From Candidatus Scalindua sp. (GTDB taxonomy: Bacteria; Planctomycetota; Brocadiia; Brocadiales; Scalinduaceae): DNA of 34,482 bases. Below, in pieces: positions 1 through 34,482 of this stretch; position 1 is the stretch's first letter, and each line of letters opens with the position of its first letter. The position numbers and the translations under genes were made by a program. The notes beneath the pieces are model-generated. The model ran no database searches. It was not told where the DNA came from and saw nothing but the letters and a program-made list of their open reading frames with translations. The stretch is taken from contig JAIQZU010000042.1 in the NCBI GenBank assembly GCA_021776915.1, forward strand, positions 1 to 34,482. Direction: 5' to 3'.

Positions 1-1
1 A

Positions 2-445
2 CTGCTGCCAGACCCTGTCGACACCTTAAAAGCCACTGAAATATTGGTTAAAGAAGGTTTTACGGTACTTGTATACACCTCTGATGACCCTATCATTGCA
101 AAACGTCTCGAAGACGCGGGTGCCACAAGCGTGATGCCGGCAGGAGCGCCAATAGGTTCCGGCCAGGGTATCTTGAACCCGAATAACATAAGGATCATTC
201 TTGAGACATTAAGTGTGCCAATTATAGTTGATGCAGGCGTAGGTACCGCATCTGATGTAACAGTAGCTATGGAACTTGGTTGCGAGGGTGTATTGCTGAA
301 CACTGGTATTGCCCTGGCAAAAGATCCTGTTAAAATGGCCAGGGCGATGAAGCTGGCATGCGAGTCTGGCCGTTTAGCACATTTATCAGGTAGAATACCC
401 AAAAAGTTATATGCTAACGCCAGTAGCCCTTTAAAAGATTTTTAA
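2..445 (+). CDS. thiG: Thiazole synthase ThiG, 3' part (5' end outside window)
   Basis: ThiG forms the thiazole phosphate ring of thiamine from deoxyxylulose 5-phosphate, dehydroglycine and ThiS-thiocarboxylate in the cytoplasm. The frame is open from the first bases and has no start here, so the gene is cut by the window edge. Only about 147 C-terminal residues are visible, against about 255 in the family. They include [20 protein letters not shown], the loop [16 protein letters not shown], and the phosphate-binding [10 protein letters not shown] with [20 protein letters not shown], all typical of this TIM-barrel family. The internal TTG at 44 is not the start, because conserved ThiG sequence continues upstream of it. 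The gene ends 243 bp before hisF. No other thiamine gene is visible. Confidence 0.95.
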
Positions 446-688
446 CGATAAAATAGATTCACACCCGGCCTCTTAATTCCAACCTGGACAGGACAAATAA
501 ATACCAAATAGTAGCTTGATACAAATATTTTACCAATTTTGCCAAAAATTATTATTTACGATTTCATAATACAATTTTAAAACTCAAAATCTCAAATCGT
601 AATTCGCACCCTCCCCGCCAGGTCGTTCGGACGGGAATCTAAAATTCTAATTCTGATTTTGTTTATTATCTAAAGAAACAGGATACAC
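446..688. other. Intergenic region thiG-hisF with a GC-rich palindrome
   Basis: This AT-rich spacer holds an imperfect GC-rich palindrome near 610-640, with arms CCCGCC and a GGGCGGG-like partner. It resembles the short palindromes near 9118-9145 and 11325-11339. No gene is supported. The hisF start is preceded by ACAGGA at a suitable distance. Confidence 0.4.
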
Positions 689-1447
689 ATGTTAGCAAAA
701 AGAATCATACCATGCCTTGACGTTAAAGATGGCAGAGTGGTAAAAGGAACGAAATTTCTGGAATTGAGGGACTCCGGTGATCCTGTAGAGATTGCAGAGT
801 TATACGACAAGCAATTCGCAGACGAACTGGTCTTTCTTGACATTACGGCTTCACATGAGAAAAGGAACATTATTCTCGATGTAGTCAGGCATACGGCAGA
901 AGAAGTCTTCATGCCTCTTACAGTTGGCGGTGGAATTCGAACTATTGAAGACATCAGGGACCTCCTGAATGCCGGTACAGACAAAGTATCAATAAACACT
1001 ACCGCCGTAAAAGATCCTGATTTTGTAAATAAAGCATCAAGACGTTTCGGCAGTCAATGCATCGTGGTAGCCATTGATGCCAAAAGAGAAGGTGATGGAT
1101 GGGGAGTATTTATAAATGGAGGACGCACCCCCACCGGCAAAGACGCTATTGAATGGGCCAGGGAAGTAGAATCAAGAGGCGCCGGTGAAATACTACTTAC
1201 CAGTATGGACTGCGATGGAACCAAGGAAGGATTTGATCTGGAACTTACAAGATCAATTTCCGAAAAACTGGAAATACCCATTATAGCTTCCGGCGGCGCC
1301 GGGAACCTTGAACACTTTTACGATGTATTTACTACAGGCAAAGCAGATGCCGCATTGGCTGCCTCTATATTTCATTTTAAAGAATATGAAGTCTCTGAGG
1401 TAAAGGATTATCTGGCGAAAAGAGGGATAATTGTTAGAATGGATTAA
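689..1447 (+). CDS. hisF: Imidazole glycerol phosphate synthase subunit HisF
   Basis: HisF is the cyclase subunit of the HisFH complex. It uses ammonia from HisH to turn PRFAR into imidazole glycerol phosphate and AICAR, joining histidine and purine synthesis. The 252-residue length is normal. The sequence begins [20 protein letters not shown], and both catalytic aspartates fall at the canonical numbers, D11 and D130 (in VVAIDAKRE). The phosphate-binding segments TVGGGIRT (residues 78-85) and IIASGGAGN are intact. The start ATG follows an AGGA-type ribosome site. No hisH or other his gene is adjacent, so the pathway genes are dispersed here. A stem-loop follows the stop codon. Confidence 0.98.
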
Positions 1448-1478
1448 CAGATTTGTTAACATTCTACCAAAAATGCTG

Positions 1479-1507
1479 ATTGGGAGATTCCTGGTTCATC
1501 TCCCAAT
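1479..1507 (+). terminator. Probable terminator hairpin after hisF
   Basis: A perfect 10 bp inverted repeat, ATTGGGAGAT and ATCTCCCAAT, with a 9-base loop lies 31 bp after the hisF stop. It is followed by TAGTTTGTTAATTTT, a loose T-rich tract. The position and shape suit an intrinsic terminator, though the U tract is interrupted. Confidence 0.6.
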
Positions 1508-1559
1508 TAGTTTGTTAATTTTGGATATAACCTTCAGCTTGTTTTTATGTGCATGAGTC

Positions 1560-1671
1560 CAAGTTAGGTCGCTATCACGACAAAATTCCTCAACTCCGCT
1601 CGGAATGACGTCACACTGAGCGGAGTCGAAGTGTGACCAATATTATTGAATTTCCTATGCATTAAATTATG
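1560..1671. repeat. 112 bp dispersed palindromic repeat, copy 1
   Basis: This copy differs from the one at 15208-15319 at 4 of 112 positions and is related to the one at 29664-29770. It starts CAAGTTAGGTCGCTATCACG and ends CCTATGCATTAAATTATG. The centre is an inverted repeat, ACTCCGCTC and GAGCGGAGT, around a loop containing TGACGTCA. It has no coding capacity and no transposase, so it resembles a MITE-like or REP-type non-autonomous element. Together with the promoter at 1707-1734 it fills most of the 384 bp gap between hisF and the NuoE-like gene. Confidence 0.85.
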
Positions 1672-1706
1672 GTATAATGAGAAGTATTTCGCACTTTCTA
1701 TTTGCC

Positions 1707-1734
1707 TTGACAATTATGAGAAAATGGTTATATT
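1707..1734 (+). promoter_or_regulatory. Sigma70-type promoter for the transhydrogenase operon
   Basis: TTGACA at 1707-1712 matches the -35 consensus exactly. TATATT at 1729-1734 is a good -10, with a 16 bp spacer. It lies about 100 bp before the NuoE-like start, giving a leader of roughly 90 nt. No closer promoter was seen. It follows the dispersed repeat directly. Confidence 0.65.
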
Positions 1735-1831
1735 CGTGCCCTTTGTTTTAATACTAAGGGTTGCCTAAAAAGCGATTTCTAACTTATTTTGTTCCTGTAT
1801 TTAATAACCGGAACACAAAGAAACTACAAAA

Positions 1832-2347
1832 ATGGAAAAAGCACTGGAAGCTAAAGTAGAACCTGAAGTTATATTGGGTTGGATAGAGAAAATTGGAGGC
1901 GACTCATCATCAACCGTTCCTCTGTTGCAGGCAGTCCAGTCTGAATATGGCTACCTGCCAAGGGAGGCAATGGATTTGATAATTCAAAACTCCGATATAA
2001 CCGGCAGTCAGGCTTACGGCGTAGCTACTTTTTATTCTCAATTCAGATTAAAGCCTGTCGGACGCCACATTATAAGAATATGCCACGGGACGGCATGCCA
2101 TGTTTCAGGCGCTGACAGACTCAAGACTTCCCTTCGCCACATTCTTAATATTTCTGACGAAGAACAGGACACTGCTGAGAACGGAAGCTATACTATTGAA
2201 GAAGTAGCCTGTATCGGATGCTGCAGCCAGGCTCCGGTGATGGTTGTCTCAGAAGATGTTTTGGGGAATCTTTCAGGCGCTGCGGCACAAAGGGCATTGA
2301 AAAAACATGCCAGACAGAACGATGAAATCGTAACTAATATTTTGTAG
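1832..2347 (+). CDS. NuoE/HydC-like [2Fe-2S] subunit of a bifurcating NADH-dependent flavoenzyme
   Basis: This is the thioredoxin-fold 24 kDa-type subunit that carries one [2Fe-2S] cluster and docks on the NuoF-like subunit. At 171 residues it is of normal length. The four ligands have canonical spacing: C84 and C89 (CHGTAC), then C127 and C131 (CIGCC). The N-terminal segment LLQAVQSEYGYLPREAMDLI and YGVATFYSQF is the usual helical region. It is the first gene of the set, 30 bp before the NuoF-like gene. With its two partners it is best read as a Stn-type transhydrogenase subunit; complex I is unlikely because no membrane subunits are present. The ribosome site before the ATG is weak. Confidence 0.9.
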   Translation: MEKALEAKVEPEVILGWIEKIGGDSSSTVPLLQAVQSEYGYLPREAMDLIIQNSDITGSQAYGVATFYSQFRLKPVGRHIIRICHGTACHVSGADRLKTSLRHILNISDEEQDTAENGSYTIEEVACIGCCSQAPVMVVSEDVLGNLSGAAAQRALKKHARQNDEIVTNIL

Positions 2348-2377
2348 TGTACAAAATTAATTATAGAGAACTGAATA

Positions 2378-4156
2378 ATGGATGCTGATAACCTTAACGT
2401 AATTGTTGGAGAAGGGACTTGCGGGATTGCGGCAGGCTCAAAAGAAGTAATTGACGCCTTCCGGAAATATGATCCTGAAATAAACATCAGGACCGTCGGT
2501 TGTGTCGGAATGTGTCATCAGGAAGTAATCACCGAGATAAACGATAACAACGGCAATAGATTTCTCTATGGCCAGGTCACAAAGCAGGTGGTGCCCAAGA
2601 TTATAAGATATCACATGGGCGAAGGAAACCTTCCCAAAGATCATTTGATATTCTCTCCGGAAGAACAAAGTTCAGACAAATGGCAATATCTTGGGAATCA
2701 AACCAGGATAGCCCTTAGAAATGTTGGACTCATGGATCCCGCTTCTATATCAGATTATCAGCAAAGAGATGGATATAAGGCCATCAAGAAAGTGATCGAA
2801 GATATGACTCCTGAACAGGTTATCGGAGAGGTTGAAGCCTCACATCTCAGAGGCCGCGGCGGCGCAGGATTTCCAACACATTTAAAGTGGAATTTCGCCA
2901 GACAATCCGAAGGAGACATCAAATATCTAATCTGTAATGGTGACGAGGGAGATCCGGGCGCGTTCATGGATCGCTCACTCCTGGAAGGAGATCCTCATAA
3001 TATAATAGAAGGCATGCTGATAGCTGCATACGCCATTGGATCCTCCATGGGTTATGCTTATATCCGTGCAGAATATCCACTGGCTGTGAAAAACTTCGGA
3101 AAGGCCATAGCGGACGCCCATGAACAGAATATTCTGGGCAAGAACATTCTGGGAAGTGATTTTTCATTTGACATCAAAATCAAAGAAGGGGCAGGAGCTT
3201 TTGTATGTGGAGAAGAAACAGCGCTTATTGCTTCAATTGAAGGAGAGCGGGGAATGCCAAGGTTCAAGCCGCCATTTCCGGCCATTAAGGGATTGTTCGG
3301 TAAACCGACTATTATCAACAATGTAGAAACTCTGGCGAATCTGCCCTGGATAATCAGCAATGGCGGGGCAGCCTACGCCGCTTACGGAACTGAAGACTCT
3401 AAAGGAACAAAAGTATTTGCACTGGCCGGAGCCATTAAAAAAGGAGGCCTGGTAGAAGTCCCTATGGGAACAAAGATCCGTGACGTACTTGAATCTATCG
3501 GAGGTGGTTCTTCATCAGGAAAACCATTAAAAGCCGTACAGCTTGGAGGGCCGTCCGGCGGATGTATCCCGGAGAAATTATTTGACACTACAATCGAATA
3601 TGCCGCTATAAATGCGACCGGAGCAATCATGGGTTCCGGTGGAATGATAGTAATGGATGAGACCACATGCATGGTTGACCTTGCCAGGTATTTTCTCAGT
3701 TTTACTCAACAGGAATCATGCGGAAAATGCACCTTCTGCAGAATAGGCACCTTAAGGATGAAGGAACTTCTGACAAAGATTTGTGATGGAAATGCTGTAA
3801 TGGGAGATCTGGATGCGCTTGATGAATTGACCGAGCAGATCAAAAAGGCCAGTCTGTGCGGACTTGGCCAGACTGCGCCCAATCCTGTTGCAACCACTTT
3901 AAAATATTTCCGCAACGAATATGAGGCTCATATTAAGGACAAGAGATGCCCTGCTGCGGTATGTAAAAGCTTGATAACCCACACCATTATTCCTGACACT
4001 TGCACCGGCTGTTCTTTGTGTGACATTCAATGTCCTGTCGACGCCATAACAGGACAAAAGAAAGTAAAAGGCTCTTACTCAATTGATCAGGCAAAATGTA
4101 TCAACTGCGGAATGTGTTTTGAAGTCTGCAATTCTAAAGCTATTGTGGTTGAATAG
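2378..4156 (+). CDS. NuoF/HydB-like NADH- and FMN-binding iron-sulfur subunit
   Basis: The 592-residue flavoprotein has the HydB/HndC layout rather than that of plain NuoF. Residues 1-80 form a thioredoxin-like ferredoxin domain (GTCGIAAG, then GCVGMC) with only three obvious cysteines. The FMN/NADH domain follows, with GRGGAGFPTHLKW at 159-171 and NGDEGDPGAFMDRSLLEGDP from 188. The 51 kDa [4Fe-4S] site is C448, C451, C454 and C494. A C-terminal bacterial ferredoxin domain has two full [4Fe-4S] motifs, C542-C545-C548-C552 and C574-C577-C580-C584. In known HydABC and Stn complexes this subunit is the NAD(H) site and the proposed place of electron bifurcation. It is a soluble cytoplasmic protein. 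Confidence 0.93.
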   Translation: MDADNLNVIVGEGTCGIAAGSKEVIDAFRKYDPEINIRTVGCVGMCHQEVITEINDNNGNRFLYGQVTKQVVPKIIRYHMGEGNLPKDHLIFSPEEQSSDKWQYLGNQTRIALRNVGLMDPASISDYQQRDGYKAIKKVIEDMTPEQVIGEVEASHLRGRGGAGFPTHLKWNFARQSEGDIKYLICNGDEGDPGAFMDRSLLEGDPHNIIEGMLIAAYAIGSSMGYAYIRAEYPLAVKNFGKAIADAHEQNILGKNILGSDFSFDIKIKEGAGAFVCGEETALIASIEGERGMPRFKPPFPAIKGLFGKPTIINNVETLANLPWIISNGGAAYAAYGTEDSKGTKVFALAGAIKKGGLVEVPMGTKIRDVLESIGGGSSSGKPLKAVQLGGPSGGCIPEKLFDTTIEYAAINATGAIMGSGGMIVMDETTCMVDLARYFLSFTQQESCGKCTFCRIGTLRMKELLTKICDGNAVMGDLDALDELTEQIKKASLCGLGQTAPNPVATTLKYFRNEYEAHIKDKRCPAAVCKSLITHTIIPDTCTGCSLCDIQCPVDAITGQKKVKGSYSIDQAKCINCGMCFEVCNSKAIVVE

Positions 4157-4177
4157 TATATTTTATATTTCTGTAGC

Positions 4178-4195
4178 CGCAGGCTTTAGCCTGCG
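4178..4195. repeat. REP-like hairpin inside the operon
   Basis: CGCAGGCTTTAGCCTGCG is a near-perfect palindrome in the 93 bp gap between the NuoF-like and NfnB-like genes, preceded by TGTAGC. A related hairpin with paired stem changes lies at 11463-11486. In the transcript it would form a stable stem that could act as a processing or partial termination point between the genes. Confidence 0.6.
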
Positions 4196-4249
4196 TTTGT
4201 ATGATTAATTATTTGGGTATTAGTAAATTTAAGATTTAAAAGATAAATA

Positions 4250-7204
4250 ATGAGTGAAAAAGTAGCAATCACATTAAATGGAAAGGAAATTGCAGTTCCG
4301 TCTGACGCAACTATCAGACAAGCGGCGATGAGTCAGGGGATTGAAATTCCTACCTTTTGTTTTGATGATAGATTAAAGGCATATACAAGCTGTTTTTTAT
4401 GCGTTGTAGAGGTGGAAAACTTTAAGAATATGATACCTGCCTGCAGTACAGTTGTCAGACACGGTATGGTTATAAGGACCGATACCGAAGCCATAAAGAC
4501 AACACGGAGAATGGCTCTCGACCTGCTGCTGTCCGATCACTATGGTGACTGCATCGCACCCTGTGAGGCAACTTGTCCTTCAAATGTTGATGTACAGGGT
4601 TATATCGCACACATTTCAAATGGTAATTTTCCTGCTGCAGTTAAATTAATCAAAGAGACAAACCCCCTGCCGGTTGTCTGCGGTAGAATATGTCCTCATC
4701 CCTGCGAATCTCAATGCAGAAGAGGCCTGGTTGATGAACCGGTCGCTATTAACCCGCTGAAAAGGTTTTCTGCAGAATATGAACTGGAATATGGCCCGTT
4801 TATGCCGGAAACAGGACAAGATACCGGCAAGAAAGTGGCTATCGTTGGAGGAGGGCCCGCCGGGCTGTCTGCCGCTTATTTTTTAAGACAACAGGGACAT
4901 GCCGTAGAAATCCATGAGGCGCTGCCAGAATTGGGAGGTATGACACGGTACGGTATACCAAGATTCAGGCTTCCGTGGGACAAACTGGACAAAGAGATCG
5001 AATCTATTATCGGCCTTGGGGTAAAAGTTAATAACAATCAAAGACTGGGCAAGGATTTTACCATTGATGAACTCAAGAAAAACGGCGCCGATGCTGTACT
5101 ATTGGCTATCGGTGCGCACAAAGCCAAGAAAATGGGGATGAAAAATGAAGATGTAGAGGGGGTAATCGGAGGCATAGACTTTCTACGCAAGGTTGTACTG
5201 AACGAACCGATGGAGATTGGAAAGAGAGTAGCCGTTATTGGCGGTGGAGACACTGCCATGGATTGCGCCAGAGTAGCCAGGCGGGCAGGAGCAAGATACG
5301 TTACCCTGATTTACAGAAGGTCTCAGGAGGAGATGCCCGCCCTCCAGCATGAACAGGATGAAACCATGGAAGAGGGCATTGATTTTAACTACCTGACTGC
5401 TCCTGTGGCGGTGTTGGAGGAAGATGGCAAGGCTACCGGCTTAACTGTAATTTCCATGGAGCTTGAAGACGCTGATGACTCCGGCAGGAGAAGACCTGTC
5501 CCAATCGAAGGCAGCGAGGATGATCTCAATTTTGATTTAATCATCTGCGCCATAGGCCAGGACCCTGATCTTTCCTGTGTGGAAAATGAGAAAGATGTAC
5601 CGGAATGTACTAAATGGAACACATTCACTTACGACGAAAAAACAATGGTAACATCAGTAGAAGGCGTGTTTACGGCAGGAGATTGTGCCTTCGGTCCAGA
5701 CACCGTAATCAGGGCAGTATCTGAGGGAAAACAGGCAGCTAAAGCTATCAACCTTTACCTGAAAGGAGTCAAGGTTGAAATAAAAAAGCAATACAATATA
5801 TCCAGAGGAAGAATGAGGGATCTGGATATGGCAGACTTTTCTCCCAGATATGTACATCAGAAAAGAGCCATGGAAGCTACCTATCCGTCCAAAGTTCGCA
5901 TGGCAGAAGGGGGATATAATGCCATAAACGTAGGACTCAGTGAAGCTCATGCAATGGCTGAATCCACACGCTGTATAGAATGCGGTTGTAAGGCCAAGTT
6001 TGATTGTGACCTCAGAAAATACTCAACTGAATACGATATTGGAGATATCAAGTTTAAAGGTAACAGGAGAAAGTATGAGATTGACAAAAGACATCCTTTT
6101 GTCAGCATTGAGGCGGATAAATGCATTACCTGCGGAAGCTGCGTCAGGGTCTGCAGTGAAGTCAGAAATATCTCTGCCCTCTCTTTTGTCAACAGAGGAT
6201 TTTCCACCAAGATAGCACCCAACTTCGAAGACCCGCTTCAGAGTACTGACTGTGACGCCTGTGGTATGTGCATTGACTTATGCCCGACCGGCGCTATGGC
6301 TGAAAATACTGGCAAGGAATATGGCCCATGGCTGAACGATACTATTATCAGTACCTGCCCATCATGTCCAAGAGGGTGCGCTATAAATGTACATACCAAA
6401 GAAAGCGTGATAACCAAGGTGGAAAGCGTTGACAATGACCCTGTTAACCATGCCCTGATATGCAAAGAAGGCAGATTCGCACATCACCTCCAGGACAAGC
6501 TGCTCGAACATGGTGACGGCGGGCTGAAAGAGGAACTGGATAGAGCCAGATGGCTTCTAGACAAATCCGGTAAACTGGCTGTTATTGTTTCTCCCAGATT
6601 AACCATTGAGACACTCTTTACGGCAAAAAAACTCTGTGATGAAAAAGACGGAACTCTTTACTATCTACCCGGTGAGAAATCAGAGCCAAATAAATTCCCA
6701 TTTGCAAAATTGCACAACAGTGCCAATGCAGCCTTATTAAAAAAGCTTGGAGCCATAGCCTGGGACAACTCTGAAGTAGAGTGCATTTTGCTGATAGGAG
6801 CATATCTGGAGAAAAAACCTCTAAAATCTACAAAAGTCATTATGATGAGCAACCACGATAACGGAGTGGAGCCGGATGTACATTTACCGCTGGCAGGCCC
6901 GTTAAGGAGTGAAGGCGCTGTGATTAATGACAAGGGTTACCTTGCCTTCCTGAAAACAAATCTTCCGGTAAGTCAGGATTCGACTCCTCACGCCATCCTG
7001 GCAAATCTGGGAGGACTGAAAGGTTTCAACGATATCGCTTCTATCAGAAAGCAATTGGTAGAAAATGTCCCTGAACTTAGCGGATTACTTAGTGATATCA
7101 CAGGGAGGCTTATCAAGACCGATCTGAAACCCAAAATGATAGATGTGGCACCTGATTGCCGTGAAGTCGCTTTTGCAAGATACTGTAAAAAGGTTGGGTT
7201 ATAA
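4250..7204 (+). CDS. NuoG N-terminus / NfnB (GltD)-like fusion flavoprotein, StnB-like transhydrogenase subunit
   Basis: The protein has 984 residues. Residues 1-95 form a NuoG/HydA-type [2Fe-2S] domain with C37, C48, C51 and C65. A GltD/NfnB-type cysteine region follows (CIAPCEATCP from 101, CGRICPHPCESQC from 144). An FAD Rossmann motif VGGGPAGLSAAYFL starts at 199 and an NADPH motif IGGGDTAMDCARVARRAGA at 330. A second FAD segment, VFTAGDCAFGPDTVIRAVSE, starts at 473. Two [4Fe-4S] sites follow (C625-C635 and C668-C678). The cluster motif of molybdopterin enzymes is C703-x2-C706-x3-C710-x27-C738. The last 245 residues are too short for a molybdopterin catalytic domain, so no Mo/W active site is expected. 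With the NuoE and NuoF partners this matches Sporomusa-type Nfn, linking NADPH, NADH and ferredoxin. That role is inferred. Confidence 0.88.
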   Translation: MSEKVAITLNGKEIAVPSDATIRQAAMSQGIEIPTFCFDDRLKAYTSCFLCVVEVENFKNMIPACSTVVRHGMVIRTDTEAIKTTRRMALDLLLSDHYGDCIAPCEATCPSNVDVQGYIAHISNGNFPAAVKLIKETNPLPVVCGRICPHPCESQCRRGLVDEPVAINPLKRFSAEYELEYGPFMPETGQDTGKKVAIVGGGPAGLSAAYFLRQQGHAVEIHEALPELGGMTRYGIPRFRLPWDKLDKEIESIIGLGVKVNNNQRLGKDFTIDELKKNGADAVLLAIGAHKAKKMGMKNEDVEGVIGGIDFLRKVVLNEPMEIGKRVAVIGGGDTAMDCARVARRAGARYVTLIYRRSQEEMPALQHEQDETMEEGIDFNYLTAPVAVLEEDGKATGLTVISMELEDADDSGRRRPVPIEGSEDDLNFDLIICAIGQDPDLSCVENEKDVPECTKWNTFTYDEKTMVTSVEGVFTAGDCAFGPDTVIRAVSEGKQAAKAINLYLKGVKVEIKKQYNISRGRMRDLDMADFSPRYVHQKRAMEATYPSKVRMAEGGYNAINVGLSEAHAMAESTRCIECGCKAKFDCDLRKYSTEYDIGDIKFKGNRRKYEIDKRHPFVSIEADKCITCGSCVRVCSEVRNISALSFVNRGFSTKIAPNFEDPLQSTDCDACGMCIDLCPTGAMAENTGKEYGPWLNDTIISTCPSCPRGCAINVHTKESVITKVESVDNDPVNHALICKEGRFAHHLQDKLLEHGDGGLKEELDRARWLLDKSGKLAVIVSPRLTIETLFTAKKLCDEKDGTLYYLPGEKSEPNKFPFAKLHNSANAALLKKLGAIAWDNSEVECILLIGAYLEKKPLKSTKVIMMSNHDNGVEPDVHLPLAGPLRSEGAVINDKGYLAFLKTNLPVSQDSTPHAILANLGGLKGFNDIASIRKQLVENVPELSGLLSDITGRLIKTDLKPKMIDVAPDCREVAFARYCKKVGL

Positions 7205-7250
7205 CTCAGCCGGATATATCCACGGCTTCGTATTACAGAAAGGAAAGACT

Positions 7251-7451
7251 ATGTGTCAGATGAAAGTAATGCTGGATAAGGAAGGGCAACAGGAATTAGT
7301 AATGGAAGATGTTGCACATCTTGAAGTAACTAAAGAGGGAATCAAGGTTAGTACGTTATTTGAAGAGCCAAAAGTTATTTCAGGAGTAGCCGTAAAAAAG
7401 ATTGATTTCCTTTCCGGAACAGCAATACTTCAAGAAATAAACAGTTTATAA
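7251..7451 (+). CDS. CooT-family small nickel-binding protein
   Basis: The 66-residue protein begins MCQMKVMLDKEGQQELVMED and contains IKKIDFL-like sequence (VKKIDFLSG). This is the pattern of CooT, a small Ni(II)-binding dimer that uses the second-position cysteine and acts in maturation of CO dehydrogenase. I chose the ATG at 7251 because AGGAAAG lies just upstream and the family starts with MC. A longer in-frame version from 7143 would run inside the preceding gene and adds sequence unlike CooT. It lies 46 bp after the large flavoprotein and 21 bp before a His-tailed protein. This suggests that the operon is tied to nickel enzymes such as CODH/ACS elsewhere in the genome. Confidence 0.8.
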   Translation: MCQMKVMLDKEGQQELVMEDVAHLEVTKEGIKVSTLFEEPKVISGVAVKKIDFLSGTAILQEINSL

Positions 7452-7472
7452 TTTCAAGTAACATAAAGACAC

Positions 7473-7724
7473 ATGACAGAACAAAGCACAATCAAAAAGC
7501 TTCGGGTATTGCTGCCACACTGGATTGAGCACAATAAAAACCATATAGCTGAGTTCAGAAAGTGGGAGAGCGAGGCGAAAAAAGAATCCGGCCATGAAGT
7601 TGCCATATTACTGGATAAGGCTATCAGTGATATGGAAGAGGCTGGCAAATCGCTTTCCGAGGCTCTTGATAAAGTAGGCGGGCCATTGGAAGGAATGGAA
7701 GAACAACAACATCATCACCACTAA
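7473..7724 (+). CDS. Small helical protein with a His tail, probable nickel-handling partner of CooT
   Basis: The 83-residue protein has the core RVLLPHWIEHNKNHIAEFRK, with histidines H16, H20 and H24, then H41. It ends in four consecutive histidines (80-83). Most of it is predicted helical and amphipathic, with no signal peptide or membrane segment. Small proteins with an LPHWIEHN core are, as far as I recall, a conserved domain of unknown function often found near CooT or nickel enzymes. I could not check this. The His tail and the neighbouring CooT gene suggest metal binding or storage. It is the last gene of the set; the next gene starts 225 bp later. Confidence 0.75.
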   Translation: MTEQSTIKKLRVLLPHWIEHNKNHIAEFRKWESEAKKESGHEVAILLDKAISDMEEAGKSLSEALDKVGGPLEGMEEQQHHHH

Positions 7725-7843
7725 CAGACAAGTAATTACTAATTGAGATTGAAAAATTTCGATTTTAACAGCACTTCTTCCTAATAGCAAACTTCACCGG
7801 TTAAGCCATCGGCAGACTTGGCCAGATTTCAATTATTAAAAAC

Positions 7844-7904
7844 TAGACAGGATAACGGGATAAAGCATGTTGGAGTAACTTAGGGGTTCTCTAATTCCTC
7901 AATT
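7844..7904. repeat. 61 bp direct repeat, copy 1
   Basis: The element starts TAGACAGGATAACGGGATAA and ends TCTCTAATTCCTCAATT. The same 61 bp with four mismatches is found at 8671-8731. Each copy sits just upstream of a gene, trmB here and the 97-residue unknown there. A partial copy of the end (GGGATTCTCTAATTCCTCA) is near 9067-9085. Confidence 0.85.
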
Positions 7905-7949
7905 CTTAAATCCTTCATATACCTGAATTCCTGAATGAGCTAATGAGAT

Positions 7950-8621
7950 GTGACTGTGAGAAGATACAAACTACAAAAGCTCCGTGAACTTGAGAACTTC
8001 GAGAACATCATACAATTTACAGATCAACCGGAACAGGATAATTTCAGGTATCATGGAACCTGGGCGAAAGATCATTTCAAGAACAACAATCCAATCAGCC
8101 TGGAGTTAGCATGCGGCAAAGGCGCTTATACTCTGGCTCTTGCAGAGAAATATCCTGATAGAAATTTTATTGGTGTTGATATGAAGGGTTCACGCCTGTG
8201 GACCGGATGTGTTGAAGCACGGAAGCGTAGCCTTACTAACGTAGCTTTCCTTCGCATAGAGATTCTGAACCTTGCTCACTATTTTGCTAAAGGGGAAATT
8301 GACGAAACATGGATTACCTTTCCTGATCCTTTCTTGAAAAATGGCAAGTTCAGAAAAAGACTCACCGCAGCCAGATATCTGGATGTCTATAAACATGTGA
8401 TAAAAGAGGGAGCATCAATCCACCTTAAAACAGATTCAAATCCTTTCTTCGATTTTAGTCTCAAATCATTAAGAGAAAACAAATGTGTAATTGAAGAAAA
8501 GATCGATGATGTTTATGATGACGAAAAACTACATGAAGACCTTTACATCAAAACGAATTACGAGAAAAGACATCTTGCCGATAATCGAGTTATCAAGTAC
8601 GTGCGGTTTTCACTTGCATAA
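7950..8621 (+). CDS. trmB: tRNA (guanine-N7-)-methyltransferase TrmB
   Basis: TrmB methylates guanine 46 in the tRNA variable loop using S-adenosylmethionine. The 223-residue protein has the SAM motif LELACGKGAYTLALAEKYPD, the acidic FIGVDMKGSR strand, and the family signature ITFPDPFLKNGKFRKRL (usual form FPDPWPKKRHHKRR). It ends with a long C-terminal helix-strand segment, as in the family. The start is uncertain: GTG at 7950 or GTG at 7956 are the only candidates near the expected N-terminus, and neither has a strong ribosome site. The 61 bp repeat copy lies just upstream and may have displaced the original leader. Confidence 0.92.
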   Translation: MTVRRYKLQKLRELENFENIIQFTDQPEQDNFRYHGTWAKDHFKNNNPISLELACGKGAYTLALAEKYPDRNFIGVDMKGSRLWTGCVEARKRSLTNVAFLRIEILNLAHYFAKGEIDETWITFPDPFLKNGKFRKRLTAARYLDVYKHVIKEGASIHLKTDSNPFFDFSLKSLRENKCVIEEKIDDVYDDEKLHEDLYIKTNYEKRHLADNRVIKYVRFSLA

Positions 8622-8670
8622 AAGAACAATAATCACACGAAGTCACTAAGAACACAAAGGGAAAGACAAT

Positions 8671-8731
8671 TAGACAGGATAACGGGATAAAACAGGATGG
8701 AGTAACTTAGGGATTCTCTAATTCCTCAATT
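8671..8731. repeat. 61 bp direct repeat, copy 2
   Basis: This is the second copy of the element at 7844-7904, in the same orientation 827 bp downstream. Four of 61 positions differ, three of them clustered in the middle. It ends 18 bp before the ATG of the following unknown gene. Confidence 0.85.
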
Positions 8732-8749
8732 AGTTGATAACAACTGACA

Positions 8750-9043
8750 ATGGAAGATTTTCCAAGGAAATTAACCGCGTATTTAAATACACTCAGCGAG
8801 ACAGAAAAGGATGAAAAGACCAGGCTGTTTCAATCATTAGTCGAGAAAGCGCAAACCCATAAATTCCAGAGTCCTCGTTTCTGGGCTATGAGGCAGGTTC
8901 TTTCAGGTCGGTCGCTGGAGCAGATAGAAAGAAATATTAAAAAGAGAATCACAAAGAAAACAGATATCCCCGGACAAAAGACGCCCCTGCCCGTCCGGCA
9001 GGCGGGGAGGACTTTCCCCGGACAAAAGACAACGAGGACATAA
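8750..9043 (+). CDS. Small unknown protein with a repeat-derived C-terminus
   Basis: I do not recognise this 97-residue protein. Residues 1-72 look like a genuine charged helical protein (MEDFPRKLTAYLNTLSETEK, then SPRFWAMRQVLSGRSLEQIE). From about residue 73 the codons lie inside a GC-rich dispersed repeat (8967-9030). The tail therefore contains PGQKT twice, 16 residues apart, encoded by two copies of CCCCGGACAAAAGAC. The ATG lacks a clear ribosome site, and the 61 bp repeat precedes it closely. It may be a real small gene whose 3' end was replaced or extended by repeat insertion, or a decayed remnant. Confidence 0.5.
   Translation: MEDFPRKLTAYLNTLSETEKDEKTRLFQSLVEKAQTHKFQSPRFWAMRQVLSGRSLEQIERNIKKRITKKTDIPGQKTPLPVRQAGRTFPGQKTTRT
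8967..9030 (-). repeat. GC-rich dispersed repeat, copy A
   Basis: Read on the minus strand it starts GTCTTTTGTCCGGGGAAAGT and continues CCTCCCCGCCTGCCGGACGG. Copy B at 12018-12105 on the plus strand carries the same text with small differences. The element contains internal direct repeats (TTTTGTCCGGGGA at each end) and an internal GC-rich palindrome. This copy is read through by the unknown gene at 8750-9043. Confidence 0.8.
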
Positions 9044-9117
9044 TACAGATAAAAAAGGCTTTATGATTAAGGGATTCTCTAATTCCTCACTACCTGCCGG
9101 TTAGGCGAAAATTCCTC

Positions 9118-9146
9118 CCTGCCCACCAGTTTGTTGGGCGGGAATT
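9118..9146. repeat. GC-rich hairpin between the unknown gene and the chemoreceptor gene
   Basis: CCCTGCCCACCAGTTTGTTG followed by GGCGGGA forms an imperfect stem with arms of about 9 bp. It lies directly after the stop of the minus-strand chemoreceptor gene and could end that transcript. No U tract follows on either strand, so it is more likely one of the dispersed palindromes. Short TTCCTC-type direct repeats flank it. Confidence 0.5.
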
Positions 9147-9148
9147 CC

Positions 9149-11260
9149 TCAAACCTTCATGTATTCACTATGTTCCACAATCCTGTTATCATCCGGTGAC
9201 ATTAATGCCTCAGGTTCTGTTGCACTGTTATCATTACCTTCTACATTGCTGGTTTCCGGCAGTTGTGCATTACTCCTGCTGCCATCCAACGATCCTTTTT
9301 CTTTAATTCCAACATGCGAGGATAATATCTCGACTTGTTCTTTCAGGTTTTGAGCCTGGGCCGATAACTCCTCACTTGCAGATGCAGTTTCTTCAGCACT
9401 TGCCGCATTCTGCTGCGTAACCTGATCCATCTGTTGCACTGCAGTGCTCACCTGGCTTATCCCCTCTGCTTGTTCGGAAGATGCATTTGTTATGTCATTC
9501 GTCAGTACTTTAGCCTTCATGACATTCATTACAATATCCTGCAAAGCCTCTTCACACTTAACTGCAAGCCCGACTCCATTTCCGGCCTTTTTAACACTAT
9601 CTTCTATCAGGACGGTAGTATCCTTTGCCGCAGTAGCACTCCTTTGAGCCAGATTGCGCACTTCTTCTGCCACCACAGCGAACCCCTTCCCATGTTCACC
9701 AGCTCGTGCAGCCTCCACTGCCGCGTTTAATGCCAGCAGATTAGTCTGAAATGCAATACCATCTATTACTTTTGTAATCTCTGCTATTTTCTTGCTGCTG
9801 GCATTAATCTCCTCCATTGAATTACTCATTTCTCCTACAATCTTGTTGCCATTTTCCGCCGCGTCACTACACATATTTACCAGCTTGGCAGCGTCTTCTG
9901 CATTATTAACATTTTGCTTAGTTACTGACGCCATCTCTTCCATTGATGCCGAGGTCTCTTCAAGTGAAGATGCCTGTTCTGAAGCACCCTGGGCCAACAA
10001 CTGGCTGGATTCGGATATTTGTATTGAAGCTGAAGTTACCTCATTTGAGGCGCTGTCTAAGGATTCTAAGGCTGTTTTTATTGGTTTGCTTATAGCGTTG
10101 CGTATAACAACAGAAAGCCCAATAAGAGCGAGAACAATGCTGACAATAATCACAAGCATCATAGTTTTAGTAGACTTAGCATTCCCGGATGCGCCTAATG
10201 CTTCCTCTTTGATCGCTTTAGATGCCCCGTATGCCTCCTCTGACTTTTGGACAAATAAACCAAACCCTGAGCCGAACTCTTTTAGCTGTGAGTTAAAACC
10301 CTCAAGCTTTAAGCCGAGGCCTTCCAGTGTCTTCACCATTGCCAGCATCTGAGCTTTTCCTGCCTGGGTATTGGCCTTTACTTCACCAACTAACGGCAGA
10401 AATTTCTGTTCTATTTCATTCTTATTCTCTACCAGCTCGCTTGCCATTGCTGCCATACTTTTTTGTTCATCTTCCGTATTTGAAGTAAAATAGCCCAGTT
10501 CAGCCGAAAAATCATTTAGGGATTCCTCGACACTTTTTATCTCCTTCGAGCCAGTCTTGACATTGTCCTTTACGGACAGGACCAGAGGCAGGGAAACTCG
10601 CTTTATAGATTCCAGCAGGGCCTGGGTCTCGATAATCAAGGTGTTCACGTCGATGCCATCCTTTTCAATCAGTTCTGTAAAATTTTTCACAATCTTTTCA
10701 AAGGACTTTTCGATACTGTCTATACCCTTCATGCTTGACTCGACTGCCGGATTAATCTTCAATTCTATATCATTTGAAATATCGGTTGCAGTATCGTCGA
10801 TCTCCCACAAAGTGTCGACCATTTTTACCATGTTATCACTGGCCTTCGTGGCCAATGTTGTTGAGTTTGTTATTTTCCCCATGATTTTTTCTAAGGAATC
10901 TCCAATAAGACCTATACCATCCGAGGTTGTTTTTACATTAGATAATACTTTTTCCTCCACGTTTTTAACCATGGCTTTTGCATCGTTTACCATGGCCCCT
11001 GCGTCATTTACCATGATTTCAGTTTCATCGGAAGCCTGTCTTGTATTGGCGGATACTTCCACCATACCATCATTTACAAGTTGCGCATTATCCGTAATGT
11101 CTTCAACGCTAGTCGCTATACCGGTAAGACTTATCCAGGCCACCAACCCGACCACAATTGACGCAATGATTGATGCTCCGAAACCTAGGATCAATAATTT
11201 GTTTACTCCTATTCGAGCAAGACCTGTAATACCTCCGCTTTTATGTCTATTCGCTTTCAT
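9149..11260 (-). CDS. Methyl-accepting chemotaxis protein with a long extracytoplasmic helical sensor region
   Basis: The protein has 703 residues. A short basic N-terminus is followed by TM1 (about 22-48), roughly 315 residues of extracytoplasmic helical sequence rich in Asp, Lys, Val and Asn, and TM2 (about 367-386). The cytoplasmic signalling domain follows, with the hairpin tip [20 protein letters not shown] starting at 501 and [19 protein letters not shown] after it. After TM2 only [13 protein letters not shown] resembles the first HAMP helix, and the methylation helices follow at once, so HAMP looks reduced. The sensor region matches no Cache or four-helix-bundle type I can name. There is no C-terminal NWETF-type pentapeptide. 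A strong ribosome site (AGGGAGGAG) precedes the ATG at 11260. No che gene is adjacent. Confidence 0.95.
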
Positions 11261-11324
11261 AATTACATCTCCTCCCTTATAATTAAGAACGTTCCCTGAA
11301 ATTCTACAACTTATTAAAACTTAA

Positions 11325-11339
11325 CCCGCCTGAGGCGGG
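11325..11339. repeat. Small GC hairpin in the chemoreceptor leader
   Basis: CCCGCCTGAGGCGGG is a palindrome with 6-7 bp arms, about 65 bp upstream of the chemoreceptor start. It would lie in the 5' untranslated region or the promoter of that gene. It belongs to the same class of short GC palindromes seen near 446-688 and 9118-9146. Confidence 0.5.
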
Positions 11340-11462
11340 AATTATAGTTTTGAACCGTTCTATCAAAAGACCACAAATCAAGTCCTAAGATCGCTCGATT
11401 TAGATTATTCCATATTATCTATTTTGAAAAATTGGAAGGATATTGCCTAAGTTGTGCGATTT

Positions 11463-11577
11463 TGTAGCTGCAACCTTGAGGTTGCGAAACTTACGTATCC
11501 CCCATCGATTACTGAGCAACGCAGGCTACCCGCCTGTACCTATTCGGGCAGGAAGCCTTCGGCTACAATGGCATATA
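11463..11577. repeat. Inverted pair of REP-like hairpins
   Basis: At the left, TGTAGCTGCAACCTTGAGGT plus TGCG is a hairpin related to the one at 4178-4195, but with different stem bases that still pair. At the right, ending at 11577, the minus strand reads TGTAGCCGAAGGCTTCCTGC and later GGTAGCCTGCG, another family member in opposite orientation. Together they make a composite about 115 bp long, bounded by inverted TGTAGC sequences. Confidence 0.6.
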
Positions 11578-12017
11578 ATATAAAATCGCTCAATTTAGAT
11601 ATTAAATAAAAAAAGACTTTTCAATATGCCGCGCAGTAACTTCAACCTACCGATTAATTTAATATAAATGATATGTGATTTAGGTTACGAAGCAATACGA
11701 TACACGAACTTGCAAAAGACTTTTTATATCTTTATCTTTAATATCGACACAAACAGGAGATTATCCATTTAGAATATCTTTTTTTTGATTGGACTGAATA
11801 GAAAGCAATAAACATGCCAGTTAAGCTACACAATCTTACTGGTTCATATATTCAGTAAATTATGAAACATAAGTCATACTTTTACAGAACGTTAGGTAGA
11901 TTGTGTTTTTGTTGGTACCGACAAAATGAGATGTTCATTATATAATGTTCAAATAAAATAATGTGTCTCCCTGATTAATTATTCGACGGACATGTCAAGA
12001 TATACATCACCTGTCTA

Positions 12018-12105
12018 GTCCGAGGAAAGTCCTCCCCGCCTGTGCCGGACGGGCAGGGTCGCTTTTTGTCCGGGGAAAGTCCTCGGCGCTTTTTGTCCGG
12101 GGAAG
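12018..12105 (+). repeat. GC-rich dispersed repeat, copy B
   Basis: It begins GTCCGAGGAAAGTCCTCCCC and continues GCCTGTGCCGGACGGGCAGG. It then has two further units of CTTTTTGTCCGGGGAA. It matches copy A (8967-9030) in the opposite orientation, so the two copies form inverted repeats on either side of the chemoreceptor gene. This copy carries one extra partial unit at its right end. Confidence 0.8.
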
Positions 12106-12338
12106 GGGGTAAAATGATTTACGATTGACTATTTGCGATTAAAAGATTGATAATTAAGAAATTAAGGGATAAAAGAAGCGGAGAGGATAGAAGCAAGATG
12201 CTGCTTTATTAGTTCGGAGTGAAAAGTTCGGAGTTCGGAGTTCAGAGTATAAAGAATAATCTCTTGATTTATTTAAGTATTTGTGTAAATTACAAAACAA
12301 ATTACCAGACGCACTACTTTAAGATAATTACCTCTATT

Positions 12339-12824
12339 ATGAATTCGACAACAATTCCTATTGAAAATATCAGCCCGAGAATCACTAAAAGGAAATATGA
12401 CAAATTATTTGAATTATTGGAACACAGACTTTCAAGATATGATGTAAAGAGTGGTGTACTGCATACAGGATTTTTTGAAAGGAGTAAGTTTGATGTACTG
12501 GTAAGATTTATTTATCCAAAGCAGGATCGCAGTGAACATATAAAAGATTATGAGAATAAAACAGGAAAAACCGTGGTAAAATACGGTACAAAACCTACTG
12601 AATCTCAAGCAATTATTGCATTAAGACATAATACTCAGACTTCTGAATTAAAAGTTAATCTTAGTATTGGAGAGAATTGTAAATTTCCAGGTGATATAAC
12701 AAACACAATAAATAAAATAGCCAATACCAGGGATTGGACTTTACTAAATAGCATTTCAGTAGCTCCAGGTAAAGAAAGCTTAATAAGCAAGTTAGTGGCA
12801 TTCTCTAATAAATATAATACCTGA
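12339..12824 (+). CDS. Unknown protein, 161 residues
   Basis: I do not recognise this protein. It is soluble, mixed alpha/beta and lysine-rich, starting MNSTTIPIENISPRITKRKY, with HTGFFERSKFDVLVRFIYPK in the first half. There is no signal peptide, membrane segment or metal motif. I chose the ATG at 12339. A longer frame to 12219 would translate the GTTCGGAG repeat tract and adds 40 residues of unlikely composition. The ribosome site is weak. Its AT content is higher than that of its neighbours, it stands alone between convergent and repeat-rich flanks, and an inverted repeat follows (12860-12903). This suggests an accessory gene, possibly acquired. Confidence 0.6.
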   Translation: MNSTTIPIENISPRITKRKYDKLFELLEHRLSRYDVKSGVLHTGFFERSKFDVLVRFIYPKQDRSEHIKDYENKTGKTVVKYGTKPTESQAIIALRHNTQTSELKVNLSIGENCKFPGDITNTINKIANTRDWTLLNSISVAPGKESLISKLVAFSNKYNT

Positions 12825-12859
12825 AAGTTCTAGACTAAAATGCCTAAAGTGTGAAGTGC

Positions 12860-12903
12860 CTAAAGTGAAGGAGTTTTATTTTTTTAACTTTAGTTCACTT
12901 TAG
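12860..12903 (+). terminator. Inverted repeat after the unknown gene, possible terminator
   Basis: CTAAAGTGAA at 12860-12869 pairs perfectly with TTCACTTTAG at 12894-12903. The loop contains a run of T residues rather than the flank. A direct copy of the left arm's core (GCCTAAAGTG) lies just before it. It sits between convergent genes and may serve both, but the tail is not that of a classical terminator. Confidence 0.35.
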
Positions 12904-12992
12904 CTCACTTTTAGCTTTGCAACTTCATTTCACCTTCTCTTCTCAAACTGACCATTAAAATTCCTCTAGCTTATTGCCGGATGCCTTATTTA

Positions 12993-13598
12993 TTAAATAT
13001 ATCTGGCTTGAACTCCCAGCGCCTTCCCCAGTAATCTTATATCTTCGAGGCCTGTAGTCTTCATACATTCAATTACTACCCCTGCACATACTGACGCATC
13101 TTCTTCTGCGTCATGATGTTTGAAATCTATTCCAAGGTGCTCAGCAACAGTGTTAAGCTTATGGTTCCTTAAGGACGGCCACATTTTTCTCGCAAAAGTA
13201 ACTGTGCAATAATATTGAATGCTGGGATATGTGAAACCATGAGCATCGAGGCTATGCTGTAAGACGCTTATATCGAATGAGGCATTGTGAGCCAGGACTA
13301 CCACCTCGCTGAATGCAGGGATCAGTTCAGGCCAAAGCTCCGGAAATGTTCTTTCTCTCTCTACCGTAGATGCATCTATTCCGTGAAGATTTGTATGGTT
13401 TTCTTCAAACCTGTTACCCGGAGGTTTTATGAGCGCAGACGCCTTGCCTATTAACTCGGTTTTGCGGCCAAAGGCAAGTCCGATTGCACATGCACTGTTT
13501 CTCTCTCTTGTCGCAGTCTCGAAATCAATAGCGACCCAACTTTCATTGCACAAGGATGGTAGTTTCATTCTCTGCATATGATAAGTGATTAAGTTCAT
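12993..13598 (-). CDS. DnaQ-like DEDDh 3'-5' exonuclease
   Basis: This is a stand-alone exonuclease of the Pol III epsilon superfamily. Numbered from a TTG at 13613, all five catalytic residues are present: D30 and E32 (VAIDFET), D114 (LAHNASFDISVL), and H167 with D172 (HHDAEEDA). The residue after the catalytic motif is typical of epsilon-like proteins (CAIG and GKALGVQA near the end). About 200 residues is the size of a single domain, with no BRCT or polymerase fusion. The start is unclear: ATG at 13598 is my choice, TTG at 13613 and ATGs at 13577 and 13568 are alternatives, and none has a good ribosome site. It is last in the minus-strand run, 38 bp after the pseudouridine synthase gene. 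Whether it is a proofreader or a repair/RNA exonuclease is open. Confidence 0.88.
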   Translation of the reverse strand: MNLITYHMQRMKLPSLCNESWVAIDFETATRERNSACAIGLAFGRKTELIGKASALIKPPGNRFEENHTNLHGIDASTVERERTFPELWPELIPAFSEVVVLAHNASFDISVLQHSLDAHGFTYPSIQYYCTVTFARKMWPSLRNHKLNTVAEHLGIDFKHHDAEEDASVCAGVVIECMKTTGLEDIRLLGKALGVQARYI

Positions 13599-13636
13599 AG
13601 TGTCAAATGGCAAGATGCCGTAAGATTGACGAAAAA

Positions 13637-14221
13637 CTAATAAACAGTGCCACGGATTAATTCGCTTTCCTCCTTATGTGTAAGAAACCGCCATCGGGAT
13701 GATGGTATATCAAGTTTGACAGTACTTATTTGAATCCGCTTCAAGTCAAGGACTTTTAAAGGGGTATTAAATTGCGGGTCTTTAAGTGCTCCAAAAATGC
13801 GTCGAATGTGCCGGTTTTTCCCTTCTGACACTTCAACCACCAGCCTGGTTCTGGGGCCTGCATAACCAGAGATATCTACCCTCTCCACCTTTAATATACC
13901 TATTGCAGTTTTTACGCCTTTTAATACCTGTCGAAGTTGTTCCTCTGTGATTCTCCCCCGAACCCACACCTCATAAATCTTTGAGTATTGTCCGGGTTGT
14001 GTAAGACGATTGATCAATCCACCATCTCGTGTAAATAGCAGCAATCCTCTCGAATCCCTATCCAGCCTCCCTACCGGCCTCCACTTGTCTTTAAGCACAA
14101 ACCCGGGTAAAATATCATAAACCGTTTTACGCCCACCTTCATCGGATAGGGTAACAATAGCTCCTTTAGGTTTATGGAACATTATGAATTGCCGGGGATT
14201 TGATGCGGCACGAGGATTCAT
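13637..14221 (-). CDS. RluE/RsuA-family rRNA pseudouridine synthase
   Basis: The enzyme isomerises specific uridines in ribosomal RNA. The 194-residue protein starts directly with the catalytic domain (FIMFHKPKGAIVTLSDEGGR), so it lacks the S4 RNA-binding domain of RluB and RsuA and resembles RluE. The catalytic aspartate is D54 in VGRLDRDSRGLLLFT. The KIYEV segment and the GKNRHIRRIFGAL motif are both intact. It starts 5 bp after the rsmA stop, so the two rRNA-modifying genes are probably cotranscribed and translationally linked. The RluE assignment (23S U2457-type) is the best fit, but the target uridine cannot be read from sequence. Confidence 0.9.
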   Translation of the reverse strand: MNPRAASNPRQFIMFHKPKGAIVTLSDEGGRKTVYDILPGFVLKDKWRPVGRLDRDSRGLLLFTRDGGLINRLTQPGQYSKIYEVWVRGRITEEQLRQVLKGVKTAIGILKVERVDISGYAGPRTRLVVEVSEGKNRHIRRIFGALKDPQFNTPLKVLDLKRIQISTVKLDIPSSRWRFLTHKEESELIRGTVY

Positions 14222-14226
14222 GGTAG

Positions 14227-15204
14227 TTACACAGATTTTCTTTGCAGGATTATATAATCTGAAATTTCATTGGACAGCTCAATCAACTTTTCTGTTTCCA
14301 ACTCTTCCCCCCTGCTCTCAGGCATAATACCCACACGCGCCAAAATAGTCATTAAATCCTGACGTGTTTCGCTCTTCTTTATTCCATGACTTGCACAAAG
14401 CGACAACAGGCTGTTCGACAGGGTCTTTCGCCTTGAATCGTATATTGTTCTGACAACGTCCTGGAAATCTCTATAATCACGAATCCTGTCGGCATATCTG
14501 TGTCGGTTAACCGTCATTTTGACAATTGCAGATTCTACGAGCGGGACAGGCCAGAATACCTGGGGCGGCAGCTTTTTCAATACTTTCACTTCAGCAAAAA
14601 GCCTTGTCATAACAGACAGCACTCCATAACGCTTAGTACCCGGACGTGCCATAATTCTGTCTGTAGTATCCCTCTGAAGCATCAGGATCATGGTCTTGAT
14701 AGGCAGTACTTCCTGCAATAAATCTATAATAACCGGAGTGCTGATATAATATGGTAGATTAGAAACTACTTTGATGCATGAATCCCCTGCAGAAAGAGAA
14801 TGAAAGTCAGCAGTACTGATGTGGTCAGACATGGCCTCTACTATTTCCGGCTGGATATGGTGTTTTGATTTCAGAATATCCCTGTTAATTAAAGTAACAT
14901 TGTTAAAATCCTTTAATGTCTCTTCCAGGATTTCAAACAGCTTACGGTCAACTTCTACAGCAAAAACATGCCCGGCTTTTTGAGCAAGCAGCCTTGTTAA
15001 AGAACCTGTCCCCGCACCTATTTCAAGTACTACGTCATTACGGCTCAGATCTGCAGTCTTGACGATAAACTGCAATAGATTCTGGTCTATTAAAAAGTTC
15101 TGCCCCCACTGCTTCTTGATGCGAATGCCTCTTTCCTCAAAAAGCACCTTCAACATTGATTTTGTGTGAGGACCATTTAACGAAATTATGTCTTCGAATA
15201 ACAT
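14227..15204 (-). CDS. rsmA: 16S rRNA dimethyladenosine transferase RsmA (KsgA)
   Basis: RsmA dimethylates two adjacent adenines in the 3' hairpin of 16S rRNA late in 30S assembly. The protein is about 325 residues, somewhat longer than the usual 270. It has KKQWGQNFLIDQNLLQFIV, the SAM motif LEIGAGTGSLTRLLAQ, the acidic AVEVDRKLFE, the catalytic NLPYYIST and the C-terminal basic domain with SRRKTLSNSLL. A family-unusual insert (about residues 115-140) sits before the NLPY motif. I prefer ATG at 15204; TTG at 15210 lies inside the 112 bp repeat that abuts the gene. Neither start has a visible ribosome site, so the repeat may have replaced the native leader. Confidence 0.95.
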   Translation of the reverse strand: MLFEDIISLNGPHTKSMLKVLFEERGIRIKKQWGQNFLIDQNLLQFIVKTADLSRNDVVLEIGAGTGSLTRLLAQKAGHVFAVEVDRKLFEILEETLKDFNNVTLINRDILKSKHHIQPEIVEAMSDHISTADFHSLSAGDSCIKVVSNLPYYISTPVIIDLLQEVLPIKTMILMLQRDTTDRIMARPGTKRYGVLSVMTRLFAEVKVLKKLPPQVFWPVPLVESAIVKMTVNRHRYADRIRDYRDFQDVVRTIYDSRRKTLSNSLLSLCASHGIKKSETRQDLMTILARVGIMPESRGEELETEKLIELSNEISDYIILQRKSV

Positions 15205-15207
15205 ACT

Positions 15208-15319
15208 CAAGTTAGGTCGCTATCACGACAAAATTTCTCGACTCCGCTCGGAATGACGTCACACTGAGCGGAGTCGAAGTATGATCAATATTATTGAATT
15301 TCCTATGCATTAAATTATG
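15208..15319. repeat. 112 bp dispersed palindromic repeat, copy 2
   Basis: This copy is identical to copy 1 (1560-1671) at 108 of 112 positions. Its inverted repeat is slightly better: CGACTCCGCTC pairs with GAGCGGAGTCG over 11 bp. The left end begins 3 bp from the preferred rsmA start codon, so the element forms the promoter-proximal leader of rsmA. On the right it continues into TGCCTTCGGCAAC, the same junction text seen in the array at 29664-29998. Confidence 0.88.
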
Positions 15320-15338
15320 CCTTCGGCAACTACTATTC

Positions 15339-15405
15339 CCCACGAAAATCACGAAATATCACGAAAGTTTTTTTATGTCTTTTCGTGTGTTTCGTGGGCT
15401 TTTTT
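15339..15405 (+). repeat. CACGAAA/TTTCGTG inverted repeat between rubrerythrin and rsmA genes
   Basis: The outer arms CCCACGAAA and TTTCGTGGG pair perfectly. Inside lie further CACGAAA and TTTCGTG copies. A CTTTTTT tract follows on the plus strand. On the minus strand, along which both flanking genes run, the stem would lie just after the rubrerythrin stop and could stall that transcript, although the U tract is on the wrong side. It is best treated as a dispersed repeat with possible terminator activity. Confidence 0.5.
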
Positions 15406-15424
15406 GAAATTCATCGACATCAGT

Positions 15425-15916
15425 TCAATCGATCTTTGTAAACATGGTCCCGGGCGCACCACAGACATGACATTTATCAGGTGCGCTGTTTTCTACCGTA
15501 TTCCCGCAGATCTGGCAGACATAATAATCTACTGATTCATTATTGCCCAGGTTGTCCAAAGCCTTTTGATACAGACTTGCGTGAATACTCTCTATCTTAT
15601 TGGCAAGATCAAAACTCCTCACGGCCTTGCTTTCCCCTTCCTTTTCAGCCTCCACAATCATTTCAGGATACATTTTCGTATACTCGTGCGTCTCTCCCTC
15701 TATGGCCTCCTGAATATTTTCTTTAGTGCTATTGATGCCGCCCATCACCTTGAGATGGTTGTGGGCATGTACCGTCTCTGCTGCCGCAGCGGCACGGAAA
15801 AGCTTTGCTGCCTGTCCAAAACCTTCTTCGTCAGCCTTTTTGGCAAAGGCCAGATATTTCCTGTTTGCCTGTGATTCACCGGCAAAGGCATCCTTTAGAT
15901 TATCCATCGTTGACAT
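15425..15916 (-). CDS. Rubrerythrin
   Basis: Rubrerythrin is a cytoplasmic diiron peroxidase that reduces hydrogen peroxide in anaerobes. The 163-residue protein has a ferritin-like four-helix domain with ligands E14 (AGESQANRKY), E47 and H50 (AETVHAH), E75 or E78 (EGETHEY), and E109 with H112 (ESIHASLY). A C-terminal rubredoxin domain has C134, C137, C149 and C152 (CQIC, CHVC). This is the short rubrerythrin form with the rubredoxin domain at the end. A good ribosome site (AAGGAAGGA) precedes the ATG. It follows a flavodoxin gene by 115 bp, a sensible electron-donor neighbour. Confidence 0.97.
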   Translation of the reverse strand: MSTMDNLKDAFAGESQANRKYLAFAKKADEEGFGQAAKLFRAAAAAETVHAHNHLKVMGGINSTKENIQEAIEGETHEYTKMYPEMIVEAEKEGESKAVRSFDLANKIESIHASLYQKALDNLGNNESVDYYVCQICGNTVENSAPDKCHVCGAPGTMFTKID

Positions 15917-16031
15917 ATTTTTATCCTTCCTTTTTTTGTCTTTTTGACTTAGATTTCGCTGAAAATGGGCTAACGTCCGTTCGCCCCTACATCAATAAGA
16001 TATAAAATGGAAATTCCTCGTTAATATAGAG

Positions 16032-16478
16032 TTACGAACCCAGCTTCTCACTGAGGGCCTTACCGTAATCCTGGCAGGCCCTCATGCCCTCTGTATCTTC
16101 TACTAAATGCTCTAACAAGTTGAAAGAACCTAATGACGTCATATTCATTTTAAACACATGCTCCATTGTGTCAAAGATATACTTAGGGGCGTCACCACTG
16201 TGGGTATAAGAACCAAAAGCGCCCCCCACCTTTCCGTTCAGATTTGCTTTTTCTACCAGGAATAGAAACGTCTTCATATTTGCCGTCATATCTCTATGGT
16301 AGGTAGGGCAACCAAAGGCATAGCCGTCGTAACCGTCCAGATCATTCTCGTTCTTTATCTCAGAAAGTTTCTTGATCTCGGCGCTGTTGCCGCTGAAACG
16401 GACACCTTCGGCAATATATTCTGCCATCTTTTGCGTTTTACCAGTCCTGCTATAGTATGCAATTAAAACCTTCCCCAT
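16032..16478 (-). CDS. Flavodoxin-family FMN protein
   Basis: This single-domain flavodoxin-fold protein of 148 residues carries electrons or acts as a small quinone or diiron-protein reductase. It has the FMN phosphate loop YYSRTGKTQKMAEYIAEGV near the N-terminus, the GCPTYHRDMTANMK segment and GGAFGSYTHSGDAP, which is like the flavodoxin domain of A-type flavoproteins. I chose ATG at 16478 because AAAGGAGA sits 8 bases upstream. An in-frame TTG at 16496 would overlap that ribosome site. It lies between pdxA (27 bp upstream) and rubrerythrin, which suggests that it may feed electrons to rubrerythrin or a related peroxide or oxygen reductase. Confidence 0.88.
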   Translation of the reverse strand: MGKVLIAYYSRTGKTQKMAEYIAEGVRFSGNSAEIKKLSEIKNENDLDGYDGYAFGCPTYHRDMTANMKTFLFLVEKANLNGKVGGAFGSYTHSGDAPKYIFDTMEHVFKMNMTSLGSFNLLEHLVEDTEGMRACQDYGKALSEKLGS

Positions 16479-16505
16479 ATTTGAATCTCCTTTCAATCTT
16501 GTCTG

Positions 16506-17543
16506 TTACACAAATGAATGTTTTCGTTTTTCTGCCATCATAACTGCCATTTTTATCGCCTCAATCATTGAGCCCGGGTTTGCAACGCCTTTGCCGGCAA
16601 TGTCAAAGGCTGTGCCGTGTGTGGGTGAAGTTCTGATAATGGGTATGCCAAGTGTAATATTTACTCCTGAATCAAAGGCATGCATTTTTATTGGAATAGT
16701 ACCCTGGTCGTGAAATTGTACTACCACTACATCAAACTCCCCGTTAAGCGCCTTATTAAATACCGTGTCGGATGAGAGCGGCCCGATACAATCAATACGC
16801 ATCTTCTGTGCACGCTTTATTGCAGGTATGATAGCATCCCTCTCTTCAGTTCCAAAACGATCACCATCGCCACAGTGCGGGTTCAAACCGCAAACGGCAA
16901 TCCTCGGATCAGTCATGCCAAAGAATTGTTTAAGTCCTGTTGCAGTGGTTTGAATGGTGGAAAATACGCTTTCCTGATTTATAAACCTGAATACATCTTT
17001 TACTGCCAGATGAGTTGTAACGAATGAGACCCTCAGCCGTTTCCCGACCATGAGCATTACTACGTCTTCAGCAGCCGTCTTATCATGCAGCAACTCCGTA
17101 TGACCAGCAAACTCAAAACCGGCCATTTTAACCGCCTCCTTGCTTATGGGTGCTGTTACAATCGCATCGATTTCTCCTCCCATAGCAAGATCAAGCCCTT
17201 TCATTATATACTCCACGGATGCCCTGCCGCTGCCCGGTAAAGGCTTGTGGGAAATAGTATCCTGAACAAAGACGTTATCAAGGTCAAGCACGTTTATGTT
17301 ATTTATTAAATTTCTATCTGCATTTAAAGATGTACTATCAAGCCGTGACAGTTGAAGCTTTTTTCCTATACTGAGACTGTCAGCAACATCACGTAAAACT
17401 TTATAACAACCGATTACGATAAAGTCTGCCACAGTCGCTATTTCCTGTGACGACAATGCCTTGAGAATCACCTCCGGCCCTATCCCGCAGGGATCCCCCA
17501 TAGTTATGCCGATTAGATTTTTTTCTCTATTCTCAGATTTCAT
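16506..17543 (-). CDS. pdxA: 4-hydroxythreonine-4-phosphate dehydrogenase PdxA
   Basis: PdxA oxidises 4-phosphohydroxythreonine with NAD in the DXP-dependent pyridoxal phosphate pathway. The 345-residue length is close to the family norm. Features are IGITMGDPCGIGPEVILKAL, the substrate region SGRASVEYI, the metal-binding TAPISKEAVKMAGFEFAGHT with its histidine, QFHDQGTIPIKM, and SPTHGTAFDIAGKGVANPGS near the C-terminus. The start codon overlaps the riboflavin synthase stop by 4 bp (ATGA), so the two genes are translationally coupled. No pdxJ gene is in the window. Confidence 0.97.
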   Translation of the reverse strand: MKSENREKNLIGITMGDPCGIGPEVILKALSSQEIATVADFIVIGCYKVLRDVADSLSIGKKLQLSRLDSTSLNADRNLINNINVLDLDNVFVQDTISHKPLPGSGRASVEYIMKGLDLAMGGEIDAIVTAPISKEAVKMAGFEFAGHTELLHDKTAAEDVVMLMVGKRLRVSFVTTHLAVKDVFRFINQESVFSTIQTTATGLKQFFGMTDPRIAVCGLNPHCGDGDRFGTEERDAIIPAIKRAQKMRIDCIGPLSSDTVFNKALNGEFDVVVVQFHDQGTIPIKMHAFDSGVNITLGIPIIRTSPTHGTAFDIAGKGVANPGSMIEAIKMAVMMAEKRKHSFV

Positions 17544-18184
17544 AGAAATCCCTTTTTCTTTAACATTTCCTCAGTTATCCCGGATGTAGTACTGTCATTA
17601 GTCATTAATATCCTCTTGACCCATTTACCTAACATATCGGTTTCAATATTAACCTGCTCACCCGCTTTCTTGAAACCCAGAGTGGTCAATTCAAGCGTAT
17701 ATGGAATAAGCGCAACTGAAAACAGTCCTTCTCTGATTTCCACAATAGTCAGGCTAATCCCGTCTATAGCAACAGAACCCTTCTTAATCATCATATTGGC
17801 AAGTTCTTTACTTACAGAAAACCACACGGTACATTGTCCCGGTTCATTTTCTACTTTATTAATCACGCCAACACCGTCTACATGCCCTGTTACAAAATGA
17901 CCTCCCAGTTGATCCCCAATCTTCAGTGATCTTTCTATGTTTACTTTATCAGAAGTCTTCAGTTTGCCGATAGCTGTCAGATTTAATGTCTCTGTAGAAA
18001 CATCAAAATAGACATCAGAATCTTTTATCTGTGTCACGGTCAGACAGGCTCCGTTAACAGCAATACTGTCACCAGGACTCACATCATCTGACAATGGGCC
18101 TATATCAACCACAATAATCGCAGAGTCTGTCTGCAGTTTTACCCGCTTTACTTTGCCCAAATGTTCAATTATACCGGTAAACAT
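17540..18184 (-). CDS. ribE: Riboflavin synthase, alpha chain
   Basis: The enzyme joins two molecules of dimethylribityllumazine to give riboflavin and the pyrimidine by-product. The 214-residue protein begins with the invariant MFTGIIEHLG and has two lumazine-binding barrels. The second carries LGGHFVTGHVDGVG near residue 92, and SLKIGDQ and GISLTIVE are also present. The C-terminal trimerisation helix is present. It starts 1 bp after the psd stop and overlaps pdxA by 4 bp. The symbol follows the usage in which ribE is riboflavin synthase; ribC is used in other nomenclatures. No FMN riboswitch is seen upstream because the gene is internal to the operon. Confidence 0.97.
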   Translation of the reverse strand: MFTGIIEHLGKVKRVKLQTDSAIIVVDIGPLSDDVSPGDSIAVNGACLTVTQIKDSDVYFDVSTETLNLTAIGKLKTSDKVNIERSLKIGDQLGGHFVTGHVDGVGVINKVENEPGQCTVWFSVSKELANMMIKKGSVAIDGISLTIVEIREGLFSVALIPYTLELTTLGFKKAGEQVNIETDMLGKWVKRILMTNDSTTSGITEEMLKKKGFL

Positions 18185-18185
18185 C

Positions 18186-18848
18186 CTAATCTTTCCCTTT
18201 TAATATCCCCAGTACCGTAGTCCCTGCGGATACCATCTCTCCCTCTTTTACGGCTATTTCAAAATCTGCATCCTCAGGAATATAGACTTCCAGCCTTGAA
18301 CCAAATTTAATCATACCGAATCTCCGGCCTCGTTCAACTTTTTGCCCAATAGAGCAGTCACACACGATTCTTCTTGCTACCTTTCCCGCAACCTGCTTTA
18401 TCATAATCTTTGTTTTCCCATCGTTGGTGAGAATCCCCATCAAATTATGCTCGTTCATTTCAGAAGAATCCGGAGAACGTGCATCCAGAAACTTTCCAGG
18501 TACATGTTTTATAAATTCAACTTTCCCGCTATACGAGACCCGGTTCACATGAACACTGAACAAAGACATAAATATTGCAATCTTTACCGCCTTACATTTT
18601 AAATAATTATCCTCATGTACGTGCGAAATTGCGATTATCCTCCCATCAGCCGGAGCCAGTAATTTTTCTTCCCCATCAGGAGGGTTCCTGTTTGGGTCCC
18701 TGAAAAAATAAAAGACAAAAAACAGACATATAGCAAGCGGTATACTTACCAATGGATAAAAAAAGAGGCTTAAAATTATAAATACAAAAAAGACCATTCC
18801 AAAAAAAGAAAGCTCTTTCGATCCATATTCAGCAAAAGGAATTCTCAT
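18186..18848 (-). CDS. psd: Phosphatidylserine decarboxylase proenzyme, short type
   Basis: Psd decarboxylates phosphatidylserine to phosphatidylethanolamine at the inner membrane. The 220-residue protein is the short (PSD-A) form. It has two adjacent hydrophobic segments (about 13-31 and 33-49), then FFRDPNRNPP, LAPADGRI with D68, and H100 in FSVHVNRV. The autocatalytic site is G183-S184 in KFGSRLEVY, where self-cleavage makes the pyruvoyl group. It is first in the transcription unit psd-ribE-pdxA-flavodoxin. A ribosome site (CAGGAGCG) precedes the ATG, and a -10 promoter box lies upstream. Confidence 0.95.
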   Translation of the reverse strand: MRIPFAEYGSKELSFFGMVFFVFIILSLFFYPLVSIPLAICLFFVFYFFRDPNRNPPDGEEKLLAPADGRIIAISHVHEDNYLKCKAVKIAIFMSLFSVHVNRVSYSGKVEFIKHVPGKFLDARSPDSSEMNEHNLMGILTNDGKTKIMIKQVAGKVARRIVCDCSIGQKVERGRRFGMIKFGSRLEVYIPEDADFEIAVKEGEMVSAGTTVLGILKGKD

Positions 18849-18903
18849 AAAATTTACGCTCCTGACACTCTCATAGTATCAAAAATAAATATTCCATTCT
18901 AAA

Positions 18904-18909
18904 AATTAT
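18904..18909 (-). promoter_or_regulatory. -10 box of a probable promoter for psd
   Basis: The minus strand carries a perfect TATAAT about 56 bp upstream of the psd start. The -35 region is poor: the best candidate is TTGCTT at a 19 bp spacing. The divergent lipoprotein gene starts at 19133. Confidence 0.45.
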
Positions 18910-19132
18910 ACAAACTGTAACCGATGGCAAAGCAATAACAGATACTGGTCATAGATTTTATAATATACACCATGATTAGCACCGTTCGAACAAGTCTATT
19001 TTCTAGCATATAAACATTTGCATGTCAACTTAATGTAGAGTTATTCCTTTACAGTCTTTACTAAAAACAGTAATATATATTTTTAACTTTAAAGCAGTCA
19101 ATTTAATAAATATTATATGGAGTAATCATAGA

Positions 19133-19846
19133 ATGAAAATCATGCAAAATCCTACATTACGTCAATTTTTCTTCGCACTGATCTTGTTATTTGCCATTTA
19201 TGGCTGTAATACTACAGATAACGCTACTGCCCCAAGAACGTCAGATTCAAATCTTAAACCGGATATCACGCAAGCTGATACTGAAAATGCGAAACTCAGT
19301 AAATCACAATCCAACCCGGCAGAACATCAGGAAGAGGCTGTAGCTGATAAACAATCCGAGTTAAACAACAAGATACAAGATATGGAAAAGCTTCAGAAAA
19401 GGCTTGGAAGCATAATGATGGGTCATGGAAGAGGGACTGTAAATACACTTGAAGACAGGAATACGACATCAACAAAGAAATCAACTGAGAATTTGACAGC
19501 CAAATCTGATGAGATAGAAAACAGGCCTTTTATAGAATTGGAAAGGAAACTGTACGGCAAGTGGACAAATAAAAAAGAGACAGAATCATATGAATTCCAC
19601 GATGATGGAACTGTACTGATTATTGTCGCTGGCCAGAGAGGTATGAGTCGAAAGTTAAATGGCAATTACAAACTTGTAGAAGAGGAACGTATAATTATAG
19701 ATTTCAGGGGCGACTCCTTTGCCGGACAGATGCCGCCAAGTTATTTTAAGATTTCCATCTCTGCAAACGATTTCACCTTAACAGACGAGCCAAAAGGCCC
19801 TGATGAACCTGATGGACCATCAACAACATATAATAGAATAAATTAG
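19133..19846 (+). CDS. Lipoprotein with a lipocalin-like C-terminal domain
   Basis: The 237-residue protein is exported. It has a basic start, a hydrophobic stretch (FFFALILLFAIYGC) and a lipobox ending at C25. Residues 26-140 are low-complexity, polar and helical (Asn, Lys, Glu, Asp rich), probably a linker or coiled coil. From about residue 135 comes a compact beta-rich domain (ERKLYGKWTNKKETESYEFH, then DDGTVLIIV and NGNYKLVEEERIIIDF). It resembles small lipocalin-like domains that many bacteria fuse to lipoprotein signals. Function is unknown. The protein should sit on the outer or inner membrane. The gene is divergent from psd and stands alone. Residue +2 after the lipid cysteine is Asn, not Asp. 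Confidence 0.8.
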   Translation: MKIMQNPTLRQFFFALILLFAIYGCNTTDNATAPRTSDSNLKPDITQADTENAKLSKSQSNPAEHQEEAVADKQSELNNKIQDMEKLQKRLGSIMMGHGRGTVNTLEDRNTTSTKKSTENLTAKSDEIENRPFIELERKLYGKWTNKKETESYEFHDDGTVLIIVAGQRGMSRKLNGNYKLVEEERIIIDFRGDSFAGQMPPSYFKISISANDFTLTDEPKGPDEPDGPSTTYNRIN

Positions 19847-20402
19847 CTTACTTTGCAGTTACTCGGTTATTATGTTTTGCTTGAAAAAGCTCATTTACCG
19901 TGCAGAACCCATATTTATAAAATAACACGCCTTATGCCAAAATCTCATAAAAGAAAGACTCAAACACGAACATACGCTTTTAAAATATGACGGCTGCTGT
20001 TTTAAACTCGACGGATAAATGTCATCATAGTTGTCGTATTGCGAGCTATTTAATAAGTCTCTTTCCATTGTTTCCCTCCTTATACTTTATGTACAGATAA
20101 AGATTTGTCATCCTTAGTAATAAAGCAAAATCCGCACCATTACTTAAATATTTAGAAATATATTTCTTAAAATTCTGTAAGTCCTTAGTATTTCTTGACA
20201 AATGTAGAGAATTAAATCTGTTGTGATATTCAAATATGACTTTGTTATATGGTTTCAGTTTAAGGATTGCACTACCGTGTTAACAAAAGAGGGAAATTGT
20301 TTCCGAAATGTTTAAGAGGCAGGCTCGCCCAGATGTAAATAATATTAAACCAACTTCACACGCAACTCAATTACTGAATCAATATTTTACTAAATAGTTG
20401 AT
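19847..20402. other. Intergenic region between lipoprotein and antiporter genes
   Basis: This 556 bp gap holds a candidate 57-residue gene (19895-20068, minus). It also holds an AT-rich stretch with a perfect 14 bp palindrome, AGAAATATATTTCT, at 20154-20167. No terminator with a good U tract was found between the facing lipoprotein and antiporter genes. Confidence 0.5.
19895..20068 (-). CDS. Candidate small protein, 57 residues
   Basis: The small open frame has a strong ribosome site (AAGGAGGG) five bases before the ATG, the best in this region. The product starts MERDLLNSSQYDNYDDIYPS, an acidic and Tyr-rich first third. It ends with a hydrophobic, cysteine-containing half (KSVCSCLSLSFMRFWHKACY). 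That half could be membrane-associated, though it is not a clear transmembrane helix. It resembles no family I know. It lies between convergent genes, and an AT-rich region with a dyad sits about 90 bp upstream. The case rests on the ribosome site and the absence of any overlapping gene. Confidence 0.45.
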   Translation of the reverse strand: MERDLLNSSQYDNYDDIYPSSLKQQPSYFKSVCSCLSLSFMRFWHKACYFINMGSAR

Positions 20403-22907
20403 TTAATGCAGTTTTTCAGCACGTTCCCGATCTGTCTTTTCCAGCGCCTTTAAAATCAGAGGATATTTCTTACAGAGTTTGTCAAAATCTTCTTGCCTTA
20501 ATTCATAGAGTGCACAGGGTGAAACGGCTTTGCATGTGGCCGTTCTGGGTTCGTGGTGCAGGAGCGCCATTTCTCCAAAAAAGTCACCTGCCATCAATGT
20601 TGCCAGGTCACGATCCATATCTTTCTCCCTGCGGGAGACACGCACTACTCCACGGGCAATCAAAAACAGCGAATGCCCCTTTTCCCCCTGTTTAATAATG
20701 GTCCTACCTGACGGAAAAGTACTCTGTTGCAGTTTGTTAGCGACGCCTGTAAACTCTTCAAGCGGCATTTCCTGAAAAAATGGAACCTTACGCAGTAGCT
20801 CTGTGGGTTCAACGTGAAGTTCTTTTACTTCGCTTCCACGCAAGTCGCGAAGCTCCTCAACGAGTTCATCCAGCATTGTCTCAGCCACACCACCGGGTAT
20901 GCTTCCGGCATGAGTCTTTTCATCGATCGCTTCGCGTTCCGCATGCAATGCCAGACGTGCCGCAAGCCGTTCCTGCATTGAAGTGACAAATTCCGGGAAT
21001 TGCTCTGTTGTGGCATCTATTCTTTTACGTGCAGCCGCACTCCAGTGTTCGTAATGTTCTCTCACCTTTGCCACCGCTTCCGGCCGGAGTGACTCTGTTT
21101 TCAAAATCTCATCAAATTCCTCAAGTACTTTCTTGCTTCCCTGGTGGCGTCCCCAGGCCTTCTCATAGTCCATGTAAATTTGCCTTGAGCGTATTTGTTC
21201 CAGTATGAATGTAAGTCCACGTAACATTTCCACAAATCGGATAAGGGTGTTTACAAAATATTTCTCACGAGTTGGGTAAATGGTATACGCCGGTACATTT
21301 CCACTATCTCTGAGGGAATCTATCTGTACATTAATGGAATGATCAAGGTCTCGATATGCACTTTCACTCAAATATCCTTTTGTAAACATCTCATAGTACC
21401 TGGATTTTTCCAGTGACAGGCTCCGCAGAAACATCAAACGATATTCCTCCTTGCTGTCCAGTTCGCTCTTATGCAAAGTATTGATTTCTTTCAGAATTTG
21501 TTGAATGCCTTTATCGTAACGCTCCTGCATCATATTGGAAATGCGGGCGGAAAAAAATCCACCTGCCTGCAGTTCGGGAATTCTAACTTGTGCCAGACGT
21601 TTTGCAGAAAGGATACCTTCCGCCTTTGACAGACGATCGGAAAGTGATGGTTTATCCAGGCCCAGGAAGCCTACCAGCTTTCCCATGGTTAAACCCTGAA
21701 CCAGAAGAGTGAAAAGAACAGCCCCCATTACCACGGCTACAAAGGCCTCTGCATAGACAAAATCTCCGGGAAGGTGCAGTACGATGGCAAGAGCAATGGC
21801 GCCACGCAATCCCCCCCAGTACATAATTGTCTGGTAGCCTTTACTGATCGGTTGAGAATTCGGCAGTTTTCCAACAATGGGTACAAGTCCAAACACTACT
21901 GCCATCCTGGAGATAAGCATTGCCATCAAGACAACCAAAACGAGGCCGATATTGTTTACAAGCGAGGAAAGATCAACCCTCAATCCCACCAGCAGAAAGA
22001 TCAAGGCATTGGAAACATAGGCCATATATTGCCAGAAATGTTCCAGATAACCGGCCACTGAAGGAGATATCTTAGTACGTCCCCATCCACCCATGGTCAC
22101 ACCAGCAGCAACTGTTGCCATCACACCACTGACATGGAATACCTCTTCGGCAAGGAGGAAAGAAAAGTAGGCCAGGATCGTAGTAAGAGAGATTTCGATA
22201 TACTGATCGCTTTCAACGCGTCCAAGTATCAAGCCGACAATAATCGCAGCAACCCAACCTACCAGAATACCACCAGAGAAAACGATGAAGAATTCGATTA
22301 CACCCCCAACGGCAGTACCTGTGGTAAAATACCCTGCCAGAGCTACAGCCAGAATAATCTTTGCCGTTACGATTGATGTCGCATCATTGAAGAGGCTTTC
22401 ACCTTCCACAAGGATTGTGAGACGCTTCGGAGCGCCTAATTGTTTAAATAGAGCGATAACAGCTACAGGATCTGTGGCACTCAAAATAGCCCCGAGTAAA
22501 AGGGCGGCAGGCAAAGGTATGGTGGCAGAGAATATGATGGAGGTAACTACCCAGATGAAGGCCCCGATTAAGAAAGTAGATAACAACAGTCCTGGAATAG
22601 CCAAGGTTAATATCGGCAGCAGGTTCTGACGAAGTTGCCTGGCGTCTATGTTGAATGCCGACTCAAAGATCAATGCCGGCAAAAAGATATAAAGTATGAT
22701 CTCCGGAGAAATTTGATACTCTACTATCGGCCTTAAGAAGTGTGGCCCACCTTCAGCAAGATAGGCAAGCGCAATGCCCACAATCACCAAAGCAACAGTA
22801 AAAGGGATTTTTATATACTTGGTAAAGGCAAGGGTTCCTGCAGCAATCAGCAGAAGACCGGTTATCACCCATACCAGTTCTGCGATGTGACTTGCACCAT
22901 GTTCCAT
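20403..22907 (-). CDS. CPA1-type Na+/H+ antiporter with C-terminal cyclic-nucleotide-binding domain
   Basis: The protein has 834 residues. An NHE/NhaP-type antiporter domain with about 12 membrane segments fills residues 10-405. Its ion-binding motifs are SATDPVAVIA at 143-152 and GESLFNDATSIV with N174-D175, the electroneutral ND pair. A cytoplasmic helical region of about 300 residues follows. A cyclic-nucleotide-binding domain ends the protein (about 705-825), with FPSGRTIIKQGEKG and the phosphate cassette FFGEMALLHHEPRTAT. The layout is like plant SOS1 and the sperm-type NHEs, but without a voltage sensor. It exchanges Na+ for H+ across the membrane, and a cyclic nucleotide probably gates it. 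It starts 40 bp after a GT2 gene and may be cotranscribed. Codon choice looks more GC-rich than in the glycan genes upstream. Confidence 0.92.
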   Translation of the reverse strand: MEHGASHIAELVWVITGLLLIAAGTLAFTKYIKIPFTVALVIVGIALAYLAEGGPHFLRPIVEYQISPEIILYIFLPALIFESAFNIDARQLRQNLLPILTLAIPGLLLSTFLIGAFIWVVTSIIFSATIPLPAALLLGAILSATDPVAVIALFKQLGAPKRLTILVEGESLFNDATSIVTAKIILAVALAGYFTTGTAVGGVIEFFIVFSGGILVGWVAAIIVGLILGRVESDQYIEISLTTILAYFSFLLAEEVFHVSGVMATVAAGVTMGGWGRTKISPSVAGYLEHFWQYMAYVSNALIFLLVGLRVDLSSLVNNIGLVLVVLMAMLISRMAVVFGLVPIVGKLPNSQPISKGYQTIMYWGGLRGAIALAIVLHLPGDFVYAEAFVAVVMGAVLFTLLVQGLTMGKLVGFLGLDKPSLSDRLSKAEGILSAKRLAQVRIPELQAGGFFSARISNMMQERYDKGIQQILKEINTLHKSELDSKEEYRLMFLRSLSLEKSRYYEMFTKGYLSESAYRDLDHSINVQIDSLRDSGNVPAYTIYPTREKYFVNTLIRFVEMLRGLTFILEQIRSRQIYMDYEKAWGRHQGSKKVLEEFDEILKTESLRPEAVAKVREHYEHWSAAARKRIDATTEQFPEFVTSMQERLAARLALHAEREAIDEKTHAGSIPGGVAETMLDELVEELRDLRGSEVKELHVEPTELLRKVPFFQEMPLEEFTGVANKLQQSTFPSGRTIIKQGEKGHSLFLIARGVVRVSRREKDMDRDLATLMAGDFFGEMALLHHEPRTATCKAVSPCALYELRQEDFDKLCKKYPLILKALEKTDRERAEKLH

Positions 22908-22947
22908 TATTGAACCTTTTTGTTATTGTTTTTAATGTAACTGCCGA

Positions 22948-23898
22948 CTAAAACAGATTCTTCCGGATGCCCATATTATCAGGGCATAGGAGTAAATGCC
23001 ATATTAATAGTTTATGATATTTCAATAATCTATTTCTGAGTTTCTCGTTCTGAAACAGGGTTATCAGGTTGCCAATAATATTCAGTAAAAGGTTTATGAA
23101 TATCTTGCACGGCTTCAGAATGCGGATTAAAAGGTATGAAACAGTACATCTGTTTTTTTTGAAAAACTTGTAGAGAGATTTATAATATTCAATTTGTGAC
23201 TCTCCGGGCGTCTTTTTCTTACTGTGACCTGAAAGATGAAAAACTCTGGAGTCCGGAACATGATAGACCTTCCATCCTTTTTTGCTCATCCTGAAACACC
23301 AATCAGTTTCTTCAAGGAAAATAAAGTACTCTTCGTCAAGGAAGCCTACCGAATCCATAGCCTCTTTCCTGACCATCATACACGCCCCTATCACTGAATC
23401 TACCTCTATTGGAGTATTATAATTCACGGCTTTACCCGGATATTTATTTGGAAAAATCATGCGAAGGATGCTTTTGTTAAGGAGTTCTGTTTCCAGTGAA
23501 GGAAAGTTGTCTATTGAATTCTGCCTTGAACCGTCTTCATTTAAGAGTTGGACCCCGGCAATTCCAGCTCCTGGAGTATTTACCATAAAGGCCAACAGGC
23601 TCTTTATTGCGCCTTCCTGCAGGACTGCATCTGAGTTGAGAAGTACGGCGAATCTTCCCTGCATTACGTTTAGGGCCTGATTGTTTGCGTGGGCAAAACC
23701 GGTGTTTGTACTGTTCTCAATAAGCTTTACGTCTGGGAATCCATTTTTTACTGCATCCTGGCTTCCGTCTGTTGAATTATTATCAACTACATATATCTCC
23801 TGGTCAATGTCCGTTACGGTCTTATAAATTGAATTCAGACAATTTATGAGGATATCACGGGTGTTCCAGTTTACGATTATGAAGGATATATCTACCAA
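22948..23898 (-). CDS. Family 2 glycosyltransferase, rhamnosyltransferase-like
   Basis: This cytoplasmic or membrane-associated inverting glycosyltransferase has 316 residues. The GT-A core shows SFIIVNWNTRDILINCLNSI, YVVDNNSTDGSQDAV, the metal-binding LLNSDAV and the acceptor-side EEYFIFLEETDWCFRMSKKG with W and ED residues. These features are typical of WbbL/RfbF-like enzymes that act on polysaccharide intermediates. The C-terminal 75 residues are basic and hydrophobic and may bind the membrane. The start is TTG at 23898, the first start after an in-frame stop. It overlaps the kinase-domain gene by 7 bp, so the two are translationally coupled. Confidence 0.92.
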   Translation of the reverse strand: MVDISFIIVNWNTRDILINCLNSIYKTVTDIDQEIYVVDNNSTDGSQDAVKNGFPDVKLIENSTNTGFAHANNQALNVMQGRFAVLLNSDAVLQEGAIKSLLAFMVNTPGAGIAGVQLLNEDGSRQNSIDNFPSLETELLNKSILRMIFPNKYPGKAVNYNTPIEVDSVIGACMMVRKEAMDSVGFLDEEYFIFLEETDWCFRMSKKGWKVYHVPDSRVFHLSGHSKKKTPGESQIEYYKSLYKFFKKNRCTVSYLLIRILKPCKIFINLLLNIIGNLITLFQNEKLRNRLLKYHKLLIWHLLLCPDNMGIRKNLF

Positions 23899-25583
23899 TC
23901 TTCGCTTACATCTCCATTAAATGAGACATAGAGTATTTTCTCTGTCTTGCTGAGATTTATTATTTCCCTGAGTATGCTTTTCTTTTCATATATTATATTA
24001 CATTGCTTCAGGTATTCCTTTAAGAATCTTAATCTATCCGTTGTCGAAATAAGTTTCGGAGTAGACAGGTTCATCTGTGTAAGATTTTTTATCCTTTTCC
24101 GGATAGTTACTTCTTCTTCAAAAGAGACTTTATCAAAATCAAGGAATGTGATATGGAATGATTTGTCATTTTCTTTCATCATGATATTACACGTCTTCAA
24201 ATCATGATGGAAAATATTCCGGTTGTGCATCTCCCCAATAGTCTCTGCAAGATTATTTATAAGTACCCTTTTCTTTTTCAACTTACTCAATGATGGTTTA
24301 TCATGAAAATTCTTCAATATGTATCTGTCCATCTCCAGGCAGTCTCTGGCGTATTCCATAACCAGGTAGCTGTCTGTAGTGATCCATAATACCTTCTTTT
24401 CCATTAATGCCAGTGGCATAGGTGTGTTGAAGCCGTATACCAATAATCCATTACCGGCAATCCACGCCTTCTTTCCTGCAGAATTACGGAAGATATTCCT
24501 TATAAGGCATATTCCACAACTTACCTTATATTGTTTTACTACAACACTCTGAGTTTTCTCATTTTCAAGAGGTAATCTGGTCAAGGCAGTCTTTGAGTCG
24601 CGCTTCATGACTATGGCCTTATCACCATTTACCAATGCATTATGATGTTTCTCTATCAGCCCCGCAAAGCGGTTTGTATCATAACCTTTTCTGAAAAACA
24701 TCTTCATGCCGGCAGACCTTTTCTTTGAAAAGGCGCTGCTTTCCTTCACACATCTTTTCAATCTGCTTTTATAATGGATATTCCTTATCCTTGAGGATTG
24801 CGATTCTATTTGTCCGACTAGTTCGTTTTCATCAGTAGTGCTACTAAGAACATTAACCCCATACGATCTAAGAAAATCTAATTTGTTGGTCTTTGTCAGT
24901 ATGGATGATAATGAGTTGAAAATCTGTGCAAGATTGTGCAGTCTCTTACGAAATGGCATTCTCTTAAGAATTTTCACGCTGTGAAGGTCCATTAAGTAGA
25001 GGTCGCAATCATAAATTGAGGAGGTTTGATTGTTCTTGAATCTTATCAGTATGTTGCCGGTATGAAGGTCATAATGACAAAAACCTTTTTCATGAATATC
25101 CCTTATAAAGCCTGCCAGTTTACGCAACAACTTTCTTTTCTCGGTTTCCTGCTCCACTGACAAAGCGCCTTCGAAGTTGGCCTGGCAGAATCCCATAAAC
25201 TCTTTACTGTTTGTAACCGCCTCTGTAACCAACAGGCTGTAAGTCTTTTTCTTCACCATTGCAAGCGGCAAGGCAGTATTGATATTCTTACATAATAATG
25301 CGTTGCCAACCTCCCACTCAGTCCTGATCCTGGTTGGTACAAACAGATACTTTACGTAATCTCGATAGCCACCTCTCTTGAAATATTTAATATATATTCC
25401 ATTTTCGTTTATATCGGTAACCGGCATTGAGATTACTGACCGTACCCTGTTTTCCTTTATTAATGTATAGTTCTCACCGTTTATGCCAGAACGGAAATTA
25501 TCAAGGTTTATCTTGTCCGTAATGCTTTCGTACCCTTCCCTTACCGTCCACTCTGCTACATTCTTTACGGTACTTATTGACAT
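23892..25583 (-). CDS. Protein with two tandem LPS-kinase (WaaP/KdkA-like) domains
   Basis: The 563-residue soluble protein is made of two related protein-kinase-fold domains of the Kdo/heptose kinase family. Domain 1 (about 30-245) has the ATP lysine K66 (IYIKYFKRGG), NTALPLAMV, catalytic HYDLHTGNI with D172 and N177, and the metal site MDLH with D199. Domain 2 (about 325-540) has K350 (VVVKQY), the family segment SAGKKAWIAGNGLL, NTPMPLALM, HHDLKTCNI with D461 and N466, and LDFDK with D482. Both look active. Family members phosphorylate sugars of the lipid A-core. Two domains could serve two positions or substrates. It is coupled to the GT2 gene downstream. About 290 bp separate it from the upstream GT39 gene. 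Confidence 0.85.
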   Translation of the reverse strand: MSISTVKNVAEWTVREGYESITDKINLDNFRSGINGENYTLIKENRVRSVISMPVTDINENGIYIKYFKRGGYRDYVKYLFVPTRIRTEWEVGNALLCKNINTALPLAMVKKKTYSLLVTEAVTNSKEFMGFCQANFEGALSVEQETEKRKLLRKLAGFIRDIHEKGFCHYDLHTGNILIRFKNNQTSSIYDCDLYLMDLHSVKILKRMPFRKRLHNLAQIFNSLSSILTKTNKLDFLRSYGVNVLSSTTDENELVGQIESQSSRIRNIHYKSRLKRCVKESSAFSKKRSAGMKMFFRKGYDTNRFAGLIEKHHNALVNGDKAIVMKRDSKTALTRLPLENEKTQSVVVKQYKVSCGICLIRNIFRNSAGKKAWIAGNGLLVYGFNTPMPLALMEKKVLWITTDSYLVMEYARDCLEMDRYILKNFHDKPSLSKLKKKRVLINNLAETIGEMHNRNIFHHDLKTCNIMMKENDKSFHITFLDFDKVSFEEEVTIRKRIKNLTQMNLSTPKLISTTDRLRFLKEYLKQCNIIYEKKSILREIINLSKTEKILYVSFNGDVSEDW

Positions 25584-25875
25584 TGTATTATTTTGTATAT
25601 TTCATAAGTCTTAAAAACTAATATATTTATATGTCAGTTCTATACATAGGCTTAAATGCAAAATAAGGATATCTTTAAGAGATGTGTAAATCAAGGAAAA
25701 ACGGTGTATTCTAAAGGACTGATAGAATTTAGCTTTTGCTTCCATGCGAATAGAGTATCAACCTCTTCTCGTTAGAACTTTGTTGGTATATATATAACTG
25801 ATAATAGTATCCCACATCATTAATCAACGATAAAACTATCACAATATACGCTAAGTCAAATTTATTCTTAAATAT
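25584..25875. other. AT-rich gap upstream of the kinase gene
   Basis: The 292 bp between GT39 and the tandem-kinase gene probably carries the promoter of the kinase-GT2 unit. I see no clear -35/-10 pair, terminator hairpin or repeat. Confidence 0.35.
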
Positions 25876-27507
25876 TTAATCCTGCACTTTGTTGGAAACA
25901 AAGACTAATTTTCTGTGGCCTACAGAATCACTTAATAACATATGTACAGGCACTTTAAGCCATTTTTGTATATCGTTTAAAACATTTGGTTTTATGATTA
26001 AATACCTTCTTTCTTCTGAGTTAAAGAAATGGTTAATTTCAACAGGATTCTGGACAATCTTAATATATTTTCTACCTGTATAAAAGAGATAAGCTTCCTT
26101 ATGAAAGCCAAAGATAGCAAGCTTCTCTTCCGGTTCCATAATAGCATTTATCTTTGTGCAGAAAGGCTTGGCAGATTTCTTTGTGTTCATTTCAGGAATT
26201 ACTATCTTAACACTCAATATGAATATGATCAGTACTGCAAGAAATATAGACATCAAGGAAGCAAATATCTTTTTGCGATATAGAAATACAAGTGACAAAA
26301 TTGATACACTTATGCACGTTGTAGAAATTATTACAGAATAGATAATCTTTTCCGGGAAATAAGTATCTACTACGAATGGCAAGCTTATGCCGGCAACAAT
26401 TATAAAGCCAAAAAGAACATAACCGGGTATGCAAATAATCCGGTGAAACTTATTATTCTCAGGATTCAAAACCATAGAATCAAAAAGCCATGCAACCAGT
26501 AATGAAGCTGCGGGATAAAGAGGCAGCAAATATCTACCCTTCTTTCCAGACGCTATCAAAAAGAAAACAAAAACAGCAACAAACCACACAAATGGAAAGT
26601 GGAAACTCCGAAATTCTTTACTCTTCTGTTTTATACTGTAGATTATGACACCAGGGATAAATAAACTCCACGGCATAAATTCCATCGGAAACCTTGTGAA
26701 ATAATAATAAAAAGGCTCTTTATCCTTCCACGAATTAAAAAATCTTCCCATGATCTGGTTATTGAAAATTTCATTCACATATTCCCTGTTACCCTCGAAG
26801 GACGCTAAAATAAACCATGTAAAAACTATAATTGAAAATACAACGCATCCTCTTCCTATAGCCATGTAACGGTAAAGCTTAAGTTTCCTTTCCATTGCAA
26901 GAAAGGATACTATTGTTATCACCGGTAGAATAAGTCCAAGAGGGCCTTTGGTCAAGACTGCCAGTCCCATAAATACATAAGAAAGCAGAAAAAGTATTGT
27001 CCTTTTCGAATCCCTGGAATAGCCTGAATAAAAACACAGAAGAGACATAGTAATTAAAAATGTAAGTAATACATCAAATGCAGATCTTCGTGCTATCCAT
27101 AGAAAGTTGACATTAGTAGCTAATATTAAGGCCGCAATTATTCCTGTCCTCCTGGAAAATATAGATTTACCCAGAAAAAAAACAGCTACACAACAACCAA
27201 TTCCTGCCAGGGCAGAAGGCAATCTGGCAGAAAACTCTGTTACCGTCTTAAATGGCATGGAAAAAAGATCAATTAACCAGAATAGCAAGGGTGGTTTGTC
27301 AGGGTATATCTCTCCATTTAAACGAGGGAGAATAAAGTTTTTACTCTCTAACATTTCCAATGCTACCTGGGCATAGCGAGGCTCATCAGGTGCCCAGAGA
27401 TCTCTGTTGCCCAGATCAAAAATAAACAGAAACCCTGTAACAATAACCAGAAATGTAACCTGAATATGAGTGTGTCTCCAGAAATAATTTACAACAATCT
27501 TGCTCAT
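25876..27507 (-). CDS. GT39/ArnT-like polyprenyl-phosphate sugar transferase
   Basis: This integral membrane glycosyltransferase (GT-C fold) has 543 residues and about 11-12 hydrophobic segments. The catalytic first periplasmic loop contains NRDLWAPDEPRYAQVALEML, the acidic motif of the ArnT/PMT family. A second conserved loop motif is LPRLNGEIYPDKPPLLFWLI. The C-terminal 100 residues form a soluble periplasmic domain. Family members move a sugar from undecaprenyl phosphate to lipid A or another surface acceptor. It is third in a set with a DPM1-like GT2 that would make the lipid-linked sugar and a LAB_N protein, 111 bp after the latter. The sugar is not predictable; aminoarabinose is unlikely since no arn genes are near. 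Confidence 0.92.
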   Translation of the reverse strand: MSKIVVNYFWRHTHIQVTFLVIVTGFLFIFDLGNRDLWAPDEPRYAQVALEMLESKNFILPRLNGEIYPDKPPLLFWLIDLFSMPFKTVTEFSARLPSALAGIGCCVAVFFLGKSIFSRRTGIIAALILATNVNFLWIARRSAFDVLLTFLITMSLLCFYSGYSRDSKRTILFLLSYVFMGLAVLTKGPLGLILPVITIVSFLAMERKLKLYRYMAIGRGCVVFSIIVFTWFILASFEGNREYVNEIFNNQIMGRFFNSWKDKEPFYYYFTRFPMEFMPWSLFIPGVIIYSIKQKSKEFRSFHFPFVWFVAVFVFFLIASGKKGRYLLPLYPAASLLVAWLFDSMVLNPENNKFHRIICIPGYVLFGFIIVAGISLPFVVDTYFPEKIIYSVIISTTCISVSILSLVFLYRKKIFASLMSIFLAVLIIFILSVKIVIPEMNTKKSAKPFCTKINAIMEPEEKLAIFGFHKEAYLFYTGRKYIKIVQNPVEINHFFNSEERRYLIIKPNVLNDIQKWLKVPVHMLLSDSVGHRKLVFVSNKVQD

Positions 27508-27618
27508 TTAATCTCTTTTACCAATAACCTGTGATATTAAGCGGAGGGAAAAGAAGGCATGTAATAATTTTCTAATGTCTGCTTCTTACTATGATATTAC
27601 TTTTAGATATTAAAAAAC

Positions 27619-27894
27619 CTAGGAATTATCCACTGTCTTTTTCTTATATATCAAGGCAAGGTTTCTAAAGTAAATAAAGAGCCCTGTACATTGGCCAAGA
27701 ATAAACACAGGATCTTTCCTGTGGATAGCATAAGAAAGTAAAACTGCACTCCCGCCGATACTCAGATACCAGAAGGCCAAAGGTATAACACTCTCCTTCT
27801 TTTTTTCTGATGCTATCCATTGAATAAGAAATCTGGAACCAAACAAAAGCTGGCCAACAAAACCAAAACACATCCAAAGATTAAGGCTATTCAT
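27619..27894 (-). CDS. LAB_N (lipid-A-disaccharide synthase N-terminal) domain membrane protein
   Basis: The 91-residue protein has three hydrophobic segments and the LAB_N signature: FGSRFLIQWIASEKKKESVI, then PLAFWYLSIGGSAVLL and a final GLFIYFRNL. The domain is named for its fusion to LpxB, but it more often occurs alone beside GT2 and GT39 genes. There it is suspected of handling polyprenyl-phosphate sugars, for example in flipping. Its start overlaps the upstream GT2 stop by 8 bp, so the two are translationally coupled. This supports a joint role in delivering the lipid-linked sugar to the GT39 enzyme. Confidence 0.9.
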   Translation of the reverse strand: MNSLNLWMCFGFVGQLLFGSRFLIQWIASEKKKESVIPLAFWYLSIGGSAVLLSYAIHRKDPVFILGQCTGLFIYFRNLALIYKKKTVDNS

Positions 27895-28597
27895 CTCTCA
27901 CCTCATAATAAAGTTTACGTCTTTTCATCCATCTTACTGCCAGCAGGTCTAAAAAAGACTTGAAGATTCTATTTCTTACGTTGTATTTTGATTTTCCGAA
28001 TACCCTGGGATTGTGTTTTACCTTTACCTCCTTAACAGAGAATCCTTCCATTTTGAATAACGTGGGTAGAAAACGATGCATTCCGTTATACAACTTAATT
28101 TTATTTAAACACTCCCTGCGAAATATCTTTAAGGAACAACCTGTGTCTTTTATATTCTCGCTGGTTAGTTTATTCCTGACATAATTTGCTACTTTACCGG
28201 ACACAATCTTAATTAACGGATCCTGTCTCTTGAAGCGCCAACCATATACCATGTCATAACCATCAATTTCTGCAAAAAGTAATGGAATATCAAAAGGATC
28301 GTTTTGTAAATCAGCATCCATCATTACAATATACTTCCCCCTTGAATCCTTGAAGCCTGCATCCAGAGCAGCAGTCTGTCCGCAATTTTCTCTTAATCTG
28401 ACAATTCTGAAATTATTATACTCGACACATACATTCTTCATCTCTTTGTGGCTATGATCCGTACTGCCATCATCTACAAAAATACTTTCATAAGAATATC
28501 CAATATCTGACATTGCCCTATGTATTGCAGACGAAAGTACAGGAATATTTTCTTCCTCATTAAATACAGGAATTACTATAGATATCTCAGGTTTCAT
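27887..28597 (-). CDS. DPM1-like polyprenyl-phosphate GT2 glycosyltransferase
   Basis: This cytoplasmic-face enzyme would transfer a sugar from a nucleotide donor to undecaprenyl phosphate. The 236-residue protein has EISIVIPVFNEEENIPVL, VDDGSTDHSHKEM, the metal-binding MMDADLQNDPFDIP and YGWRFKRQDP. It lacks the two C-terminal membrane helices of ArnC and GtrB, so it is a DPM1-type minimal enzyme. It probably leans on the LAB_N protein at the membrane. It heads the set GT2-LAB_N-GT39, with 253 bp of non-coding DNA upstream that should contain its promoter. Confidence 0.92.
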   Translation of the reverse strand: MKPEISIVIPVFNEEENIPVLSSAIHRAMSDIGYSYESIFVDDGSTDHSHKEMKNVCVEYNNFRIVRLRENCGQTAALDAGFKDSRGKYIVMMDADLQNDPFDIPLLFAEIDGYDMVYGWRFKRQDPLIKIVSGKVANYVRNKLTSENIKDTGCSLKIFRRECLNKIKLYNGMHRFLPTLFKMEGFSVKEVKVKHNPRVFGKSKYNVRNRIFKSFLDLLAVRWMKRRKLYYEVRDE

Positions 28598-28850
28598 AGA
28601 TTATATGAGTTTTTGCAAACGCACAATATAAATATAATTCTATTTTTATTCAACTGTAAACATTGTGACACAGCCTGAGAGCAGGTGGTTTACTGTACAG
28701 ATAAATTATGATGAGGAAACAAGGCTTAGGTGGATAGTTTCTTTGTTTTTCTTCAAATAACTGGTAACACAATAAATCCTTAAAAAATCTTCTTCATAAG
28801 TTAGACCAGACACAACGGAATTAAAACCGCAAAAGAGAAGTTGTCATGTT

Positions 28851-29603
28851 TTAGCTGAAATCACGTACATTTAATAGTGGTAGAAATATAACTAATACAT
28901 CTTCCGAAAAGAACCAGAACTTACTGATGATTAGATGTACGCGTAAGCCAGCTTTTTCAGCCTCGCAGTTTATTGTATTTTTATCAACACGATTTATTCT
29001 TGTCTTTTTGCGCCTTAACCACCGGAAAAAATGTTTAAGCGCAAAAACTGACTGGTATTGGATAAATAATGGCCCTTCACATACTCTTCTCATCTCCTGA
29101 AGAAAGCTGATGCGATGAGCAGAAGGAACAGCTTGCATAAGACGAAAACTCACAACACCAGAACAAGAACCGGTTTGAATCGGAAGTTTTTCTACTTCCC
29201 CCTGGATCAAACCGAGTGATCCATTGTAATTGACCCCTGGAGGATCACAATAGCTTCGCGTTTTTTGCAGCATGCTTTCAGAAATGTCCAGGGCTATAAC
29301 CTGGCATCCGTTGGACATGAGAAACTTCGCTAAACGGCCAGCACCGCATGCAACTTCTATTATCCTTTGCCCCGGATTAACACACCGAAACGCTCGCCAG
29401 AGGAGAACTTTATTAAGAAGCTCTTTGACGTACCCTCGGAGACCATGATAATATGCAGTGTCAAACCGGTCCGATCTTTGATCGCTATAGTATAACGTCT
29501 TCCATGATTTGTATTGCCGGGGAGATGAGTGGATATTAACACCCTCACCTTCATCTGCATCATTTGTCTGCACTCGCATCTTTTGTCTTTTTTTCTTTGA
29601 CAT
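28851..29603 (-). CDS. Class I SAM-dependent methyltransferase
   Basis: The 250-residue protein has a Rossmann-type SAM site (IIEVACGAGRLAKFLMSNGC), the acidic strand VIALDISESMLQKT, and VEKLPIQTGSCSGVVSFRLM as motifs II and III. A basic 20-residue N-terminus precedes it. The C-terminal half has aromatic and hydrophobic stretches, which would suit a lipid or small-molecule substrate. The target is unknown, and the neighbourhood suggests an envelope glycan or lipid. It is isolated, with a gap of about 250 bp downstream and a 699 bp repeat-rich gap upstream. Confidence 0.85.
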   Translation of the reverse strand: MSKKKRQKMRVQTNDADEGEGVNIHSSPRQYKSWKTLYYSDQRSDRFDTAYYHGLRGYVKELLNKVLLWRAFRCVNPGQRIIEVACGAGRLAKFLMSNGCQVIALDISESMLQKTRSYCDPPGVNYNGSLGLIQGEVEKLPIQTGSCSGVVSFRLMQAVPSAHRISFLQEMRRVCEGPLFIQYQSVFALKHFFRWLRRKKTRINRVDKNTINCEAEKAGLRVHLIISKFWFFSEDVLVIFLPLLNVRDFS

Positions 29604-29663
29604 AGATTTATTGTTTGAGGGAAGGTTATAGGTTTTCTATATTTTTGTTAACATGGTTTTCCA

Positions 29664-29770
29664 CAAGTCAGGTCGCTATCACGACAAAATTCCTCGACTC
29701 CGCTCGAAATGACGTCTTCTGAGCGGAGTCGAAGTGTGATCAATATTGAAATTCCTATGCATCAAGTCAG
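29664..29770. repeat. 112 bp dispersed palindromic repeat, copy 3 (shortened)
   Basis: It starts CAAGTCAGGTCGCTATCACG, with the same 11 bp inverted repeat CGACTCCGCTC and GAGCGGAGTCG as copy 2. It is about 5 bp shorter owing to small deletions. Its right end runs into a further related unit, making it the first unit of the array 29664-29998. Confidence 0.85.
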
Positions 29771-29998
29771 GTCTTCGGCGACTTTTTGTCGTTGTGTAGT
29801 GTCGTATAATTATCCCAGGACAAACTGCGCCGAGAACTTTACGCCCCTACGTTTTGTTACAACATTAGAATTCCTATACACCAAGTTAAGCCTTCAGCGA
29901 CTTTTTACACGGTAGGAACCCGCCATGGCGGGCGATCGCCAACGGGAGTTGACTCCTACCAAAACATTGAAATCCCTATACACTAAATTAGTTTGCAC
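29664..29998. repeat. Modular repeat array: conserved junctions, different cores
   Basis: Three adjacent units share their ends but not their middles. The junction ATTCCTATGCATCAAGTCAG plus GTCTTCGGCGAC (29751-29782) recurs as ATTCCTATACACCAAGTTAA plus GCCTTCAGCGAC (29870-29901). It recurs in part at 29972-29998 (ATCCCTATACACTAAATTAG). Junction spacing is 119 and 102 bp. Unit 1 has the 112 bp repeat core, and unit 3 has a separate inverted repeat (GGTAGGA at 29911 to TCCTACC at 29960) with CCCGCCATGGCGGG inside. No open frame fits it. Confidence 0.65.
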
Positions 29999-30115
29999 TA
30001 AGGGAATCCAAGAAGGCAAAAAGCTCGATACAGGAACCATATCAACTTTTTTGCCTGCCAGACCAAGACTCTATTAATAACTTTATATATACTGAATAGA
30101 GTTTTGTACCATGTT

Positions 30116-30171
30116 GAACATTAAGACAAAGTGAAGGAGAGATTAAATAGTATTAATGAAGGGATGATTAA
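30116..30171 (-). promoter_or_regulatory. Cluster of 11 bp direct repeats, possible second site of the OmpR-type regulator
   Basis: On the minus strand the 11-mers TTAATCATCCC and TTCATTAATAC are adjacent. After 3 bp come TTAATCTCTCC, TTCACTTTGTC and TTAATGTTC, all in 11 bp phase. The last two resemble the units before the response regulator gene (TTCATCTTGTC, TTAATGTTTGT). A TATATATAA sequence lies downstream on the same strand. The next gene in that direction is the methyltransferase starting at 29603, about 500 bp away. Confidence 0.45.
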
Positions 30172-30302
30172 GAAATGTTTATGTACAATATTGTTTTTGC
30201 TGGGAAAAAATGATTTGATGATGATTAATGGTTGAATAATTAATCCCATTCTAAAAAAACGGGATAGTTGTGTTTGATTTGCTTATTAAATGGTATGTTC
30301 AA

Positions 30303-31094
30303 TTATGTGTCAATTAAGTTCTCGTTACTTTTCCTGGCTATAACAAGCCAGTTTTCTCCACATAAGCTTTTAGATGAAACTAAAACCTTAAACAAAAGTT
30401 TTGAAACTCCCGATCTTTGTATAAATTTTTCCATAACATGAGTCTTGTAAAAAGTCATTGGAATAATAAAGGGAATTAATAAAAACCACATTAAATAGGA
30501 TTTCATCTTGTAACCAACCGCATCAATTAGAAAACAATTCAAATTATGTGTGCGTAGTTGATACAAAAAAACAGGTAGATGTGGTAAATAATTATGAAAT
30601 TTAAATGACTCTTCGTCAGGCACGTCAAAACCAATAAACGCTCTTTTCGCTTTGAAGAAGCCAGTCAATAGAAAATGTAACCTCGAGTTTATTCTCATAA
30701 TATTAGGCGCCACAACAATGATATATCCGCCCGGCTTTATAACCCTGGAAATTTCTCTTATAGCGGCATTATGATCGCTTAAGTGTGCAATAACATCTAA
30801 CAATATAACGCAATCGTAGGTACCGTCCTTGTATGGAAGTCCCCTGTAGATATCCACTCCACCGTCGATATCCACAGATTTACAGGCATCAAGATGTTTT
30901 GTGTAATTAGTTCCTCTTACACTGTAACCGTCTTGCCGTAACCAATCCAGAACTTCACCATTACCACAACTCACATCTAAAATTCTTCCTTTTGATGGAA
31001 TGTACCGTTTTATCAGTTTATATACTTTTTGCTTTCTTAAGATATTGCCTCTAGCCATAATATATTCTTTAATAATTCCATAGTCATAACCCAA
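30303..31094 (-). CDS. Class I SAM-dependent methyltransferase cotranscribed with the two-component genes
   Basis: The 263-residue protein has the SAM site RILDVSCGNGEVLDWLRQDG, an acidic-strand replacement RGTNYTKH, LPYKDGTYDCVILLDVIAHL and the family segment ISRVIKPGGYIIVVAPN. Two hydrophobic stretches in the C-terminal half (near MWFLLIPFIIPMTF) suggest membrane contact, as in methyltransferases of polysaccharide or quinone-like lipids. The start is uncertain: TTG at 31094 gives a normal N-terminus, and ATG at 31058 is the alternative. Only 12 bp separate it from the histidine kinase stop, so it is probably in the same transcript. The substrate is unknown. Confidence 0.85.
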   Translation of the reverse strand: MGYDYGIIKEYIMARGNILRKQKVYKLIKRYIPSKGRILDVSCGNGEVLDWLRQDGYSVRGTNYTKHLDACKSVDIDGGVDIYRGLPYKDGTYDCVILLDVIAHLSDHNAAIREISRVIKPGGYIIVVAPNIMRINSRLHFLLTGFFKAKRAFIGFDVPDEESFKFHNYLPHLPVFLYQLRTHNLNCFLIDAVGYKMKSYLMWFLLIPFIIPMTFYKTHVMEKFIQRSGVSKLLFKVLVSSKSLCGENWLVIARKSNENLIDT

Positions 31095-31106
31095 AACAAT
31101 GGGAAT

Positions 31107-32543
31107 TTAGCCAAGTTTTATATCTTTTGGAAGTTTTATTACAAATGTGCTGCCAACTCCTAACTTACTTATAACTTCTATTTTTCCTTTATGGAGATCT
31201 GCTATATTTTTACAGATATTAAGCCCTAAACCTGTTCCGCCTGTTTCCCTGGATCGTGAAGGATCAACACGAAAGAAACGATCAAAAATCTTTTCGAGAT
31301 GGTCTTCATACATGCCTATTCCAGTATCCTCAATACGGACTATAACCTCATCTTTGCCATACCCCAGAGAGACGTTAATACAACCACCCGGTAAAGTATA
31401 TTTAATGGCATTGTCTAATAGATTTGAAAATACACGTCTTAATAATGTTTCATCCCCGTTGACTTGAACGTCTTGTATTCCACTAACTGATAACCCTATC
31501 TTTTTTGAATCTGACACCGGCCTGAATTTATTTTGAAGTTCCTTCAGCATATTGCTCAGATTGAATGCTTTCAGGTGCAAGATGTCTGCACCTGAATCTG
31601 ACCTTGAAAGCGCTAATAAATCACTGATCATCCTGGCCATTCTTTCAAGAGCAATTAAATTATCTTCGTGTAATCCACGATACTCTTCCACCGTCCTCTC
31701 CTTTGAGAGAATGACTTCAGTTCCGGTCTTAAGAGAAGCAATTGGAGTCCTGAGTTCGTGAGAAACATCCGACGTAAATTGTGTTATCCTATTGAAAGAC
31801 GCTTCAATTCTGTCGAGCATAAGATTAATGGTTTTTGCCAATTCATCCAGTTCATCTCCAGTTTCTGCAGACACAAGCCTTGCATTCAAAGTTGATGAAT
31901 TTATTTCCCGTGTATTTTCGATTATCTTTTTTATCGGAGACAAACTCTTTCTCGAAACTAACCAACCTCCGATAATACCTAATATAATGAATACCGGCAC
32001 TAACATTAAAAAGTTTTCTTGCATATTTTCTACTGTTTTATATGAGAGCCTCATATAAATACCAATCTGAAGAATATACTTACAAGAATTATCAACCTCT
32101 ACATATCTTGTTATTAAGCGGTATGGAATCCTTAAACCTTCTACCCATATACTTGATAATGTATTTTCTCCTTTTATCGCATTTGCAATGTCATCATCAG
32201 AAATCTTTAAGTTTGGAGCAAAAAAATTCTCGGAACTAATGAAGGTGTTTTGTTCAATATCATACAATCTTATTGATGCTCTCAGGTACTTTTGGCTGGA
32301 AGACTCTATATTTATCATCTTTTGTAAATCACTAACGGAGAAATGGAAACCTTTAATACTGTCCAGCACATCTTCACTTACATCAAATAAAATGCGATCT
32401 GTTTCCTTATTAAGCGTATGTCTTAATCTATAATACATAAAGATGTCAGTGGAAAGCAGTATTAAGATAACTGATAATGAATACCATAAAGCAATCCTGA
32501 CGCTGATAGTTTTGAATAATCTAATCCTGCTCTTCGAGGACAT
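31107..32543 (-). CDS. Sensor histidine kinase, CusS/heavy-metal-sensor-like architecture
   Basis: The protein has about 478 residues. TM1 (about 18-38) and TM2 (about 178-197) bracket a 140-residue periplasmic domain without a recognised fold. HAMP follows (SLSPIKKIIENTREI). The dimerisation helix carries the phosphorylated His in SDVSHELRTPIASLK. The ATPase domain has NLLDNAIKYT, DTGIGMYEDHLEKIFDRFFR and GGTGLGLNICKNI. The order of parts is like CusS/CopS-type kinases, but no metal-binding residues can be named. I prefer ATG at 32543, with GGGGTGCAGGA upstream, over GTG at 32552. The start overlaps the regulator gene, so the two are coupled. Confidence 0.95.
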   Translation of the reverse strand: MSSKSRIRLFKTISVRIALWYSLSVILILLSTDIFMYYRLRHTLNKETDRILFDVSEDVLDSIKGFHFSVSDLQKMINIESSSQKYLRASIRLYDIEQNTFISSENFFAPNLKISDDDIANAIKGENTLSSIWVEGLRIPYRLITRYVEVDNSCKYILQIGIYMRLSYKTVENMQENFLMLVPVFIILGIIGGWLVSRKSLSPIKKIIENTREINSSTLNARLVSAETGDELDELAKTINLMLDRIEASFNRITQFTSDVSHELRTPIASLKTGTEVILSKERTVEEYRGLHEDNLIALERMARMISDLLALSRSDSGADILHLKAFNLSNMLKELQNKFRPVSDSKKIGLSVSGIQDVQVNGDETLLRRVFSNLLDNAIKYTLPGGCINVSLGYGKDEVIVRIEDTGIGMYEDHLEKIFDRFFRVDPSRSRETGGTGLGLNICKNIADLHKGKIEVISKLGVGSTFVIKLPKDIKLG

Positions 32544-33195
32544 ATCCTGCACCCCTTCTTGTATGTATGAGTTTTACACCAAAGTCCTTATCAATCTTAT
32601 TTCTCAGCTTGGCAATGTGAACGTCTACTACATTGCTGAAGCTTTCAAAATTTGAATCCCATACATGCTCAGAAATCATTGTCCGAGTCACAACCTGACC
32701 GGCATTGTGCATCAAATATTCCAGGAGGGAGAATTCAATTGGAGACACCTCAATCTTTTTTCCTTCCCTGAATACTTTTCTGACTATTGGATCAAGTGTT
32801 AAATCAGCTACTTTTAATTCTGATGATGTCTTATGACTACCCCTTCGCAGGCAGGCACGGACGCGAGCTAATAATTCATGAAAAGAGAAAGGCTTGACTA
32901 TATAGTCATCAGCCCCGATATTTAATCCTGCAACTTTATCCTCCGTTGAATCCTTCGCTGTCAGAAAGATTACTGGCGTAATAATTCCGGCGCTTCGAAC
33001 ATGTTTAAGGATTGTAACCCCATCATGTTCAGGCAGCATAATATCCAGTATCATAAGGTCGTAAGCCTCATGTGTTGCCAGATGCAGGCCATCCGTACCA
33101 TTAAGTGCAAGATCCACTACATATGAGCTTTCTTCCAAACCTTTTTTGAGGTATCTTGCCAGTTTCTCTTCATCTTCTACAATCAGGATTCTCAT
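32521..33195 (-). CDS. OmpR/PhoB-family response regulator
   Basis: The 224-residue protein has a receiver domain with acidic pocket EDEE (residues 7-10), phospho-acceptor D51 in LMILDIMLPEHDG, the conserved Thr/Ser region FLTAKDS and K in IVKPFSFHELLAR. A winged-helix DNA-binding domain follows, with EVSPIEFSLLEYLMHNAGQV, VDVHIAKLRNKID and the wing TRRGAGYVLEE. Members bind direct repeats as dimers. Eleven-base-pair direct repeats lie 43-75 bp upstream of its own start, which suggests autoregulation. It is the first gene of the regulator-kinase-methyltransferase unit and sits 81 bp after a heptosyltransferase gene. Confidence 0.97.
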   Translation of the reverse strand: MRILIVEDEEKLARYLKKGLEESSYVVDLALNGTDGLHLATHEAYDLMILDIMLPEHDGVTILKHVRSAGIITPVIFLTAKDSTEDKVAGLNIGADDYIVKPFSFHELLARVRACLRRGSHKTSSELKVADLTLDPIVRKVFREGKKIEVSPIEFSLLEYLMHNAGQVVTRTMISEHVWDSNFESFSNVVDVHIAKLRNKIDKDFGVKLIHTRRGAGYVLEEQD

Positions 33196-33220
33196 TTTTC
33201 TGCATCTTTAAAATTAAAAT

Positions 33221-33228
33221 ATTGTATA
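33221..33228 (-). promoter_or_regulatory. -10 region of the response regulator promoter
   Basis: The minus strand reads TATACAAT about 26 bp upstream of the regulator start, preceded by TTTT. No consensus -35 is found at the right distance; the 11 bp repeats occupy that position. This is typical of a promoter activated by an OmpR-type protein. Confidence 0.5.
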
Positions 33229-33237
33229 AAATAATAA

Positions 33238-33270
33238 ACAAACATTAAGACAAGATGAAGGAATGATGAA
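33238..33270 (-). promoter_or_regulatory. Three 11 bp direct repeats, probable regulator operator
   Basis: On the minus strand TTCATCATTCC, TTCATCTTGTC and TTAATGTTTGT follow each other without gaps. This gives TTCAT/TTAAT at an exact 11 bp period, one helical turn, as in the PhoB and PmrA binding sites of this regulator family. The site overlaps the -35 position of the regulator's promoter. Confidence 0.6.
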
Positions 33271-33276
33271 GAAATG

Positions 33277-34356
33277 TTAATGAAGTGATTTAATGGAAGT
33301 CTGGTTGTGTTCTTTTCTCGAATTTAATACGTCGATACATGTCTCTACAACATTTTCGGGTGATATCCGGATCATGCAACGGTGGTCAGTAGGGCAAATC
33401 TTAAGCTGGCATGGTGAGCAATCAACATCTTCCCTTATAACCTTGCCAATCTCATATTCAGATTCTGCATATCTAGGATCATTAGAACCCATCAGCACGA
33501 CAACGGGCCGATTAAGCGCTACTGCAAAATGTCTTGGTCCTGAATCCAACGTTATTAAGAGCATACACCGCTTTACGATTGCCTTAAAGACATCAAGGGA
33601 GATTGAGGCCCTTGAAAGATTGATTAAGCCTTTTTTAGATAATCCCTCTATTTCATCAGCAAGCTCTATTTCGCCAGGACCTGAAGTCAGGACTATGTTA
33701 CAATCAACAGATTCTTTTAATAAATCTGCTGTTCTGGCAAACCCATCCGCAGTCCAGAGTTTTGCAGAACCGTAAGATGATCCCGGACTTATCAGGATAA
33801 AGGGTTTTTTATCAATATTGTATTTTTCTAATAACTCATTCGCACTACCTTCACATTCTCTGGAGATAAACAACTCCAGCTTCTTAGACCCTGTTTTGCA
33901 TCCAAGTTGAGTACATAATCTCAGATAATAATCTCCCATATAAGTTGGCAGAAATTTTCCGTTTTCACTCAGCCTATCTATGCCGTCTGTCAACAAGAGA
34001 GAACGGGCGTCGCGCCTGTATCCAATGCGTCTGCTCACACCGCCCAGCCACACCATAAGAGCGGAACTGAATGAATTAGGAAACAAAAATCCCAGATCGA
34101 ATCTTTCCTGCCTGAGCTTGTAGATTAAGCGTAAAAAATCCTTTGTACTTCTCCTCCCGGGCTCAAATTCAATAACCTCATCAAACCAGGAAGAACTGTC
34201 TATTATGCCTCTTAAATTCTTCTTAATCAGCAAAGTTATCTGCGAATCGGCAAAGTTCTCCCTGATACACCTGAATGCAGGAGTTGCCATCACAACATCA
34301 CCGACCCAATTGGGTGCTCTGACAAGTATTTTCTTTGCCTCAATTATCTGTTCCAT
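33277..34356 (-). CDS. ADP-heptose:LPS heptosyltransferase (GT9, WaaF-like)
   Basis: This cytoplasmic GT-B enzyme adds heptose to the inner core of LPS. The 359-residue protein has ILVRAPNWVGDVVMATPAFR at the N-terminus, GGVSRRIGYRRDARSLLLT, FILISPGSSYGSAKLWTADG in the nucleotide-sugar site, and LITLDSGPRHFAVALNRPVV followed by MGSNDPRYAESE. These features fit heptosyltransferase II best. The C-terminal segment has several cysteines (CSPCQLKICPTDHRCM), a pattern also common in this family. It is the most upstream gene of the minus-strand envelope region in this window and may be preceded by its own promoter in the AT-rich 34357-34482 segment. Confidence 0.93.
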   Translation of the reverse strand: MEQIIEAKKILVRAPNWVGDVVMATPAFRCIRENFADSQITLLIKKNLRGIIDSSSWFDEVIEFEPGRRSTKDFLRLIYKLRQERFDLGFLFPNSFSSALMVWLGGVSRRIGYRRDARSLLLTDGIDRLSENGKFLPTYMGDYYLRLCTQLGCKTGSKKLELFISRECEGSANELLEKYNIDKKPFILISPGSSYGSAKLWTADGFARTADLLKESVDCNIVLTSGPGEIELADEIEGLSKKGLINLSRASISLDVFKAIVKRCMLLITLDSGPRHFAVALNRPVVVLMGSNDPRYAESEYEIGKVIREDVDCSPCQLKICPTDHRCMIRISPENVVETCIDVLNSRKEHNQTSIKSLH

Positions 34357-34482
34357 TTTGGATTAACCGCAATTCTATAACATTTTATAACAAACGTACA
34401 TTCAAGTATATATGATTTTCAATATGCCATTGCTATTGACATAATAATAACATTCATATATAGTTACAACAATAAATTATTA
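34357..34482. other. AT-rich region upstream of the heptosyltransferase gene
   Basis: The last 126 bp are AT-rich and non-coding as far as visible. They probably contain the promoter of the heptosyltransferase gene, but no convincing -35/-10 pair can be chosen. Confidence 0.3.

Follow-up and report, generated by a model that had tools for sequence, protein, structure and literature searches.

The stretch of DNA analysed here, called the window, comprises 34,482 nucleotides of a Candidatus Scalindua sp. contig (JAIQZU010000042.1) and carries on its minus strand a gene cluster of the lipopolysaccharide (LPS) type. The genes are arranged in the order of a GT9, a response regulator, a histidine kinase, two methyltransferases, an ArnC-like GT2, an ArnT-like transferase, a tandem kinase, a GT2 and an antiporter. 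The head of the cluster is a heptosyltransferase-family GT9 gene (33277..34356, minus strand; PF01075, 100 bits). The ArnC-like GT2 (27887..28597, minus strand; NF007986, 136.5 bits, below the cut-off of 529) is followed by the ArnT-like membrane glycosyltransferase (25876..27507, minus strand; PF13231/PF02366; NF009784, 161.6 bits, below the cut-off of 567), which is located upstream of the tandem kinase gene, and the GT2 glycosyltransferase gene on the other side (22948..23898, minus strand; PF00535, 80.6 bits) overlaps the kinase gene by 7 bp, an overlap found also at the second genomic copy described below. The histidine kinase and response regulator form a two-component pair (31107-33195), placed after the GT9 gene and before the remainder of the cluster, and envelope-stress control of the cluster by this pair is possible.

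The genome of the window contains a second copy of the tandem kinase with 79% identity (G000:C77:62369-64075; L037:7355-9079), surrounded by genes in the order of GT9, tandem kinase, GT2 and antiporter. It is possible that this copy belongs to a co-binned contig; however, since WaaA, the Kdo transferase, occurs only once, the copy is more probably a true paralogue than a product of two genomes broadly mixed. This WaaA and eight matches to the heptosyltransferase family GT9 make a Kdo/heptose-type core pathway plausible in the genome. In addition, the presence of LPS-insertion and outer-membrane machinery in Planctomycetes including Kuenenia and Scalindua has been argued (PMC3422733).

The tandem kinase is encoded by an open reading frame (23892..25583, minus strand) which begins with ATG and has 563 codons and no internal stops. 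The 563-residue protein matches the Pfam Kdo/WaaP family (PF06293) with 105.1 bits over two stretches. When the halves are run separately, residues 1-283 (the N-half, 24735..25583) give 55.2 bits (E 8e-15) and residues 284-563 (the C-half, 23892..24734) give 53.7 bits (E 2.5e-14), so each half alone exceeds the curated cut-off of 21.3 bits more than two-fold. From the alignment, the N-half has the full set of phosphotransferase residues: the ATP lysine K66 (25386..25388, WaaP K51), the alpha-C glutamate E89 (25317..25319, WaaP E78), the catalytic loop H170-Y-D172-L-H-T-G-N177, with HYD at 25068..25076 (WaaP H161-R-D163) and N177 at 25053..25055 (WaaP H168), and the metal aspartate D199 (24987..24989, WaaP D188). 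The C-half has the ATP lysine K350 (24534..24536), the loop H459-H-D461-L-K-T-C-N466, with HHD at 24201..24209, and the metal aspartate D482 (24138..24140). When the halves are aligned to each other, K66 and K350, H170-x-D172 and H459-x-D461, N177 and N466, and D199 and D482 share columns. Among the core landmarks, the halves differ only at the alpha-C glutamate, where the N-half has E89 and the C-half A373 (24465..24467).

For the whole protein, AlphaFold gives a mean pLDDT of 91.5, every residue reaching at least 50, and a pTM of 0.84, and the order of kinase elements appears twice in the model. The C-half modelled alone has a pLDDT of 94.9. For the full-length model and for that of the C-half, the best PDB match is WaaP (6dfl), with target-normalised TM scores of 0.75 and 0.70, respectively, and 6dfl is also the first match of the sequence profile of the C-half (E 2.7e-19). 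As far as these models go, the protein holds two complete kinase folds, of which the nearest solved structure is WaaP. The earlier note, made from the letters of the DNA, had claimed two full LPS-kinase-like domains in one protein, both of them keeping the ATP lysine, the HxDLxxxN catalytic loop and the metal aspartate, and these claims are borne out by the PF06293 scores, the modelled folds and the residues aligning between the halves; the alpha-C glutamate is not among the residues it lists. The note would have given way if one half lacked a usable ATP site in a structural model; at the level of the fold, two full kinase domains are predicted. Chance or a pseudogene is excluded by dN/dS values of 0.10-0.38 for both halves in every computable pair, one N-half comparison being saturated, and by conservation among the 64 tandem homologues aligned.

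By model score, both halves are closer to WaaP than to KdkA. The RfaP model of NCBIfam (NF011703) scores 112.8 bits with the whole protein, 65.7 with the N-half and 53.6 with the C-half, and the KdkA model (NF002475) scores 60.3, 26.1 and 37.3 bits, respectively, that is, RfaP outscores KdkA in both halves, all of these scores lying below the equivalog cut-off of 170 bits for RfaP and the cut-off of 142 bits for KdkA. The equivalents of five WaaP residues (K51, E78, H161, D163 and D188) are all present in the N-half, and that of E78 is missing in the C-half. A protein Ser/Thr or regulatory kinase unrelated to LPS is also conceivable from weak partial matches to PF00069 in the two halves (26.9 and 28.2 bits, under the cut-off of 31.7); however, PF06293 is stronger in both halves, WaaP is the best structural match and the gene resides in glycosyltransferase clusters, so this alternative is very improbable.

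The genome also has a single-domain relative (contig C36, L036:4747-5637), whose neighbours include a GT9 and a PlsY-like gene and which is KdkA-like by score (KdkA 90.3 versus RfaP 51.4 bits). Because of this separate gene, the Kdo step is less likely for the tandem protein; the single-domain gene is the likelier Kdo kinase, and a Kdo step, if there is any, would be assigned to it. The KdkA-like kinase has Arg at the position of the ATP lysine (ARDY), as do its relatives at other loci. KdkA identity of the tandem protein is rejected on the model scores and the separate gene. In a wider form, the tandem protein might be a KdkA-like Kdo kinase or a kinase of another envelope glycan rather than a heptose kinase, since the KdkA model matches both halves, the cluster has ArnT/ArnC-like and other glycosyltransferases, and the S-layer of Kuenenia is heavily O-glycosylated (PMC5088730). 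However, the higher RfaP scores of both halves and the distinct KdkA-like gene beside GT9 in the same genome make this improbable. Among the 64 listed tandem-kinase genes, the next gene upstream is a WaaG-like GT4 in 20, a WaaF-like GT9 in three, a WaaC-like GT9 in two and a WaaQ-like GT9 in one, and a gene like those of the E. coli waa cluster is absent directly upstream in 36. The waaG-waaP adjacency is found in E. coli K-12 as well.

The history of the halves was examined by a tree of 84 domains, built without the longest branches. The N-halves are on one side of a branch together with E. coli WaaP (SH-aLRT 97), the C-halves are on one side of another together with stand-alone proteins of the Desulfomonile type (support 99), and six KdkA-like single proteins form a separate group. 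A fuller tree, in which the branches of E. coli InaA and WaaY are too long for a placement, shows a matching pattern, both trees being quick ones whose deep order is unsafe. Recent internal duplication is rejected because the N-halves of distant lineages cluster together, apart from the C-halves. The simplest reading of these trees is that two different kinase types were fused once, long ago, and under a single fusion the Desulfomonile proteins, which lie within the C-clade, would have lost the N-half. The stand-alone C-type proteins exist beside genes for a lipid A acyltransferase, GT9 and GT2, and therefore the C-type domain probably works alone.

Named close relatives in a species-level genome collection belong to Candidatus Scalindua (Ca. 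Scalindua arabica, 80% identity), followed by Brocadia, Kuenenia, Loosdrechtia and Anammoxibacter, all of them anammox Planctomycetota; the window genome is thereby of a Scalindua-type anammox bacterium. Matches at E <= 1e-3 were obtained in 57 of the 59 relatives, and they are near full-length in most of the order-level relatives. Of 149 Planctomycetota genomes drawn evenly, each at least 80% complete, 68 have the tandem, defined as a match over at least 440 of the 557 profile positions. Full-length tandem proteins occur beyond the phylum too, in loci labelled Deltaproteobacteria, Pseudomonadota and Thermodesulfobacteriota, and consequently the architecture is a widespread one and not a singular event of this genome. 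Relatives of the tandem protein on plasmids were searched for and gave weak partial matches only. Thus the earlier note was right that the strong divergence of the halves points to an old duplication or a fusion of two kinases, the tree favouring an old fusion of different types; that the arrangement is peculiar to this genome is not supported, as it is common in Planctomycetota. The note would also have given way to an identical architecture already characterised, and no description of a tandem LPS-kinase architecture was found in the literature searched, most subscription papers being outside its scope. For all its age and its frequency in Planctomycetota, the architecture seems not to have been studied.

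The active sites of the two halves are conserved in different ways. Residues were tallied in 67 N-rows and 67 C-rows, two of each belonging to a second kinase-like ORF, of doubtful status, that was present in two loci. The N-rows have K-E-H-D-N-D in 34 of 67 and K-E-H-E-N-D in 19 (HGELHAEN, the Brocadiaceae type, with HGE in place of HYD), and in 11 the His of HxD is replaced, in several lineages outside the main Brocadiaceae clade. The change of the catalytic Asp to Glu in the N-half is found in nearly every Brocadiaceae sequence sampled, and the Glu state forms one clade in the tree. In the C-rows, the catalytic H and D and the metal D are intact in nearly all of the 67, and 59 carry Ala or Ser instead of the alpha-C glutamate. 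Across the 64 tandem proteins aligned, N177, D199, H459, D461 and D482 are invariant. Judged by sequence, what the N-half always retains is the predicted Mg ligands and not the catalytic base, and what the C-half always retains is the predicted catalytic base and not the alpha-C glutamate. A change of the HxD Asp to Glu is expected to cripple phosphate transfer. However, pairs of Brocadiaceae N-halves give dN/dS of 0.17-0.31, that is, purifying selection, so the N-half does something in Brocadiaceae.

The WaaP of P. aeruginosa gives a measure of these residues. Growth is not supported by K51A, H161A, D163A or D188N, E78A raises EDTA sensitivity 128-fold, and each of Y165, H168 and R191 is needed for growth (PMC6147952). 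The C-half is probably weakened or re-wired rather than dead, because of this phenotype of E78A and because the stand-alone homologues share the alpha-C change. The equivalents of Y165, H168 and R191 are missing from the window N-half, which has H174, N177 and S202 instead; S202 and H174 at the R191 and Y165 positions call for caution in assuming the acceptor of WaaP. Arg at the R191 position (DLHR) is seen in many relatives and in the second genomic copy.

Some variation of the gene was observed besides. In comparisons with L002, L007 and L008, dS is lower in the C-half (window 23892-24734) than in the N-half, 0.34 versus 0.75 against the C77 copy, and the lower dS suggests that the 3' part of the gene may have undergone recombination or gene conversion. 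In Scalindua relatives (L011, L012, L013, L015, L019 and L020), loops of the tandem kinase are extended in frame by insertions tens of residues long, and the window copy has none. The inserted peptides resemble SPPLQGGERGEV, and several have the palindromic DNA CCTCCTTNNNAAGGAGG. Exact copies of this palindrome are located inside the tandem-kinase gene in three of three cases in G006 (G006:C282:6929, 7037 and 7673), and one of three copies in G010, one of 12 in G013 and one of 14 in G014 are inside that gene. The palindrome CCCCYTNNNAGGGGG, a first guess for the loop insertions, gave no match. Furthermore, two loci (L111:12192-14153 and L114:12319-14151) have a second large ORF near the tandem-kinase gene, with a C-terminal kinase-like match only and a WaaC-like GT9 gene between.

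What follows on whether either site is active, which acceptor is used and how the halves share the work is inferred, and we hold the whole with somewhat better than even confidence. The protein would be a tandem kinase of the cytoplasm that takes part in assembling the LPS inner core. It would descend from a single ancient fusion, in which a WaaP-type heptose-kinase domain (the N-half) was joined to a distinct WaaP-family domain (the C-half), and it would phosphorylate the core heptose region on the lipid A-core intermediate bound to the inner membrane. The C-half would be the conserved catalytic engine. In the Scalindua lineage, the N-half with its full set of ATP-site residues would probably be a second active kinase; in Brocadiaceae, where the aspartate of HxD is lost, it would probably be a pseudokinase, that is, an ATP-binding, regulatory or scaffolding domain. 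In favour of this reading are the RfaP scores, the structural matches to WaaP, the tree and a core-assembly context of GT9, WaaA and upstream WaaG-like genes; against it stand the half scores below the RfaP and KdkA cut-offs, the missing alpha-C glutamate of the C-half, S202 and H174 in the window N-half, and the 36 genes with no waa-like neighbour directly upstream.

Two neighbouring readings have to be weighed against this division of labour. The protein may be a bifunctional enzyme, of which the halves phosphorylate different hydroxyls or core sugars (e.g., HepI and HepII), like the separate proteins WaaP and WaaY which E. coli uses for this. The Scalindua halves both keep K, HxD, N and D, the N-half also the alpha-C glutamate; moreover, the halves are different kinase types, which suits different acceptors, and both are under purifying selection. 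However, the N-half has lost the catalytic Asp in the main Brocadiaceae clade and the HxD His in several other lineages, in the window it is without equivalents of WaaP R191 and Y165, and the C-half is without the alpha-C glutamate. Accordingly weighed, bifunctionality is a real but less than even prospect: two working kinases in one Scalindua protein are possible, and two phosphorylations by one protein in Brocadiaceae are unlikely. Conversely, the protein may be a pseudokinase-kinase pair throughout, Scalindua included, in which the N-half, with ATP bound, would serve to activate or position the C-half and would transfer no phosphate. In the N-half, conservation extends to K66, E89, N177 and D199, some of them invariant, and not to the catalytic Asp and His, and purifying selection on this half persists after the change of Asp to Glu; but the canonical HxD is kept in Scalindua and many other lineages (the KEHDND rows), and the stand-alone C-type proteins manage without an N-half, so this is rather unlikely. 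A heptose-region kinase with an N-half of lineage-dependent role remains our preferred reading.

In the outer membrane, the phosphates of the LPS core serve for cross-linking by divalent cations, and P. aeruginosa cannot live without them. On the LPS chemistry of anammox bacteria nothing was found in the literature searched, and whether and how their core is phosphorylated is not described in the papers found. The fused pair is a direct handle on core phosphorylation in these bacteria, and the preferred reading predicts that the enzyme carries out two phosphorylations in Scalindua and a single one in Brocadiaceae. More broadly and only tentatively, a family of fused kinase pairs would build the LPS-core phosphate pattern in anammox bacteria and other Planctomycetota, ranging from two active sites (Scalindua) to a pseudokinase controlling its partner (Brocadiaceae), and it would provide a natural kinase-to-pseudokinase series inside one protein family.

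Among known systems, the closest is the heptose(I) kinase WaaP/RfaP (6dfl of P. aeruginosa and b3630 of E. coli), which phosphorylates O4 of HepI. Its fold is like both halves and it shares K, HxD and D with them; a likeness specific to the N-half is the DLH metal motif with the alpha-C glutamate, and WaaG-like and GT9 transferases are near the gene in many relatives. However, WaaP is one domain of about 265 residues and here two domains are fused; besides the three substitutions of the window N-half given above, the C-half has Ala for the alpha-C glutamate and DFD for DLH. The C-terminal helical subdomain of WaaP is known for tight acyl-ACP binding, and the C-half stretch DRLRFLxxY resembles the WaaP segment DKLRFLRTY, a likeness of sequence only. 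The Kdo kinase KdkA (NF002475) belongs to the same superfamily and matches both halves weakly, below RfaP and far under its cut-off. The stand-alone C-type kinases of Desulfomonile and relatives lie inside the C-half clade and, like the C-half, have the HxDLKTCN loop and lack the alpha-C glutamate, but they are single domains of about 300-346 residues without an N-half. In P. aeruginosa, PA5006 is a putative LPS kinase gene of the waaP-wapP-wapQ operon whose protein reaches at least residue 493 (PMC8707732); at this length it could be a tandem, and it may be an uncharacterised Pseudomonas analogue. Outside LPS biosynthesis, JAK JH2-JH1 and FAM20A-FAM20C are kinase-pseudokinase pairs, in which a catalytic kinase domain is partnered by a degenerate one that binds ATP. 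The proposed Brocadiaceae forms would resemble them by analogy of mechanism, not by evolutionary closeness, and, if this is true, they would be the first kinase-pseudokinase tandem in LPS biosynthesis.
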